DNA of 64,000 nucleotides from Actinomycetota bacterium (GTDB lineage Bacteria > Actinomycetota > Acidimicrobiia > Acidimicrobiales > RAAP-2): positions 1 to 64,000 of the forward strand of contig JAJPJV010000011.1 of the NCBI GenBank assembly GCA_021324045.1, written 5' to 3'. The stretch's first letter is position 1, and every line of letters starts with the position of its first letter. Under the pieces are notes generated by a model that saw nothing but the letters and a program-made list of their open reading frames with translations, searched no databases and had not been told where the DNA came from. Made by a program: the position numbers and the translations under genes. Of this stretch, positions 1 through 64,000 are shown piece by piece.

Positions 1-1143
1 GCGGTTGGGGTTGGCGATCCCGTTGGCCGAGGCCAAGGCCGAGATCGTGGTGCCGAACCGGGCCGCGAGCGCCCAGAGCGTGTCACCGGGCTGGACCGTG
101 TAGGTCGTCGTCGACGCAGCAGCTGGGGTACTGGGTGGAGGCGGCGTGCTCACCGCCTCGCTTGACGGGGCGGGCGTGCTCGGCGGAGCTCCCCCGCTCG
201 ATGGTGACGATGCGCCCGATGCCGTCGTCGGGCCCGAGAGATAGACGCCGCAGACTGGCCACGGCGCCGCACCATCGAGCTGGTAGAGCTGCTGTGCTGC
301 CTGGTCCTGGATCGCTGGGGGTGCATCGCTGGGCAACCCGCTGTAGCCCAGGCTCTCCCAGGTCGACAGCGCGAACTGGTAGGCGCCGTAGTAGCCGTTA
401 CCGGTGTCCGCCGCATAGTTCCCGCTCGACTCGCAGTTCCGCAGCGCCGCCCATTGGGCAGGGCTCGGGTTCCCGCTCGCCGCGCCGGCTGCCTCCGCCA
501 GCGGGCCCACCGCGGCGGCACTCGCCGTGGCGGTCACCCCGACGGCCAGCAGCCGCAGGGACCGGGACCGACCGTATTCCTGGAAGGCCACCACACGTCC
601 CAGGAAGCCGCGTGGGACCACATGGCCCCGGGCCGCGCTGCACACCCGGATCCCGGCCGCCACCGGGGTGAGGAGCCACCCCAACAGGTATGCGACCACG
701 TACCAGGCGAGCTCGAGGGTGGAGACCTCACCCCCCCGGGACGCCGATGCCGAGGCGCGCGACGAACCCGGGGAGCCCTCCAGTGCCGAGCGATCCTCGA
801 GTCGGACCTCGGCCAGCTCCTCGTACAGGCGATCCCAATCGATCTCAGCCCGGTAGCGCTCGAACGCTTGGGCGAGCGCACGCTCCGCAGCCAAGTGGCG
901 CAGGCGGATGGTGATCGCCAGGAATCCGACGCTCAGTCCGATCAGCGCCGCCACGACGAACCACAGGACTGCCGAACCGAGCGCGGCGGCCAGTGCGGCG
1001 CACAGGGCCGACCCTCCGAGCAGCGCCGTCGCCACCAGGCGCCGACGTCGGACGCTGAGCTGCTTGGTCGGGCGCGGGGCGAACCGCTCCTCGTCGCGGG
1101 TGGTCGCGCCCTGTGTGGTCGGGATCGTCGCCGTCGTCACCAT
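1..1143 (-). CDS. Rpf-type transglycosylase with LysM domain (C-terminus cut by window edge)
   Basis: Translated from the ATG at 1143, the frame stays open for 381 codons to the window edge, so the C-terminus is missing. Residues about 37-80 and 140-165 are hydrophobic. A signal-peptide-like stretch lies near 210-226. It is followed by a transglycosylase-like (Rpf) domain with WAALRNCESSGNY at 231-243, where Glu238 matches the conserved catalytic Glu of the family. A Ser/Pro/Thr-rich linker leads to a LysM peptidoglycan-binding repeat (TYTVQPGDTLWALA). By family the protein cleaves peptidoglycan and promotes growth or resuscitation. The roughly 200-residue membrane-like N-terminus before the lytic domain is unusual for Rpf proteins, which normally begin with a simple signal peptide. 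Domain identity is confident; the N-terminal role is unknown. Confidence 0.85.
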   Translation of the reverse strand, partial: MVTTATIPTTQGATTRDEERFAPRPTKQLSVRRRRLVATALLGGSALCAALAAALGSAVLWFVVAALIGLSVGFLAITIRLRHLAAERALAQAFERYRAEIDWDRLYEELAEVRLEDRSALEGSPGSSRASASASRGGEVSTLELAWYVVAYLLGWLLTPVAAGIRVCSAARGHVVPRGFLGRVVAFQEYGRSRSLRLLAVGVTATASAAAVGPLAEAAGAASGNPSPAQWAALRNCESSGNYAADTGNGYYGAYQFALSTWESLGYSGLPSDAPPAIQDQAAQQLYQLDGAAPWPVCGVYLSGPTTASGASSPSSGGAPPSTPAPSSEAVSTPPPPSTPAAASTTTYTVQPGDTLWALAARFGTTISALASANGIANPNR

Positions 1144-1457
1144 GATCGACCTGCCTCAAGCGCGCGTGCCAACGTCATGGAGATCGTCATTGGGAACCTC
1201 CGCCGTGTTCTTCGTGCTGAACGCAACGTGTACTTCGGTGTTGAAGGCAACACAGACCATAACGCCGGTACGCGACCGCTTGCGAATCGCGCGGTGTCGA
1301 ATCAGTTACCAACGACGCGCGACCACTCGTCAGTTCGATGAAACGGTTGCGGTACTTGTCGAGCGTCGTCGTGGCAGATGATCAAACCGAGATGATGGAC
1401 AACGAGATGATGAGCAAATGAATGATCGGATCGAGATGATCGATCCCGCCGTTCGCC
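1144..1457. other. Intergenic leader region with three CGAGATGAT copies
   Basis: This stretch, AT-richer than its surroundings, lies upstream of the Rpf gene and downstream of the GGDEF-EAL gene, both on the minus strand. It contains the 9-mer CGAGATGAT at 1388-1396, 1403-1411 and 1432-1440. I looked for a ydaO-type c-di-AMP riboswitch, common before actinobacterial rpf genes, and did not recognise one. It probably holds the rpf promoter, but I could not fix its boxes. Confidence 0.4.
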
Positions 1458-4382
1458 TCAGCGCACCCCGACCTGCTGAGCCGATCGGAAGAACTGCTCG
1501 ATCGTGTCGGGATCGGTCGGCCGCGCGAACAAGAACCCCTGGCCACTGTCACAGTGCTCCGCTTGCAAGCGGCTCAACTGCGCGCGCTCTTCGACTCCTT
1601 CGGCCACGGTTTGCAACTTGAGCGCCTTCCCGAGCTGGACGAGGGTATGGATGAGGGCCTTGCCTTCACGAGAACCACTCATGCCGGTGATGAAGGAGCG
1701 GTCGATCTTGATCGAGTCAACCGGCAACATCCTGAGGTACGCAAGCGATGAGTGACCGGTGCCGAAGTCGTCGATCGCGATCTTCACGCCGAGCTCCTTG
1801 ATTTCCCTGAGCTTCTGGCATGCCAGGTTCGCGTCGGTCATGAGGGTTGACTCGGTGATCTCGATCGAAAGGGACCTGGGCTCCAGCGAGTGACGTTCGA
1901 GGGCGTCCGAGATCTGTCGCAGGAGCAGGTCCCCACCGAGCTGGCGACCCGAAACGTTGACCGAGACGCCGATTTCCAATCCGTGATCGCGCCACGCTGC
2001 CGCCTGGCGGCACGCCTCATCGAGGACCCAACCGCCGACGTCGATGATCATGCCGGTTTCCTCCAACACCTCGATGAACTGCTCCGGGCACACGATGCCC
2101 CGATCCGGATGCCGCCACCGCAGGAGGGCCTCGACGCCGAGCGCTCGCATCCCCCTAAGGTCGAACGTCGGCTGATACACGAGGAAGAACTCGCCACGCT
2201 CCGCGGCGCGACGCAGGTCCACTTCGAGCTGGTAGCGACTCTGCACGGCGAGCTGCATCGCAGGCTCGAAGGCCACCGAGCACTGCTTGCCCGCTGCCTT
2301 CGCCGCATACAGGGCGACATCGGCGTCCCGCAGCAGCTCTTGCGCGTCTTCGCGACTTCCAGAAGCGATGCCGATGCTCGCGGAGATCGAGATCGACCGC
2401 TGCGGGGCACCTCCGATCTCGAATGGCTCCCCGAGCGCCGCGAGCAAGCGATCCGCCATGAGCTGAGGGCTGGCGGAGGGGTCTGCGCACTCGGCCACGA
2501 CGACGAACTCGTCGCCCCCGAGCCGCCCCACGGTGTCCGTGGCGCGCAACACCCGCTGGAATCGATCGCCAACCTTTCTCAGCAGTTCGTCGCCGACCTC
2601 ATGGCCATACGTGTCGTTCACGTACTTGAAGCCATCGAGATCGATGAAGAACAACGCGAGGTCAGTCCCATATCGTCGTGCACGGATGCACATCTGTTCG
2701 AGCCGGTCCAAGATGAGCACCCGGTTGGGCAGACCGGTCAGGTGGTCGTGCAGCGCCTGATGCCGGATCTCCTCGACGAGCCGGGTGTTCTTGATCGCGA
2801 TCGCCGCCTGGGCCGCGAGGCCATCCAGGCGGTGCCCGAGGTCCGCTGCGCACTGCAGACGTTCTGACCGCTCCTTGACGCCGACGGTGATCCATCCCAG
2901 CAGTTCGTCGCCGAAGGTGATCGGGAAGTCGGCGAGCAAGGTCGAGCACTGCTCGACCGGCGCCCAGGCATCAGCGCCGTGCTGAGGATCCTCGGCGCGA
3001 CGGAAGCGCAGTCCGCGGGGCGCGCCACTTGCATCGGGCACGCCGAGGGACAGCGAGCGGATCTGGTTGTCGAGCTCGGGCTCGTAGCCCTGCGATGCCG
3101 CGGTCACGACGTTCCCCACGTCGTCGAGCACCAGCACGATCGCCTGGTCGCAATCGACGACCAACGGTACCGCCCGCACAAGCTTGTCGGCCAAGCCATC
3201 GGTGTCACCGAGCTCCACGAGCGAGCTGGAGAGATCGAGGAGCCCTCTGGCGACGGCCGCTTGCCGGCGTGCCTCCTCTGTCGCGCTGGACCAGTCGAGG
3301 GCAGCCGCAGCCAGGCTGGCATAGGTCTTCAACGTGAACACCTCTTGCGGCGAGAAGTGGCCACCGGGTGGGCGGATCGCCACGAGGTTCCCATAGTCGA
3401 CGTTCGGCGACATGATTCGGACTCCGAGCACTCCAGGCCCTCTGCGGGAAAGCTCGATCAGGCTCTCTCCTGCGTACCGGGAAGCTTCTTCCTCGTCGAG
3501 GCCATGGCTGTACGTCCGGCGATTGCCCGTCGCCGGGTCCGTCACGCTTAACACGTACGCGGACGCGTCCACCGCCTGCGCTGCAGCAGAGGCGATCCGC
3601 GACAACAAGAACTCGGTCCGCTCGCCCGCGACGAGTCCCATCACCGCGCGTTGGAGGCCGGCGAGACGCGCCTCGAACCAGCGCCGCCGCGTCTTGCCCA
3701 TGCGCCCTGCGTCCTCGGAGGCACGGGGCTTCCAGTGCAGCCGCTGGACGCACCACGGATCCCCGCGGGACTGACATCCTTCCTCGGCAGAGAAAAGGAT
3801 GTCGTTGCCGAATGCCTGCACGATCCCCTCGTGCATCCCGAGGTGGAGCTGGCAGAGCTCCCGGTACGGCTCCCACCCGGGGGTCAGACGGGTCCGGATG
3901 ATCCACTTCCCCGGCCCGCGTTCTTCGGTGTCGAACTCCAGCATCGAGGTGTATTTGGTGGTCTCGCTTCGCATGGAGCCCAGCCAGGCCTCCGGCGAGA
4001 CGAATGCCCTGGCGAGGTCGACCGAGGCCGGTTCGGGGGAGGCCAACGGGTCGAACACGTAGCGACCGATATCTCGAAGGGCCTCCGGGCCACCGATCAG
4101 CTCGGCGGTCGCCTCTAAGAGCCGGCGGAACTGGCCGTAGGTGCTCGACGAGCTCGGCCGCATCAGCTCGGAGATCGAGCGACGCTCCCCCGCGCGCGCC
4201 AGGACCTCTTCGAGTATGCCGGCGGCAGCTCGGTCCTTCAGGTAGCGGATCACGTAGCGCGTGTGGTAGCCCTTGGCGAACTCGCCTTCTCGACGCCCAT
4301 GCGTATCTTCCCTGGCTCCCACCCCTGCGGCAGTCCCAGGGATCGCCCCGGAACGGCGCGTCAGCGTCCTTGCTGGTCCCAC
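1458..4382 (-). CDS. GGDEF-EAL bifunctional c-di-GMP enzyme with GAF-like sensor region
   Basis: This 974-residue soluble-looking protein has an N-terminal sensor region (about residues 35-225) ending in CQSRGDPWC, reminiscent of V4R/XylR_N-type small-molecule domains. Two GAF-like regions follow (about 240-370 and 375-535). The GGDEF domain carries LGGDEF at about 620, so cyclase residues are intact. The EAL domain carries EALLRW near 750, DDFGTGHSSL, KIDRSF and AEGVE, so phosphodiesterase motifs are also intact. It should make and/or degrade c-di-GMP in response to a cytosolic ligand. The first ~35 residues look low-complexity, so the true start may lie downstream. It is divergent from the SpoIIE phosphatase gene. 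Net activity cannot be predicted. Confidence 0.9.
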   Translation of the reverse strand: MGPARTLTRRSGAIPGTAAGVGAREDTHGRREGEFAKGYHTRYVIRYLKDRAAAGILEEVLARAGERRSISELMRPSSSSTYGQFRRLLEATAELIGGPEALRDIGRYVFDPLASPEPASVDLARAFVSPEAWLGSMRSETTKYTSMLEFDTEERGPGKWIIRTRLTPGWEPYRELCQLHLGMHEGIVQAFGNDILFSAEEGCQSRGDPWCVQRLHWKPRASEDAGRMGKTRRRWFEARLAGLQRAVMGLVAGERTEFLLSRIASAAAQAVDASAYVLSVTDPATGNRRTYSHGLDEEEASRYAGESLIELSRRGPGVLGVRIMSPNVDYGNLVAIRPPGGHFSPQEVFTLKTYASLAAAALDWSSATEEARRQAAVARGLLDLSSSLVELGDTDGLADKLVRAVPLVVDCDQAIVLVLDDVGNVVTAASQGYEPELDNQIRSLSLGVPDASGAPRGLRFRRAEDPQHGADAWAPVEQCSTLLADFPITFGDELLGWITVGVKERSERLQCAADLGHRLDGLAAQAAIAIKNTRLVEEIRHQALHDHLTGLPNRVLILDRLEQMCIRARRYGTDLALFFIDLDGFKYVNDTYGHEVGDELLRKVGDRFQRVLRATDTVGRLGGDEFVVVAECADPSASPQLMADRLLAALGEPFEIGGAPQRSISISASIGIASGSREDAQELLRDADVALYAAKAAGKQCSVAFEPAMQLAVQSRYQLEVDLRRAAERGEFFLVYQPTFDLRGMRALGVEALLRWRHPDRGIVCPEQFIEVLEETGMIIDVGGWVLDEACRQAAAWRDHGLEIGVSVNVSGRQLGGDLLLRQISDALERHSLEPRSLSIEITESTLMTDANLACQKLREIKELGVKIAIDDFGTGHSSLAYLRMLPVDSIKIDRSFITGMSGSREGKALIHTLVQLGKALKLQTVAEGVEERAQLSRLQAEHCDSGQGFLFARPTDPDTIEQFFRSAQQVGVR

Positions 4383-4675
4383 GACGGCGACATCGGCTCC
4401 TCGGGCGCCCGAAAGCTGGGTCCCTCGCCTCTCAAGCCCTCGAACCGAACGTCAACGGGCGTGGCCGCCAATTATGAGTAGCTGCGGGCGCCGAAGTGGT
4501 GGATCCCCGCTTTTGCTGGCATCCGAGCCAACGCTGCGAACCGGCGGGAGGACGGAGTCGAGCGAGCACGGACACCGGTGACCTCGGGACTCCGCACGGC
4601 GCGCTCGACTTGGGTCCCCGAGGTTCACGAAATCCGATCTGCGCTGCTCAGCACAGTGCGTGCCAAGATACGTCG

Positions 4676-7099
4676 ATGGCGCCGCAGGCGGACGACCCTG
4701 TGGGGGGCGCGCCGGCGGGCAGCCCCGAAGAACCCACCCGAGGAGCGTTGGCGGGTGCCGCGAACCGTGATGCCGAAGCCGTCGTGGCCGCCGAGCGCGC
4801 AGCGCGCAGCGCCAGTGAGTCGCTGGCGAACTGGTGGCTGAACGTTCGCCAGAGCGAGCGGGAACCGACCGCCTGCCCCGCGATCGACGACCCCCTCCGC
4901 CAGGCGCTGCACGCCATTCGGCGGGCGCTCGGCGCCGATGCTGCCGCCATCCTGGTGGCGAACGAACGCGGTGACGAGCTCATTGCGCGCGCCAGCGTCG
5001 GGCTCCCGCTCGAGGTCAGCGCCGACGTCGGCATCAGGGCTGGCGAAGGGATTGCCGGTCGAGTGTTGTCGAGCGGAATCGTCGCCATCATCGAAGACGC
5101 CACGCAATCGCCACTGGGGTCCCACGCATTCAGAGACAGCGAACTTCGCTCCTTCGTCGCCGTCCCTATCGAGTCGGCGGGAACGATCCTCGGGGTGCTC
5201 TTCGCGCTCAGCCACCAACGCGGGGCGTTCACGCGCACGGACGCCGCGATGCTCGAACTGTTCGCCGAACGGTTGGCGGGTGCCCTCGCGCGGGCCCGTG
5301 TCGTGGAAATCGAACGCGGGGCGCGACTGCGCGCGGAGGAACTTGCCCAACGCCTCGCCCGCCTCCAGCTCGTCACCGCGTCACTGCTTAGCGCGACCAC
5401 CGTCGAAGACGTCGGCAACCGCCTCGTCGAGCTGCTGAGCTCGACCACCACGCTGGGGGACGCCGGAGCGGCCAGCCTGTGGGTACGCGAGGGAGCGAAC
5501 CTCCGGTTGCTCGCCGCAAGCGGCCCGCCCTTGTCGACAGCAGGCATCGACACGGTCGCGCTCGGCAGCGAGGACCCCATCGCGGTCGTCGTGCGAACCA
5601 ACCAGCCGCTCTTCTTGCCTCGCGGCGACGCGCTCGGGACCCTCGGTGCGCTCGCCTCGAGGGGCACCCCTATCGCAAGCCTCGCAGTGCTTCCGCTCAG
5701 TCCCGTTGGTCAGTGCATTGGAGCCCTCGTCGTCTGCTACTCGAGCACGCATCCCTTCGACGAGGAGGAGCGGGCCTTTCTCACCGCGATCGCCAACCAG
5801 GCTGCTCCGTCACTCGACCGGGCTCGCCTGCACGCCCAAGTGCTCAAGCTCGCGCAGATCAGCGGCTTCTTCGCGCAAGCGGCAAGGACGATGGCAGAGG
5901 CCTCCAGCTACCGAGATACCCTCGATCGGCTTGCCCAGCTCGCGCTCCCTGCGCTCGGCGACCTCTGCCTCATCGACGTTGTCGACGATGAGGGGGCCAT
6001 CACCCGCATGGTGGCGCGCCACCGAGAACCAGCGAAGCAGTCCCTCGCGGAGCGGCTCCGTCACGAGTTCCCTCCGGACCCTGAGGGGTCTCACCCCGCC
6101 GTCGAGGTGATCCGCCGGGGGACGACGCAGTGGGCCCCTTCGGTGGAGGAAGAATTCATCCGGGCGACCACGAAGAACGCCGAGCACTTCAACCTGGTGA
6201 CAACGATCGGCCTCCGCTCGTACCTGAGCGTTCCGCTCGTCTTTGAGGGAGCCGTCGTCGGAGCCGTGACCTTCATCTCCTCGACTCGCTCCTTCGACCA
6301 CGAGGACGTGGCCTTCGCCGAGGCGCTCGCCGAACAGGTGGCAGCCGTCGTCGCCAACGCTCGGCGTTCCGAGCGTGCCTCCCACACCTCCCACATCCTC
6401 CAGCAACGCCTCCTCCCCCAGCACCTCCCTTCCGTCCCGGGCCTCGAGGTGGCCAGCCGGTACCTGACCGGGACACGATCCCTCGAGGTTGGTGGCGACT
6501 TCTACGACCTGCTCATGCTCTCCGACGGCCAGGTGCGCTTCGCCATCGGGGACGTCGCCGGTCACGACAGCGGGGCAGCGGCCATCATGGGCCAGCTGCG
6601 GAGCGCGATCCGCGCCTTGGCCGCCCCGAACCAGTCCCCGGCTGAATTGCTCGCGGCGCTCAAGGCGAGCTGGGAGCACCTGGGCTTCGACCGGATCGCC
6701 ACCGTGGTGTTGGCAAGCCTCGACCCTCGAACCGGCGCGCTGGCGCTTGCTTCTGCAGGCCACCATCCACCGCTTTTGATCGGGCCCGATTCCGCCTGGT
6801 TCCTCGAGGTCCCGCCCACCAGTCCCCTCGGAGCACCCGAGACCGACGTCGGCGAGTGGCATGGGCTGCTGCCTGCTGGGCACGTGTTGCTGCTCTACAC
6901 CGACGGTGCCATCGAGCAGCACCGGATGGACCCTGACCAAGGGATGGCAGTGCTGGCCTCGATCGCAGCAAACGGCCCGGTGACCGTCGATTCGGTCTGC
7001 GAGCGCCTCGCGCGGTTCCTCGAAGTCGAGCGAACCGACGACGTCGCCTTGCTCGCCGTCGCTCGGCGCCCCGACGACCGCCGATCCGCCCGACGCTGA
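4676..7099 (+). CDS. GAF-domain SpoIIE-type PP2C serine phosphatase
   Basis: The product is about 807 residues from the ATG at 4676. An in-frame GTG 180 nt upstream exists, but the extra 60 residues look non-coding. Three GAF-like sensor regions (roughly 85-215, 230-390 and 400-570) precede a C-terminal PP2C/SpoIIE catalytic domain. The metal-binding motifs GGDFYDLL and GDVAGHDSGAA and the late YTDGAIE are all present, so the enzyme looks active. Such proteins usually dephosphorylate anti-anti-sigma factors in partner-switching stress cascades. No anti-sigma partner is encoded nearby, so the target is unknown. It is divergent from the c-di-GMP enzyme, and the two might respond to related signals. 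Confidence 0.88.
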   Translation: MAPQADDPVGGAPAGSPEEPTRGALAGAANRDAEAVVAAERAARSASESLANWWLNVRQSEREPTACPAIDDPLRQALHAIRRALGADAAAILVANERGDELIARASVGLPLEVSADVGIRAGEGIAGRVLSSGIVAIIEDATQSPLGSHAFRDSELRSFVAVPIESAGTILGVLFALSHQRGAFTRTDAAMLELFAERLAGALARARVVEIERGARLRAEELAQRLARLQLVTASLLSATTVEDVGNRLVELLSSTTTLGDAGAASLWVREGANLRLLAASGPPLSTAGIDTVALGSEDPIAVVVRTNQPLFLPRGDALGTLGALASRGTPIASLAVLPLSPVGQCIGALVVCYSSTHPFDEEERAFLTAIANQAAPSLDRARLHAQVLKLAQISGFFAQAARTMAEASSYRDTLDRLAQLALPALGDLCLIDVVDDEGAITRMVARHREPAKQSLAERLRHEFPPDPEGSHPAVEVIRRGTTQWAPSVEEEFIRATTKNAEHFNLVTTIGLRSYLSVPLVFEGAVVGAVTFISSTRSFDHEDVAFAEALAEQVAAVVANARRSERASHTSHILQQRLLPQHLPSVPGLEVASRYLTGTRSLEVGGDFYDLLMLSDGQVRFAIGDVAGHDSGAAAIMGQLRSAIRALAAPNQSPAELLAALKASWEHLGFDRIATVVLASLDPRTGALALASAGHHPPLLIGPDSAWFLEVPPTSPLGAPETDVGEWHGLLPAGHVLLLYTDGAIEQHRMDPDQGMAVLASIAANGPVTVDSVCERLARFLEVERTDDVALLAVARRPDDRRSARR

Positions 7100-7228
7100 C
7101 CGCCCTTCGATCCTTGCGACGTTCGCCCATGACGCAGAGCACGATCCGATCGGTCGAGCTCGCCGCCAAGCCCTGGCCCTCCGGCCAGGTCGCCCACCGA
7201 CCGCCACCCACGGCAGGCGAACACCAAG

Positions 7229-7263
7229 AAGCCCCTGTCCGCTCCATCGATGGACAGGGGCTT
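7229..7263. terminator. Perfect 12-bp stem hairpin (terminator-like)
   Basis: AAGCCCCTGTCC (7229-7240) and GGACAGGGGCTT (7252-7263) form a perfect stem with an 11-nt loop, 130 nt after the phosphatase stop codon. There is no T-run on either side, so this is a strong hairpin of the T-less kind seen in high-GC actinomycetes rather than a textbook terminator. Confidence 0.55.
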
Positions 7264-7697
7264 CAGCTCATCGTCTCGATGCATTGTGACTGACGTCGAG
7301 GCGACCACCTGCACCATACCAATACTGGCGGCAGACGAAACGTCGCCAGAGAGCCGGCGCCGGGTTGTCGGATCGCCAGCCCGCGCACGTGGGCACCCCG
7401 GCTGGCGACGCCACGCGACTCACGGGCATCGCTGGCTGTGCGCGTCAGTCCACGCCTTCTTCGAACTGGCTGATCTGGTGATCGGCTCCGATTCGTCGAC
7501 GCACGGACCGGCCCTTTCGGCCCAGTGATCGCGCATCGTGGTTCTCGCCACGCACACGATGCGGGCGGTTGCACTGTCGGCTGCACTGTTCGGTCCTGAG
7601 CACCTGGTGGGTTCTCCTGACCTGACCACACACTGGGGGCATTGCGGCACGCCTTGTCGCGCTGGCATCGCGCTCGGTGATCGTCGCGCCCAGCCCG
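7264..7697. other. Gene-free interval
   Basis: This is about 430 nt between the hairpin and the promoter of the exported hydrolase pair. Open frames here on both strands are arginine-rich or otherwise unlike real proteins. I see nothing recognisable. Confidence 0.5.
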
Positions 7698-7725
7698 TTG
7701 ACGGCAAGGATGCTTTGAATAAAAT
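7698..7725 (+). promoter_or_regulatory. Sigma-70-like promoter for the exported hydrolase pair
   Basis: TTGACG (7698-7703) and TAAAAT (7720-7725) are separated by 16 nt in a locally AT-rich patch. They would give a leader of about 46 nt before the ATG at 7779. Confidence 0.55.
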
Positions 7726-7778
7726 TGAATTTCTCGTGCTCGGCTGCCGTGCACCCGGTGCACGAGTCGGAGGGGGCC

Positions 7779-9281
7779 ATGAGGCGAACTGGCAGGGCCA
7801 TCGTGACTCGACTGTCGGTCGCGCTGATCACGGCGGTCTCCGGGTTGGTCGTGGTGCTCTCGACGAGCGTTTCCAGCGCGTCGGCGCATGGGACGGCGGC
7901 GGATCCGACGGTCAGCGGGCCGGTGCCGTTCTCTGCGACCAACCCCATCGAACCCGTCACGCTTGGGACGACCTTCCCCCTCTCACAAGTGGGCTACGAG
8001 CAGTCGGAGTACTTCATCTCCGGCACGGCGACCAGCTACACCAGTCCCAGCCCTCTGGCGGCGAACGGGCGATGGACGGTCACGCCGTATTCGACCGCAC
8101 CGTTTGAAACCCGCGTGGTCGTCAACCGTCCGATCGATCCTCGCAGGTTCAACGGCACCGTCGTGGTGGAGTGGCTCAACGTCTCTGGCGGGCTTGACGA
8201 CGCGCCCGATTGGGTCCTCACCCACAACGAGCTGATCCGGGACGGCTTCGTGTGGGTCGGGGTCTCAGCGCAAGCAGTCGGGGTGAACGAGCTCAAGGCA
8301 ACGGACCCTGCACGCTACGGGTCGCTCTCAGACCCCGGTGACAGCTACTCCTACGACATCTTCTCTCAGGCCGGGGAGGCTGTCTGGGACGACTCGGCGC
8401 AACTGCTGGGTGGTCTGACGCCCAAGCACGTCATCGCTGTGGGTGAATCGCAATCGGCAGACCGTCTGACCACCTACATCGACGCTGTGGCGCCGCTGGT
8501 GAACGTCTACGACGGATATCTCGTCCACAGCCGCATCGGAACGCCCGCGCCACTCTCCCAATCTCCCCAGCCAGTACTGAACGTCCCGATCGATGTCAGG
8601 TTCCGCAGCGACCTCAGCACCCCGGTCTTCGAGTTCGAGACGGAGACCGACGTGGCAGGCACCACGCTCTTCGACCGTCAGCCCGACACGAACACGTTCC
8701 GCCTGTGGGAGGTTGCAGGGGCTTCGCACTTCGATGACTACGGTCTTTTCATCGGACCAACCGACACCGGCAACGGCGAGGGTGCAGTCGCGAACCTGGC
8801 CGCGGAGCAGCACCCACCGAGCACGATCCCCGGCTTGGGCACCTGTGCCGAGCCCATCAACACTGGTGGAACGCACTGGGTCCTCGATGCTGCCATCTGG
8901 TGGCTTAACCAGTGGGTGGTCAACGGCTTCGCGCCCCCCATCCCTGCACTCCTGCAGGTCACGACGGCGCCCGGTCAACCGGTTGTCTTCGCCACCGACG
9001 CCAATGGCAACGTCTTGGGCGGTGTTCGTTCACCACAGGTCGACGCTCCGGTGGCAACGCTGAGCGGCGTCGGCAACAGCGGTGGGATCGACAATTTCTG
9101 CGCGCTCTTCGGTCGCACCATCCCCTTCAGCCCCAGCCAGCTCGTCGCCCGCTATCCGACGCATGCCGCATTCGTCGCGCAGTGGGATTTGGCGACGATC
9201 AAGGACGTCTTCGGTGGCTACCTGCTCCTTCCCGATGCCATCGAACTCGCCCATGCTGCAGCGATCTCAGACATCGGCTAA
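7779..9281 (+). CDS. Exported alpha/beta hydrolase-domain protein (Abhydrolase_10-like)
   Basis: The product is 500 residues. The ATG at 7779 is chosen because GGAGGGGG stands just upstream and because it gives a normal Sec signal peptide (RTGRAIVTRLSVALITAV, then ASA). The body resembles the large secreted alpha/beta hydrolase-domain family, with a nucleophile-type GESQSA motif near residue 221 and late H-containing segments (ASHFDDY, GTHWVL). The substrate is unknown; an ester or lactone is plausible. The next gene starts with GTG directly after this stop codon, so the two are translationally coupled exported hydrolases. Confidence 0.8.
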   Translation: MRRTGRAIVTRLSVALITAVSGLVVVLSTSVSSASAHGTAADPTVSGPVPFSATNPIEPVTLGTTFPLSQVGYEQSEYFISGTATSYTSPSPLAANGRWTVTPYSTAPFETRVVVNRPIDPRRFNGTVVVEWLNVSGGLDDAPDWVLTHNELIRDGFVWVGVSAQAVGVNELKATDPARYGSLSDPGDSYSYDIFSQAGEAVWDDSAQLLGGLTPKHVIAVGESQSADRLTTYIDAVAPLVNVYDGYLVHSRIGTPAPLSQSPQPVLNVPIDVRFRSDLSTPVFEFETETDVAGTTLFDRQPDTNTFRLWEVAGASHFDDYGLFIGPTDTGNGEGAVANLAAEQHPPSTIPGLGTCAEPINTGGTHWVLDAAIWWLNQWVVNGFAPPIPALLQVTTAPGQPVVFATDANGNVLGGVRSPQVDAPVATLSGVGNSGGIDNFCALFGRTIPFSPSQLVARYPTHAAFVAQWDLATIKDVFGGYLLLPDAIELAHAAAISDIG

Positions 9282-10922
9282 GTGACCGCACGATCCTGGG
9301 AAACGCGCCCGCGCGCCGAGACGGCGACGTCAGGGCTCGCCAACCATGGGACGAGGGAAAACCGCCGTGCGGCGTTGGGAGCATCTCGCTGTTTGCATGG
9401 TGACCAGCCGAACTGGCACGCGCCACGACCTGAAGCAGCGCAACGGTGCCGGCAACGTTTGCGTCTGCGCATCGAGAAAGCAACCCCGCTGTTGGCGGAC
9501 GCGGCTCGGCACTCCCCCGCGCGCATCGGCGTCGCCGCTGTGGTGCTCTCCGCGCTCTTGCTCGCGATTCCCATCGCACCGGTCGCGGCCCAGAACGTGC
9601 CGATCGCCTACACCATGCACCCCGAGCCAATCGGCCCGCCGCAGCTGACGATCGGAGCCCTGTTCCAACCGGCCACCCCGACACCCAACGAGTCGATTGC
9701 CGTGGTCGTGGTGCACCAGATCCCCGTGGCGGCGGAAATTCCGTGCCCGCAGCTCGCCCAGCGCGGCTTCACTGTCGTCTGCACGGACGAGACCGGGACG
9801 ACGTGGGACCAGCTGGCACAGGGAATCAGCGACGGCGTTTCCTACGCCCGCTCGCTGCCCGGCGTCCGTCACGTGGTGCTGTTGGGCTGGAGCGGCGGGG
9901 GCTCCATGGCCGCGTACTACCAGAACGTCGCCCAGAACGGCGTCGCGGTGTGCCGAGCTCCCGAGCGACTCGATCCGTGCAGCAGCGCGCTCGCGAAGTT
10001 GCCACGTGCCGATGGCGTGATCCTGCTCGACGCCATCCCAGGGCTGGCGTTCTCGTTCCTGTCGGCGCTCGATCCTGCAGTGGCGAGGCCTGAGGGTCTC
10101 ACCAGCCGGCTCGATCCCTCCCTAGATCTCTTCCTCCCGCGCAACGGCTACAACCCCGATCCGAAGCGGTCATCGACGTACTCGCCATCGTTCATCAACC
10201 GCTATACCCAAGCCCAAGCTCACCGGGAGGCCGAGCTGGTCAGTATCGCCCAGCACCTCGAGCACACCGCACCCAAGGCTTCCGGTGCGACAGTGCTTGC
10301 GGTGGGACACGACGCTGCGCGCATCTGGCAGCAGGACACGAGCCTCCTCGCTCGCACCAAGGGCAAGCACCTTCTGATCACGCCAACGAGTCCCAACGGC
10401 AGGCTCGAGGTGGTCCACTCCGTGCGAGTGCCCTCCGATAGCCCGATCCCCTCCTCGCCGCAAGCCGATGACGCCGCCCCAACCGACTATCCCGTCGACA
10501 CCTTCCTTTCCGAGGATGCCATCAAGGCTCCCGACTACCGCCTCAGTGCTGACGCGATCGAGGGCGTCGACTGGGCGTCCTCCAATACCTCGACGATCGT
10601 CAATGTGGGTGGCATCAGCGTTCCGTTGCTCATCATGTCGATGTCGGCGCACTACTGGGTCGTGCCGTCCGAGATGTACTACCGTGCAGCGCGTCGGTCG
10701 AAGCAAAAGACGCTGGCGTACGTCGAGGGGGCAGAACATACGTTCAACCCGTGCACGGCCTGCGAGACCTTCCCCGATGAATTCGGCAACACCGAAGCCG
10801 AGCTGTTCAACTTCGTGCACCGTTGGCTCGTGACGCATTTCTCGACGGCCACGGCGCCAGCGGCGGCACGCTCCGGCCGGGCCCCTCAGAGCGAGCAGCC
10901 GGTGTCCTCGCATCGATCGTGA
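9282..10922 (+). CDS. Exported alpha/beta hydrolase
   Basis: The annotated frame begins at a GTG abutting the previous stop codon, giving 546 residues. The first ~75 residues are arginine-rich and precede a clear signal segment (VAAVVLSALLLAIPIAPVAA), so a later start such as the TTG at 9459 is possible. The catalytic fold shows GWSGGGSMAAYY (nucleophile Ser) and a late EGAEHTFNPC segment supplying the likely catalytic His. Cysteine pairs (CPQLAQRGFTVVC, CTAC) fit an extracytoplasmic, disulfide-bonded enzyme. By context it acts with the preceding hydrolase; the substrate is unknown. Confidence 0.78.
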   Translation: MTARSWETRPRAETATSGLANHGTRENRRAALGASRCLHGDQPNWHAPRPEAAQRCRQRLRLRIEKATPLLADAARHSPARIGVAAVVLSALLLAIPIAPVAAQNVPIAYTMHPEPIGPPQLTIGALFQPATPTPNESIAVVVVHQIPVAAEIPCPQLAQRGFTVVCTDETGTTWDQLAQGISDGVSYARSLPGVRHVVLLGWSGGGSMAAYYQNVAQNGVAVCRAPERLDPCSSALAKLPRADGVILLDAIPGLAFSFLSALDPAVARPEGLTSRLDPSLDLFLPRNGYNPDPKRSSTYSPSFINRYTQAQAHREAELVSIAQHLEHTAPKASGATVLAVGHDAARIWQQDTSLLARTKGKHLLITPTSPNGRLEVVHSVRVPSDSPIPSSPQADDAAPTDYPVDTFLSEDAIKAPDYRLSADAIEGVDWASSNTSTIVNVGGISVPLLIMSMSAHYWVVPSEMYYRAARRSKQKTLAYVEGAEHTFNPCTACETFPDEFGNTEAELFNFVHRWLVTHFSTATAPAAARSGRAPQSEQPVSSHRS

Positions 10923-10979
10923 GCCAAGCCTCCTGCAGTCCACGAACGGGCATCGCAAAGCCAGGCACGCAATCGCCGG

Positions 10980-12497
10980 TTAGGCAGTCGGCGCTCGGCA
11001 GAGCCGTTCGACGGCTGCATCCACGAGGACCTCAACGCTGGCGCTCGTGGTGTCCAGTGGCACGGCGGCAGCCCACGGGCGCGCCCTCCGGGCGAGCGCC
11101 GCGAGGACTTCGACGCCGGCTTCCGAGAGGTCCGTGCCGGCGGCAGCTCGGCGGCGAAGCCGTTCCTCGGCGACCCCAGGTGATGCCCAGCAGCCAATGA
11201 CCACCAGGTCACTGGAGGTGTCCGCGGCCAGCCGCTCTGCAGCCTGTTGCCATCGCGGCGAGGAGAACGTGGCATCCATCACCACGGAGCGCCCGAGGCG
11301 CAACAGGCGCGAGGCCCGGCCGAGGAGCTCCTCGTAGGTCCGCGTGGTCGCCTCCTCGCTGTAGGCGTCGTCGCGTCCTGCGAAGAGCTCCCGACGGATC
11401 TCGTCGCTTCGGAGCACGGGCCACCCCAGGCGCTCCGCAGCCCCGCGGGCGACGGTCGATTTCCCGGCACCCGGAAGGCCCGAGACCGCACCCAGGACGA
11501 CCCTGGCCGATTGGAGACGCGTCGCGGCCAGGTCGATGAATGCCTGCGCCTCCGGCGATCGTGCAGCTCCCTGCTGCACCGCTCGCTCGCAACAGACCAG
11601 GGCTCTGGTCACCGCCCGCTGTGCGACGTAGAAGTGGACAAGGGTGGGCGGGAAGCTGTCCTTGGACTCCGCAACGTAGGCATCGAGGAATCGCCTGCCA
11701 AGGTCCGGCGCGCCGCGATGTTCGAGGTCCATCACCAAGAACGCGATGTCCGCGAGCACGTCGACGTGACGGAGCCGCTCGTCGAACTCGACGCAGTCCA
11801 GGACCCGTGGCCCGTCGGGCATCAAAAAGATGTCGCTGGCGAGGAGGTCCCCGTGCCCGTCGACGATGCGTCGGTCGGCGATCCTCGAGGAGAAGAGCTC
11901 TCCTCTCCCGTCGATGAAGCGATTGGCACCCGTTCGGACGGCCGTGATGGAGCCGGCACTGACCATCCCCGCTCGTGCGTGTCGCTCGAGCGGGGCAAGG
12001 AGGTCGCTCCAGATCCCTCGAATCGCCGCCGGTGTCCCGGCGGCATCCACGTCGTCGTCACGCCGGGCCCGCGCGTAGAAATCCGCGAGGACGCCTGCCA
12101 GCTCTTCGATCCGGCCGCTGAGATCGTCGCTGCGGACCTCGACGAGCTGGGCGAGGTTCGCCTCGTCAGGCAAGCGGCGCATGACCACCGCATGATCGAG
12201 CACGACCGCCTGTTCCCAAGGAGTGGGGCCCTGGCGCTCACCGTCGGCGCCGTGCCCAACCGCTTGCCCTGAATCGACGTGGTGGTCTTGCCGCTCGATC
12301 ACGACGTCGGCGACGCCGAGGTAGACGTCCGGCGCGAGGCGGCGGTTCGCAGCGACCTCCGCCGCGCACAGCTGCGCCCGTGCCTGAAGGCTTCGCAGGT
12401 CGAGGAACGGAAGCAGCACCGGCTTCTTGTACTTCAAGACGATGTCGTCGAAGAAGACGAGGAACGACACATGGGTTTCGACGACCGACGCCACCAT
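10980..12497 (-). CDS. Bifunctional aminoglycoside-phosphotransferase-like/AAA ATPase protein
   Basis: This 505-residue protein has two halves. The N-terminal part (to about 320) is an APH-like kinase fold with the catalytic-loop segment VDGHGDLLASDIF and the DCVEFDE segment. The C-terminal part (about 330-505) is a small P-loop kinase domain with Walker A GLPGAGKST, a DEIRRELF segment and VVMDATFSS. This arrangement matches the COG2187/COG0645 fusion found widely in bacteria, whose physiological substrate is not established. It is convergent with the exported hydrolases. The start codon is the ORF's first ATG; I see no strong ribosome binding site. Confidence 0.82.
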   Translation of the reverse strand: MVASVVETHVSFLVFFDDIVLKYKKPVLLPFLDLRSLQARAQLCAAEVAANRRLAPDVYLGVADVVIERQDHHVDSGQAVGHGADGERQGPTPWEQAVVLDHAVVMRRLPDEANLAQLVEVRSDDLSGRIEELAGVLADFYARARRDDDVDAAGTPAAIRGIWSDLLAPLERHARAGMVSAGSITAVRTGANRFIDGRGELFSSRIADRRIVDGHGDLLASDIFLMPDGPRVLDCVEFDERLRHVDVLADIAFLVMDLEHRGAPDLGRRFLDAYVAESKDSFPPTLVHFYVAQRAVTRALVCCERAVQQGAARSPEAQAFIDLAATRLQSARVVLGAVSGLPGAGKSTVARGAAERLGWPVLRSDEIRRELFAGRDDAYSEEATTRTYEELLGRASRLLRLGRSVVMDATFSSPRWQQAAERLAADTSSDLVVIGCWASPGVAEERLRRRAAAGTDLSEAGVEVLAALARRARPWAAAVPLDTTSASVEVLVDAAVERLCRAPTA

Positions 12498-12772
12498 CAG
12501 ACCAGGATCGCGCGAAGCGATGGGACCTCGGGCTGGCTCAGGCTCACGCTGCCATGGCGCAGGCCGCTCGGCGTTCCGACGCGTGCCGTTCTTGCAGGGC
12601 TTGACGCGACCGCGGGCTCGGGACGGCGGTCAGCTCGCCGACGCGTGCAACCCTTCCTCGAGCGACCGCTGGTCCTCGCTCGGCGGATCAGCCCGGTCGG
12701 GCAACGGTGCACGTCGGAAGCGACGACCGAGCCCGTCGAGGAAACGGGTGCCTCGAGGAGCGAACACGCCCC

Positions 12773-13228
12773 TCAGGGCTTCGCCTTGGAGCGCTGCGTG
12801 GCCTTGCGGCGCCGACGCGTCCGGCCTGCATCAGCAAGCAGCGACAGGCCGATCCCCAGGAGCCAGACGTCCTTGGCGAGCGTGGTGCCCGCTTCGGTCG
12901 GACGAACGCTTCCCTCGCGGCGCATCCCGGGCGTCCTCACGTAGAGCCCGAACAGCCCGCCCGCGAACGCAGCGAGGCCGAGGCCGGCGAGCCCGTCGCC
13001 GACGCCGGGGAACAGCAGCGCACAACCCAGCGCGGTCTCTGCGAAGGCGAGCGCCCGCGTGAACTGCTGGGAATCCATGCGTTCGAGGAACGGGTACGCG
13101 CCCTTGGCAAAGCCATGCAGGTGTTCGGCGCGCTCCTTGTCCGCCGAGAGCTTTCCGATCCCGGAGTTGAGGATGAACGCTCCCGCCGCGATGCGCTCGG
13201 GCATGTTCGCAAGACGTGCTGCTGCCAT
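12773..13228 (-). CDS. DoxX-like small membrane protein
   Basis: The product is about 151 residues from the ATG at 13228 (MAAARLANMPERIAAGAF). Upstream in-frame sequence is arginine-rich and unlikely to be translated. It has about four hydrophobic segments, including ALAFAETALGCALLF and GLAGLGLAAFAGGLFGLY, and a basic tail (RTRRRRKATQRSK). The general pattern resembles the DoxX/DoxD-like integral membrane family; similarity is inferred from pattern, and function is unknown. Confidence 0.6.
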   Translation of the reverse strand: MAAARLANMPERIAAGAFILNSGIGKLSADKERAEHLHGFAKGAYPFLERMDSQQFTRALAFAETALGCALLFPGVGDGLAGLGLAAFAGGLFGLYVRTPGMRREGSVRPTEAGTTLAKDVWLLGIGLSLLADAGRTRRRRKATQRSKAKP

Positions 13229-13420
13229 CGGCGTGCACGATACCCACCTCGGAGGTCCGCCAAACGGCCATCGGTCCCAGTGACGCGCACGCTCCGATCT
13301 CCCCTCCCGCTCCATCGCGATCGATCGGCTCTTTCGACACAAAAGCGTTGCAGCCGCGACCTCGGCCCGGCCACAGGGCGGCCGACGCACCGCAGCGCTC
13401 GGGCGGCGGTCGGCCTCGGG

Positions 13421-14353
13421 TCAGCGCAACTCGGCGAGGAACGGCGCGATCGCTTCGAGGAAGCCCGGGGTGTTCGCGCCGTGGACGTTGTGGCCGGCGT
13501 TGGCGACCGTGACCAGCTTGCCCCTCGGCAGTGCGGCAACGAACCGTTCCGCTGCCTCTGGCTCCAAGATGTTGGACTCGGCTCCCCTGACGAGCAGGAC
13601 CGGGTCCGACAATCCCTTGACCTCCTCGAGCGCGATCCCTGACGTCGAGGGATTCGGGAGGCGGCGATGATCGACCTTGCTGACGTATTTCCCGTCGGAG
13701 CGCTGCAGCAAGTTGTACTTGACCGTGCGTGCGATGTGCGCTCGCGACCGGAACCGGTCGTACTTGACGACGTTGTCCAAGAACACGTCGAGATCGTCGA
13801 ACTCGACGTTGTGCGTCACGAAGTTGTGCACGACCTCGACACCGGCGGCGCTGAGCTCGGGACCCACGTCGACCAGCACGAAGCCCTTAGCGTCGACACG
13901 GCCAGAGAGGGCCATCCCGAGCGTGACCATTCCGCCCATCGAATGCCCGATGACGATGGGGCGCTCGAGGTGCTGATCCGCGATGAACGCCAGCGCGTCC
14001 TCGACCCTCGCCTCGAGGGAGTAGTCGAGCTCGCGACTCCACTCCGAGTCGCCATGCCCCCGCTGGTCCAGCGCGAAGACGTGGAACCGGTCGGAGAGAT
14101 GCAGGCTCACCAGGTCCCACGAGTGGGCCGACTGGTTGCCGCCGTGGAGGAGGAGCACCGCCGGAGCGCCCGGTTCGCCCCACTCGAGAAAGTGGAAGCG
14201 CAGTCCTCGCACCACGGTCTGGCGCGAGAGGTAGCGGGCGTGCGCGCTGTGCGGGATGCCGAGATCCGCGGCGCTCTGCAGCAGGCTGGCGAACTCGGCC
14301 GAGTCGACCATGTTCAGTGGCTCGAGGGTGTCGGCGAAGGCGTTCAAGAACAT
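13421..14353 (-). CDS. Alpha/beta-fold hydrolase
   Basis: This 310-residue cytosolic alpha/beta hydrolase has the classical elements: LLLHGGNQSAHSW (oxyanion region), LDQRGHGDSEW, nucleophile elbow VIGHSMGGMVT, an acidic residue after VLLVRGAESNIL, and the catalytic His in VANAGHNVHG. Length is normal for the family (esterases, lactonases, C-C hydrolases). Its minus-strand neighbours are an FtsH gene 45 nt upstream and a DoxX-like gene downstream; neither indicates a substrate. Confidence 0.85.
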   Translation of the reverse strand: MFLNAFADTLEPLNMVDSAEFASLLQSAADLGIPHSAHARYLSRQTVVRGLRFHFLEWGEPGAPAVLLLHGGNQSAHSWDLVSLHLSDRFHVFALDQRGHGDSEWSRELDYSLEARVEDALAFIADQHLERPIVIGHSMGGMVTLGMALSGRVDAKGFVLVDVGPELSAAGVEVVHNFVTHNVEFDDLDVFLDNVVKYDRFRSRAHIARTVKYNLLQRSDGKYVSKVDHRRLPNPSTSGIALEEVKGLSDPVLLVRGAESNILEPEAAERFVAALPRGKLVTVANAGHNVHGANTPGFLEAIAPFLAELR

Positions 14354-14398
14354 TGGCGGTCAGTCTACGAAGGGTCCGAACCGCACGCCCGGCCGCGC

Positions 14399-16342
14399 TC
14401 AGGCCGAGTGCTCCGGGGCCGCGGTCGCGCTCGCGGCACGTTCGGGCGCGACCGTCATCCCCGCTGGACCCTCCGGCGCGGCGCGGCCCGCCAAGGCGTA
14501 CACCTCGGACCCGTCGACGGTCTCGTTCGCCATGAGCAGGCTGACCAGCTTGTCGAGGACGTCGCGGTGCTCCTTGAGCACGTCGATCGCACGGCTCTCG
14601 GCATCACGAAGGAGCCGGGAAACCTCTGCGTCGATCGCCGCTTGGGTTTGCTCCGCGAAGGGGCGGCTCGAGAAGGCCTCGCCGCCGCCCAGGAACACCG
14701 AGCCGCCCACGGGATAGCCCACCGGGCCGACCGTGGCCGACAAGCCGAACTCACGGACCATCTTGGTCGCGAGATCGGTCGCCCCTGCGAGGTCGTTCGC
14801 GGCCCCCGTGGACCCCTGCCCAAAGACGAGCAGCTCGGCCGCCCGCCCTCCCAGGCGAACGGCGAGGGAGTCCTTGAGGTACTGCTCGCTGTAGAGGTGC
14901 CGTTCGAAGAGCGGCAGCTGCTCGGTCGCGCCCAGCGCCTGACCCGCCGGGAGGATCGTGACCTTGGCGACCGGATCGGCGCTCGGCGAGTACACGGCCA
15001 CGAGGGCGTGCCCGGCCTCGTGGACCGCGACCGCATGCTTCTCCTCGGGCAACAAAACGTTGGAGCCCTCGCGGCGCCCGAGGATGATGCGGTCCCGGGC
15101 ATCGTCGAAGTCGCTCGAGCGGAGCACCTCACGGCCGGCGCGCACGGCGTTGATCGCCGCCTCGTTCACGAGATTGGCAAGATCGGCACCCGAGAACCCC
15201 GGGGTGCCCCGAGCGACGACTTCGAGGTCGACGGATCGATCGAGCCGCTTGCCCCGGCAGTGCACCTCGAGGATCGCTTTGCGCTCCATGAGGGTCGGCA
15301 GCGGGATGACCACCTGTCGGTCGAAGCGCCCCGGTCGCAGCAGGGCGGGGTCGAGCACCTCGGGGCGGTTCGTGGCGGCGAGCACCGCAATCCCTGAGGC
15401 CGGGTCGAATCCGTCCATCTCGGCGAGCAGCTGGTTGAGGGTTTGCTCGCGCTCGTCGTTGGCCACGATGGCGCCCGCGCCGGCGCGCCGCTGCCCGATG
15501 GCGTCGATCTCGTCCACGAAGATGATCGCCGGGGCCCGTTTGCGGGCCTCTTGGAACAGGTCACGGACCCGTGCCGCGCCGACCCCGACGTACATCTCGA
15601 CGAAGCTCGAGCCGGCGACGGAGAAGAAGGGCACCGACGCCTCGCCGGCGACGGCACGGGCCAACAACGTCTTGCCGGTCCCGGGAGGTCCGACCATCAA
15701 CACGCCGCGCGGCGCGATCGCGCCCGCTCGGGCGTAGCGCTCCGGCTGGCGCAGGAAGTCGACGACCTCCCGGATCTCCTGCTTTGCGCCCTCGTAGCCG
15801 GCGACGTCGTCGAAGGTCGTGCTCGGCCGCTCCTCGTCGAAGAGCTGTGCCCTCGAACGCCCGACCCCGAGGACTCCCTGGAGGCGCCCGGCTGCCCCGC
15901 GCGAGAGCCGGTACCACAGGTACCCGAGCACGAGGAACGGGAGGAGCAGGATCAACCACGAGAGCACCTCGGCGCCGAAGGACGTCCCGCTCGACGTCGC
16001 GGTGATCTGGACCCCTGCCTTCTCCAGCTGGTTCAAGAACGTCTGCCCGGCCTGGGATGGGATCACCGTCGTGTACGACGTCCCGTTGTCGAGCGTGCCG
16101 GTGGCCGTCCCGTCGGTCGCCAGGGTGATCGTCCGAACGTGGTGCTCGGTGACGTCGTGCAGGAACTGGGTGTAGTTCAACGTCACGGGCTGCTTCGTCG
16201 ACGTCGCGGGGACGACGAAGTACAAGCCGATGAACAGCGCCAGCGCGATCAGCCACAGGTAGTGCCGCCACGCCGGTGGGGTCGGCGGAGCGACCGGTGC
16301 GCCCTTGTCGGGCGTCGGCGGCGGCGTTGCCCGCTTGGTCAC
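14399..16342 (-). CDS. ftsH: ATP-dependent zinc metalloprotease FtsH
   Basis: This 647-residue membrane AAA+ protease has an N-terminal transmembrane helix (about 27-45), a periplasmic-type domain (50-115) and a second helix (about 118-138). The AAA module has Walker A GPPGTGKT near 217-224, [11 protein letters not shown], and the second region of homology with [17 protein letters not shown]. The zinc protease site HEAGHAL lies near 440. All catalytic residues are present and the length is standard. It degrades unassembled membrane proteins and some regulators. The N-terminus carries a proline-rich stretch before the first helix. Confidence 0.95.
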
Positions 16343-16567
16343 GCTGCCGTCTCGCTCCGGGAATGCTCGCTGACGGCCCTCTTCGCGAGGGCCTCCTCGG
16401 TCACTGCTTCGGACCTCCTCGTGTGGTCATGTCCTCTGTCGACCCGGGCGCACGCCAGCGGGGCCACGTCCCGCCGGCCCGGCACCCGAACCGGTCGTGG
16501 GCGACTCTAAAGGAAATGGATTTGCCTGTTCATGCCAGCGTAAGGATCCGTCGTTACGGTTCGGGTC

Positions 16568-17386
16568 GTGCCCCCGGTCGAACGCGCTCCGGACCGCTAC
16601 GGGCCGTCAGCGCCCGTGGACCGTGCTGGCGGGGGACGCCCCGGCCCGATCCCGCCTTCCTTTGACTTCGACGGCGGGCGCTCCGGCTCGCCCCCACTCC
16701 CAGGACCACCGCCCCCACTCCCAGGACCACCGCGGCGGCGCCCAGGCGTCAGGCCGTACCCGACGGAGCCGCAGAACTGGGCGCCAACGCAACGACGGCC
16801 ACGCCGCAGCCGTGCCGAGCGTGGCGTGGAAGCCAACGCCCGGCTGACCGCCTCGACGGCCGTCGTCCTGCTCGTCCTGCTCGCGATCGAGGGGCTGACG
16901 ATCCTGCGCATCCGGGGGCTGCTCAGCGTCCACGTCTTCGTGGGGATGCTGCTCATTCCACCGGTGATGCTCAAGGTGGGGTCCACAACCTACCGGTTCG
17001 CTCGCTACTACCTGGGGTCCCCCGCCTACCGTCGGCGAGGACCGCCTCCCCCAACCCTGCGCCTCCTCGGCCCCTTCGTCGTCGTGACCACCGTCGGCGT
17101 CCTGGCGAGCGGCGTCGCCTTGTTGCTCGCACCGGTTCGGTACCGCAGCGAGCTGCTGTTCCTCCACAAGGCCGCCTTCGTCCTTTGGTTCTTCGCCATG
17201 GCGATCCACGTGCTCGGGCATCTCGCCGACACCGCCCGACTCGCCCCACGGGACTGGATCGCTCGCACCCGCCGTGACGTCGCGGGCGCGGGGGTGCGCC
17301 AGTGGGCGGTGGTCTCGGCGGTCGCGCTCGGCATCCCGCTCGCGTTGGCAGTGATGAGCCATGTCGGGCCGTGGTTGGCCGCATGA
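16568..17386 (+). CDS. Proline-rich N-terminus, four-helix membrane protein
   Basis: The product is 272 residues from a GTG at 16568. The N-terminal ~90 residues are Pro/Gly/Arg-rich and contain a duplicated PPLPGPP heptad encoded by a 21-bp tandem repeat (16691-16711 and 16712-16732). Four hydrophobic helices follow. Histidines sit in helices one (SVHVFVGM) and three (FLHKAAF ... AIHVLGH), a pattern compatible with a b-type haem membrane protein of the cytochrome b561 or DUF4405 type. That identity is an inference. It is divergent from ftsH and lies upstream of a two-component system. Confidence 0.6.
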   Translation: MPPVERAPDRYGPSAPVDRAGGGRPGPIPPSFDFDGGRSGSPPLPGPPPPLPGPPRRRPGVRPYPTEPQNWAPTQRRPRRSRAERGVEANARLTASTAVVLLVLLAIEGLTILRIRGLLSVHVFVGMLLIPPVMLKVGSTTYRFARYYLGSPAYRRRGPPPPTLRLLGPFVVVTTVGVLASGVALLLAPVRYRSELLFLHKAAFVLWFFAMAIHVLGHLADTARLAPRDWIARTRRDVAGAGVRQWAVVSAVALGIPLALAVMSHVGPWLAA

Positions 17387-17784
17387 CCGGACGCCCATGG
17401 CCGCCCAACGGCGTCGCCCGGCCCGGACCTCGAGGCTTCTGAGCCGGACCTCGGCCTCGATCGAGCGCGCCCGGCGTCGACCCTTGGCCGTTCCGCCGCC
17501 CCAGCAGCGGATCGCAACCGGCACCAAGCAGTGCCCGCCTGCAGCCACCCGCGCGGTCCAGCTCGGATGCTCCCAGCGACTGGCCTCCGCAGTCGCTGGA
17601 CTCGCCAAGCCGGGCACCCCTTGGCGCCTCGCGCCCCTGTGGAGCGCCGAAGGTCCCGACGACGCCTCTGTCGCGTCGTGGCCGGGCCGGTCGGCCCTTC
17701 GGCCACCGGTGCCCCCCTGTGCCGGCCAGAACCGCGCGTGGTGGTGTAGACCTACGGCGTGCCCGACGAAGAGGTCTCGTCTCG
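17387..17784. other. Gene-free interval
   Basis: This is about 400 nt between the membrane protein and the response regulator. Frames here are Arg/Pro-rich with no recognisable domain. GAAGAGG shortly before 17785 is the likely ribosome binding site of the response regulator. Nothing else is seen. Confidence 0.5.
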
Positions 17785-18453
17785 ATGCGCGTCCTCGTAG
17801 CCGAAGACGACGCCGGCTTGCGCTCGGTGCTCGAGCGTGGCCTGCGAGAAAGTGGCTACGTCGTCGACGCAGTGGACGACGGCGAACGCGCCCTCGCCTT
17901 CCTGCGTGCCTACGACTACGAGGCCGCCATCATCGACTGGCGCATGCCGAAGGTCTCCGGACTGGACGTCGTTCGGGAGCTGCGTCGTCGCAGGTCTGCG
18001 GTCCCCATCCTCATGCTTACCGCTCGCGATGCTCCCTCGGACCGCGTGACCGGTCTCGACGAGGGTGCAGACGATTACCTCGTCAAGCCGTTCGACTTCG
18101 GAGAGCTCCTCGCGAGGCTCCGCGCGCTGCAACGTCGTTCACCGGTGTTGCAGTCGACCCACCTCGTCGTGGGCGACGTCGAATACGTGCCGGCAACACG
18201 AGAAGTCAGGGTCGGATCCGAGAAACGATCGCTCACCGCGACCGAGCTGTCCATCCTCGAGCTGCTGATGCGCCGATCCCCCGCAGTGGTCGGGCGTCGC
18301 TCGATCGCCGTCCATGTCTGGGCCGAGGAGGCCGACGCGCTCGGTTCGAACACCATCGACGTGCACCTCGCGCGCCTGCGAGCCAAGCTTGCTTCGGGTC
18401 ACGTCCGGATCGAAACCGTTCGCGGCGTGGGGTACCGCATCGTCGCGGCATGA
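17785..18453 (+). CDS. OmpR/PhoB-family response regulator
   Basis: The product is 222 residues from the ATG at 17785, chosen because MRVLVAEDDAGLRSVL is the canonical receiver start. The phosphoacceptor is Asp51 (AAIIDWRMPK), with acidic residues EDD at 7-9 and a conserved Lys in VKPFDFGE. The C-terminal winged-helix DNA-binding domain (about 130-222) includes LTATELSILELLM and VRGVGYRI. The paired histidine kinase begins 4 nt after the stop codon. The target genes are not evident; the adjacent orphan cytochrome b is a candidate. Confidence 0.93.
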   Translation: MRVLVAEDDAGLRSVLERGLRESGYVVDAVDDGERALAFLRAYDYEAAIIDWRMPKVSGLDVVRELRRRRSAVPILMLTARDAPSDRVTGLDEGADDYLVKPFDFGELLARLRALQRRSPVLQSTHLVVGDVEYVPATREVRVGSEKRSLTATELSILELLMRRSPAVVGRRSIAVHVWAEEADALGSNTIDVHLARLRAKLASGHVRIETVRGVGYRIVAA

Positions 18454-18457
18454 GGAC

Positions 18458-19732
18458 ATGAGGGTCCGCGCCCTTTCCCGGCCGCCGATCGCACACGCCG
18501 CGCGAGTCGCGCTCGTCGTCGCGCTCGTCATCGGCGTGCTCTTCTTCCTATTCGCGTTGATCTTCGACCTCCTCGACCACGACCACCTCGTGGCCCAGGT
18601 GGACAACGGGCTCGCCGAGCGACTCTCCGAGGTCAGCCATCCCGGCGGCCTCCGCCTGGGCGTGGGCCACGTCGACTACGGCCAAGACGTCGACGCCGCA
18701 CCGATCGTGCTGTGGAGAGTCGACCACGATGGCCGTGCGGTTCGCTGGAGCGACGCGGGGCCGCAGCTCGCACCCTCGGCATGGTCCCGCAGCGGCGAGC
18801 CGACGACTGCGACCCTCGGAACGAGCTCGTTCCGCCTCCTTGCGGTCCGCTCGGGCAACGGATGGTGGGTTGCCGGCCAGAGCCTCGCCGCGACGAACCA
18901 CATCGGCTCGGTGCTGCTCACGGCCGAGCTCATTGCCGGTCCGATCCTCGTCGTCGCGGTGTTCTTCGGCGCGCTGGTGATCGGGCTCAAGGCCTCCGGT
19001 CCCATCGAGCAGGCCCGACGGCGTCAACTGGAGTTCACCGCCGACGCCTCCCACGAGCTTCGCACGCCGCTCAGCGTGATCCAGGCCGAGGCCAACCTGG
19101 CACTGCGCACGCGCCGCGACGCGGGCACCTATCGCACGACGATCGAGCGGATCCAGGCCGAGAGCGAGCGGCTCCGCCGGATCGTCAACGACCTGCTCTG
19201 GCTGGCGCGCTTCGATTCCGAACCGCCGCCTCCCGGTGACGAGCCGGTCGACTTGGTCACCATCGCGACGGCCTGTGCCGACCGCTTCAGCGCCGTCGCC
19301 CGGTCCAAAAACATCGAGCTGACCGTCCGTCACGAGGGCAAGGGGCATCCGCTGATCAAGGCGCCGCCCGAATGGATCGATCGGCTCATCGGCGTGCTCG
19401 TCGACAATGCCTGCCGCTACGCCGGCACCGGGGGCGCCGTGCGCGTCCTGGTGGCGATGCGGGGCAATCGCGTCTCGCTGTGCGTCGAGGACACCGGCCC
19501 GGGGATCCCCGAGAGCGAGCGTGCGCACCTCTTCGACCGGTTCCATCGCGCGACGACCGAGGGCACCGGCGCGGGACTCGGGCTCGCCATCGCCGATGCA
19601 GTCGTCCGCTCGACCGGGGGCCGCTGGCGAGTCGCGGACGCCCCCGGGGGTGGTGCGCACATGGAGGTCCTCTGGCACCGCTCCCCGACCAAGGATCTCG
19701 GGCACTCCGATCCCAGCGCCGGCGCTGCATGA
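18458..19732 (+). CDS. Membrane sensor histidine kinase
   Basis: The product is 424 residues from the ATG at 18458; the GAGG overlapping the upstream stop codon can serve as ribosome binding site. It has a transmembrane helix at about 14-40, an extracytoplasmic sensor of roughly 110 residues with a GWWVAG segment, and a second helix at about 152-175. HisKA has the phosphorylated His199 in DASHELRTPLSVIQ. HATPase_c has DNACRYAG (N box), EDTGPGIP (G1) and GAGLGLAIADAVV (G2). The kinase looks complete and is cotranscribed with the response regulator. The sensed signal is unknown. Confidence 0.93.
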   Translation: MRVRALSRPPIAHAARVALVVALVIGVLFFLFALIFDLLDHDHLVAQVDNGLAERLSEVSHPGGLRLGVGHVDYGQDVDAAPIVLWRVDHDGRAVRWSDAGPQLAPSAWSRSGEPTTATLGTSSFRLLAVRSGNGWWVAGQSLAATNHIGSVLLTAELIAGPILVVAVFFGALVIGLKASGPIEQARRRQLEFTADASHELRTPLSVIQAEANLALRTRRDAGTYRTTIERIQAESERLRRIVNDLLWLARFDSEPPPPGDEPVDLVTIATACADRFSAVARSKNIELTVRHEGKGHPLIKAPPEWIDRLIGVLVDNACRYAGTGGAVRVLVAMRGNRVSLCVEDTGPGIPESERAHLFDRFHRATTEGTGAGLGLAIADAVVRSTGGRWRVADAPGGGAHMEVLWHRSPTKDLGHSDPSAGAA

Positions 19733-19735
19733 CGG

Positions 19736-21616
19736 TCACCGCGACGCGGACGTACCGTGGGGGCTTGGCTCGGGGGGCACCCGATCGCCCCCCCGATACC
19801 ACGAGCGCCAGATGAGCCGGTGCACGGGGATCCACCGCGGGATGTCGCGCAGACCAGGGATGAAGGGCACGAGGAGCAGCAGCAGCGTCGCCAAGCCCGT
19901 GAGGTAGATCGCAATGAGGTCGACGTTGGCGGAGCTGCGAAACCCCGGCACCTGGTACCAGAGCTGGTAGAGCCACAACCACGGCTGGCCCGGGTAGCTG
20001 CCGGTCTCGTTCATGACGCCCCACTGGGTGCCGGTCAAATGCTCTGCTTTCGCTCGGCTGGCGAAGTAGCTCCCGTCCTCTAAGAACAGAAGCGGCCGGG
20101 TGAAATTCGTCCCGTAGAACGGCTGCTGCGCGATGAGGTCCGCATCGAGCGCACCGCTGCGCGCGAGCGCGAGCTCGCTGCCGACCAGCGTCGGAACGGG
20201 ACCGTCGGGTGCGGACGGCACGACCGCGACGCCCCTTTCGAAGCGCACGCGAGGCAGCACCTTGAGGTAGGCACGGTTCCACGTCGCGCGCTGCGCCGCC
20301 GAAGCCTGCTCGTAGCGCTTGAGGGCGGCCGCGACCTGCGGGTCGCTCGGGGCCACCTTGGCGAGGGGTGACAGCACGAAGGTCTTCGCAGGATCGATCG
20401 GCTGGCGGACCCCGGCCAGGGTCTGCCACGACACGCCGATCCGCTGCACGTTCGCGGTCCCGTGGTTGTACGGCGGCCCGTACCTGGCGGTCTCGCTCGT
20501 GCCGGCGAGCTCGCTCGCGGCCGTGGCGAGGAAGTCCGCAGGCGCCACCTGCGACCAGCTCTGGATCGTCACGGGTGGGACGTCGGGCGAGGAGAGCAGG
20601 CCCGCGAGGAGAAAGACGAGGGCCGCCACGATGACCACGGCCACCGTGCCTTCTTTCACGATGTCGTAGCGACGCGTCGGGCCCCGCCAGTGCGCCGCCT
20701 CGTTGCGGGCGATCAGACGCCGGGCTGGCGCCCTCGGCCCGCCGAGCGAACCGGTGCTGACGATCGGCGGCACCACGCCGCGGGCGCGAACGGCCACGAC
20801 GTGCAGGCCGACGATGGCGACGAGCACGATGGGGACGAGCACCACGTGCCACAGCAGCATCTGACCGAAGTTCATGAGATTGAAGAACGAACCGATCCCC
20901 GCCGCGTTGAATGCGTCCTTGCCGTTCGTGGCGATCCACTGCGAGTCGAAGTTCTGTTGCGACAGGTACCCGGTGAAAGCCTCGACCACCGAGGCGAGGA
21001 ACGCGATCACACCGGTGATCCAGGTCCTGGCCCGGCGACCACGCCATGCGGCCATCCAGAACTTGCCCCACAGGTGGATGACCATGAGCGCCATGAACAG
21101 CTCGACGCTCCAGAGGTGGAGGCTGTTGAAGAAGTGGCCGACGGGATTGGTGTGCCACCAATCGGTCCCCCCGAGGGCGATCGCGAAGCCCGAAACGATC
21201 GCCATGCCGAGCGCCGCCAGCGTGGCGACGCCGAAGACGTACACCCAGGACGCCACGTAGGCCGGCTGGCGATCGGGGATGAGCCGCTCCGGCGGCAACG
21301 TGGCGAGGAGGCGACGGCGAAGGCGCGCCGTCCACATGGCGGCGCGTTCTCCATCCGGGACGCCCGGCGTCGACGTGGTCCCGCCCGTGGATGGCTCCTC
21401 GAGAAGCGCCTCGCGCTCCGGCGGCGGGTCGTCTTCGCTTGCGGCGTCCTTGTCCCCCTTCGGGAACGGAACGACCAGCGCGGCACCGAAGATCACCACC
21501 ATCACGGCGATCAGCACCAGGTTCGCCTCCGAGACGGTGAAGATCGACCAGTGCAGGTAGCGACCGGGCTGGTCGAGGTTCGCCACAGCAGCGAGCATCG
21601 GCTTCGTCACGGCCAT
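19736..21616 (-). CDS. Cytochrome b (QcrB/b6-like) with C-terminal extension
   Basis: The product is about 626 residues from the ATG at 21616. It is an integral membrane cytochrome b. Two haem-ligating His pairs are visible: HLWSVELFMALMVIH (14 apart) and HVVLVPIVLVAIVGLH (15 apart). The 15 spacing in the second pair is the cytochrome b6-type pattern. A long extracytoplasmic segment (about 345-560) precedes a final helix near 575-595. No Rieske protein or cytochrome c gene lies nearby, so it is an orphan. It probably takes part in quinol oxidation, with partner proteins encoded elsewhere. It is convergent with the histidine kinase. Confidence 0.8.
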   Translation of the reverse strand: MAVTKPMLAAVANLDQPGRYLHWSIFTVSEANLVLIAVMVVIFGAALVVPFPKGDKDAASEDDPPPEREALLEEPSTGGTTSTPGVPDGERAAMWTARLRRRLLATLPPERLIPDRQPAYVASWVYVFGVATLAALGMAIVSGFAIALGGTDWWHTNPVGHFFNSLHLWSVELFMALMVIHLWGKFWMAAWRGRRARTWITGVIAFLASVVEAFTGYLSQQNFDSQWIATNGKDAFNAAGIGSFFNLMNFGQMLLWHVVLVPIVLVAIVGLHVVAVRARGVVPPIVSTGSLGGPRAPARRLIARNEAAHWRGPTRRYDIVKEGTVAVVIVAALVFLLAGLLSSPDVPPVTIQSWSQVAPADFLATAASELAGTSETARYGPPYNHGTANVQRIGVSWQTLAGVRQPIDPAKTFVLSPLAKVAPSDPQVAAALKRYEQASAAQRATWNRAYLKVLPRVRFERGVAVVPSAPDGPVPTLVGSELALARSGALDADLIAQQPFYGTNFTRPLLFLEDGSYFASRAKAEHLTGTQWGVMNETGSYPGQPWLWLYQLWYQVPGFRSSANVDLIAIYLTGLATLLLLLVPFIPGLRDIPRWIPVHRLIWRSWYRGGDRVPPEPSPHGTSASR

Positions 21617-21822
21617 GACGGTACGCCTCTGGGCGCCCGGACGCCCAGGGTCCAACGTCCCGACCCCGTAGCGCTCACCCCTGGTCCAGGCCCTGCCCGT
21701 CGTCGGGTTGCCGTCATGGCCGCGAAGCGGTCAACCTGGTCCGGAGGACCTTCGCCCTGGGGCAAGCCGTGCGCCGTTGGCACGGACACAGAGGCAAGCG
21801 AGACGACGGGAAGCAATGGACC

Positions 21823-22812
21823 ATGCCTGAGCTCAGAAGGCGCCGTCGCGGGTGGCCGCATGGGCGCTTGCGCGCCCTTTCGGTCGCCACGCTCTTCGCG
21901 CTCGTCACAGCAGGGTGCTCGACCCCTGCCATCAGCGCGCATCGCTCAGGGATCTCGTCGCCGAATGCGGGTGCCGCCCACGCCTCGCCGACGACCGCCC
22001 CGGCCGCGCCCGCGCCGACGACCACGACCACGGTCCCCGAACAACCGGGCTGGACTCCGGTGAGCACCGGTCCCCGAGGGATCGCCGTCGACGAGCGGAC
22101 GATCACCGCTGCCGACGGGAACCAGATCACCGTGGCGCGGTTTCGGGTCGGCCTCACGCGCTTCGACCTCCATGTCGGCAGCCAGGATCCCCCGACCGGT
22201 GGCGCTTCTCTTCCCCCCGACGCCGGTGCTGCGATCAGTGCCACCGAGAGCCCCCTGCTGCTCGCAGCCTTCAACGGTGGGTTCGAGGCTTCGAGCGGAG
22301 CCGGTGGCTTCCTCGTCGACGGCGTGACCCTGCTCCCGCTCGAGCCCGGAAACGCCAGCTTCGTGATCGACGCCAACGGCACCGGTCACGTCGGCGTGTG
22401 GGGCCAGGACCTTCCGGCACCCGGTGAGCACGTGGTGAGCGTGCGCCAGAATCTGGCCCCGCTCGTCGTCGGGGCGCAGCCCAGCCCCCAGATCGCCGAC
22501 ATCGCCGCCTGGGGTGCGACACTCGGTGGCGGTGCGGTCGTCGCCAGGAGCGCGCTTGGTGAAGACGCCCAGGGGAACATCCTCTACGCCGGCAGCATGG
22601 CAGCCCTCCCCGTCGACCTGGCGGATGCGCTCATCGCCTGCGGCGCGACCACGGCCATGGAGCTCGACATCAACCCCGAGTGGGTCCAGCTGGCCATGGC
22701 ATCGAGCCCGGGCGGACCGCTCAGCACGGGCGTCCCAGGACAGAACCGGCCCGCAGACCAGTACCTCACGGGTTGGACACGAGACTTCGTGGCGGTGCTA
22801 GCGAACTGGTAG
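21823..22812 (+). CDS. Lipoprotein with phosphodiester glycosidase (NAGPA)-like domain
   Basis: The product is about 329 residues from the ATG at 21823. An arginine-rich n-region and hydrophobic core end in the lipobox LVTAGC, so it should be lipid-anchored outside the membrane. A Pro/Thr linker follows. The body (about 85-329) resembles the phosphodiester glycosidase / DUF2233 family, with AAFNGGFEAS, GGFLVDG, a Gly-rich core and the late TAMELDINPEWVQLA. The family hydrolyses glycosyl phosphodiesters in the few characterised members; the substrate here is unknown. Confidence 0.75.
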   Translation: MPELRRRRRGWPHGRLRALSVATLFALVTAGCSTPAISAHRSGISSPNAGAAHASPTTAPAAPAPTTTTTVPEQPGWTPVSTGPRGIAVDERTITAADGNQITVARFRVGLTRFDLHVGSQDPPTGGASLPPDAGAAISATESPLLLAAFNGGFEASSGAGGFLVDGVTLLPLEPGNASFVIDANGTGHVGVWGQDLPAPGEHVVSVRQNLAPLVVGAQPSPQIADIAAWGATLGGGAVVARSALGEDAQGNILYAGSMAALPVDLADALIACGATTAMELDINPEWVQLAMASSPGGPLSTGVPGQNRPADQYLTGWTRDFVAVLANW

Positions 22813-22983
22813 CGGCATCCTCGGACGCTGCAGATGTGTCGAACCCGTGCACCGTTCGTCCTGTCCACGTAGTGTTGGCGACATCGTGTCCTGAGCAACA
22901 ACGTTCGGAAGGGCTCCGCGGCGATCATTTCTTCGGAAACCCCGCGGGGATGCGCTTTCGGACCCATGAGGAATCGGGGGGCT

Positions 22984-24657
22984 ATGGCAACCTGGGATCA
23001 ATCGGTCGACCTGGTCATCGTGGGATCGGGAGGCGGCGCCCTGGTGGGGGCCCTTGCCGCCGCTGACGCCGGGCTCGAGCCACTGGTCATCGAGAAGCAG
23101 GGCTTCGTCGGCGGCTCGACCGCCATGTCGGGCGGGATCATCTGGATGCCGAACAACCCGTTGATGGCCGCCGAAGGCGTCCCGGACTCCCACCAAGCGG
23201 GCCTCGACTACCTCGAAGCGGTGGTCGGCGACGCCGGTCCGGCATCCAGCCTCGCACGACGGGAGTCGTTCCTCACCAACGGCTATGAGATGATCACGAT
23301 GCTCCAGCGCAAGGGTGTCAAGCTCGTGCGCTGTCCCGGCTACTCGGACTACTACGACACGCGCAAGGGTGGGAACGCCGCGGGGCGCTCGATCGAAGGA
23401 GCGCCGTGGGACGGCCGTCAGCTCGGTGCCTGGCACGACAAGGTCAACCCCGGCATGGCGCGGGGCCTCGGTCTGGCCGTCAAGACCAACGAGATCCGCC
23501 ACCTGCCGATGTTCCTTCGGTCCCCCAAGTCCTTCGCCATCGCCGCGCGGGTGTTCTTCCGCACGAAGTGGGCGCAGCTTTTGGGTCAGGACCTCTTCAC
23601 CAACGGCATGTCGACGATCGGCCAGATCCTCAAGGTCGTCGTCGACGCGGGCATCCCCGTCTGGCTGAATGCCCCGGTGGAGAAGCTCATCGTCGAGAAC
23701 GGACGGGTCCGCGGCGTCGAGGCGACCCGCGACGGCACGCTCGTCGCCGTCGAGGGGCGCAAGGGGGTGCTGCTCGCGGCGGGCGGCTTCGAGCGCAACG
23801 CCGCCATGCGGCGCAAGTACAGCGGGGACCAGCCCAACGAGGCCCAGTGGACGATCGCCAACCCGGGAAACACCGGCGAGGTGCTGGCTGCCGCGATGGA
23901 CCTCGGCGCCAAGACCGACCTGCTCGACGAGGCCTGGTGGCTCCCCTCGCCCCGGCTCGAGCTGGCGGGGTCGATCTTGAACGTGGCGCGCCAGCTCCCG
24001 GGGACGATCTTCGTCGATCAAGCCGGGAAGCGCTTCGTCAACGAATCCAACTCCTACGTCGAGGTGGGCAAGGCGATGTACGCGGCGAAGGCGGTACCCT
24101 GCTGGCTGATCTTCGACGACGCGTTCCGTCGCCGCTACCCCACCCAGCGCGCCGGCTCGATCCTCAACTCCTTGCCCGGGCGCCCGCTCCCCTCCGAGTG
24201 GATCGACAACGGCTGGGTCAAGAAGGCGAACAGCATCGAGGAACTGGCTCGGGCCATCGGCGTCGACCCCGATGGCCTCATCGCCACGGTGCGGCGCTTC
24301 AGCGAGTACGCCAAGGTCGGCCAGGACCCCGATTTCGGGCGGGGCCAGTCGATGTACAACGCTGCCCTCGGTGACCCCGGATATCGGCCCAACCGGGCCC
24401 TCGGGCCGATCGAGAAGCCACCCTTCTACGCCACCGAGATCTACCCCTCCGACGTGGGGACCTGCGGCGGCCTGCTCTGCAACGAGCACGGGCAGGTGCT
24501 CGGGGAGAACGACGAGCCGATCCCTGGCCTCTACGCGACCGGCAACATCACCGCAACCGTGATGGGTCGCACCTATCCGGGCGCCGGAGCGAGCATCGCC
24601 AACACCATGGCCTTCGGGTACGCGGCTGCGCGCCACGCTGCCGGCGTCGTCGCATAA
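22984..24657 (+). CDS. KstD-like FAD-dependent dehydrogenase
   Basis: The product is 557 residues. The ATG at 22984 is preceded by GGGGGG. The N-terminal FAD-binding Rossmann motif is VDLVIVGSGGGALVGALAAA. GGSTAMSGGIIWMPNNP and the C-terminal YPSDVGTCGGLLCNEHGQVL and GRTYPGAGASIANTMAFGY are typical of the 3-ketosteroid delta-1-dehydrogenase / fumarate reductase flavoprotein superfamily. Length matches KstD (about 510-570). It may introduce a C=C bond next to a ketone in a cyclic substrate; steroid specificity is not established. It lies just before the catabolic region and could belong to it. Confidence 0.85.
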   Translation: MATWDQSVDLVIVGSGGGALVGALAAADAGLEPLVIEKQGFVGGSTAMSGGIIWMPNNPLMAAEGVPDSHQAGLDYLEAVVGDAGPASSLARRESFLTNGYEMITMLQRKGVKLVRCPGYSDYYDTRKGGNAAGRSIEGAPWDGRQLGAWHDKVNPGMARGLGLAVKTNEIRHLPMFLRSPKSFAIAARVFFRTKWAQLLGQDLFTNGMSTIGQILKVVVDAGIPVWLNAPVEKLIVENGRVRGVEATRDGTLVAVEGRKGVLLAAGGFERNAAMRRKYSGDQPNEAQWTIANPGNTGEVLAAAMDLGAKTDLLDEAWWLPSPRLELAGSILNVARQLPGTIFVDQAGKRFVNESNSYVEVGKAMYAAKAVPCWLIFDDAFRRRYPTQRAGSILNSLPGRPLPSEWIDNGWVKKANSIEELARAIGVDPDGLIATVRRFSEYAKVGQDPDFGRGQSMYNAALGDPGYRPNRALGPIEKPPFYATEIYPSDVGTCGGLLCNEHGQVLGENDEPIPGLYATGNITATVMGRTYPGAGASIANTMAFGYAAARHAAGVVA

Positions 24658-24729
24658 GGGCGAGCACCGATCGACAGTCGCCGAGGACCGAAGCGCCGAC
24701 CCGGAGGGCCCGGACCCACCGTCTTGTGC

Positions 24730-25638
24730 ATGATGGCCCCCGCCGAGGTGGCCCGGGTCTCGGCGCTGTTCCCCGACGTCTCCTTCGTCGAGGTCCCGGC
24801 GCACGGTGCCCTCCCTGCCGAGGTCCGTGCTGAGATCCTCCTCGTCAGTGGACCGGGCCCCAACCTTGGCCCGGTGCTCGAGCGTGGCGTGCGCTGGGTG
24901 CACACGACCGCCACCGGGATCGAGCGCTTCCCGACCGCCCTGCTCGGCGACCGCCTGTTCACCTGTTCTCGGGGAGCAGGAGCCATCGCGATCTCCGAAT
25001 GGGTCCTGGCGATGATGCTCGCGTTCGCCAAGCGCCTCCCGGAGAGCTGGACCCACGATGCCACCACCAGGTGGACCCGGGCCGACCTCGACACCCTCTA
25101 CGAACGCACCCTCTGTCTTGTCGGCATCGGCGGTATCGGCACCGCGATCGCCCATCGGGCGCTCGGTTTCGGGATGCGGGTCATCGCGCTGCGGCGTCGT
25201 CCGCTCCCCTCCCCGCTCCCGGGGGTCGAGATCGCAAGCCACCTCGACACGCTGCTGGAGCGAGCCGACCATCTCGTGCTCGCCGCCCCGCTGACGCCCA
25301 GCACGACGCACCTCCTCGACGCTCGGGCGTTGCGCATCGTCAAGCCGGGCCTGCACCTCGTCAACGTGTCACGAGGCGGTCTCGTCGACCAGGAGGCATT
25401 GCGGCTCGCCCTCGACGAGGGCACCGTGGAGCGGGCGTCCCTCGACGTCGCCACGCCCGAGCCGCTCCCGCCGGACCACTGGCTGTTGCGCCATCCCCGG
25501 GTCCGGCTCTCCCCGCACATCTCGTGGTCTGCCCCGTGGGGCCTCGATCGGACGTACGCGGTCTTCCGGGCAAACCTCGATCGGTACCTCGCCGGAGAGC
25601 CCCTCGCCGGGGTCGTCGACGTCGCCGAAGGGTACTGA
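24730..25638 (+). CDS. D-2-hydroxyacid dehydrogenase, NAD-binding
   Basis: The product is 302 residues from the ATG at 24730; an in-frame TTG lies 6 nt earlier. The NAD-binding fold carries LVGIGGIGTAIA followed by a basic loop (RRRPLP). The catalytic Arg sits in VNVSRGGLVDQ and the catalytic His in LSPHISW. The acidic residue is in the DVATPEPLP region. It fits the D-isomer 2-hydroxyacid dehydrogenase family that reduces 2-keto acids or oxidises 2-hydroxy acids. It runs 72 nt downstream of the KstD-like gene on the same strand, so cotranscription is possible. Confidence 0.87.
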   Translation: MMAPAEVARVSALFPDVSFVEVPAHGALPAEVRAEILLVSGPGPNLGPVLERGVRWVHTTATGIERFPTALLGDRLFTCSRGAGAIAISEWVLAMMLAFAKRLPESWTHDATTRWTRADLDTLYERTLCLVGIGGIGTAIAHRALGFGMRVIALRRRPLPSPLPGVEIASHLDTLLERADHLVLAAPLTPSTTHLLDARALRIVKPGLHLVNVSRGGLVDQEALRLALDEGTVERASLDVATPEPLPPDHWLLRHPRVRLSPHISWSAPWGLDRTYAVFRANLDRYLAGEPLAGVVDVAEGY

Positions 25639-25703
25639 TCGAGGGCCGCGGACCTCCAGATCCAGTCCCGTGGCGCTCGGCGGCCATCGTGGTCCGACCG
25701 GCC

Positions 25704-25752
25704 TGGACGACCCCAGGGAACAAGACTATGATCATGGTTTGCAAGGTGGTCA
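25704..25752 (+). promoter_or_regulatory. Operator copy A (TATGATCAT) overlapping a possible -10
   Basis: TATGATCAT lies at 25727-25735, followed by TTGCAA and AAGGTGGTCA to 25752. The same arrangement occurs near 33.86 and 48.73 kb. On the plus strand TATGAT (25727-25732) can act as a -10 with TGGACG (25704-25709) 17 nt upstream, serving the amidohydrolase at 25825. The operator would then block polymerase directly. Confidence 0.45.
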
Positions 25753-25824
25753 TGGCTGACGGCAGCACTGCCACCTTGGAGTTCGAGGGCCGAGCGGGCC
25801 GAGCGCGAAGAAAGGCGGGGGACG

Positions 25825-26964
25825 ATGGGTCAATCAACCGTGGACTACCGGGTCATCTCGACGGACAACCACATCAACGAACCACCCGGCACCTATGTGG
25901 ACCGAGTCCCGAAGCACTTGAAGGACCGCGCGCCGCGCATGATGCGCGGCGCGGATGGCGGCGACGGCTGGAGCTTCGACGGCAAACCGCCGAAGGTCAC
26001 GCTCGGACTCGGGGCAACCGGGGCCATCACCGAACAGGACTTCAAGAAGTACAAGAAGAGCGGGATCCGTTTCGAAGAGCTTTTGCCCGGGAACTACGAG
26101 GGGGCTGCCGCGATCAAGGACAACGAAATGGACGGTGTCGACGCGGCGACCATCTACCCGGCGGCCGTCGGCGGCGCCTACCAGATCAAAGACCGCGAGC
26201 TCGCCCTGGCCTGCGTCCGTGCCTACAACGATTGGCTGATCGACGACTTCTGCTCAGCCGATCCTTCGCGATTGCTCTCGTTGCCCTTCATGCCTGTCGA
26301 CGACGGGATCGACACGCTCGTCGCCGAGGCCGAGCGCGTCATCGAAAAGGGCGCTGCAGGCCTCTCCCTGCCGTTGCCCGAGGTCGCGTACCACGATCCC
26401 CGGTACGACCCGCTGTGGAAGGTGGCCTCCGAGGCCAAGGTTCCCGTCACCATCCATCGCGTGGGAGTCAACCGTGCCCAGAACGTTGACTTCCAGATCG
26501 ACGCCACCCCGGGGATCGCCGTCGTCGGCATCGTCCAGCGGTTCTTTTCGGCGATCAACCCGATCAGCAACATGATCTACACCGGCGTCTTCCAACGCTT
26601 CCCCGACCTCGTCTTCATCGCGGCCGAGGTCAACTGCGGATGGCTCCCGAGCCTCGCGATGCAGATGGACCAGGAATGGGAGCGCCAGCGCCATTGGTCC
26701 AAGCTGCCCATCGAGGAACCGCCGAGCTCTTACATCGGCAAGAACGTGTTCGTCACGGTCCTCGACGACTACGTCGGCTACCGCTACGCCAAGGATGACC
26801 CGCTGCTCGCCAGCGCGGCGATGTTCTCGAGCGACTACCCCCACTCCACAACCCTGTGGCCGCGGAGCAAGGAGTACATCGCGACGCTGACCGCCGGGAT
26901 GGACGAGCAGACCAAGCACCAGATCCTGGCGGGGAACGCGATCCGCGCGTACCACCTGGACTGA
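25825..26964 (+). CDS. Amidohydrolase-2 family metal-dependent hydrolase/decarboxylase
   Basis: The product is 379 residues; GGCGGGGG lies upstream of the ATG. This TIM-barrel protein of the amidohydrolase-related (PF04909) superfamily has an early D-x-H metal motif (VISTDNHINEPP), a mid-barrel His (PVTIHRVG) and a late metal Asp in SSDYPHSTTLWP. Members include ACMSD- and gamma-resorcylate-type decarboxylases and ring-opening hydrolases, so C-C or C-N cleavage is possible. It is closest in visible motifs to the copy at 49817. It stands alone behind operator copy A and opens the catabolic region. Confidence 0.85.
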   Translation: MGQSTVDYRVISTDNHINEPPGTYVDRVPKHLKDRAPRMMRGADGGDGWSFDGKPPKVTLGLGATGAITEQDFKKYKKSGIRFEELLPGNYEGAAAIKDNEMDGVDAATIYPAAVGGAYQIKDRELALACVRAYNDWLIDDFCSADPSRLLSLPFMPVDDGIDTLVAEAERVIEKGAAGLSLPLPEVAYHDPRYDPLWKVASEAKVPVTIHRVGVNRAQNVDFQIDATPGIAVVGIVQRFFSAINPISNMIYTGVFQRFPDLVFIAAEVNCGWLPSLAMQMDQEWERQRHWSKLPIEEPPSSYIGKNVFVTVLDDYVGYRYAKDDPLLASAAMFSSDYPHSTTLWPRSKEYIATLTAGMDEQTKHQILAGNAIRAYHLD

Positions 26965-27065
26965 CGGGGAGGCCTCCCCTCGCAGCGCCGCAACACGACC
27001 GTCGGTCGCAACGTGGGCCGTCGAGTGTCTGAGCGCGCACCGCCACAGGGCCGTTGGTGAAACCC

Positions 27066-27404
27066 TCAGGGCGACGGCGGGCAGATGCGCAGCTCCTTGA
27101 TCTCCCCGTCGACCACGGTGAAGACATCGAGCACCCGCAGATCCGTATCGCCGGCGCGAATGACTGCGGCAACCGTCGGGAGGTTGACGTAGAGGGTCTC
27201 GACGTGGGGCTGGGGCTTGAGGTTCTCCACGACGTGCCGGTAGAAGGCAGCGATCGCCGGGAAGCCCTCGTGACGTTGGCCCTGCTGGGTCGTGACGACC
27301 GCGTCGTGGGCATACAGGTCGGCCGCTGACGGGTCGCCCGCGCGTACTCGAGCGAACACCTCCCGGATGATCGCTTCAGGCGTTCGGGGTCTGGGGTCGG
27401 TCAT
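27066..27404 (-). CDS. SnoaL-like / NTF2-fold protein
   Basis: This 112-residue protein has the cone-shaped alpha+beta pattern of nuclear-transport-factor-2-like proteins (EAIIREVFARVRAGD ... AADLYAHDAVV ... GFPAIAAFYRHV ... VLDVFTVVDGEIKEL). Such proteins include ketosteroid-isomerase-like enzymes and polyketide cyclases, but the catalytic residues needed to choose between them are not evident. It is the last gene of the minus-strand operon that begins at 33704, lying 88 nt after the thiolase stop codon. The role is probably isomerisation or hydration of a pathway intermediate; this is inference. Confidence 0.7.
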   Translation of the reverse strand: MTDPRPRTPEAIIREVFARVRAGDPSAADLYAHDAVVTTQQGQRHEGFPAIAAFYRHVVENLKPQPHVETLYVNLPTVAAVIRAGDTDLRVLDVFTVVDGEIKELRICPPSP

Positions 27405-27492
27405 CGCCAGGTCCTTTCGTTCTCAGCCGGTGGCGCTTCCGAGACGCTGCCCCTTGGTCGGTCACGCCAGCAACATCGCCAGACCGATTCCG

Positions 27493-28671
27493 TTAGCGTT
27501 CGGCGGAGAGAACGAGCGCGCCACAGCCGTGCAACGGGGAACCGGCCTGGACGAGGCTCATGGAGCACTGCACCTGGCGCTCCCCGCAACGCCCCTGCAG
27601 TTGACGCACGGCTTCGACCAGCTGGGGGGAGCCATGCAGGCGTCCCATCCCCAACGCACCACCAGAGGTGTTGAGCGGGAGCCGTCCGCCTGGCTCGGTG
27701 GTCGCGTCCTGGATGAACTCGAACGCTTCGCCCTCGGGACAGAAGCCGAATGCCTCGAGCCACAGCAACGGGAAGTAACTGAAACCGTCGTAGAGGTTGA
27801 GATGGTCGATGTCGGCCGGTCCGACGCCGGCGTTGTCCCACAACGTCGAGGCGAGCCTCTTCGCACTGTGCATGAAGCCCTCGAGCGTCTGCACCGGAGC
27901 GTGGTCGTAGCTCAAGCCGAGCGCGACACATCCGGTGACATACACCGGGGTGACGGGAAGGTCCTTCGCTCTCTCGGCAGTGGTGACGACGACGGCCCCG
28001 CAGCCGTCCACGGCCATGTCGCAGTCGAGCACGCTGAGCGGCTCGGCCACCATCGGCGAATCGAGGTAGTCCTGGCGTGAGATCGGGCTCCGGAAGAAGA
28101 CGGCATCGGGGTTCATGGCGGCGTTGCGACGGTTCCGCACGATGAAGGTCGCCAGGTGCTCTCTGGTCGCGCCGTACTTCGCCATGTAGCGGGAGTACGG
28201 GAGGGCGAAGGCCATGACGGTGTTGCTCAGCCCGTAGGGCGCCAGGAACTCCCCGTTGCCGCTCACTCGCCGCACGTCGGCGATGCCGAACGGCCCATGG
28301 GGGCTGTGCATCGCCCGGTAGACGAGGGCGTAGTTGCACGCGCCGGCCGCGACGGCATGGACTGCCTCGACGAGCGACGAGGTGATCGTGCCCTGGGTGA
28401 TCGAGCAGCTCCACCGCAGGTGCCGAAGCGGGGCGGTGCGGGCGAGGTAGTTGACCGTCACGAGGTCGACGCCATCGACGTTGCCGGCGTTCAGACGCGA
28501 CGGGTTGGGGTAGTTGCTGATGCCGTCGATGTCGTCGAGGGTGAGTCCGGCGTCGGCCACCGCACTGGCCGTTGCTTCGAGGGCGAGCGCCCCCAAGGGG
28601 GCGTCGAGGTGGCGTCCGATACGCGAGTACGCGCTGCCAACGATCGCGACGCGGTTGCGGATCGGCATCAT
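27493..28671 (-). CDS. Thiolase-like protein (lipid-transfer / aldolase type)
   Basis: The product is 392 residues. The start overlaps the DUF35 stop codon by 4 nt (ATGA), indicating tight coupling. The fold follows thiolase (RVAIVGSAYSRIG at the start, LEATASAVADAGLTLDDIDG, DGCGAVVVTTAER, LPLNTSGGALGMGRLHG, then SPLHGCGALVLS). The usual catalytic-Cys loop and the C-terminal CxGGG motif are not recognisable. Thiolase-like proteins paired with a DUF35 partner, such as Ltp2-ChsH2 in steroid degradation, act as retro-aldolases on acyl-CoA. By analogy this pair may cleave a beta-hydroxyacyl-CoA; this is inference. Confidence 0.82.
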   Translation of the reverse strand: MMPIRNRVAIVGSAYSRIGRHLDAPLGALALEATASAVADAGLTLDDIDGISNYPNPSRLNAGNVDGVDLVTVNYLARTAPLRHLRWSCSITQGTITSSLVEAVHAVAAGACNYALVYRAMHSPHGPFGIADVRRVSGNGEFLAPYGLSNTVMAFALPYSRYMAKYGATREHLATFIVRNRRNAAMNPDAVFFRSPISRQDYLDSPMVAEPLSVLDCDMAVDGCGAVVVTTAERAKDLPVTPVYVTGCVALGLSYDHAPVQTLEGFMHSAKRLASTLWDNAGVGPADIDHLNLYDGFSYFPLLWLEAFGFCPEGEAFEFIQDATTEPGGRLPLNTSGGALGMGRLHGSPQLVEAVRQLQGRCGERQVQCSMSLVQAGSPLHGCGALVLSAER

Positions 28672-29114
28672 CGTGCCTTCGCCCCCGCGACGAGCACGAA
28701 TTGGGGGAGCTGCAGGTCGCCCTGTCCGTAGGGCTCGAAGTGGACCCGGACCGCCGACCCGACCCGCGCGGCCTCGACTGGCGCGCCAAGGAGATTGCCC
28801 ACCACGAGCAAGCCGGGCTGTTCGTCCAGCTCGACGACCACGCAGGCATAGGGCACCATTGCCTCGAAGCCCACCACCCGTGCTTGGCGCATGACCGAGC
28901 ACTCGTAGATCGCCCCCGTGCCGGCCACCACAGCGAAGTCGAAGGCCGTCCCGTGGCAGTCCGGGCAGACCGGAACGGGTGGGTGGTGCATCTTCGAGCA
29001 CCCGGTGCACGCCTGGATGGCGAGCTCGCCTCGAGCAGCCGCCGCCCAGAACGGCGCGCTGAGCGGGGACGGATCGAGCGCTGGTCGCCGGATCCCCGCG
29101 ATTGGCACGGCCAT
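28668..29114 (-). CDS. DUF35 zinc-ribbon/OB-fold protein
   Basis: The product is about 148 residues from the ATG at 29114, 5 nt after the cupin stop codon. Upstream in-frame sequence is Arg-rich and not convincing. A rubredoxin-like zinc ribbon (CTGCSKMHHPPVPVCPDC) is followed by an OB-fold with PYACVVVELDEQPGLLVVGNLLG. These proteins bind acyl-CoA and partner thiolase-fold enzymes. The 4-nt overlap with the thiolase gene supports a physical complex. A second DUF35/thiolase pair lies at 34003-35721. Confidence 0.87.
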   Translation of the reverse strand: MAVPIAGIRRPALDPSPLSAPFWAAAARGELAIQACTGCSKMHHPPVPVCPDCHGTAFDFAVVAGTGAIYECSVMRQARVVGFEAMVPYACVVVELDEQPGLLVVGNLLGAPVEAARVGSAVRVHFEPYGQGDLQLPQFVLVAGAKAR

Positions 29115-29119
29115 CGCGG

Positions 29120-29458
29120 CTACACCTCGACCCGCAGGAAGCGCACACCGTGCTCGCCGCTGACGACCGGACCGTATTCCGTCGCCCCCTCGACGAAAAC
29201 GACCGTCCCGGGTCGCACGACGGTGCCTTCGATCGTCGCGTCGCCATCGAGGATGTAGAGCACCTCGGACTCCGCATGGGAGTGGCGCGGCTCGCGATGA
29301 CCCGGCTCGTACTCGGCGATGATCACCCGCGGGACGCCGTCGGCACCGCCAACGAGGTGCTTGGAACGGACGCGCGGATCGCCTTCTTTCATCCCGGGCT
29401 TGAGGGGCGACACTCGCCACTCCGCCTGTGCTTCATCGACGTAGAGAATCCGACCCAC
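29120..29458 (-). CDS. Small cupin-domain protein
   Basis: The product is 112 residues. The GTG at 29458 is chosen over an upstream TTG because AAGGAGGTG stands 7 nt before it. This single cupin barrel has the metal-type motif GHREPRHSHAESEVLYILDGDATIEG and a second motif around VVRPGTVVFVEGATEYGPVV. It resembles the neighbouring cupin (29525) and the one at 55193 in the TxYGP-E/V ending. The role may be enzymatic (dioxygenase, decarboxylase) or sensory. It lies mid-operon. Confidence 0.8.
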   Translation of the reverse strand: MGRILYVDEAQAEWRVSPLKPGMKEGDPRVRSKHLVGGADGVPRVIIAEYEPGHREPRHSHAESEVLYILDGDATIEGTVVRPGTVVFVEGATEYGPVVSGEHGVRFLRVEV

Positions 29459-29524
29459 TCGGACCACCTCCTTGCGCAACGCGGCTCGAAGCCTTCACCC
29501 CCAAGCCTTGCCGACCGACGAGAC

Positions 29525-29872
29525 CTACGAACCGAGGTGGAGCCGGAGGAACCGCATGCCCTGCGGGCCACCCTCGATCGGGCCGTACGTCGTCCCGCCC
29601 TCGATGTAGATGAGCATGCCCGCCGTGATCGGTTCACCGGCGATCGTTCCACCGCCGTCGATGATGTGGAGCAACTCGCTCTCGTCGTGGCTGTGAGCCT
29701 TCTCGAAGTGGCCCGGTTCGTACTCCACGAACTGGCCGCGCGGAACCGCGCTGGACCCGAGCTCGAAGGGCTTGAAGCGCACGCCGGGCTCGCCGGCTGC
29801 CGCCTTGCCCGCCCAGTTGTTGGGCACCTCCGTCCAACCCATGCTCTCGAAATCCACGTAGTGCACTGCCAT
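29525..29872 (-). CDS. Small cupin-domain protein
   Basis: The product is 115 residues, with GGAGGAG before the ATG. Cupin motif 1 is GHFEKAHSHDESELLHIIDGG, giving two His and a Glu for a metal. Motif 2 contains ITAGMLIYIEGGTTYGPIEGG. It is paralogous to the next gene (29120-29458), probably by tandem duplication. It lies between the substrate-binding-protein gene and the thiolase module of the same operon. The substrate is unknown. Confidence 0.8.
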   Translation of the reverse strand: MAVHYVDFESMGWTEVPNNWAGKAAAGEPGVRFKPFELGSSAVPRGQFVEYEPGHFEKAHSHDESELLHIIDGGGTIAGEPITAGMLIYIEGGTTYGPIEGGPQGMRFLRLHLGS

Positions 29873-29972
29873 CGCTCGCTCCTCCGTTCTGTCGTTGCTC
29901 TTCTGCCTTTCTCAGGCAGATCCGATCCTTCCAGACCCAGCAGCCGCATTCAGACTCAAATTCGCACCTCGA

Positions 29973-31220
29973 TCAGAAGTGGACCGTGATCCGCGTGCCG
30001 CAGATTGGCTTCCCTGCGTTGACCGACACGTATCTCGCCCCGCGGAGCTGCACGAAATACTCGCAGGCGGTCTTCGGGAACATGGCGGGCGTGCCGAATC
30101 CTCGGAACGTGTCCGGCGAGGGAAGGATCCCCTCCGCGCTGTAGCTGGCGAGGTTGCGAAGGCGAGCGATGTAGACGCTCCTCGTCAGGTGCGACCCGGC
30201 CAGCTCGAGACCCTTGATCGCCAGGTCCACACCGATGTACGACGAGTACGCCCCGTTGTCGGGAATGCCGCCGGTGTACTTGGGGTCGTAGTGCTTGAGG
30301 GTCTTGAGCATCTCCTTCACCGCAGCGTTCGGGGTCTGGAAATCGATGGGCGTGGCGAAGTAGTCGCCGTCGAGGGCGGTTCGGGCGGCGGCATCCGTCA
30401 GCACGTTCTCGTCGTATCCGCTGAAGTACAACTGCTTCGCGCCCAGGCCGGCGGCCTTGACTGCTGCAGAGAGCGCGACATCAGAGGCGTCCACCAACGA
30501 TCCCACGACGACGTTGCATCCGGCCGTCTTGATCTGCAGCACCGCAGCCGTGAAGTCCGAGCTCCCGAAGGGCACCGAGGAGTTGTCGTAACAGCTCTTG
30601 ACCCCGTACGCAGCGGACGCATCCTGTAGGGCCACGATGGACTCCTGAGAGGCAGGAGAGATGCCGTAGGCGAGACCGGCCAGCTTGGTCACCCCGATGG
30701 AGCGGAGGAACTTCCCGAAGTAGGTGTAGCCGTAGTAGGTGCCGTTGATCGGGGCACCGGCGGGGATCCCCGTCGCGAACATGTTCGAATACTGCTTCTC
30801 GGTCCACTCCGGACCGCCCGTCCCGGCACCGATGACCGGAACCCCAGCTTGGCTGAGGAAGGGCGCAGCTCCCGCCGTGAAGGTGGACTCGTTGACGATG
30901 AGGAACGCCCCTTTGTCCTGGACCAGGAATTGGGAGGCCACGAGGTTCTGCTGGGGACTGGACTGGTCGTCTTCGACGACGAGCTTCAGCGGGTGCCCGT
31001 CGACCCCACCGTGGGCGTTCTGGAGTGCCACCCGTGCCTGTGCGGCGCCGGCTCCATCGGCCCAGACGGAGGCACCGGCACCGGTGAGGCTCGTGACGTA
31101 GCCGATCACGATGGGAGGCTTGCGTCCGCTGGCTGCTCCAGCGGTTCCCCCCAAACCCATGGCGAGCATGGACAGCGTCGTCGCCACCGCCAGGACCCAC
31201 CGCCTCCGACCCAAGCGCAT
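29973..31220 (-). CDS. Branched-chain-type ABC transporter substrate-binding protein
   Basis: This 415-residue exported protein has GGGAGGGG before the ATG. Its signal peptide is MRLGRRRWVLAVATTLSMLA, with an AxA site near GAASG. The mature part is a type I periplasmic binding fold (Peripla_BP_6): IVIGYVTSLTGAGASV, VALQNAHGGVDGHPLKLVVEDD and PVIGAGTGGPEW. It is one of five such proteins here and among the more divergent of them. No permease lies in its own operon, so it may feed the LivHM/G/F transporter at 43187-46903. It sits downstream of the double CoA-transferase, suggesting uptake of an acid that is then CoA-activated. Confidence 0.88.
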   Translation of the reverse strand: MRLGRRRWVLAVATTLSMLAMGLGGTAGAASGRKPPIVIGYVTSLTGAGASVWADGAGAAQARVALQNAHGGVDGHPLKLVVEDDQSSPQQNLVASQFLVQDKGAFLIVNESTFTAGAAPFLSQAGVPVIGAGTGGPEWTEKQYSNMFATGIPAGAPINGTYYGYTYFGKFLRSIGVTKLAGLAYGISPASQESIVALQDASAAYGVKSCYDNSSVPFGSSDFTAAVLQIKTAGCNVVVGSLVDASDVALSAAVKAAGLGAKQLYFSGYDENVLTDAAARTALDGDYFATPIDFQTPNAAVKEMLKTLKHYDPKYTGGIPDNGAYSSYIGVDLAIKGLELAGSHLTRSVYIARLRNLASYSAEGILPSPDTFRGFGTPAMFPKTACEYFVQLRGARYVSVNAGKPICGTRITVHF

Positions 31221-31262
31221 TGCACCCCTCCCCTCCCGTTGCCGAACCCATGGGTCTCGGCA

Positions 31263-33704
31263 CTACGTCGCAGCCGCGACCGGGACGTTCTCCGGCCACG
31301 CGATGACCCCCGCCTCCTTCAGCTTGGCGATCTCCGACTCGGAGTACCCGAGCTCGCCCATGATCTTGACCGTGTGCTCCCCGAGGGTGACGAAGGGCTT
31401 GCCCTCCTCGCAGGGGGTCTCCGAGAACGACACGACCGGCGCGTGGCGCCAGTACCGGCCCCCGGGGGCCTGGTCGGCGTAGGCCCAGTGCTGGGTCGGG
31501 ACCATGAAACCGATCTGGCGGGTGTGGGGGTCCAGGTGCAAGAAGCGCCGGTGGCCCATCGCGTCCGCGCGTACGCAGCCGAGGTCGGCCTCGGTCAGCA
31601 GGCGCTCCCATTCCGGTGCCGAGCGGGTCCGGAACACCGGCTCGAGGAGCTCGCCGAGCGCCGCCCGGTGGGCATAGCGGTTCGCCCAGGTCGAGAAGCG
31701 TTCGTCGTCGGCAAGCTCGGGGCGGCCGATCAGGCGGCAGAAAGCGGCGAAGTCCTCGTCGAAGGGAACGGCCAAGAAGACCCACCCGTCGGCCGTCTCG
31801 TAGAGCCGGTAGGTCGCTTCGAGGCCGAGCTGCGCCTTGTCAGGGTTCCGGCGCGGCGGCTTTCCCTCGTAGGAGAAGGCGTCGTCCGAGTTGCAGTAGA
31901 CGACGGAGTTCATCATCGTGGTCTCGAGGTACTGGCCCTTGCCGGTGAACCAGCGCGCGGCCAGGCCGAGCATGATGCCCGTCGCCACCCCTGATCCCGA
32001 GATCGGGTCCGGGGATTGGTCCCCGATCGGGATGTTGCCCTCGCCGGACTGGAAGACCGAGTTGCCCGCGAGCGCGCCCATCGTCGGGTTGAAGGCGGCG
32101 CGGCGGGCATTGGGCCCCGTCGACCCGTACGAGCCGGCATAGAGGTAGACGATGCCGGGATTGATCGAACGGACGGTCTCGTAGTCAACGCCGAGGCGAG
32201 GGGGGGCACCAGGGCGGAAGTTATGCATCAGCACGTCGGCCTGGGCCACGAGCTTGTGCAGGATCGCCTGCCCCTCGGGGGTCTTGAGGTCGATCGCGAT
32301 GGACTCCTTGCCCTGGGTCGCACGGATCATGTTCTCGTTGGTCACCATGGCCCGGAACGGATCGCCCGTCGGGGGCTCGATCTTGATCACCCTGGCACCC
32401 AGGTCCGCCAACAGCGCGCCGGAGAACGGTGCAGCGAGCCAGGTCGCCATCTCGAGCATCACGATCCCTTCGAGGGGACGCCGGGGATTCCCGCCCGTCG
32501 GCGGCCGGGAGCGGCGCGGTCGGAGCGATCCGAGCACTGCTGCGGTGTGCTGGCCCGGGAACGGCGCCGGGGTCGTGATCTGCGCGGGGGTCTCGGACAT
32601 CTTGACGAAGGCCCCCACTTGCTCCATCCGCCCGACGCGGGGGTCGTCGAGGACGATCAGATGGCCGTTGTGGAGGAACTGGGGGTGGTGGATCGCCTCT
32701 TGGGTCGTCTCCATGACCTCCCCGGCGCAGTCGGGGTTCTCGATGTAGAGGTTGATCCACTCCTGGGCGGTCTTCTCCTTCATCCGAGCGATGATGAGGT
32801 TGTTGAGGGTGATGCGGTCCTCGTCGGAAGGGAAGGAGGTCGGGGCACCCGCATAGCGCGGGTCGTCCCAGATCCAATCGAATCCGATCGTGTGGATCCA
32901 AGCCCGGAAGAGCCCGTACTGGACGTGGGCGTGCATGATCCAACGCCCGTCCTTGGTCTCGGTGCACAGCTGGGAGGGGATCGCTCCCTGCGGATCCGTC
33001 TCCTTGCGGTCGGCCACGAGCTCGCCGCGCAAGCGGTCCTTGGCATCGACCTCACCGGGATAGCGATCGGGAGGCAACGCTTGCCCCTCGAAGCGCCGCC
33101 AGGGGTTGTTCGGCGCGGTCACCCCCTTGAGCAGGCTGGTGTCGAGGTACTGTCCCCGCCCGGTCATCTGCACGACGCGGAGCGCAGCCAGGATCGCCTG
33201 GATCGAGAACATGGCGGTGTGGTACGAGGTGTCGTTCACCGCCCGATAGATGGGGCGCATCTTGTAGTGGCCCACCTGATCCCGCATGCGCCCGGCCTTC
33301 GCGTTGACGATGCCGTCGAAGGGCTTGAGCATCCGGTAGGGGCCCTCTTGGCCGAAAGCCGAGATCGAGTGGTACACGAGGGCGGGGTTGATGCGCCGGG
33401 CGAGCTCGTAGCCGAAGCCCAGGCGTTGCGCTTCGCCGGGGCGGAAACTCTCCACCAAGACGTCCGCGCTCTTGATGAGTCCCTCGAGCTGAGCGGCGGC
33501 AGCAGGCGAGCCGAAGTCGATCTCGATGCTCTTCTTGCCACGGTTCCACAAAAGGTACGCCGGGTGCGCCCACATCGGGTCCCCGCCCGGAGGCTCCACG
33601 CGGATCACCTCGGCGCCGTAGTCGGCAAGGATCATCGTGGCGAGGGGGCCCGCCATTCCCTGGGTGAAGTCGAGCACCCGGAATCCCTCGAGCGCCTGGG
33701 TCAT
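31263..33704 (-). CDS. Double-domain CaiB/BaiF (class III) CoA-transferase
   Basis: The 813 residues contain two family III CoA-transferase units, about 1-395 and 415-813, each starting with a GxxVLDFTQ/VMLEMATW strand and an ADYGAEVIRVE / ADLGARVIKIE segment. The catalytic Asp is Asp188 (GRGQYLDTS) in the first unit, but the equivalent position in the second unit is Glu594 (GKGQYLETT). The family moves CoA between carboxylates through an enzyme-Asp anhydride. It is the first gene of the seven-gene minus-strand operon, preceded by GAGGAGCGGAG and the operator/promoter at 33846-33890. The fusion may behave as an internal heterodimer. Confidence 0.88.
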   Translation of the reverse strand: MTQALEGFRVLDFTQGMAGPLATMILADYGAEVIRVEPPGGDPMWAHPAYLLWNRGKKSIEIDFGSPAAAAQLEGLIKSADVLVESFRPGEAQRLGFGYELARRINPALVYHSISAFGQEGPYRMLKPFDGIVNAKAGRMRDQVGHYKMRPIYRAVNDTSYHTAMFSIQAILAALRVVQMTGRGQYLDTSLLKGVTAPNNPWRRFEGQALPPDRYPGEVDAKDRLRGELVADRKETDPQGAIPSQLCTETKDGRWIMHAHVQYGLFRAWIHTIGFDWIWDDPRYAGAPTSFPSDEDRITLNNLIIARMKEKTAQEWINLYIENPDCAGEVMETTQEAIHHPQFLHNGHLIVLDDPRVGRMEQVGAFVKMSETPAQITTPAPFPGQHTAAVLGSLRPRRSRPPTGGNPRRPLEGIVMLEMATWLAAPFSGALLADLGARVIKIEPPTGDPFRAMVTNENMIRATQGKESIAIDLKTPEGQAILHKLVAQADVLMHNFRPGAPPRLGVDYETVRSINPGIVYLYAGSYGSTGPNARRAAFNPTMGALAGNSVFQSGEGNIPIGDQSPDPISGSGVATGIMLGLAARWFTGKGQYLETTMMNSVVYCNSDDAFSYEGKPPRRNPDKAQLGLEATYRLYETADGWVFLAVPFDEDFAAFCRLIGRPELADDERFSTWANRYAHRAALGELLEPVFRTRSAPEWERLLTEADLGCVRADAMGHRRFLHLDPHTRQIGFMVPTQHWAYADQAPGGRYWRHAPVVSFSETPCEEGKPFVTLGEHTVKIMGELGYSESEIAKLKEAGVIAWPENVPVAAAT

Positions 33705-33845
33705 CTCCGCTCCTCACCCCTCCGCCAGCGCAGCGTCGATCGGGCGCTTCGCGTGCCCTGCCAGCGCATTCGCACCTCCTGTCTCCTTCGAGCAGCGTGC
33801 CCGAGCTGCCACCGCGTCGCGCAGCCCTCCCCTCGCACGAGCCTC

Positions 33846-33885
33846 AGTGTAAGGACTATGATCATAGAGTGCAAGGTGGTCACGA
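33846..33885 (-). promoter_or_regulatory. Promoter with operator copy B in its spacer
   Basis: On the minus strand, TTGCAC (33869-33874), a 17-nt spacer and TACACT (33846-33851) form a good promoter for the operon beginning at 33704. The palindrome TATGATCATA (33857-33866) lies entirely in the spacer. The conserved GCAAGGTGGTCA block runs on to 33882. The leader would be about 130 nt. Confidence 0.62.
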
Positions 33886-33930
33886 TGTCTGGTGGTTGGC
33901 GGGGCCCCCGCCGGGACCCCGGTGCCACGG

Positions 33931-33945
33931 AGGGCTTTTAGCCCT
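33931..33945 (-). terminator. Small hairpin downstream of the DUF35 gene
   Basis: AGGGCT (33931-33936), a TTT loop and AGCCCT (33940-33945) form a 6-bp stem about 60 nt beyond the stop codon of the 34003-34413 gene. It is weak, with no T-run. Confidence 0.25.
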
Positions 33946-34002
33946 TCACAGACCGTGCGCGTGCGCCGGTGGCACCCGCTTCGGACCTTGCGACTCGACC
34001 GA

Positions 34003-34413
34003 TCAGGCCCTTTCGAACACCGGCAGGGAGAATTGGCCGGCATCGTCCTCGCACTCGATGAACGACACCGTCACCGGGAAGTTCGGGAAGACCTCTTCAT
34101 TGGTGAAGCCATGAGGGTTGCTGACGAACAGCGGGCCCTCGTCGAGCTCGACGAGAATGGTGTCCCATGGAGTGGGCAGGACGCCGGGGTAGTACTGCTG
34201 GAAGAAGGTGCACCAGCTGATGATCCTTCCCTTGCCCGACACCCGCTCCCAGCGCAGCGCAGTGCTCCCGCAGCGCTCGCACGCCTTGACCGGGGGCCAC
34301 GACACGTGTTGACAGGTGCCGCAACGCTGGAACCGCAGTTCTCCTTCTGCACAGTAGGACCAGAACTGCTCGTGCTCAGGCCCGAGCACACGGTTCGGTC
34401 GTCTCTCTGCCAT
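34003..34413 (-). CDS. DUF35 zinc-ribbon/OB-fold protein
   Basis: The product is about 136 residues from the ATG at 34413 (MAERRPNRVLGPEHEQFW), with GATGAGG upstream. The zinc ribbon CGTCQHVSWPPVKACERCG is followed by an OB-fold with DTILVELDEGPLFVSNPHG. It is divergent from the thiolase-like gene at 34510, with only about 100 nt between them. It is the likely partner of that protein, mirroring the 27493-29114 pair. Confidence 0.85.
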   Translation of the reverse strand: MAERRPNRVLGPEHEQFWSYCAEGELRFQRCGTCQHVSWPPVKACERCGSTALRWERVSGKGRIISWCTFFQQYYPGVLPTPWDTILVELDEGPLFVSNPHGFTNEEVFPNFPVTVSFIECEDDAGQFSLPVFERA

Positions 34414-34509
34414 GTCGCTGGTCACCTCATCTCGCTTGCCGAAATCCACGCACGCGAGCCACGCGTGTCGCCAAGATCATGACCCAAATCCGATGACGAA
34501 GGGGAACCG

Positions 34510-35721
34510 ATGCCAGAGATCGCCAGAGAGATTGCACCACCGGCTGCAGAGCTGAGCGGTGCCACGGCCATCGTCGGCTTCGGCGAGACGGACTACGCGC
34601 TCGACTACGCCACCGCGCGCGGGAAGCGGCCCGGCCACGAGCCGCCGACGGCCGAGGAGCTCCTCCAGCGGGCCTTCGAGCGAGCTCTCACAGATGCGGG
34701 GCTCGAGCGCCGCGACATCGACGGTCTCGTCGCTTCGTCGGGGTTCGGCGCGCTCGATTCGCAGGACGCGGCCAAGCTGCTCGGGCTCACCCCACGCTAC
34801 GTCGGGCAAGGAGAGGCCATGTTCGCGTACCTGCTCCCCCGGGTGGCGACCGCCATCGCCAGCGGCCGAGCCGATACCGTCGCCCTCGTCTACGTGACGG
34901 TCTCACGGGGCATCGGACGCGTCTTCGGTGGCAACACCTTCCTCGGAGGCGGCCGGGACTCCTACTACTACTACCACCCGTGGGGGTGGAGTTCGCAGGC
35001 AGCGCACTGGGCCCTCATGTTCCGCTACTACCAGTCCACGTTCGGTGCCACCGAAGCCGATCTCGGATCGGTCGCCATCACCTTGCGCAACTACGCGCGC
35101 CTCAACGACAACGCGACGATGACCGACCCGCTCACGATCGAGGACTACCTCGCTTCTCGTTACGTCGTGAAACCGTTGCGTCTCTTCGACATGTGTCTCG
35201 TGAACGACGGTGCGTGCTGTCTCATCCTGCGGCGAACCGACATGGCAACAGACATGCCGCATGCGCCGGTCCTGGTCTCGGGATGGGCAGACGTCGAGGT
35301 ACCGCACTCGAAGCTCGACTACATGGTGAAGGATCGCCTCCGGACCCAGTTCCAGGAAGCAGCCCGGCTGTCACTCGAGATGGCTGGGATCTCCTTAGAC
35401 GACATCGGTCACTTCGAGGGCTACGATGCCGCCTCCATCCATCTCGTCAACCAGCTCGAGGGCTACGGGTTCGTCGAGCCGGGCGCGGGCCTGGAGTTCT
35501 GCAAGGAGGGGCAGATGTGGCTCGGTGGCCGGTTGCCGACCAACACCAATGGGGGAATGCTCTCCGGTGCGTACATGACCGGCTGGAACAACTTCATCGA
35601 AGGGGTTCGCCAGCTCCGCCACGAGGCCGGCGCTCGGCAAGTCGATGGCGTCATGCACTCCTTGTGCTCCGTTGCCACGACCGAGTCCGCGCACCCGATC
35701 GTGCTGAGCCGGGGCACCTGA
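34510..35721 (+). CDS. Thiolase-like acyl-CoA enzyme
   Basis: The product is 403 residues; GAAGGGGAA precedes the ATG. The thiolase-superfamily pattern is TAIVGFGETDYALD, LQRAFERALTDAGLERRDIDG, NDGACCLILRR, LPTNTNGGMLSGAYMTGW and the late HPIVLSRG. A short tyrosine run (DSYYYYHPWGW) is notable. As in its paralogue, the usual CxxxxG nucleophile loop and the C-terminal CxGxG motif are not evident, which points to the Ltp/aldolase-like branch that works with DUF35 proteins. It starts a plus-strand run followed by a CoA-transferase and an amidohydrolase. Confidence 0.8.
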   Translation: MPEIAREIAPPAAELSGATAIVGFGETDYALDYATARGKRPGHEPPTAEELLQRAFERALTDAGLERRDIDGLVASSGFGALDSQDAAKLLGLTPRYVGQGEAMFAYLLPRVATAIASGRADTVALVYVTVSRGIGRVFGGNTFLGGGRDSYYYYHPWGWSSQAAHWALMFRYYQSTFGATEADLGSVAITLRNYARLNDNATMTDPLTIEDYLASRYVVKPLRLFDMCLVNDGACCLILRRTDMATDMPHAPVLVSGWADVEVPHSKLDYMVKDRLRTQFQEAARLSLEMAGISLDDIGHFEGYDAASIHLVNQLEGYGFVEPGAGLEFCKEGQMWLGGRLPTNTNGGMLSGAYMTGWNNFIEGVRQLRHEAGARQVDGVMHSLCSVATTESAHPIVLSRGT

Positions 35722-35929
35722 GGGTGGGCGATGGCCAGTGCGCCGGTCGGCGAGCGGATCAGGGCCGAGGCGGGAAGGGTCGCAGAGGCAAGGACTCCGA
35801 GGCGAGGAACGTTGATGGAGGGAATGCCGAACGAGAACGAGCAATCAAGAACAAGTGAACGATCAACAGCGAGTGAGTAGGTCACAAACCCAAGTCACAA
35901 GCCAAACCGCACAGACCAAGGAGATGACG

Positions 35930-37132
35930 TTGAGACTGCTCGAAGGCGTACGAGTGATCGATGTGACGATGTGGGCGTTCGTGCCCGCGGCGGGTGGGGT
36001 CCTCGCCCATTGGGGTGCCGACGTCATCAAGATCGAGGGCCCTGGCCGACCCGACCCCATGCGCCTGTTCCACGGCGGCTCCTTGGAGAAGGGCGACGCG
36101 GGCTGGATGTTCAAGCACTACAGCCGGGGCAAGCGCTCGCTCGGCCTCAACCTCGCAACCGAGCAAGGGCGTGAGGTCCTCTACAAGCTCGTCGAGACCG
36201 CGGACGTCTTCTTGACGAGCTACCTGACCGACACCCGGAAGAAGCTGAAATTCGACGTCGACGACATTCGCGCCGTCAACCCGAACATCGTCTACGTCCG
36301 CGGCTCGGGGCAGGGTCCGCGCGGGCCGCAGTCCGAGCGCGGCGGTTACGACCAGGCTGCCTGGTGGTGTCGCGGGTCGCTCGCCCACCAAGCCATGACC
36401 ATGGCCGGCGTGGACTGGCCCCCAGGGATGATCGGTCATGGCGACGGCATGGCCGGGATGACGCTCGCGGGCGGGATCTGTGCGGCACTGCTGCATCGGG
36501 CGATGACCGGGAAGGCTCCCTTGGTTGATGGCTCGCTGATGGGAACGGCCGCCTGGTTCAACGGTCCGGCAATCATCTCGACCGGACTGGGGGCACCGTT
36601 CCCTGGTTCGATCCCCCCTCGCGAGACGCACCACCCCACGATGAACATGTACCGGACGAAGGACAACCGCTTCATCAATTTGTGCATGCTCGGTGACTTC
36701 GACGAGGAATGGGTGGACTTCTGCGAGCATCTTGGGCGCCCAGACCTCGCCACCGACCCTCGCTTCAAGACCAGCAGCGATCGCCAGAAGCATGCAGCAG
36801 AAGGCGTCCGGATCTTCGACGAGATCTTCGCCCAGCGCACGCTGGAGGAGTGGAAGGAGGCGCTCGTCACGACCAAGGGCGTATGGGCGCCGGTCCAGAC
36901 CCCAGGCGAGATGTTCGACGATCCCCAAACGATTGCGAACGGGTTCCTTCGCGAGGTGCAGTACGCGACCGGTCCAGTGCGCCTCCCGGCGCCGCCCATC
37001 CTCTTCGACGAGGAAGCTGGCGACCCGCCGCCTGCCCCCGATTACGCGGAGCACACGAACGAGATCCTCGCCGAGCTGGGCTACGACGCCAGCGCGATCG
37101 ACGACCTACGGGCGGGGAACGTCATCGTCTGA
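35930..37132 (+). CDS. CaiB/BaiF CoA-transferase
   Basis: The product is about 400 residues. I prefer the TTG at 35930, because AAGGAG ends 6 nt before it. A GTG at 35855 and an ATG at 35924 are also in frame, but lack a well-spaced ribosome binding site. This is a family III CoA-transferase with GVRVIDVTMWAFVPAAGG, LAHWGADVIKIEGPG and the catalytic Asp in GKAPLVDGSLMGT. It transfers CoA to a carboxylic acid without ATP. It is followed 145 nt later by an amidohydrolase on the same strand. Confidence 0.87.
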   Translation: MRLLEGVRVIDVTMWAFVPAAGGVLAHWGADVIKIEGPGRPDPMRLFHGGSLEKGDAGWMFKHYSRGKRSLGLNLATEQGREVLYKLVETADVFLTSYLTDTRKKLKFDVDDIRAVNPNIVYVRGSGQGPRGPQSERGGYDQAAWWCRGSLAHQAMTMAGVDWPPGMIGHGDGMAGMTLAGGICAALLHRAMTGKAPLVDGSLMGTAAWFNGPAIISTGLGAPFPGSIPPRETHHPTMNMYRTKDNRFINLCMLGDFDEEWVDFCEHLGRPDLATDPRFKTSSDRQKHAAEGVRIFDEIFAQRTLEEWKEALVTTKGVWAPVQTPGEMFDDPQTIANGFLREVQYATGPVRLPAPPILFDEEAGDPPPAPDYAEHTNEILAELGYDASAIDDLRAGNVIV

Positions 37133-37277
37133 GGCGCAGACTCGCGCCCAGGTCATCGAGCAGGAGGGAGGAGCTCGCGAAGGAGAGCCATCGATCAACC
37201 TCGGTTGGGCCACGTGCACACGACACCGAGACCACGACCACAGTGCAGGAACACCTAAGAGATTGGGAGGGCAAGCC

Positions 37278-38543
37278 ATGAACATGGACGACATGGTCCT
37301 GATCAGCATTGACGACCACGTCATCGAACCACCGAACCTGTTCGAGAACCACGTGCCGGCACGCTATGCAGATCGCGCGCCGCGGGTGATCCACGACAGC
37401 GACGGGACCGACAAGTGGGTCTTCGAAGGCGAGGTGTTGAGCGCCCCGATGGCGCTCAACGCAGTGGCCACCTGGCCCCACGACGAGTACGGGTGGGACC
37501 CGGTGGGCTATGCCGAGGTTCGTCCGGGGGCCTACGACATTCACGAACGGGTCCGGGACATGAACCGCAACGGCGTCTTCCAATCGATGTGCTTCCCGAC
37601 CATGGCCGGAACCAACGCTCGCGTGTTCCTTGAGCCTTCGGATCGTGAGATCTCACTGGTGATGCTCAAGGCGTACAACGATTGGCACGTCGAGGAATGG
37701 TGCGGCACCTATCCGGGACGGTTCATCCCGCTCGGCGTCGTCCCCCTCTGGGATGCGGACCTCGCAGCCGCCGAGGTGCGGCGACTCGCGACCAAAGGCT
37801 GCCGCGCGATCACCTTCCCCGAGGCGCCGCACGTGCTCGGCCTCCCGAGCTTCCACACCGACTACTGGGACCCGATGCTCGCCGCGATGTCCGACGAGGG
37901 GTCGGTGCTGTGTCTGCACATCGGAATCGGCCAGCGGGCGATCACCTTGGCCGAAGAGGTACCGGTCGACCATCCGACCTTCATCGGCCCGATGGTCTGT
38001 GGGATGCTCACGGCAACCGATCTGATCTGGGGGCCAACGCTCAAGAAGTTCCCGGCGCTCAAGGTGGCGCTTTCCGAGGGCGGGATCGGGTGGCTGTCGT
38101 TCTTCCTCGATCGAATCGACCGTCACCACCGCATCCAGACCTGGACCAAGCAAGACTTCGGTGGCAAGAAGCCGAGCGAGGTGCTCAAGGAGCACATCTT
38201 GGCCTGCTTCATCAGCGACCCGACCGGGCTGCGCGATCGTCACGAGATCGGCGTCGACCTGCTGGCGTGGGAGTCTGACTACCCCCACTCCGACAGCTCG
38301 TGGCCGAACTCCCCAGAGGACCTCTGGCACGAGTTCCAGGTGACCGGGTGCACCGACGCAGAAATCGACAAGATCACGCACCAGAATGTCGCGCGCTTCT
38401 TCGACTACGACCCCTTCGCAATCATCGACAAGCGCCAGGCGACCGTTCGATCGCTGAGAGCTCTCGCCACCGATGTCGACGTCAGCGAGACCTCTCGCGC
38501 GGAGTACCGCCGCCGCTACGAGGCAGCGGTTGGCGCGTCCTGA
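37278..38543 (+). CDS. Amidohydrolase-2 family enzyme
   Basis: The product is 421 residues; the GGGAGGG before the ATG at 37278 fixes the start. The metal-binding set is SIDDHVIEPP (D-x-H), LCLHIGIGQ (His) and WESDYPHSDSSWP (Asp). It belongs to the same visible subgroup as the 40481 and 56555 copies (DDHVxEPP start, DYPHxDSxWP end, ALSEGGIGW before the last third). Likely chemistry is metal-dependent hydrolysis or decarboxylation of a ring or beta-keto acid; the substrate is not determined. It follows a CoA-transferase, so may act before or after CoA activation. Confidence 0.85.
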   Translation: MNMDDMVLISIDDHVIEPPNLFENHVPARYADRAPRVIHDSDGTDKWVFEGEVLSAPMALNAVATWPHDEYGWDPVGYAEVRPGAYDIHERVRDMNRNGVFQSMCFPTMAGTNARVFLEPSDREISLVMLKAYNDWHVEEWCGTYPGRFIPLGVVPLWDADLAAAEVRRLATKGCRAITFPEAPHVLGLPSFHTDYWDPMLAAMSDEGSVLCLHIGIGQRAITLAEEVPVDHPTFIGPMVCGMLTATDLIWGPTLKKFPALKVALSEGGIGWLSFFLDRIDRHHRIQTWTKQDFGGKKPSEVLKEHILACFISDPTGLRDRHEIGVDLLAWESDYPHSDSSWPNSPEDLWHEFQVTGCTDAEIDKITHQNVARFFDYDPFAIIDKRQATVRSLRALATDVDVSETSRAEYRRRYEAAVGAS

Positions 38544-39144
38544 GGGGCTGAGATGGCCTGATCTGGCGTGAGGGTCTCAACAAGGCGGATGTCGCCGACC
38601 TCGGCGCTCTTGGCGTCGCGAGGCGAGCGCGCGCGGCTCCCATGTGCCCCTCCTGGGCAACGCTCCATCGGACGCCAGACGGGCAGAGCTTCGGCGAACA
38701 CGGGCGGCGCCACCTTCCCGGTTGCCTCAGGCATCCGCGGCAGTGCTGCGCGCGATCGACGCGCTGACCGCCAGTGTCCGCTCTGACTGCTTCGAATCAC
38801 AGGGTCTTCTATCAACGAAGGGTCCTCGCAGTCCTCACCGCGCTCCATGAAGCGTTGAAGCCCGCCGCTTCGTTGCCACAAGCGCGGGAAGACCGGAGGG
38901 CCTGCCCCGAGGAAGGCACCCAGCGGCGAAGGGAACAGGACCGCGACAGGATCGACGCAGCGGTCCTCTCTCCGCCATCCAGACCGGGTGCCTTGATCCG
39001 CCCCCTTGGCCGCAACGGTGTGAACACCGGCTGAGAACCAACCCACGGCGACGGCAGAAAACTGACCCCCTGCCGGTGATCAACAGGTGGGCGTCAACGA
39101 CTGTCGAAAACTGCGCGTCGTTCGCTGGTCGAAGATTGTGCGCC
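38544..39144. other. Non-coding decayed stretch beside an IS21 remnant
   Basis: About 600 nt without a convincing gene. Just below the IstB stop codon, around 39055-39145, are GGGGTCAGTTTTC- and GCAGTTTTCGACAGTCGTTG-type segments on the minus strand. They resemble the multiple terminal sequences of IS21-family elements. The remainder (38544-39050) holds only unrecognised frames. Confidence 0.4.
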
Positions 39145-39265
39145 TCAGCCACCGTCTTGGGCGTGGAGAACCTCCTTCGCGCGGTTCTTCAGGCGGTAGC
39201 TGTCGCCCCGGAGGACGATGAGCTCGGTAGGTGCACCAGGCGCTCGACCATGGCGCTGCATGGCT
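39145..39265 (-). pseudogene. IstB (IS21 helper ATPase) C-terminal remnant
   Basis: On the minus strand, TELIVLRGDSYRLKNR and a short tail end in TGA at 39145. This is the typical IstB C-terminus. Immediately upstream, SAMVERLVHL is readable in a different frame, so a one-base frameshift separates two pieces of one original sequence. The ATPase domain is gone. It marks an old IS21-family insertion beside the catabolic genes and suggests past rearrangement. Confidence 0.6.
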
Positions 39266-39461
39266 CCCGCGCCGCCTGAACCTGGCAAACGGATTCTTCT
39301 TCATCCGCACTCCAGTCGCGACGACCTCAAGCTCGACAAGCCGCCCAGCGAGCCCCTGCGAGAGCACCGCCGGTTCCGGCCGATCGCCGACCGGCTCGAA
39401 TGCAGTTCCGCCCCGGCGTTGGCCCCGGCCTGCTGATGCGGAGTTCGGAGTTCCCGCACCT

Positions 39462-39567
39462 CCCGCTCCCGTCGATCCCCCCTTGCCCGAACAGGGCCGC
39501 AGGACGAGCTGGACGAGGTCCTGCGCAATGGCCCGCTCCCGTCGATCCCCCCTTGCCCGAACAGGGC
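39462..39567. repeat. Pair of 36-bp direct repeats, 34 bp apart
   Basis: An identical 36-bp sequence occurs at 39462-39497 and 39532-39567 (starts CCCGCTCCCGTCGATC, ends GCCCGAACAGGGC). The intervening 34 bp contain GCAGGAC...GTCCTGC as a 7-bp inverted repeat. The geometry resembles one CRISPR repeat-spacer-repeat unit, but no third copy or cas gene is present, and the unit lies in decayed IS-flanked DNA. Confidence 0.7.
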
Positions 39568-39637
39568 TCCTTCGCGCGAGCTCAGCGCCACGCGACACGC
39601 CCACCCGTGCGTGGCGTGGGCGAAGCGACGTGCTGAG

Positions 39638-40474
39638 CTATGCGCCAGAGGGGATAACGGTGCGGACGAGGTGCCCGCGCCTGGGCATCGTCGACGGCGG
39701 CTCAAGGGTCTCAGGAACGACGTAGTTGGTGAGGGCTCCGACCTCTTCGACCTCGCACACCACGTGATCTCCGATGGTCACCTCCGGTGGCGGCGGTGGC
39801 GTCCCGAGGGTCACGACGTCGCCCGGAAAGAGGCTGATCCGATGGCTCACGTGGCTCAACATCTCGCTCGGCGAGAAGCGGAAGTACTTCGTGTTGCCGG
39901 ACTGAACTTCGGTGCCGTTCACCGTCGCGCGGATCACCAGCCCTTCGAGGACGCGCGCTTCCGTCAGGTCCCGGCGAACCCAAGGTCCGAAGGAGGCAAA
40001 GCCGTCAATGGACTTCCCCACTGCCCAGAAACCGAAGGCGCCGTACTCTGGTGCCGTCACGTCGTTGAACACGCACCAGCCAAAAATGGCCTCGTGCGCT
40101 TCGGCCGGTGACGCCTTGCGCAGCGGACGGCCGACCACCACAGCGAGCTCGGACTCGATCTGGACCGGGCCGGTCAGGATCGAAGGAACCTGGATCTCTC
40201 CGCCGTCACCGGTGGGATAGTGGCAGGCCTTCGGCAACCACATCGGTTGCATCTCGGGGGTCCGGGACTTCCCCGGTTCGAGGAAGCCGCCCATGACGTT
40301 GATGAACCGCACCCCTTCGAAGGGGGGGCCCAGCACGACCTCGTCCATCGGGAGCGAATGGCCGGTGCGCGAAGGCGTGCCGAAGACGTCACCCTCGAGA
40401 ACGACGAACCGGTCGCCTTCGATCTCCCCGTGACGCCACTGGTCCCCGACCAGTGCGCGCCCGACGAGCTGCAT
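39638..40474 (-). CDS. Fumarylacetoacetate hydrolase-family protein
   Basis: The product is 278 residues. The FAH-fold catalytic half contains the metal ligands in QIESELAVVVGRPLR and the Asp in FGWCVFNDVTAPEYG. The Lys-containing KSIDGFASFGPWV and LGTPPPPPEVTIGDHV also match. The family cleaves C-C bonds in beta-diketo acids or decarboxylates oxo-acids (2-hydroxymuconate-type pathways). It begins 6 nt after the amidohydrolase stop codon, so it is cotranscribed with the two amidohydrolases upstream and probably processes their product. Confidence 0.87.
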   Translation of the reverse strand: MQLVGRALVGDQWRHGEIEGDRFVVLEGDVFGTPSRTGHSLPMDEVVLGPPFEGVRFINVMGGFLEPGKSRTPEMQPMWLPKACHYPTGDGGEIQVPSILTGPVQIESELAVVVGRPLRKASPAEAHEAIFGWCVFNDVTAPEYGAFGFWAVGKSIDGFASFGPWVRRDLTEARVLEGLVIRATVNGTEVQSGNTKYFRFSPSEMLSHVSHRISLFPGDVVTLGTPPPPPEVTIGDHVVCEVEEVGALTNYVVPETLEPPSTMPRRGHLVRTVIPSGA

Positions 40475-40480
40475 CGTCGC

Positions 40481-41755
40481 CTACCGTCCTGCCGAGCCGA
40501 CCAGGTCGGCGATCGTCGTCATTCGGCTTGGCGGTGTCCCTCGGGCGACGATCGAGACGTCGTGACCGATCGCCTCGCGTCGCAACGCCCCCACCGTGCA
40601 GTCCTGGCGAGGACGGATGGAGAACGGGTCGTAGGAGAAGAGCCGCATCGCATTGGCATGGGTGATCTTGTCGATCTGGGCGTCGCTCAGACCCTGGACC
40701 GCCTCGTGGACCAGCTCTGGCGAGCGGGGCCACGTGCTGTCCGAGTGCGGGTAGTCGCACTCCCAGGTGACCATGTCCTCGTTCATCCGGTCGAGCTGGG
40801 TGACACCGAACCCGTCGACGATGAAGCAGGTGATGATGTGGTCCCGGAACACCTCGCTCGGCAGCCGGCCCCCGAGATCCGGGCGCGTCCATGCCTTGTG
40901 CTGCTGGTAGGTGTAGTCGACCCGCTCGAGGAAGTACGGGATCCACCCGATGCCACCCTCGGCAAGCGCCACCTTGATGCGAGGGAACTTCCGAAAGACC
41001 GGCGACCAGACGAGGTCGGCAGCGGTCGGGTAGATGTTGATGCCCGAGCAGGTGATCCGCACCGTCATCGGCGCGTCTGGTGAGGTCTGGACCTCCATTC
41101 CCCCGGAACCGATGTGCATCGTCACCACGGTGTCGGTCTCCTCGCACGCCGCCCAGAACGGGTCCCAGTGGTCCGTGTGGAGCGACGGGAGGCCCAATGC
41201 ATGCGGGTTCATGGAGAACGTCACGCAGTGTGCGCCCTTCGCAGCAGTCCGGCGCACCTCCTCCGCCATGAGCTCGGGGTCCCAGATCGGTGGGATGATG
41301 CACGGGATGAAGCGTTCGGGGTAGGAGCCGCACCACGCTTCGAGGTGCCAGTCGTTGTACGCGCGTAACACGGCGAGCGCCAGGTCCGGGTCCTTGCCGG
41401 CTTGGGCCGCGAAGAACTGCCCGCAAAAGCGCGGCATCGACGGGAAGTTGAGCGACCCCAGCACGCCATTGGCGTTCATGTCCTTGACGCGCTCGTGGAC
41501 GTTGTAACAGCCGACGCGGATCTCGCTCAGCGCTGCCGGCTCCAACCCGTACTCTTCTGGCGGCCGGCCGGCAACGGCGTTGAGCCCCGCATTGCGTGCG
41601 ACGCCGTCGCCGAAGACCCACTTGTCACCCTCCTCGTTCGAGACGAGACGAGGTGCCTGGTCCGCGTACTTCGCGGGAATGAAATCATCGAACATGTCGG
41701 GTGGCTCGATCACGTGATCGTCCACGCTCACGAGGATCATGTCCTCTTTGTTCAC
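40481..41755 (-). CDS. Amidohydrolase-2 family enzyme
   Basis: The product is 424 residues. It opens with MNKEDMILVSVDDHVIEPP (D-x-H), has a mid His in VVTMHIGSGG, ALAEGGIGWIPYFLERVD, and the late Asp in ECDYPHSDSTWP. It is the clear paralogue of the enzyme at 37278. It lies in a three-gene operon (amidohydrolase 41810-43048, this gene, FAH), 54 nt from the upstream gene and 6 nt from the FAH gene. Two amidohydrolases in one operon may form a hetero-oligomer or act on successive intermediates. Confidence 0.86.
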   Translation of the reverse strand: MNKEDMILVSVDDHVIEPPDMFDDFIPAKYADQAPRLVSNEEGDKWVFGDGVARNAGLNAVAGRPPEEYGLEPAALSEIRVGCYNVHERVKDMNANGVLGSLNFPSMPRFCGQFFAAQAGKDPDLALAVLRAYNDWHLEAWCGSYPERFIPCIIPPIWDPELMAEEVRRTAAKGAHCVTFSMNPHALGLPSLHTDHWDPFWAACEETDTVVTMHIGSGGMEVQTSPDAPMTVRITCSGINIYPTAADLVWSPVFRKFPRIKVALAEGGIGWIPYFLERVDYTYQQHKAWTRPDLGGRLPSEVFRDHIITCFIVDGFGVTQLDRMNEDMVTWECDYPHSDSTWPRSPELVHEAVQGLSDAQIDKITHANAMRLFSYDPFSIRPRQDCTVGALRREAIGHDVSIVARGTPPSRMTTIADLVGSAGR

Positions 41756-41809
41756 TGGATCCCTCCGTTCTTCTCTTGCCCCGAGTCCTTCACTCGATGG
41801 AGATGGTTC

Positions 41810-43048
41810 TCACGCACGGTGCTCATGGGTGACCGTCGCGTGGAGCTGGGCCGCGCCGACCGCATCGCACCACGACGCCGGTGGGTCTTCGATCCCGTAC
41901 AGCCGCGCTGCGTTCTCCCAGAGGATCTTTCGACGGATGGCTGCGTCGACGTGGCCGAGCCCGGAGGAGATCGTCTCTTGGATGTTGCCGAACAGGCACG
42001 TCGTGTGCGGGAAGTCGGTCTCGAACAAGACGTTGTCGACGGGAATGATCTCAAGGAAGTGCTTCGGCGCGAACTGCTCGAACCAAAACGTCACGTACAC
42101 CTGCCGGCGGAAGAGCTCCGAGGGGAGCAACGCATCCGGCGGCCGTTCACGCCCCTTGCGGAACGCCCCGAGCCAGCTGTAGTCGGCTGCCTCGAGCATG
42201 AAGGGCAACCATCCCATGCCGCTCTCCACGGAGACGAACTGCACCTTGGGGAAGCGGGCCAACACCCCGGAGGTGATCAGGTCGGCACACTGGACGCCGT
42301 TCTTCATGAACAGGCTGACGGCCGTGTAGGCCTGTGCACCGTTCACACCGTGATGCTGGTAGCGCTCGGGGGTTGAAAGCTCGAGGGTCTCCCCCCCGTT
42401 GCCGATGTGGAAGTGGATTGGCAGGCCCGTGTCCTGGGCCACCGACCACAGGCGGTCCCAGTGCGGCGCGCCGAGGACGGGAAGCCCGTAGCGCTGTGGT
42501 TCGCCGGTGAACAAGATGCCTCGGGCCCCGTTGCCTGCACAGCGCTCGATCTCCTTGACGGTGGCATCGAGGTCCCAGAAGGGGGTGGCCACCACGGGCA
42601 GCAGCCGCCGAGGGTCGGCCGAGGACCACTCGAGCAAGAAGTCGTTGTAGGCCTCGACGCAGAGCACCTTGAGGGCATCGTCACCGAGCTTGAGGAAGTG
42701 CTCGCTGCCGAACCCCGCGACGTTGGGGTAGAGCACCTGCGCCCAGATCGCGGCCTCGTCCATGTAGCGAAGCCGTGCCCCGGCATCGTAGGAGCCTGGG
42801 TGGACGTCCTCATAGCCGGGAGGGTACTCGGGGGGGAACTCGGGCCAACCCGCTGGAGCCGTGACCCCGACGGGCGTGAGGCGCTGGCCTCGCAGCTCCC
42901 AGACGTCTTTGTTGTCTGCCCGCACGACATGGAAGACATCGTCGCGGTACTTCGCCGGCACCCTCGACGTCCAGACGTCGGCTGGTTCGGTGATGTGGCT
43001 GTCGGCGTCAATGACGCATTCCCGTGCGGTCTTCGCCGTCGTCGTCAT
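41810..43048 (-). CDS. Amidohydrolase-2 family enzyme (divergent copy)
   Basis: The product is 412 residues. The ATG at 43048 follows GGAGCGGGAG. Metal motifs are VIDADSHITEP (D-x-H), IHFHIGNGGE (His) and FETDFPHTTCLFG (Asp). The late motif differs from the DYPH signature of the other copies, marking a separate branch. It is the first gene of the amidohydrolase-amidohydrolase-FAH operon, with its own promoter at 43157-43185. Confidence 0.85.
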   Translation of the reverse strand: MTTTAKTARECVIDADSHITEPADVWTSRVPAKYRDDVFHVVRADNKDVWELRGQRLTPVGVTAPAGWPEFPPEYPPGYEDVHPGSYDAGARLRYMDEAAIWAQVLYPNVAGFGSEHFLKLGDDALKVLCVEAYNDFLLEWSSADPRRLLPVVATPFWDLDATVKEIERCAGNGARGILFTGEPQRYGLPVLGAPHWDRLWSVAQDTGLPIHFHIGNGGETLELSTPERYQHHGVNGAQAYTAVSLFMKNGVQCADLITSGVLARFPKVQFVSVESGMGWLPFMLEAADYSWLGAFRKGRERPPDALLPSELFRRQVYVTFWFEQFAPKHFLEIIPVDNVLFETDFPHTTCLFGNIQETISSGLGHVDAAIRRKILWENAARLYGIEDPPASWCDAVGAAQLHATVTHEHRA

Positions 43049-43156
43049 CTCCCGCTCCTTCCCCTCGCGCGCCATGCCCTCCAGCGGCCCTCGGAGTTGC
43101 CATCCAATCGGTCGAATCGGACCGAGGGAACCGCAGGAGCTGGAGGCGCTGTGCCC

Positions 43157-43185
43157 TGTGTAGCTGTCGATGTCCACATGGTCAA
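43157..43185 (-). promoter_or_regulatory. Promoter for the amidohydrolase/FAH operon
   Basis: TTGACC (43180-43185), 17 nt and TACACA (43157-43162) on the minus strand would give a ~100-nt leader before 43048. The spacer has no ATGATCAT operator. A separate palindrome flanks the -35 at 43187-43198. Confidence 0.45.
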
Positions 43186-43186
43186 G

Positions 43187-43198
43187 TCATTGCAATGA
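43187..43198. promoter_or_regulatory. 12-bp perfect palindrome TCATTGCAATGA
   Basis: This perfect palindrome overlaps the livF stop codon and lies just upstream of the -35 box of the amidohydrolase/FAH promoter. It could be an operator distinct from ATGATCAT. It may also be chance. Confidence 0.4.
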
Positions 43199-43951
43199 TG
43201 CGGTCGCCGGTGCAGAGCCGGCGCGATCGTTGGTGCCGTCAGTGTTCTGACCGAGGTACAGCGTCTTGATGTCGGCGCGAGCCTGGGCACTCGTGCCTTG
43301 CCAACTGACCGCGCCGTGCTGGAGGATCAGGCAGTCGTCTGCGAGCTCGAGCGCGCGTTCGACGAACTGCTCGATCACCACGATCGTCACCCCGCGTTCT
43401 CGGATCCGCTGCACGCTCTCGAACACCCGGTCCACGACGATCGGCGCCAGCCCGAGCGACAGCTCGTCGATGATGAGGAGGCGAACGTTGTGCGCAAGGG
43501 CGATGGCCAGGGAGAGCATCTGCTGCTCCCCTCCCGAGAGCGTGCCGGCGCGCTGCTTCGTTCGCTGAGCGAGCGCCGGGTACGTCTCGAACGCCTGCTC
43601 GATCGCCGCTCGGCGTTCGGCACGCGTCCGGCAACGACGCGTCGCCGCTTGGAGGTTCTCGAGCACCGTGAGGCTCGGGAAGAGCCCGCGGCCTTCCGGC
43701 GCCTGTGACAGGCCGAGACGCCGGATCTCGTGCGCGGGCAAGCCGGTGATGTCCCGACCGTCGAAGCGGACGTGGCCAGCCGCTGGCGGCACCAGACCGG
43801 TGATCGCGCGTGCCAGCGTCGACTTCCCTGCGCCGTTGGGTCCGAGCACGGCGAGCACGCGCTGGGCCTCCAGGTGAAAAGAGACGCCGAAGAGCGCCTT
43901 CGCGGGACCATAAGCGACTTCGAGATCCTCGACCTCGAGGAGGGCGCTCAT
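43187..43951 (-). CDS. livF: ABC transporter ATP-binding protein LivF-type
   Basis: The product is 254 residues from the ATG at 43951. The ATPase shows Walker A GPNGAGKST, Q-loop LSQAPEGRGLFPSLTV (the LivF-type sequence), signature LSGGEQQML, Walker B RLLIIDELS and the switch residues that follow. It is the last gene of the transporter operon, 16 nt after livG. It energises uptake together with LivG and the fused permease. The substrate class is suggested by the five local binding proteins. Confidence 0.93.
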   Translation of the reverse strand: MSALLEVEDLEVAYGPAKALFGVSFHLEAQRVLAVLGPNGAGKSTLARAITGLVPPAAGHVRFDGRDITGLPAHEIRRLGLSQAPEGRGLFPSLTVLENLQAATRRCRTRAERRAAIEQAFETYPALAQRTKQRAGTLSGGEQQMLSLAIALAHNVRLLIIDELSLGLAPIVVDRVFESVQRIRERGVTIVVIEQFVERALELADDCLILQHGAVSWQGTSAQARADIKTLYLGQNTDGTNDRAGSAPATASLQ

Positions 43952-43967
43952 GAACGAACCTCGATCC

Positions 43968-44819
43968 TCACTGTGCTGCCTGCTCCACGGTGACCGAGGC
44001 AGTCCCGAGGTAGGCAGCCTGCACGGCTTCGTCGGCCCTGATCTCCTCCGGCGAGCCCGCGGCGATGAGCCGTCCGAAGTCCAGCACGTAGACGAGCTGA
44101 GCCATGTTGAGCACCAGATCGAGATCGTGCTCGACGAGAACGACCGCGACATGCTCTTGCTCGGCCGCCCGGTCGATCGCCCTGGCGAACTCCATCGTCT
44201 CCTTTGTGTCGAGGCCTGCCGAGGGCTCGTCGAGGAGAAGGACACGGGGCCTCGAGATCAGCGCGCACCCCACTTCGATCAGCTTGGCGATCCCGACCGG
44301 GAGGCCTTGCACCTCCCTCCGCGCGAAGGGCTGCAATCCCAGCAGCTCGATGATCTCGCCCACGCGTTCCAGCTCGCCGGGTGAGCCCGGCCGCCATCCA
44401 CGCAAGCTCACCAAGTCGCTCCACATGCGACGACGCTCGGCGTGGATGCGGTGCGCCAGGGTGAGCTGCTCGGCGACGGTCATCGTCTCGAAGCGCTCGG
44501 GGACTTGGAAGGTCCGCGCCAGGCCGAGGCGGGCGCGGACATGCGGCGCAGCCGCCGTGACGTCGCGGCCGTCGAGGATGACTGATCCCTTGTCGGGGAC
44601 GAGGAAGCCCGAGATCACCTGGAACAGCGTCGTCTTGCCCGCCCCGTTGGGCCCCACGAGCCCGACACGCGCGGATCCGGGCACGTTCAGGCTCACTGCC
44701 GAGAGGGCACGAACGCCGCCGAAATCCACCGTCACGTCACGCACCTCGAGGACCGGGGCCGAGGCGGGCCTCGGAGCACCACGTTCCGCCTCCCGGGCGC
44801 GGGTTTGGCTGGCGCTCAC
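43968..44819 (-). CDS. livG: ABC transporter ATP-binding protein LivG-type
   Basis: The product is 283 residues. Its GTG overlaps the permease stop codon by 4 nt (GTGA). Walker A is GPNGAGKTT, with the LivG-type LARTFQVPERFETMTV segment. The signature is the LivG variant QGLPVGIAKLIEVG rather than LSGGQ, and Walker B is RVLLLDEPSAGLD. It is complete and of typical length. It works with LivF and the LivHM permease. Confidence 0.93.
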   Translation of the reverse strand: MSASQTRAREAERGAPRPASAPVLEVRDVTVDFGGVRALSAVSLNVPGSARVGLVGPNGAGKTTLFQVISGFLVPDKGSVILDGRDVTAAAPHVRARLGLARTFQVPERFETMTVAEQLTLAHRIHAERRRMWSDLVSLRGWRPGSPGELERVGEIIELLGLQPFARREVQGLPVGIAKLIEVGCALISRPRVLLLDEPSAGLDTKETMEFARAIDRAAEQEHVAVVLVEHDLDLVLNMAQLVYVLDFGRLIAAGSPEEIRADEAVQAAYLGTASVTVEQAAQ

Positions 44820-46903
44820 CGTTGCACCTGGGCCCGGGAGACGCCGGCTTCGGCCATGACGGTGATCGGCGGGCTGGCACCGCTGGGCTGGAGCCCGGGC
44901 TCGATGACACCGGGATGCTCCAGCGTCTCGGTGGCAGGCTGGCGCGGGATGTTCCAGCGCCGTAGCAACGTTCTGATCTGGCGCCCCTGCATGGGGAATG
45001 CGCCATCAGGGTTGCGGATCAGCATGATCGCACCGAATCCGAAGAGGAACGCGGGTACTTCGCTGAGACGCGTCGGGAGGAAGGTCGCGAATAGTGCGGG
45101 GATGATGACGAAGTTGATCCCCGCCATGAGCGCGCCGAGGTTCAAGCGGATCCCGAGCGTCGCGACGAGCGCAAGCCACACGAGCCCCCCGACGGTCGTA
45201 TAGAAGGTCGGGTTCCCCTCACCTTGCTGGATCGCCAGGAGACCGCCGCCGAGCGCTGCCACCGCCGCTGCAGCGCCGGCCACGACGACCTTCAGCCCAA
45301 CCGAGTTGATCCCCAGTGCCCTGGCACCAACCTCGCTCGAGCGCGCCGCCATGAGGCCGAGCCCTGCCGTCGAGCGCCGGAGGTGTTCGATCCCCAGAGC
45401 AATGAGGCAGAACACCCCGACCAACAGGTAGACCTGCACGGTGTTGCTCCGGGCGAAGCTCGGCACGACGGTCTTGATGCCGAGCCCGTAGTTCTGGAAC
45501 ACCTGGCGAGAGAAGAAGAGGTTGTCGAGGAGCAGACCGAAGGTCAGGGTCACGAGCGCGACGTAGAGACCACCCATCCGAGAGGTGACGAAGCTGAGGA
45601 GCATCCCGACGGGGACGACCATGATCGAGCTGGCGAGCACCGCGGCGAGCAACGGCCATCCCTGGTCCGTCGCCAGGTAGGCAGTCATCACGGCGCCGAA
45701 GCCGGTGAAGGAGACCATGCAGAGCCAGATCATCCCTCCCTCCCCCGTCACCAGCGTGAACGAGAGGAAGGCGATCGCGAAGCACAGTCCTTCAGCGACG
45801 AGGCCAACCCAGTAGTTCGGGAGAACGAGAGGCAGGAGACAAACGATCGCCAGCTGGCTGAGGAATCCAATCGCTCGAAGGTGGTCGTAACGTACCAACT
45901 TCGCGAACTCACGGCGTTCCATGGCGGTCGCTGCAACCAGCGGGACGTTCGTGCGCAGCTGGGCGACCTCGGCTCGCGATGGGGGTGCGATCGCCCGGTC
46001 GAGCACTCCACCGGACCTCCGGCTGGCACGCGTCGCCAAGCGCCGGTAGGCGACGAGGAGGAACACGAACATGATCGCGAACGGCACGCTCTCAACGATG
46101 TCCGCGGTCAACGCGCTCTGCGGTGGGAGGTACCCCTGGAGGAGCGAGTCGATGATGCCGATGGCGAAGGCCACGATCACGGCGCGGTTGAAATTCACCA
46201 TCTCGCCGACGATCATCGCCGCGAAGGCGGTCGTCATGAGGAAGGTGAATTCCTCGGAACTGAGGCCCGAGATGGGTGCCACCAACACGCCCACGAGCCC
46301 GGCCAAGAACACGCTGACCACCCACACGTACATCGACACGGTCCCAGGGTTCGTCCCCGTGAGGGAGGTCATCGCCGGTGAATCGACCATGGCGCGCACC
46401 ATGAGGCCGGCGCTGGTGAAGCGGAAGATCAGCGTCCCCCCGATCAGTGTGGCAGCCACGACCGCGAGGACGATCACCTGGTCCAACGTGATGGCTGCCC
46501 CGAACACCTTGTAGACGTGAACCGGCTCTGGCGCCAGGCCTGGCGCGATCGATATGACCGGGTTGCCGAACATCACATCCGAGATGGGGGGGATGGCGAC
46601 CGACAAGCCGATGGTGACCACGATCTGCAGCAGCATCGAGGCATTGCGCAGCAGCCGGAACAGGGTGGCGTAGAGGAACGCCCCCAAGGCCGGGCCGATC
46701 ACGACGATCGACAGCAATGCTGCCGGGGCAATGCCCCATCCCTGCTGCGTGTGGAAGAAGTAGTAGCAACGTGCGACGAAGTACGCGAGCGCGCCGTATG
46801 CGAAGTTCAAGATGCCCGACGCGGTGTACGTCACGACGAGGCCGCTGGCGACGACGGCATAGATGCCGCCGATCACTAATCCGGCGATGATGTACTCGAG
46901 CAT
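44816..46903 (-). CDS. Fused LivH-LivM branched-chain-type ABC permease
   Basis: This 695-residue polytopic protein combines a LivH-like half (about 1-285, starting YIIAGLVIGGIYAVVASGL, with a GILNFAYGALA segment) and a LivM-like half (about 350-655, with the cytoplasmic-loop segment MAARSSEVGARALGIN). In most bacteria these are separate genes, so one polypeptide here forms the whole channel. Its ATG directly follows the TAG of the truncated amidohydrolase (46904-47095), so the two are coupled. Confidence 0.9.
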   Translation of the reverse strand: MLEYIIAGLVIGGIYAVVASGLVVTYTASGILNFAYGALAYFVARCYYFFHTQQGWGIAPAALLSIVVIGPALGAFLYATLFRLLRNASMLLQIVVTIGLSVAIPPISDVMFGNPVISIAPGLAPEPVHVYKVFGAAITLDQVIVLAVVAATLIGGTLIFRFTSAGLMVRAMVDSPAMTSLTGTNPGTVSMYVWVVSVFLAGLVGVLVAPISGLSSEEFTFLMTTAFAAMIVGEMVNFNRAVIVAFAIGIIDSLLQGYLPPQSALTADIVESVPFAIMFVFLLVAYRRLATRASRRSGGVLDRAIAPPSRAEVAQLRTNVPLVAATAMERREFAKLVRYDHLRAIGFLSQLAIVCLLPLVLPNYWVGLVAEGLCFAIAFLSFTLVTGEGGMIWLCMVSFTGFGAVMTAYLATDQGWPLLAAVLASSIMVVPVGMLLSFVTSRMGGLYVALVTLTFGLLLDNLFFSRQVFQNYGLGIKTVVPSFARSNTVQVYLLVGVFCLIALGIEHLRRSTAGLGLMAARSSEVGARALGINSVGLKVVVAGAAAAVAALGGGLLAIQQGEGNPTFYTTVGGLVWLALVATLGIRLNLGALMAGINFVIIPALFATFLPTRLSEVPAFLFGFGAIMLIRNPDGAFPMQGRQIRTLLRRWNIPRQPATETLEHPGVIEPGLQPSGASPPITVMAEAGVSRAQVQR

Positions 46904-47095
46904 CTAGTTCAGCTTGTCTGCACGGATCGCGATCTTGCCAAGGAGCCGCCGCATGGTCTCCGCGCTCATCCCCTCCGTCGTCTTGGCGATGCACTCCGGG
47001 CTGCGCGGCGACAGCGGCACGCTCCGAACATGATCGACGCCGGTGCGCGGCGGCTCTTTGCTGTGGTTGTCGGTCGAGATCACCTTGTCATTCAC
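46904..47095 (-). pseudogene. Internally deleted amidohydrolase (63 aa)
   Basis: This short frame starts at a GTG behind GAGGTGAC. Its first part (NDKVISTDNHSKEPPRTGVDHV) matches the N-terminus of the amidohydrolase at 25825 (VISTDNHINEPPGTYVDRV). Its last part (TTEGMSAETMRRLLGKIAIRA) matches that enzyme's C-terminus (LTAGMDEQTKHQILAGNAIRA). The ~300 central residues, including the barrel and the late metal Asp, are missing. It looks like an in-frame internal deletion, kept between the binding-protein and permease genes, whose start abuts its stop codon. Confidence 0.72.
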
Positions 47096-47284
47096 GTCAC
47101 GTCACCTCAGCCTTTTTGCGCCGCAGAAGAGCCGGCCGGTCCGCGTGGCCTTAGGTGGGCCCTGCGTACCGGGGGATGGCCTCGTCGCCGCTCACGGCCG
47201 GTTCTGCCCCGTTGCTCGCCTCGTCCACTGGCCACGGCCACCGGCCTCGCTCGGCCGAAGCCTTCCACGACCCCTCCCACTGCG

Positions 47285-48586
47285 TCACTTCACGACCTTG
47301 CCGCAGACCAAGCCCGTCACGTCGACGAACTTGTGGCCGACGAGCTTCATCCCGTACGCGCACAGGCCCTGTCCTCCGCTGTTGATGCTCTCGTAGGGAC
47401 CCGGGTTCTTGAAGTTCATCGGCTTGATGTTGAGCCCGCCCAGCCAGTCGGTCACGTTGTGGAGGTTGTGGATCAGGCCCGCGTCGGTTGGGTGGGGACC
47501 GGCGACCTTGAGCGCCTCGACGAGCAGCGACCCGACGTTGTACCCCTCGTCGGCGTCGAGCATCGGCGGCACCGTCGTGGGCCCACCGTACTTCTGGAGG
47601 ATCTTGATCGCCTGCTTCACCCGCGGGTTGCTGGTCAGCTGGCCCGGGAGCTCAGCGGTCGTGGTCACGATGTTCTGGAAATACGTGTCGTTGACGCCCT
47701 GCGCGCTCTGGGGGTTGTAACCGGAGGCGAGGACGACCACCTTGGCGCCCACCGAGTTCTGCACGATGCCCTGCATGAGGTTGGCGTTGGTCGTCTGGTC
47801 CATTGCCGAGTAGATGCCGTCCACCCCCGCCTTCTTCAACGCCAACGCCTGGGGGGAGAAGTTGGGCTGGCCGATCGGCACGCTCGTATTGAGGTAATTG
47901 GCCTTGAGCCCGATCGCCTTGGCCCCGAGGTTGTTGTCCTGGGCCGCGACGACCGAGGACTGCGCGATCGACACGGCGAAGCTCCCGACGTCGGTGGCTC
48001 CCAGCTTCTTCATGATCAACGGGATCGTCGTGGTGACCGGGATCTTCCCGGTGGCGTTGCCGTAGGCGCCGAAGACGTTCGGCAGGTAGTTCGGCCCCCA
48101 GTAGCCGCTCAGCGCCGTGATCACCGGGATGTCGATCGACTTGACATAGGGGGCGATGACCACGGCGAGCGGATCGAGCTGCACAAGTGCGAAGACGTGG
48201 TCTGCTTCGACCAGCTTGCGCACGTTGGGGATCGGCAAGTTCGGGTTCGTCGCGTCGTCGACGACGTCGAGGGAGATCTTCCGGCCATAGACACCGCCGT
48301 GGGCGTTCTGCCAGTCCACGACAGCCTTGAACGCCTTGAGGTTCGTGGTGCCCTCGGTGCCGAGCGGGCCGGTCTGGACCGACAGGACGCCGATGGTGAT
48401 CGAGTGTGCGGAGACCCCTTGGGCCCCGCCCGAGCCCGACGACCCGCTCGTCGCCGCAAATGCCGAGCTCGGCGCCAGCACACCGACGAGCAGGCTGACG
48501 ACGAAGGCGAGGATGCTCCAACGCCGAGCTCCTGGACGGCCGCCCCTCTTGCTGGTCGCTCCCCCCAAACGCTGACCGATGGCCAC
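47285..48586 (-). CDS. Branched-chain-type ABC transporter substrate-binding protein
   Basis: The product is 433 residues. I choose the GTG at 48586 because AGGGGGG stands 5-6 nt upstream; an ATG at 48691 would add an Arg-rich tail. The signal segment is WSILAFVVSLLVGVLAPSSAFA. The mature Peripla_BP_6 fold shows ITIGVLSVQTGPLGTEG, WQNAHGGVYGRKISLDVVDD and VDGIYSAMDQTTNANLMQG. It is the first gene of the operon with the LivHM/G/F transporter, so it is the primary binding protein. The operator-bearing promoter at 48715-48743 drives it. Confidence 0.9.
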   Translation of the reverse strand: MAIGQRLGGATSKRGGRPGARRWSILAFVVSLLVGVLAPSSAFAATSGSSGSGGAQGVSAHSITIGVLSVQTGPLGTEGTTNLKAFKAVVDWQNAHGGVYGRKISLDVVDDATNPNLPIPNVRKLVEADHVFALVQLDPLAVVIAPYVKSIDIPVITALSGYWGPNYLPNVFGAYGNATGKIPVTTTIPLIMKKLGATDVGSFAVSIAQSSVVAAQDNNLGAKAIGLKANYLNTSVPIGQPNFSPQALALKKAGVDGIYSAMDQTTNANLMQGIVQNSVGAKVVVLASGYNPQSAQGVNDTYFQNIVTTTAELPGQLTSNPRVKQAIKILQKYGGPTTVPPMLDADEGYNVGSLLVEALKVAGPHPTDAGLIHNLHNVTDWLGGLNIKPMNFKNPGPYESINSGGQGLCAYGMKLVGHKFVDVTGLVCGKVVK

Positions 48587-48714
48587 GGCCACCCCCCTTT
48601 CCCTCGCTCCAGGTGCTCCTGATCTTTCCTGCGCGTGCTCCGTGCGATGGTCGCCGCGCCGCCGTGCTGCCCGCAAGTCCTGCCCATGCACGCCCGCGGC
48701 CAGCGGTACGCGGC

Positions 48715-48752
48715 AGTCTAGGTTCCATGATCATAGAGCGCAAGGTGGTCAC
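48715..48752 (-). promoter_or_regulatory. Promoter with operator copy C in its spacer
   Basis: TTGCGC (48738-48743), 17 nt and TAGACT (48715-48720) on the minus strand; ATGATCAT (48727-48734) lies in the spacer. The block from 48727 to 48751 is identical to copy B over 25 nt except for one base. The leader to the substrate-binding-protein start is about 120 nt. Confidence 0.62.
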
Positions 48753-48771
48753 CGAAACGGCCGACCGGCGA

Positions 48772-49710
48772 TCAGCGCCAGGAGATCACCTCGTTGAGCG
48801 CCCCGCTCCAGCCTTCCCATGCGTAGCCCTGGTATTCCAGCATGTGCTCACGCATGAGGCGTTCAGCGAGCGGCGCGTTCCCCCGCAAGATGGCTTTGGC
48901 GATGGCCAGGTGTTGGGCATTCGCCTCGGTTCGCTGCTCGACGGGGTAGACGAAGCCAGCCATGCGGTCCGAGAGCATGTGGACGAGGGCCGAGGACATC
49001 AGGTCGATGATGGGATTGCCGGTCATCGCGTTGATGATGTCGTGGAACTCCCGGCTCGTGCGGAAGAACACCGGGCTGTCCTCCACGTTGGCGCCTCCTT
49101 CGAGGTCGGCGACCAGGGCGCGAAGGCGTCGGATCCCCTCGGGGTCCTGGTGCTCGGCGGCAAGACGGGCCGAGACCGTCTCCATCACTAGGCGTGCCTG
49201 CATGAGATCGCGCAGACGAACCCCGGAGGCACGGAAGAACAGCGACGACATGCGCCCGTAGTCCCGGCTGTTCGCTCCGGTCACGACGGGGCCGCCGCTG
49301 GAGCCGGAGCGAATCGTCACCAGGCCGTGCACCTCGAGAATCCGCAGCGCCTCGCGGAGCGTGATCCGCCCGACCCCGTACTGGGCCAGCATGGCCGCTT
49401 CATTCGGGAGCACGGCTCCGGGCTCCAGTCCTGCGGCGAGCACGTCGTCGAGGATCTGGCGTGCGAGGACCTCCGCCTTCTTCTCGATCCGGTTCGCGAC
49501 GAACACCGTCGGTCGATACCCCGGAGGTGCCTGCGCTCGAGCACCCATCGGGGTGTTCTCCGGGCTCGAAGACCGCTCGGCGCCCGCGCGCCGTCGCTTG
49601 GGCTTGCCGGCCTTGTCCGGTGCGGTCAGAGACGACGAGCTCCGGGCGCGTCCGGGGGCACGGACAGCGGCGCCAGGACCTTGTGGGCTTTTCGATCTCG
49701 ACGTCGCCAT
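48772..49710 (-). CDS. GntR-family regulator, FCD-type ligand domain
   Basis: The product is 312 residues from the ATG at 49710. The first ~60 residues are low-complexity, so the Met at 55 is an alternative. The winged helix-turn-helix (about 75-145) has VLPNEAAMLAQYGVGR and ITLREALRILEVHGLV. The C-terminal all-helical FCD domain (about 160-300) has the metal/ligand-type His and Asp residues in SREFHDIINAMTGN and NAQHLAIAKAIL. Regulators of this class sense carboxylic acids and usually repress catabolic operons. It sits between operator copies C and D and is the best candidate to bind them, including in its own promoter region. Confidence 0.9.
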   Translation of the reverse strand: MATSRSKSPQGPGAAVRAPGRARSSSSLTAPDKAGKPKRRRAGAERSSSPENTPMGARAQAPPGYRPTVFVANRIEKKAEVLARQILDDVLAAGLEPGAVLPNEAAMLAQYGVGRITLREALRILEVHGLVTIRSGSSGGPVVTGANSRDYGRMSSLFFRASGVRLRDLMQARLVMETVSARLAAEHQDPEGIRRLRALVADLEGGANVEDSPVFFRTSREFHDIINAMTGNPIIDLMSSALVHMLSDRMAGFVYPVEQRTEANAQHLAIAKAILRGNAPLAERLMREHMLEYQGYAWEGWSGALNEVISWR

Positions 49711-49751
49711 TCGCTCAATGTAGTCCTCGAGTCAAAAGGTCACTGCCCATT

Positions 49752-49785
49752 TTGTCCTCCATGATCATAATGGTTAGCCTGGTCC
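49752..49785 (+). promoter_or_regulatory. Promoter with operator copy D in its spacer
   Basis: TTGTCC (49752-49757), 17 nt and TAGCCT (49775-49780) on the plus strand precede the amidohydrolase at 49817 by a ~30-nt leader. ATGATCAT (49761-49768) lies in the spacer, followed 12 nt later by GGTC (49781-49784), as in copies A-C. On the minus strand the same element lies about 50 nt before the GntR start, allowing autoregulation. Confidence 0.6.
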
Positions 49786-49816
49786 AAGGATTGGGTGCTC
49801 ATCGCGAGGAGGAGTC

Positions 49817-50953
49817 ATGGACTACCAGGTCATCTCGACGGACGATCACATCATCGAGGCGCCCGACACCTTCGACCGGCTTCCCGCCCGCTTCCGCGAC
49901 CGCCAGCCCCGCATCCTGCGCGGTCCCGACGGGGGCGACGGGTGGAGCTTCGACGGCAACCCACCGAGGAACACCTTCGGGCTCAACGCGGTCGCCGGCC
50001 GCCCGTACCAGGATTACAAGGAGAGCGGGCTGACCTTCGAAGAGATCCTGCCAGGCAACTACGACGGCTCCGCCCATTTGAAGGACATGGACCTCGACGG
50101 CGTGGACGCCGCCACCATCTACCCGATGGCCACGCTCGAGGCCTTGGTGGTGGCCGACCGCGAGTTCGGGCTGGCCTGCGTCAGGGCGTACAACGACTGG
50201 CTGCTCGAGGACTTCTGCGGTGCGGACCCCAAGCGCCTGATCGGCCTTCCGATCATCCCGGTCGACGACGGAGAACGCGCCATGATCGACGAGGCTGAAC
50301 GCGTGATCGCCAAGGGTGCGCGCGGGGTGTTCCTTCCGTACTTCTCCGAGCGCGGGTACTACGACGCCTACTACGAACCGCTGTGGCAGCTGCTCGAAGC
50401 GGCACGAGTGGCGGCCACGATCCACCGGACCATGGGCGGGAGAGCCCCCGCGAGCGAATCAGCGATGGGCGCAGTCGACCCCAAGGCGCGTCCAGGGCTG
50501 AACGTCTCGGGGATCGTGGAGCGGTTCTTTTCCGGCGTCACCCCCCTCACTCGGCTCATCTTCACCGGGGTCTTCGAACGCCACCCGAACCTGCACTTCG
50601 TCGACGCCGAGGTGAACGCAGGGTGGGTGCCGTTCTGGGTGCAGATGATGGAGCAGGAGTACGAACGCCAGCAGCACTGGGCGCATCCGCCGATCTCGGA
50701 GAGCCCGAGCGAGTTCGTCGGGCGCAACGTGTACGTGACCGCTCTGGACGACTTCGTCGGCTTCGATCTCGCCAAACGCAACGACGTGCTGGCTCGCTCG
50801 CTGATGTGGTCCTCCGACTACCCCCACAGCACCACGCTGTGGCCCAAGAGCAAGGAGTACATCGCCGCGCTCACCGACGGCATGGACGCGCAACGCAGAC
50901 GTGACGTGCTGGCCGGCAACGCGATCCGGGCGTTCGCGCTCGAGGCGGCCTGA
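49817..50953 (+). CDS. Amidohydrolase-2 family enzyme
   Basis: The product is 378 residues, with GAGGAGGAG before the ATG. Metal motifs: VISTDDHIIEAP (D-x-H), VAATIHRTMGG (His) and SSDYPHSTTLWP (Asp). It is close to the 25825 enzyme throughout (for example PGNYDGSAHLKDMDLDGVDAA versus PGNYEGAAAIKDNEMDGVDAA), so they are recent paralogues. It leads the operon amidohydrolase, CoA-transferase, isochorismatase-like, binding protein, Ldh-type dehydrogenase. Confidence 0.87.
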   Translation: MDYQVISTDDHIIEAPDTFDRLPARFRDRQPRILRGPDGGDGWSFDGNPPRNTFGLNAVAGRPYQDYKESGLTFEEILPGNYDGSAHLKDMDLDGVDAATIYPMATLEALVVADREFGLACVRAYNDWLLEDFCGADPKRLIGLPIIPVDDGERAMIDEAERVIAKGARGVFLPYFSERGYYDAYYEPLWQLLEAARVAATIHRTMGGRAPASESAMGAVDPKARPGLNVSGIVERFFSGVTPLTRLIFTGVFERHPNLHFVDAEVNAGWVPFWVQMMEQEYERQQHWAHPPISESPSEFVGRNVYVTALDDFVGFDLAKRNDVLARSLMWSSDYPHSTTLWPKSKEYIAALTDGMDAQRRRDVLAGNAIRAFALEAA

Positions 50954-50959
50954 CGCCCG

Positions 50960-52189
50960 ATGGAGGAGCCCGCGCTCCCCTGGCGCGGGGTACGCGTCCT
51001 CGAGCCGGCGGTCCTGCTCGCAGCTCCCTTCGCTTCGACCCTCATGGCTGACTTCGGGGCTGAGGTCATCAAGCTGGAGCTCCCCGGCAGCGGCGACCCC
51101 ATGCGCCAGCTCGCGCCCATCCACAAGGGCCAGTCCCTGTGGTGGAAGGCGACGGCCCGCAACAAGAAGTCGGCCACGCTCGACTTGCGCACGCCGCGTG
51201 GCCAGGAGCTCTTCCGCCGCCTGGCCGCCGAGAGCGACGTGGTGATCGAGAACTTTCGGCCCGGGGTCATGGAGCACTGGGGGCTGGGCTGGGAGACCCT
51301 CCACGAGTGCAATCCGAAGCTCATCATGGTTCGCCAGACCGGCTTCGGCCAGTTCGGCCCCTATGCCCAACACCCCGCTTACGGCATGATCGTCGAGTGC
51401 TACGCGGGCCTGCCCGACGCACTCGGGTTCTCCGACACCCCGCCGGTCGGTTCTAGCCTTGGCGACTATCTCGCTGGCTTGGTCATCGTCTACGCGATCA
51501 TGTTCGCCCTCTATCACCGCGACGTGCACGGGGGACCGGGACAGCTCATCGACAACGCCGCATCGGAGGCCATCTTGCGCATCACCGCCGAGAGTCGTGT
51601 CCCGGCGCTCCACCTCGGCCTACCGGCGCCCCCGAAGCGATCGGCGGACCGCCCCTATCAGTCGATGGGAGCAGACGACCTTCGGGTGGCGGGATTCTTC
51701 CAAACCGCCGACGATCGCTGGTGCGCGTTGCACCCGGGCACCGCGGGCACGGCGATCTGGGCCAACCTCGTGCAAGTGATGGGACGGGAGGACTTCCTCG
51801 ACGAAGCCGCCTATCCCCTCGGGTCCCCGGCACGCCAGCAGCGTCGCCAGGAGATCGCCGAAGTCGTCGCGCAGTGGTTCCGCGCGCACACCCGTGACGA
51901 GGTCGTCTCGACCGCCCAACGTTGCAACATCACGATCGCTCCGGTCTACAGCGTGCAGGACGCGATGGCGGACCCGCATTTCGCTGCCCGCCAATCCTTC
52001 GTCGACGTCGACGACGAGGACTTCGGGGTGCTGCGGATGGTCAACGTCACGCCGCGCCTCTCCGCCACCCCGGGTGCCGTCTTGCATCCCGGTCCACGAG
52101 TTGGTGAACACAACGAAGAGATCTACGGCGACATCCTCAAAATGACCAACGCGGAACTGCGCGTACTGCGCGACGATGGCGTCATCTGA
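50960..52189 (+). CDS. CaiB/BaiF CoA-transferase
   Basis: The product is 409 residues, beginning 6 nt after the amidohydrolase stop codon. Family III CoA-transferase with GVRVLEPAVLLAAPF, MADFGAEVIKLELPG and the catalytic Asp in GGPGQLIDNAASEA. The C-terminal part has HNEEIYGDILKM. It transfers CoA onto a carboxylate, presumably the compound imported by the nearby binding proteins or released by the amidohydrolase. Confidence 0.87.
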   Translation: MEEPALPWRGVRVLEPAVLLAAPFASTLMADFGAEVIKLELPGSGDPMRQLAPIHKGQSLWWKATARNKKSATLDLRTPRGQELFRRLAAESDVVIENFRPGVMEHWGLGWETLHECNPKLIMVRQTGFGQFGPYAQHPAYGMIVECYAGLPDALGFSDTPPVGSSLGDYLAGLVIVYAIMFALYHRDVHGGPGQLIDNAASEAILRITAESRVPALHLGLPAPPKRSADRPYQSMGADDLRVAGFFQTADDRWCALHPGTAGTAIWANLVQVMGREDFLDEAAYPLGSPARQQRRQEIAEVVAQWFRAHTRDEVVSTAQRCNITIAPVYSVQDAMADPHFAARQSFVDVDDEDFGVLRMVNVTPRLSATPGAVLHPGPRVGEHNEEIYGDILKMTNAELRVLRDDGVI

Positions 52190-52205
52190 TGAAAAAAGGG
52201 GGCTG

Positions 52206-52754
52206 ATGACTGATCGCTTCGATGTCGATCCCACGCGCGCCGTGGTGCTGCCATCCGACTTCACGACTGGGATCGTCGAGCACTATGCCTTCGACGGCAC
52301 CGCCGCCGTCGAACGTGCCGCCGCGGTGTGCCAGGCTGCTCGCCAAGCCGCCGTTCCCGTCATCCACGTCGCGCCGGGACGCCTCGATCCGAAGAACCCC
52401 GTTGCACAGTTCCATCCAGCCATCACACCGGTCGAAGGCGACACCGTGGTCAACAAGACCAGAATCGGCGCCTTCTCCACCACCGGTCTCGACGTCCAGC
52501 TCCGCGCCAGCGGCAGGGACATTGTCGTCTTGATGGGGATCGCAACGAGCGGCACGGTGCTGTCTTCTGCCCGATGGGCATATGACCTCGGGTACAAGAT
52601 CGTCGTGGTAGCCGACGCCTGCTCGGACCCCGATCCCGAGGTCCACCGCATCCTGACTGAGCCCGTTCACGACGCAAGCTGGATCGGCTTGTGGCGACTC
52701 GCGGACGTCGTCACGGCGGAGTCGATGATCGCCACGTTGACGAGGAGGACGTGA
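52206..52754 (+). CDS. Isochorismatase-fold protein lacking the catalytic Cys
   Basis: The product is 182 residues. The ATG at 52206 follows AAAAAAGGGGG. The isochorismatase-like alpha/beta fold has an early Asp (VVLPSDFTTG) and the conserved Lys in VVNKTRIGAFSTTGLD. The motif that normally carries the nucleophilic Cys reads GIATSGTVLSSARWA, with Gly in its place. It may therefore be a non-hydrolytic member, like isochorismatase itself. It sits between a CoA-transferase and a binding protein with gaps under 20 nt, so it is in the operon. Confidence 0.8.
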   Translation: MTDRFDVDPTRAVVLPSDFTTGIVEHYAFDGTAAVERAAAVCQAARQAAVPVIHVAPGRLDPKNPVAQFHPAITPVEGDTVVNKTRIGAFSTTGLDVQLRASGRDIVVLMGIATSGTVLSSARWAYDLGYKIVVVADACSDPDPEVHRILTEPVHDASWIGLWRLADVVTAESMIATLTRRT

Positions 52755-52757
52755 GGA

Positions 52758-54014
52758 ATGAAGCGGCTCTCGAGGCGAGCAGGGGCGCTCGCGGTGGTTG
52801 CCGTCGGGTTGCTGGGTGGGTCGGCGGCGATCGTGACCGGTGCCGGGGCGGCTCCGAAGACGCCGGGGGTGACCCCCAGGACGATCACGGTCGGACTCAT
52901 CACGCCGGAGACCGGCCCCGGGGCCTCCAACTTCACCGGCGTCGTACCAGCCGCCGAAGCTCGGATTGACCTGCAGAATGCCCATGGCGGGGTTGACGGT
53001 CGCAGGATCAACCTCGTCATCAAAGACGACGCCACCAACCCTGCCACCAATCAGTCCGCGACTGCTGCACTGATCTCCGAGGGGGTCTTCGGGATCATGG
53101 ACGTGAGCCCCGTGGCCTTCGGCGGGTACAAGCTGGCTCAACAGGCTGGCGTGCCGGTGACCGGCGGCGCCACCGATGCCGAGGAGTGGTACCAGAAGCC
53201 CAACACCAACATGTTCTCCATCACCGGACAGCTCTCCCCCAAGGACCCCCAATATGGAGGGCTCGCGAGCTTCATCAGAGCCCACGGCGGGACCCGATGC
53301 GGATCGGTGGGCTACTCGATCTCGCCGTCTTCGACGGCGGCCGCGCGTGGCTTCATCCTGCAGTGCGAGCGTGCAGGGCTCAAGAACGCCTATCTCAACA
53401 CCACACTGCCCTTCGGGACGATCGACACGACGTCGCTGGCACTCGAGATGAAAGGAGCGAGGGTCAACGCCCTCTACCTCCCCCTCGATTCGAACACGAA
53501 CTTTGCGATCGTGACCTCTCTCAAGCAGGCCGGGGTGAACATGAAGATGGTGATCTCGGCGACCGGCTACGGTCAGGAGATCCTCGACGACCAGGCGGCC
53601 CTACCCGACGCCCAGGGCACGTGGTTCACCGTTGAAGGCACCCCGGTCGAAGTCCATACGCCGGCCACCGAGCAGTTCCAGGCAGCACTCGCGCGTTACG
53701 TGCATTTCACCGGCATTCCGGGCTTCAGTTGGTACGAGGGATGGGGTGCCGCCGATCTCATGATCTACGGGCTCGAGCGAGCCGGGAAGAACCCGACCCA
53801 GCCAGGGTTCATCAATGCCCTCCACAAGGTGACCCATTACGACGTCGGGGGGCTCGAGAGTGCGCAGCCGGCCAACTACACCCTGAGCCACTGGGGCAAA
53901 GCCCCGAAGCAGCTGTGCCAGTGGCTCGTCCAGCTCAAAGGCAGATCCTTCGTCAATCCGACGAAGATCTGTGGCAAGTTGCTGGCGAACTCGAACGAGC
54001 TTCCAAACCAATGA
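52758..54014 (+). CDS. Branched-chain-type ABC transporter substrate-binding protein
   Basis: The product is 418 residues; GGAGG precedes the ATG. It has a signal peptide (MKRLSRRAGALAVVAVG) with cleavage near GAGAAP. The Peripla_BP_6 fold shows ITVGLITPETGPGASN, IDLQNAHGGVDGRRIN and TDAEEWYQKPNTNMF. It is strikingly similar to the binding protein at 57875 over its whole length (TRCGSVGY.ISPSS, then VNPTK.CGKLLANS at the end), so one is a local duplicate. Its own operon has no permease; LivHM/G/F on the other strand is the likely partner. Confidence 0.9.
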   Translation: MKRLSRRAGALAVVAVGLLGGSAAIVTGAGAAPKTPGVTPRTITVGLITPETGPGASNFTGVVPAAEARIDLQNAHGGVDGRRINLVIKDDATNPATNQSATAALISEGVFGIMDVSPVAFGGYKLAQQAGVPVTGGATDAEEWYQKPNTNMFSITGQLSPKDPQYGGLASFIRAHGGTRCGSVGYSISPSSTAAARGFILQCERAGLKNAYLNTTLPFGTIDTTSLALEMKGARVNALYLPLDSNTNFAIVTSLKQAGVNMKMVISATGYGQEILDDQAALPDAQGTWFTVEGTPVEVHTPATEQFQAALARYVHFTGIPGFSWYEGWGAADLMIYGLERAGKNPTQPGFINALHKVTHYDVGGLESAQPANYTLSHWGKAPKQLCQWLVQLKGRSFVNPTKICGKLLANSNELPNQ

Positions 54015-55045
54015 GCTCTTCTCCTGTTGACCGGCACCTCGACGAAGCAGAGCTCACCGCATTGGGAGACGCCGTCCTCGCTCGCGCTCGGATCAGCTCC
54101 GAGGCAGCTCGGAGCACCGTGGGGACCCTCGTCATGACCGAGCTCTTCGCGATCAGCTCTCATGGCTTCCAGCAGCTCCCTCGTTACGTCCACATGCTCA
54201 ACACCGGTGCTATCGACGGGTACGCGCAGCCATGCGTCCTGAGGGACGAAGGAGCGACCGTGTTGGTGGATGCCCAGCACGGCATGGGCCAGATGGCCAC
54301 GACGTTCGCCTGTGAGATCGCAAAAGCCCGAGTGCCCGATGCCGGGATCTGCCTGGTATCGGTTCGCAACAGCAACCACTTCGGTGCCGCGTTCCCCTAC
54401 TGCGCCGAACTGGCTGAGGCGGGTTTCATCGCGTTCCTCGCGACCAACACCCCACCGAACATGGCCCCCTGGGGTGGCCGCGATCGGGTCGTCGGCAACA
54501 ACCCCTTCGCGTGGAGTATCCCCCGGCGCGACCGGCACCCGCTCGTGCTCGACATCGCCTGTTCGGTCGCGGCAGGGAGCCGCCTGGCCGCCGCGGGGAC
54601 GACCGCGGGCACGATCCCCGGCGACTGGGCGCTGGACCGAAACGGCGAGGCGACCACCGATCCTGCGGCCGTCTACAGCTACCTGCCGATCGGCGGGCAC
54701 AAGGGTTATGGCCTGGCGCTGATCCTCGAGGTCCTTGCGGGCGTGCTGTCCGGATCGCTGTTCAGCACCCAACTGCCCGCACGCGAGCTGCTGGGCCAAC
54801 GGTCCTGGGACGTCGGCCATCTGCTCATCGTGGTCGATCCCTCTCGGCTCACCGACATCGGCACCTTCGACGAGCGCATCGAGCAGCTCGTCACTGCGGT
54901 GGCGACGAGCAAGCTGCGGCCGGGCTTCAGCGAGGTGCTGGTGCCCGGAGAGCGCGAGTACCGATCCCTCGGCGAGCGACGCCGCTCGGGGGTCCCGTTG
55001 CCCGGCCCACTGATCGAAGAACTTCGAAGGCTCGCGTCGTCCTGA
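54011..55045 (+). CDS. Ldh-family (malate/L-lactate/L-sulfolactate) dehydrogenase
   Basis: The product is 344 residues; its ATG overlaps the binding-protein stop codon by 4 nt (ATGA). This is the non-Rossmann NAD(P)-dependent Ldh_2 family, with SSHGFQQLPRY (substrate-binding His/Arg region), the catalytic-His segment SVRNSNHFGAAFPY and the nucleotide-binding LPIGGHKGYGLALILEV. It oxidises a 2-hydroxyacid or reduces a 2-oxoacid. It is the last gene of the operon that starts at 49817. Confidence 0.9.
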   Translation: MSSSPVDRHLDEAELTALGDAVLARARISSEAARSTVGTLVMTELFAISSHGFQQLPRYVHMLNTGAIDGYAQPCVLRDEGATVLVDAQHGMGQMATTFACEIAKARVPDAGICLVSVRNSNHFGAAFPYCAELAEAGFIAFLATNTPPNMAPWGGRDRVVGNNPFAWSIPRRDRHPLVLDIACSVAAGSRLAAAGTTAGTIPGDWALDRNGEATTDPAAVYSYLPIGGHKGYGLALILEVLAGVLSGSLFSTQLPARELLGQRSWDVGHLLIVVDPSRLTDIGTFDERIEQLVTAVATSKLRPGFSEVLVPGEREYRSLGERRRSGVPLPGPLIEELRRLASS

Positions 55046-55091
55046 CTCACTTGGGCGCCGAGCCGCCAGCGCCAGGGGTCGACGAGCGCCC

Positions 55092-55143
55092 TTGCTCTGG
55101 CGCAGGCAGCCAAGTAATCTGATCATCATTACCGTCGTGATCA
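55092..55143 (+). promoter_or_regulatory. Promoter followed by two TGATCA sites (copy E)
   Basis: TTGCTC (55092-55097), 17 nt and TAATCT (55115-55120) fit the TTGCnC/TAnnCT pattern of copies B and C. Two TGATCA palindromes follow at 55120-55125 and 55138-55143, 18 bp apart (about two helical turns), positioned to block initiation of the cupin operon at 55193. Confidence 0.45.
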
Positions 55144-55192
55144 TGCAATCGTGCAGACCAGTTCGGACCTCGATCGCCAAGGAGGTTTCCTG

Positions 55193-55699
55193 ATGGCGAC
55201 GGTGCCTCCGCGAGACGTCGACCTCGACCAGCGCTACTACAGCGACTTCTACCTCCTCAAGGACGCAGACAAGCCATGGGTACGGCGAGGGGACCTTGGG
55301 GGCGCAGGAGGTTCCGGTGTGGTTCGCCACCCCGAGATGCTGCTCAAACAGCTCGGGGATCCTGCACACGAAGTGTCGATCCTGCGAGTGTTCCACCCAC
55401 CGAACACCGTGATCGAACCGCACTCGCATTCGACGCGGGCAACCTGTTTCATCCTTCGCGGCAGCGTGACCGTCGGCGGGCGCCTGATGGAGCCGGGCGA
55501 TGTCTACTCGGTCGCCCCGAACACCGTCTACGGCCCGCTCGAGATGGGGCCCGAGGGCTGCGAGTTCCTCGACATCTTCGGCGCCGCCCCGCCCAGCGGG
55601 GCTGGAACCGAATGGCAGGTCCCTGGGTGGTGGGAGCGTGACGGTGATCAGCAGCGGCGTGGGCGCGCCGCGCTCGAGGCCTCCGACCGATCACGGTGA
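55193..55699 (+). CDS. Cupin-domain protein
   Basis: The product is 168 residues, with AAGGAGG before the ATG. A single cupin barrel: motif 1 is PHSHSTRATCFILRGSVTVGG (His residues), motif 2 MEPGDVYSVAPNTVYGPLEMG. The T-x-YGP-L/I-E ending is shared with the cupins at 29120 and 29525. It overlaps the VOC gene by 4 nt (GTGA). The function is probably metal-dependent chemistry on a pathway acid or a binding role; not determined. Confidence 0.82.
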   Translation: MATVPPRDVDLDQRYYSDFYLLKDADKPWVRRGDLGGAGGSGVVRHPEMLLKQLGDPAHEVSILRVFHPPNTVIEPHSHSTRATCFILRGSVTVGGRLMEPGDVYSVAPNTVYGPLEMGPEGCEFLDIFGAAPPSGAGTEWQVPGWWERDGDQQRRGRAALEASDRSR

Positions 55700-56496
55700 T
55701 CACCCAGGTCGATCATGTGATCATCAACTGCCCGGACCTCGGGGCAATGGCCACGATCTACGGAGAATGCCTCGGGTTCGCGGTCACCGATGGCGGTCGG
55801 CACAAGGGTCTTGGGACCCGCAACCTCATGGTCGAATTTCCGCTGACCTTCCTCGAGCTGCTCGGGGAAGACGAGGAGGCCCCGTCCCCGCACGAACGGT
55901 TCGCGAGCGATCCAGGTCCTCAGTCGTTCCTGCTCCGCACGAACAGTCTCGCTGAGGATCTCGACCACCTCCAAGACGCAGGGTTCGAGGTCGCCGGTCC
56001 AATCCGCTACCAGCGCCAGGGAGAAGACGGAGAGCCTCGTATCCTGCACGTCGGTCGCGTCGTCGGGCTCGAGGAGGGTCTGGGCATCACCCTCGTCGAG
56101 CCCGAGGGCCAGGCCGGTCTCCGGCGATCCGTCGTTCACCCCAACAGCGCATACGATCTGGGACGCCTGGCTGCCTCAAGCGTGGATCCCTCAGCGGTGG
56201 CGGCAGCCTACCGAGCAATGGGAATCCCCGTTGACGTCGGTCACGGTGGCTCCTTCGTTGCAGTCGTCGGGGAAACCGCCATCAGCGTCGGACCGGCCGC
56301 TCCGGAGACGGGTTGCAGAACCGGCGTCACCGAGATCGCGCTGCGAGCTCGCTCGCTCTCGAGCGTCGAGCGCTACCTCAGCGAACACCACGTCAGCTTC
56401 ACCATCGGCCGACCGGCCGATCGCCGCGACGAGGTCCTCCAGGTGCAGGAGTGCAACGGGTCGGATGTCTCCTACCTCTCGTTCTTCGTCTCCTGA
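55696..56496 (+). CDS. VOC/glyoxalase-superfamily protein, two modules
   Basis: The product is 266 residues from a GTG overlapping the cupin stop codon. The first module (about 1-135) starts ITQVDHVIINCPDLGAMATIYGE, with the early metal His in VDHV and the Glu in FLELLGEDEE. The second (about 150-266) is more diverged (GVTEIALRARSLSSVERYL). VOC enzymes include extradiol-type dioxygenases and epimerases; the pattern does not decide. By position it may work with the cupin and the amidohydrolase that follows. Confidence 0.78.
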   Translation: MITQVDHVIINCPDLGAMATIYGECLGFAVTDGGRHKGLGTRNLMVEFPLTFLELLGEDEEAPSPHERFASDPGPQSFLLRTNSLAEDLDHLQDAGFEVAGPIRYQRQGEDGEPRILHVGRVVGLEEGLGITLVEPEGQAGLRRSVVHPNSAYDLGRLAASSVDPSAVAAAYRAMGIPVDVGHGGSFVAVVGETAISVGPAAPETGCRTGVTEIALRARSLSSVERYLSEHHVSFTIGRPADRRDEVLQVQECNGSDVSYLSFFVS

Positions 56497-56554
56497 GGAT
56501 GTCGCCCATGCGGATCGTCGCGGGGAACCGGGGACCCAAGCGGCGGCGCTCGCG

Positions 56555-57772
56555 GTGACGTCGGAGCCCGTTCCCAGGATCATCTCGGTCGACGACCACG
56601 TCGTGGAGCCACCCGACCTGTGGACCCGGTTCCTGCCGGCAAAGCATCGTCACGCTGCCCCCACGATCAGACGCGTCCGGGGGCTACCGGACCGAAACGC
56701 CCGCCATGGGACGTTCCGACCGGCGAGCGACGGCGAGGTCGCAGACTGCTGGTTCTTCGAGGGCGTCTACTTCCCGATCACCTCGGGCCTGGTCGAGGTC
56801 GGGCTCCCCGATTCGAGACGCACCCGGTACTCGTTCTGCGTGACCTTCGAGGACATCTTGCCCGGCGCGTACCAGCAAGCGGCGCGGATCGCCGACATGG
56901 ACGCCAACCACACAGAGGCTTGCCTCTGCTTCCCCACCTTCCCGCGCTTTTGTGGCCAGACGTTCCTCGAATACGGCGAACGAGACCTCGCCGCGGCCTG
57001 CATTCGCGCCTACAACGACTGGATGATCGACGAGTGGTGCAGCGGCGCTGGCTATGGGCGTCTCATCCCCCTGACGCTGATCCCCCTCTGGGATGTCGAG
57101 GCAGCAGTCCAGGAGGTTCACCGCTGCGCCGACAAAGGCGGTCATGCGATCGCGTTCTCCGAGAGCCCCACCAAGCTGGAGCTGCCGAGCCTCTACAGCG
57201 GGTACTGGGACCCGCTGTGGGATGCCTGCCAGGACACCGAGACCGTCGTCAACATGCATATCGGCTCCTCCTCCCAGTTCGTCACGAGCGGCCCCGACTC
57301 GCCCCCGATCGTCCCGATCTCTTTGACCCACACGCTCTCTGAGCATGCGCTCGTCGACTGGCTCTGCTCGGGCGTGCTCGAAAGATTTCCCGGCCTGCGC
57401 GTTGCGCTCAGCGAAGGCCAGGTGGGATGGATGCCCTACCTGCTCGAACGCTTGGACCGGACCTGGCACCAGTACCGACGCTACGCGCAAGCGATCAACG
57501 AGCTGCCCCGACCTCCGAGCTCCTACATGAGCCAGGTCTTCGGTTGCGTCTTCGACGACCTCGACGGCCTGGAGAACCGCGACAAGGTCGGCATCGACCA
57601 GATCATGTTCGAGGTCGATTACCCCCATGGCGACTCGACATGGCCGCATTCAGTGGAACGAGTACGAGAGCTGAGCACTCGCGCCGGTCTGAGCGACGAG
57701 GAAGTGACAAAGATCGTTCGTTCGAACGCGATCAGCTGCTACGGGCTGGATCGCCTAGGGATTACGCAGTAG
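56555..57772 (+). CDS. Amidohydrolase-2 family enzyme
   Basis: The product is 405 residues from the GTG at 56555; the frame is open further upstream, but that sequence is Arg/Ser-rich shadow of the VOC gene. Metal motifs: IISVDDHVVEPP (D-x-H), VVNMHIGSSSQF (His) and FEVDYPHGDSTWP (Asp). It belongs to the DDHV-EPP / DYPH-DS-WP subgroup with the 37278 and 40481 copies. An extra aromatic-rich insert (DCWFFEGVYFPITSG) follows the first motif. It is cotranscribed with the cupin and VOC genes. Confidence 0.85.
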   Translation: MTSEPVPRIISVDDHVVEPPDLWTRFLPAKHRHAAPTIRRVRGLPDRNARHGTFRPASDGEVADCWFFEGVYFPITSGLVEVGLPDSRRTRYSFCVTFEDILPGAYQQAARIADMDANHTEACLCFPTFPRFCGQTFLEYGERDLAAACIRAYNDWMIDEWCSGAGYGRLIPLTLIPLWDVEAAVQEVHRCADKGGHAIAFSESPTKLELPSLYSGYWDPLWDACQDTETVVNMHIGSSSQFVTSGPDSPPIVPISLTHTLSEHALVDWLCSGVLERFPGLRVALSEGQVGWMPYLLERLDRTWHQYRRYAQAINELPRPPSSYMSQVFGCVFDDLDGLENRDKVGIDQIMFEVDYPHGDSTWPHSVERVRELSTRAGLSDEEVTKIVRSNAISCYGLDRLGITQ

Positions 57773-57874
57773 CGCTGCAATCGATCGATTGGGGGGATGA
57801 TGACCTTACGAGTTGGCGTCGCCGGCAGCGGCATCGACACGCACGACCGGCGCAGAGGCAGAGGGATCCCAAGG

Positions 57875-59116
57875 ATGCACCGGCGACCGATCGTTCTCGC
57901 CGTCTCCGCAGCCCTGGTGGCGCTGGTGGCCTCCACGACGATCGGAGCAGGCAGCGCCTCGGCAACGCCAGGGGTGACTTCGAAGACCATCACGCTGGGG
58001 CTCATCACCTCCGAGACCGGGCCCGCAGCCCCGGTGACCGCCGGCGTGATCCCTGCGGACGAGGCGCGCATCGACCTCCAGAACGCCCACGGTGGCGTGG
58101 ACGGACGCAAGATCAAGCTCGTCATCAAAGACGATGCCACGAGCCCGACGCAGAATCAGTCGGCGACTGCTGCGCTCATCTCCCAAGGGGTCTTCGGGAT
58201 CATCGACGAGAGCGCGGTGACCTTCGGTGGCTACAAGGTCGCCCAGCAGGCAGGCGTCCCGGTGGTGGGCTCTGGGACCGACGGCGAGGAGTGGTTCCAG
58301 CGTCCCAACACCAACATGTTCGCCTACAGCGGACAACTCAGTCCCGCAGATCCTCAGTACGCCGGGCTCGCACGCTTCGCCAAAGCCCACGGCGGGACAC
58401 GATGCGGTTCAGTCGGCTATGCGATCTCGCCGTCTTCGGCGGCCGCGGCCCGCGGCTGGGAGTTCAGCTGCAAAGCCGTGGGAATGGATCCTGCCTTTCT
58501 CGACGACACTTTGCCCTTCGGCAGCGTCGCCGTGACTCCCCTCGCGCTTCAGCTCAAGGCGGCCGGGGTCAACGCCGTGTACCTGCCGCTGGAGACCGAG
58601 ACGAACCTCGCCATCCTCACCGCCCTCAAGCAGGCCGGGGTCTCCCTGAAGGTGGCCTTGTCGGCAGAGGGCTACGGCCAGGCGCTCATCAACGACACCG
58701 CAGCGATCCCAGCCGCCCAGGGCGCGTGGTTCTTCACCTTCCTCGCCCCAGTGGAGCTGCACACCGCTGCAACGAAGACCTTCCAGGCAGCCTTGAAGAA
58801 GTACGCGCACTACACCGGGGTGCCCGACGTCGGGTGGGACAAAGGCTGGGCGGATGCGGACCTGATGATCTACGGGCTCAAGCTCGCCGGGAAGAACCCT
58901 ACCCAGCGCGGGTTCATTGCCGCTCTCCACAAAGTGACCAACTATGACGTCGGGGGGCTCTCGCCGACGAAGGCCAACTTCACCCTCAAGGACTGGGGAA
59001 AGGCGCCAAGCGAGACCTGTCAGTGGATTGCCCAGTTCAAGGGCGATACCTTCGTCAATCCCACGAAGGTGTGCGGCAAGCTCCTGGCGAACTCCGATCA
59101 GCTACCGAGCCAGTAG
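57875..59116 (+). CDS. Branched-chain-type ABC transporter substrate-binding protein
   Basis: The product is about 413 residues from the ATG at 57875, chosen because AGAGGGA lies ~8 nt upstream and because the signal peptide (HRRPIVLAVSAALVALVAS) then starts at the N-terminus, as in its paralogue at 52758. An ATG at 57797 with GGGGGG upstream would add 26 residues. The mature fold has ITLGLITSETGPAAP, IDLQNAHGGVDGRKIK and TDGEEWFQRPNTNMF. It is a duplicate of the 52758 protein. It closes the cupin, VOC, amidohydrolase, binding-protein operon. Confidence 0.88.
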   Translation: MHRRPIVLAVSAALVALVASTTIGAGSASATPGVTSKTITLGLITSETGPAAPVTAGVIPADEARIDLQNAHGGVDGRKIKLVIKDDATSPTQNQSATAALISQGVFGIIDESAVTFGGYKVAQQAGVPVVGSGTDGEEWFQRPNTNMFAYSGQLSPADPQYAGLARFAKAHGGTRCGSVGYAISPSSAAAARGWEFSCKAVGMDPAFLDDTLPFGSVAVTPLALQLKAAGVNAVYLPLETETNLAILTALKQAGVSLKVALSAEGYGQALINDTAAIPAAQGAWFFTFLAPVELHTAATKTFQAALKKYAHYTGVPDVGWDKGWADADLMIYGLKLAGKNPTQRGFIAALHKVTNYDVGGLSPTKANFTLKDWGKAPSETCQWIAQFKGDTFVNPTKVCGKLLANSDQLPSQ

Positions 59117-59148
59117 GCGACGACTCGACGAAGGAACGCCGGCGGCCC

Positions 59149-60024
59149 TCAGGCGCGCGCAAGTCCTGTTTTCAGCTCTTCTGGACGACATGCGGACGCG
59201 GTGCGTGCCGCATCGAGCAGATGGGCGCCGCCAGGCCCGACGGTCATGGTCGCCACGACGGCCTCGGGCTCTGCGATCAGCAGGTCGCCTGCGACCAGCT
59301 CGACGTCGCCGACGGTGATCGACCCTTCGAGCACGAGGGTCGCGCGCCAGTCGCCGTAGGATGCCGGGCCAACGGTGCTCGACGGCGGCAGCCGACGATC
59401 GAAGAGGATGCCGCGCGCTGGGTCTTGGGGATCGCCGAGGTCCCAATAGGCGTTCCCGTCCAGGTGGCCCTTGGCGAGGCCCGCGGTTGCTTCCACGGGG
59501 ACGACCTGACGGCGGCCGTTCTCGATGGCGGCAGGGGGCCTGGAGGAAAAGGCGGTGGTCTCCAGCCCCTTGAGGTAGACGAGCGTGGGATGGTCGCGGT
59601 ACTCCTCGCCGTAGCCGCCCGGTGAGAGCACGTCCCGGGCGAAGATCTCGAGCAGCTGGCAGCCCTTCGGGCCATTCAACAGCAGGCCGTACTCCACACC
59701 CGGTTCGGCGATGAGGACGTCACGGGGACCCATCCACCAGTCCCCGATCATGATCGAGCCGTCCAGGACCACCACCGCGGTCCAACAGTCGTGCCAGTGC
59801 AGCGGCCAGATCTGGTTCGCCGCCATCCGGATGTCAGGGATCATCATCCGCCAGGGGTCATCGGAGCTCCCCAGGGACCAGGACTCACTCCAGGTGCACC
59901 CACCGGGCTGGTCGGAATCCCGAACGATCCCGCCCGGGCCGTCCTTTCCGCCGGGCGCCATGCGCGAGCGCGTCACCCCCGGGGAGATCGTCTCGCACGG
60001 CTGGGAATCGAAGACGACGACCAC
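59149..60024 (-). CDS. Bicupin-like protein
   Basis: The product is about 291 residues from the GTG at 60024, which has GGGAGGTG 6 nt upstream. Two cupin-type barrels are visible. The first has PLHWHDCWTAVVVLDGSIMI and GPRDVLIAEPGVEYGLLLNG. The second, near the C-terminus, has WRATLVLEGSITVGDVELV and AGDLLIAEPEAVVATM, without the paired His. The start lies 52 nt inside the upstream amidohydrolase gene. It is likely a metal-binding partner of that amidohydrolase; activity unknown. Confidence 0.72.
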   Translation of the reverse strand: MVVVFDSQPCETISPGVTRSRMAPGGKDGPGGIVRDSDQPGGCTWSESWSLGSSDDPWRMMIPDIRMAANQIWPLHWHDCWTAVVVLDGSIMIGDWWMGPRDVLIAEPGVEYGLLLNGPKGCQLLEIFARDVLSPGGYGEEYRDHPTLVYLKGLETTAFSSRPPAAIENGRRQVVPVEATAGLAKGHLDGNAYWDLGDPQDPARGILFDRRLPPSSTVGPASYGDWRATLVLEGSITVGDVELVAGDLLIAEPEAVVATMTVGPGGAHLLDAARTASACRPEELKTGLARA

Positions 60025-61334
60025 TGCCAACACCTCCCTCTCGTTCCCAAGGACCGGGTGCCGGAGAACCGCTCCGTGGGCTCGGCGAACGAGGAACCCG
60101 CGGCAACGATCTCGGTCACCGCCGGTCCGACCTGCTCGACGACCGGCGCCAGCCGTTGAAGGTCCAGCTCGTAGGCCTCCACGGCATTCCCGCCGACCAT
60201 CGCGAGCACCTCTTGGGCGGGGAACCCCTTCATGACCTCGTGGAGCTTCTCCCTGGTGTGCGGCCACTGGGACTCGAGGTGGGGATAGTCCGAGCCCCAC
60301 ATGAGCTTTTCGACGCCGATCGCATGGCGCATCTCGAGCTCAGGCCTGGTCACGTTCGTTGCCCCGATCCAGCACTGCCGGCGGAAGTACTCGCTCGGCG
60401 TGTGCTGGAGCACGCCTTGCTCGGCATAGGAGAACATGGGATTCGTCATCGAGTGGTCCATGTGGGCGAGGGCCTCGATCACCCACGTGGCCCCTTGCTC
60501 GGTGAAGATCAGCTTCAGTCGAGGAAACCGTTCGAGGACGCCGCCCAGGATGAAGAACCACAGCGGTCGATGCGGCCAGTAGAGGGACTCCATCGCGTAG
60601 AGGATCGGCGCCTCGACCTCGTTGCCGTAGTACGGGCTTCCCGGACCTACGTGGGTGTGGAGCGGCATCTCCAGCTCCTCGCAGGCTGCCCACAGCGGGT
60701 CGTAACGCCGGTCGTTCCAAAACGGCTCGGTGGTGTTGTAGTAGAAGATCGGGAGCAGGACGCCACCGGTGATCCCGTTCTCCTTCGCCCACTTGACTTC
60801 CTCGATCGCAGCGTCGAGGTCGGCGAGGGTGCCGATGAGCGCGATGCCAAGGAGTCGCTCCGGTGCCGCAGCGCAGAACTCCGCAAGCCATCGGTTGTAG
60901 GCGCGGGCTCCCGCGAGCTTCAATGCCGCGGGGTACTCCTTGTCCCATGGCCGGTTGAAGTCCCGAGCCAACCCGATGAAAGGAGGCGAGTTCGCCGACT
61001 GGTCATCGGGGAACAAGACGTCCGCGGTGATCCCGTCGGCATTGAGTGCCTCGAGGCGGCGATGGGGATCCCACTTGCCTTCGATTCCCCAGGGAACCTC
61101 TTCTTGGTGCTCCATCCACTGGCGCTTGTACTCCTCGGACCACGTCTGGGGGAGATCCCTTCCCTTCGCTCGCGTCGCGAGCCATAGCGGCACGTACGCC
61201 GCCAACCACTGGTCGAAATCGGCTCGGTATCTCGGCTCCACGTACGGGCGATAGCGCTCGGCTGGAGGTCCAACGTGACCGTCCGAAGAGACGATGAGCG
61301 CCCGCTGCACCCCGTGATCCTCACGAACCGACAT
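59973..61334 (-). CDS. Amidohydrolase-2 family enzyme (divergent copy)
   Basis: The product is about 453 residues; GGGGGAGG precedes the ATG at 61334. The first metal motif is LIVSSDGHVGPP (D-x-H). The mid His is in PLHTHVGPGSPYYG and the late Asp in WGSDYPHLESQWP. It is the longest of the copies. The last ~40 residues are basic and overlap the bicupin gene, so they may be non-conserved tail. It is divergent from the VOC/crotonase operon across a region with tandem ATCATGAT palindromes. Confidence 0.86.
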   Translation of the reverse strand: MSVREDHGVQRALIVSSDGHVGPPAERYRPYVEPRYRADFDQWLAAYVPLWLATRAKGRDLPQTWSEEYKRQWMEHQEEVPWGIEGKWDPHRRLEALNADGITADVLFPDDQSANSPPFIGLARDFNRPWDKEYPAALKLAGARAYNRWLAEFCAAAPERLLGIALIGTLADLDAAIEEVKWAKENGITGGVLLPIFYYNTTEPFWNDRRYDPLWAACEELEMPLHTHVGPGSPYYGNEVEAPILYAMESLYWPHRPLWFFILGGVLERFPRLKLIFTEQGATWVIEALAHMDHSMTNPMFSYAEQGVLQHTPSEYFRRQCWIGATNVTRPELEMRHAIGVEKLMWGSDYPHLESQWPHTREKLHEVMKGFPAQEVLAMVGGNAVEAYELDLQRLAPVVEQVGPAVTEIVAAGSSFAEPTERFSGTRSLGTRGRCWQWSSSSIPSRARRSPRG

Positions 61335-61453
61335 CGTCCTCCCCCTTGTGTGCGTCCTCACCGCAGGTCCGCTCGCTCGGCCTTACGAGGCCCGACGCCA
61401 GGGCCGGTGCCGTCGTCGCGCCCGCCGACGCTCCAGGGCCGGGGCGCCGCCCA

Positions 61454-61470
61454 ATCATGATGATCATGAT
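61454..61470. promoter_or_regulatory. Operator copy F: tandem ATCATGAT palindromes
   Basis: ATCATGAT occurs at 61454-61461 and 61463-61470; the junction creates ATGATGATCAT. Both 8-mers are perfect palindromes. The site lies between the divergent amidohydrolase (61334) and VOC (61630) genes and contains ATGATCAT, as in copies A-D, with GGTC 8 nt downstream rather than 12. Confidence 0.5.
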
Positions 61471-61629
61471 GGCATGGTCGGCCACCTGCGTCCAGCGGTC
61501 GGCTCGGGCCCGGTTCGCGGGCTGAGCACAACGCAGGCAAGAACGACACGCACGAGGAGCTGCAATAGGATCTCTGTCGAGTTCGACCGCTTTGGCGCTC
61601 GCCAGGTCGAGTCCGAGGGGAGGTCGCAC

Positions 61630-62190
61630 ATGGGAGGGGGACGCGAGGCACTGCCCGGCGATCACGCGGTTGCGAACCCGTCGCTCGCAGGTCTCATCAC
61701 CCTCGATCACGTTGGCATCGCGGTCGAAGACATCGAGGCCGCCATGAAGAACTTCGGGGGTTTGCTCGGCATCCAGCGCTGGCATCATGTGCGCTTTCGC
61801 ACCCGCGCTCGCTACCGCGGACGCCCCCAGACCATCGGGGGCTACGTCGCAACCGGATCGCTCGGATCCCTGAACATCGAACTGGTGCAACCGATCGAGG
61901 GCTCGTGGACAGCAGCCGACGCATTGTCGAAGCGTGGCGAAGGCTTGTACCACGTGGGTTACCGCACCAACGTCGAGGTCGGTCCACTCATCGAGCGCTG
62001 CGCGAAGGAACAGGTCGGCGTTGCCCTGACCGGGCTCGGTGACGACGACGCATTGCTGTTTGCGTACCTCGACGCCGAGGACCTCCACGGGGTCACCGTC
62101 GAGATCGTCGGGCCGAGCCCGCTCCCAAACGATTTCATCCTTTCGTACCAAGAACTCGTCGTCAGTGGCGGTCACCTCCTCCAGGCATGA
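61630..62190 (+). CDS. VOC/glyoxalase-superfamily protein
   Basis: The product is 186 residues. The ATG at 61630 is preceded by GGGGAGG at a good distance. A single VOC module pair is visible: LITLDHVGIAVEDIEAAMKNF, LNIELVQPIEG, GEGLYHVGYRT and HGVTVEIVGP, giving the His/Glu metal set typical of methylmalonyl-CoA-epimerase-like members. It probably acts on a CoA ester or keto acid and is followed by the crotonase gene. Confidence 0.82.
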   Translation: MGGGREALPGDHAVANPSLAGLITLDHVGIAVEDIEAAMKNFGGLLGIQRWHHVRFRTRARYRGRPQTIGGYVATGSLGSLNIELVQPIEGSWTAADALSKRGEGLYHVGYRTNVEVGPLIERCAKEQVGVALTGLGDDDALLFAYLDAEDLHGVTVEIVGPSPLPNDFILSYQELVVSGGHLLQA

Positions 62191-62302
62191 CGAGCCTGCG
62201 GCATCCTTGCGCTCCGGAAGAGGAAGTCGACGCGCTTATGCGAACGCACCATGCTCGCGATCTGCACGTCGAAACCCAACCGATCCTCGTGAACAGCCAC
62301 CG

Positions 62303-63088
62303 ATGACCCGAATGGGCTCGCCGCGATTCGAGCAGTACGCGAACAAATATGAGACCGCAATCCTCGAGCGCGACGCGCAGGGGATCCTCGAAGTCCGATT
62401 GCACACCGATGGCGGACCCCTCGTCTGGAGTGAGCCTGCGCACCGCGAGCTCTCCGCACTCTGGTCCGATATCGCCGACGACTATGACAACCGGGTCGTC
62501 ATCTTGACCGGCACGGGCGATTCGTTCTGCGAGCGCGTGGGCGCGTTCGCCCCGACGGCGCGCGGATGGGACAAGATCTACTGGGAGGGGAAGCGCTTGT
62601 TGCGCCGTCTTCTCGAGATCGAAGTCCCCATCATCGCTGCCGTGAACGGCCCAGCCCGCGTCCATGCCGAACTGGCCTTGCTCTCTGACATCGTGCTCTG
62701 TGCAGAGCACGTGGTCTTCCAGGACAGCCCGCATCGGCTCAGTGGCGCGGTCCCCGGGGACGGTGTGCACATCGTCTGGCCGGAGCTTTTGGGAGCGAAC
62801 CGAGGTCGCTACTTCCTGCTCACCGGCCAGGAGCTCAGCGCACAGGAGGCACTCGAGCTCGGTGTGGTTGGTGAGGTCCTCCCCAACGCCGAGCTCCTCC
62901 CCAGGGCACACGAACTCGCCGAAGACCTGGCGGTGCTCGACACTGTCACGCTGCGTTACACGCGTGAATGCCTGACCATGCGCTGGCGGCGCTTGCTGGA
63001 CCACGACCTCGGTTACGGCTTGCTCCTCGAGGGCGCAGCTGCTGGGGAGCGGTTCAGGACCGCTGGGGGGTCGGTGGACCGGCCATGA
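62303..63088 (+). CDS. Crotonase-family enzyme, 6-oxocamphor-hydrolase-like
   Basis: The product is about 261 residues from the ATG at 62303; an ATG 9 nt later is possible and no strong ribosome binding site is seen. The crotonase fold has the oxyanion segment VVILTGTGDSFCE and VPIIAAVNGPARVHAELALL, with FQDSPHRLSGAVPGDGVHIV downstream. The ARVHAE...SDIVL and PGDGVHIVWPELLG pattern, with His and Asp in place of the usual hydratase Glu pair, recalls 6-oxocamphor hydrolase, a retro-Claisen enzyme that opens cyclic beta-diketones. That specific assignment is from memory and should be treated as a candidate. Confidence 0.75.
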   Translation: MTRMGSPRFEQYANKYETAILERDAQGILEVRLHTDGGPLVWSEPAHRELSALWSDIADDYDNRVVILTGTGDSFCERVGAFAPTARGWDKIYWEGKRLLRRLLEIEVPIIAAVNGPARVHAELALLSDIVLCAEHVVFQDSPHRLSGAVPGDGVHIVWPELLGANRGRYFLLTGQELSAQEALELGVVGEVLPNAELLPRAHELAEDLAVLDTVTLRYTRECLTMRWRRLLDHDLGYGLLLEGAAAGERFRTAGGSVDRP

Positions 63089-63272
63089 ACCGGACACGAT
63101 CACGATGGCGTCCATCGCGACGACCTGCCGCTGCGACGAGCGCGACGACAGCGCTCGCCCCGCCCTGTTCGTCGAACGGCGCAGCACGGACGCTGCGGTG
63201 ACATCATTGATTGCTATCATTGCGACCTTGGCACGTCGTCGACGTGCAACGGCACCAACTGAGGGGGTAGGG

Positions 63273-64000
63273 ATGCGCGCGGTTGCGAGGTTCGTGGCGG
63301 TTGTTGCCACCGTATCGATCATGGCAGCCTTCACGGGCCCGGCCTCCTGGGCAAAGTCTTCGAGGCCGAGCGCCAGCCCGATCACGGTGGGCCTCATCAC
63401 GAGCTTGACGGGTCTGGCAGCCCCTCAGTTCGTCGGAGCCTTGCAAGGAGCCCAGGCCCGTATCGACCTGCAGAACGCCCAAGGCGGGGTCAACGGGCAC
63501 AAGATCAACCTCATCTCCGCAGACGACCAGACGAGCTTTCAGGGGGCGTCGACGGCGATGTCAGAGCTGGTCAATCTCAAGCACGTCTTCGCCATCATCG
63601 ACCTGTCGGACTTCACCACCTCTGCCTACCGGATTGCCCAGCAGGCTGGGGTGCCGGTCGTCGGATTCCCCACGGACGGCCCGGAATGGGGGCAACGGCC
63701 CAACACCAACATGGTGTCGATCGCCGGGAACGTGCCACCGACCGGGGTCGGCGGCATTGTCAACACCGTGTGGCCCAACGTCGCCAAACTGTTGGACGCA
63801 AAGAACATGGCCGCGCTGGCGATCGGTGGCGAAGCAGCGGCCATTCAGGGTGCCCAGTCCTTCGTCCGGGCGGCCAAGGTTGACGGGGTCAAAGTTGGCT
63901 ACACGAACTACAGCATCCCCATCGCCACCGTCGATGTGACCTCGCTCGTGCTCTCCCTGAAGCAAGCAGCCGTTGACGGGTTCTTCGGCTCCCTACTCAT
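63273..64000 (+). CDS. ABC transporter substrate-binding protein (3' end beyond window)
   Basis: The frame is open from the ATG at 63273, with GAGGGGG upstream, to the window edge (about 242 residues). The signal peptide is RAVARFVAVVATVSIMAAF, with a site near WAKS. The mature fold shows ITVGLITSLTGLAAPQF, IDLQNAQGGVNGHKIN and TDGPEWGQRPNTNM, matching the other four binding proteins here. The C-terminus is cut by the window. Confidence 0.87.
   Translation, partial: MRAVARFVAVVATVSIMAAFTGPASWAKSSRPSASPITVGLITSLTGLAAPQFVGALQGAQARIDLQNAQGGVNGHKINLISADDQTSFQGASTAMSELVNLKHVFAIIDLSDFTTSAYRIAQQAGVPVVGFPTDGPEWGQRPNTNMVSIAGNVPPTGVGGIVNTVWPNVAKLLDAKNMAALAIGGEAAAIQGAQSFVRAAKVDGVKVGYTNYSIPIATVDVTSLVLSLKQAAVDGFFGSLL

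Follow-up and report, generated by a model that had tools for sequence, protein, structure and literature searches.

A 63-codon amidohydrolase remnant abutting an ABC permease gene as a candidate ribosome-delivering upstream frame

In bacterial operons, the state of an upstream frame can control the output of the next gene, as in the rph-1/pyrE pair of Escherichia coli K-12, for which the primary paper is reportedly that of Jensen from 1993. As described in the part of PMC11148124 that deals with this pair, the link is lost through a frameshift, and pyrE output falls by way of an attenuator, whereas in the locus studied here the upstream frame is kept. Short upstream open reading frames (ORFs) that may act solely as ribosome deliverers are presented in a section of PMC12548453, which also gives a stop/start spacing of -4 to +3 nt as the most efficient for translational coupling. 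Like the frame studied here, these ORFs have their own Shine-Dalgarno (SD) site and a stop abutting the main start, and their peptide probably does not have to be functional, but they are de novo ORFs or inserted repeats (section cited above), while here we deal with a shrunken enzyme gene whose translation is putative. The mycobacterial interspersed repetitive units (MIRUs) covered in the same section of PMC12548453 are likewise non-essential frames at a start codon that are harmless through coupling; however, they are mobile repeats found at starts with a spacing of -4 nt, where our frame is a deletion remnant with a spacing of 0 nt.

According to an excerpt of PMC10666635, coupling needs no more of the upstream gene than its last 15 nt. 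An excerpt of PMC6728339 reports that reinitiation is often aided by SD motifs and was lower once one had been removed, so the restart at a permease gene without an SD, as considered below, may be weak. Those parts of the literature that were searched yielded no reported example of a gene remnant being retained for ribosome delivery. The coupled upstream ORF is already known; what is new here is that it would be made from the corpse of an enzyme gene and that its client gene has no SD. On the protein side, the closest solved structures to the parent subfamily are the PF04909 members PtmU3 (6omp) and DitZ (8uyr). Both ends of the remnant belong to this kind of protein but, in contrast to PtmU3 and DitZ, it lacks the core, the D-Y-P-H motif included.

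The frame lies on the minus strand within a transporter operon of the window, the whole 64,000-nucleotide stretch of DNA that was analyzed. The features discussed are collected in Table 1.

Table 1 Features of the remnant, its operon and its intact paralogues, with positions in the window.
Feature	Position	Strand	Basis
Amidohydrolase remnant, 63 codons	46904..47095	-	GTG start, TAG stop; both ends align to the 25825 protein, core absent
N-terminal remnant block, residues 1-23 = A6-A28 of the 25825 protein	47027..47095	-	6/6 subfamily-invariant residues kept (profile of 18 subfamily members)
C-terminal remnant block, residues 25-63 + stop = A341-A379 + natural stop	46904..47023	-	6/9 subfamily-invariant residues kept
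Deletion junction, codon 24 (CGG), ~311 parent codons absent	47024..47026	-	Codon alignment; +/- a few codons
SD-like site GAGGTGA of the remnant	47102..47108	-	Duplex -11.3 kcal/mol
TAG/ATG, remnant stop adjoining permease start	46901..46906	-	Sequence
Fused LivH-LivM type ABC permease, 695 aa, without its own SD	44816..46903	-	SD energy; homologues
Gap between binding-protein gene and remnant, 189 nt	47096..47284	-	Sequence
Substrate-binding protein gene, upstream in the operon	47285..48691	-	PF13458
Two ATPase genes 3' of the permease (frames 43968-44819 and about 43187-43960)	43187..44819	-	ORFs
Closest intact paralogue of the parent enzyme	25825..26964	+	PF04909
Second intact paralogue, 57% identical to 25825	49817..50953	+	PF04909

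Amidohydrolase origin of the frame

An earlier note on this DNA, made from the sequence alone, had described the frame as a truncated amidohydrolase whose two ends align with the protein encoded at 25825 and whose core is missing. In local alignments with this protein (positions prefixed with A), remnant residues 4-23 matched A9-28 (14/20 identical, score 70) and residues 28-63 matched A344-379 (17/36 identical, score 65). None of 2000 shuffles reached the score of either part, the best ones scoring 42 for the N part and 40 for the C part. The protein encoded at 49817, the other alignment partner named in the note, also aligned to both ends of the remnant, with scores of 45 (N) and 64 (C), each reached by 0/2000 shuffles. 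As a control, six-frame translation of the window and of eight further stretches of this genome supplied 916 ORFs of 45-110 aa for scoring: the remnant scored 68 on its weaker end and the runner-up only 30. The alignments, the shuffles and this control strongly support a truncated amidohydrolase, and both ends match both paralogues above chance; the C-terminal match, however, covers ~38 residues and not the ~25 that had been noted.

The end of the remnant coincides with that of the family, residue 63 corresponding to A379 and being followed by the stop, and since the two ends agree exactly, the stop is inherited. Codon alignment and the profile of 18 subfamily members placed the junction between remnant residues 24 and 25. 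What is missing from the remnant (A30-A340) includes the D-Y-P-H motif, which is invariant in the subfamily. Functional enzymes of the Amidohydrolase_2 family (PF04909) have a TIM-barrel core with metal ligands. The 63-aa frame had no match to any Pfam family at E <= 1 and none to NCBIfam, while the 25825 and 49817 proteins do match PF04909; judged by its sequence, the remnant cannot be an enzyme of this family, as the core with D-Y-P-H is absent.

We then compared the constraint on the two blocks, which was clearly relaxed in the C block and not in the N block by itself. The three subfamily-invariant residues lost from the C block are W345 (to S), L355 (to T) and N371 (to I). In the C block, sites at which the remnant departs from a state shared by 25825 and 49817 were counted as changes in the remnant lineage. 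At codon positions 1/2/3, these numbered 8/11/5, compared to 4/4/9 in the lineage of 49817 and 1/4/4 in that of 25825. A home-made branch codon model (61 codons, five sequences, three topologies) gave an omega of 0.36-0.58 on the remnant versus ~0.07 elsewhere. The one-ratio model was worse by 2.12-2.29 lnL (p about 0.03-0.04, taking 2 x the difference with 1 degree of freedom), and omega = 1 on the remnant was not rejected (0.03-0.48 lnL, three topologies). A two-phase model, run on two topologies, yielded a neutral stretch of ~0.6 substitutions per codon, with a 2-unit drop in likelihood reached close to 0 on one side and at 1.0-1.4 substitutions per codon on the other. The relaxation signal stems from the C block, the N block alone being compatible with zero, and the statistics are modest, the sequence being short. 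The lost invariant residues and the relaxed omega mean that the enzyme is dead.

A disrupted frame is usual for a pseudogene but not required. Here, the frame is open from the GTG to the natural stop of the family, the 61 aligned codons contain no stop and no indel, and the GC3 of 0.88 is gene-like. On this evidence, we regard the remnant nature and the amidohydrolase origin of the frame as near certain, and its description as an internally deleted pseudogene of the 25825/49817 subfamily as well supported.

Start signals of the remnant and the permease

The frame was said in the earlier note to keep a start, a ribosome binding site and a stop abutting the permease gene, and this was borne out: a perfect GAGGTGA is found 6 nt 5' of the remnant GTG, and the remnant TAG (46904-46906) and the permease ATG (46901-46903) are separated by 0 nt. 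The permease start is well fixed, because the N-terminus MLEYIIAGLV matches the homologues from residue 1. The SD energy ahead of this ATG is only -1.8 kcal/mol, where those of the homologous permeases range from -7.3 to -13.3 kcal/mol (17/17), with 16/17 reaching -8.6. These 17 permeases are all the other matches at E <= 1e-150 in 172 genomes of the family, including one paralogue from the same genome; a distant permease (L046) was left out, as its projected start is not a start codon. Random 20-mers of the window had a mean energy of -5.2, 12.8% of them being as weak as -1.8 and 12.4% reaching -8.6. Compared with the 17 homologues, the window permease is thus alone in combining an abutting gene remnant with an absent SD.

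SD energies were also calculated for other close gene pairs in the window, namely at 44819 (-7.9), 40474 (-7.9), 50960 (-7.5), 52758 (-11.8) and 52176 (-0.3), the last value meaning that a close pair without SD is not unique to the permease in the window. The values for 43960, which is not a start codon, and for 48691 and 43177, whose listed starts may be wrong, were left out. Another candidate for coupling is thus the gene at 52176-52754, which has no SD and whose start lies within the final part of the CoA-transferase gene.

No promoter-like site and no terminator-like site of the minus strand was found in the gap between the binding-protein gene and the remnant. The RNA folds of the permease start, of the remnant start and of the gap were no better than those of shuffles (z +0.56 to +1.44). 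As no structure blocks the permease start, direct SD-independent initiation is possible there.

Translational coupling and its alternatives

The explanation that we favor, and consider on balance probable, is that the pseudogene is kept as a ribosome-delivering upstream frame by translational coupling. An intact amidohydrolase gene would once have stood between the binding-protein and permease genes with its stop touching the permease ATG; we infer this ancestor from the remnant, whose natural family stop touches the permease. The enzyme was then killed by an internal deletion of ~310 codons, after which its two ends shared a single frame. We further infer that the remnant is translated, that the permease depends on it and that the frame is under selection: ribosomes would enter at the remnant SD/GTG, translate 63 codons, end at the TAG and restart at the abutting ATG. 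Since the permease lacks its own ribosome binding site, we propose that the ribosomes must come through the remnant, in which case selection would act on its start, frame and stop and little on the peptide. Three of the traits expected of a coupled upstream ORF are present at the locus, with a spacing of 0 nt, an SD of -11.3 for the remnant and one of -1.8 for the permease against the 17/17 homologues. Along with a frame kept amid drift, they lend indirect support to the suggestion of the earlier note that the frame may survive for coupling.

If this is true, a dead gene would be indispensable without any function of its product, because it holds the only ribosome entry point of its neighbor. 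There would also be a concrete and testable reason for the kept frames of some operon pseudogenes, and it would be a warning that, where a small "hypothetical protein" is encoded right next to a larger gene, the frame may serve ribosome entry and the product may not merit characterization as a protein.

The remnant might instead be a plain pseudogene that is not yet out of frame, unselected and followed by a permease that uses weak direct initiation, which we consider rather unlikely. The drift is compatible with neutrality, and the unbroken frame was rejected as proof of selection, as the probability of no stop arising in the remnant is 0.61 for 30 random substitutions and, at 0.53, still above 0.5 for 40. 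With these probabilities, and with one deletion in three preserving the frame, an unbroken frame would be obtained fairly often by chance. Decay within the family does happen in this genome, where a second dead amidohydrolase was found on contig C42 (about 25307-26375; L181:1308-2376). This copy, however, has come apart into pieces that occupy frames 3, 2 and 1 in succession, and no co-directional gene was seen behind it, the gene match there, which is CoA-transferase-like, being on the opposite strand. It illustrates the decay of a dead copy that stands free. At ~six times the length of the remnant, it is a weak control, and its use as a control for the decay rate was not decisive, the lengths being too different. 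Against a plain pseudogene, the permease lacks, 0 nt from the remnant stop, the SD that 17/17 homologues have, and the 61 aligned codons carry no indel. An assembly artefact, in which the core was lost while a fragmented genome was assembled and the real gene is intact, seems very improbable: the genome does come in 52 contigs with an estimated contamination of 2.7%, but, unlike what an intact enzyme would show, both ends differ markedly in sequence from the living paralogues, and invariant residues are lost.

The complete set of invariant residues in the N block, which shows no relaxation alone, and the gene-like GC3 would suit a small protein with a new function, such as a subunit or regulator of the transporter. 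We find this improbable, as changes in the C block are not concentrated at third positions, the codon model does not reject omega = 1 for the remnant as a whole, neither Pfam nor NCBIfam gives a match, and no second copy of the remnant was recognized in 100 (among the matches listed), 397 and 172 genomes, the genome itself being counted in each. The earlier note had also considered a leader peptide, and a location directly 5' of a branched-chain-type transporter gene would fit an attenuator through which an amino acid regulates the permease. This option is barely credible, since the remnant has no regulatory codon run (no residue occurs more than twice consecutively), there is no intrinsic terminator on the coding strand and no terminator/antiterminator arrangement, the gap and both start regions fold no better than shuffles, and the two amidohydrolase ends account for the whole sequence.

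Within the coupling explanation, we tentatively suggest an evolutionary trap, a history that we hold to be possible though somewhat doubtful. The permease SD would have been displaced or lost when the amidohydrolase gene arrived, making the permease dependent on it, and the enzyme would later have become useless and been hollowed out. The 63 codons that are left would now be an irremovable entry device, with its frame fixed and its peptide free.

Related loci in this and other genomes

The earlier note had proposed looking in related genomes for an intact amidohydrolase in the corresponding place of the operon, and this search came back empty. None of the 17 homologous permeases has an intact amidohydrolase directly 5', nor was one seen in a check of 13 homologues, a set that overlaps with the 17 in part and includes one more distant permease. 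In one of the 17 (G044; L021/L056), an amidohydrolase lies ~1.2 kb 5' of the permease with another frame in between. Around 108 loci carrying relatives of 25825 (28 from relative genomes and 80 from the named genome collection, with flanks of <=5 kb), there were 0 permease matches, and a permease scan of the named genome collection gave 16 pattern matches with 0 relatives. The relatives searched include no genome of the same genus. In the searches for a second remnant, the best foreign match (G036, E 3.1e-4, the others having E > 0.001) gave a translation without amidohydrolase features and was taken as chance, and a match in G375 proved to be the C-terminus of an intact amidohydrolase. Two records titled "MAG: Bifidobacterium breve" (L111 and L149) contain amidohydrolases close to those of Acidimicrobiia, and their organism names may be wrong.

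The genome that carries the remnant has 49 Amidohydrolase_2 matches, although a single gene may account for several of these, and expansion and loss in this family are thus ordinary. Elsewhere in the same genome (C51:20000-38000; L045), a binding-protein gene stands with a fused permease 48% identical to that of the window, and the 18 kb covered there gave no ATPase match. Within the window, the binding-protein genes at 52758-54014 and 57866-59113 are 65% identical, apparently through duplication. Set against the amidohydrolase matches and 16 scored binding-protein matches (of 29 candidates), there are only 5 permease matches in the genome, so that a small number of transporters seems to serve many binding-protein/amidohydrolase cassettes.
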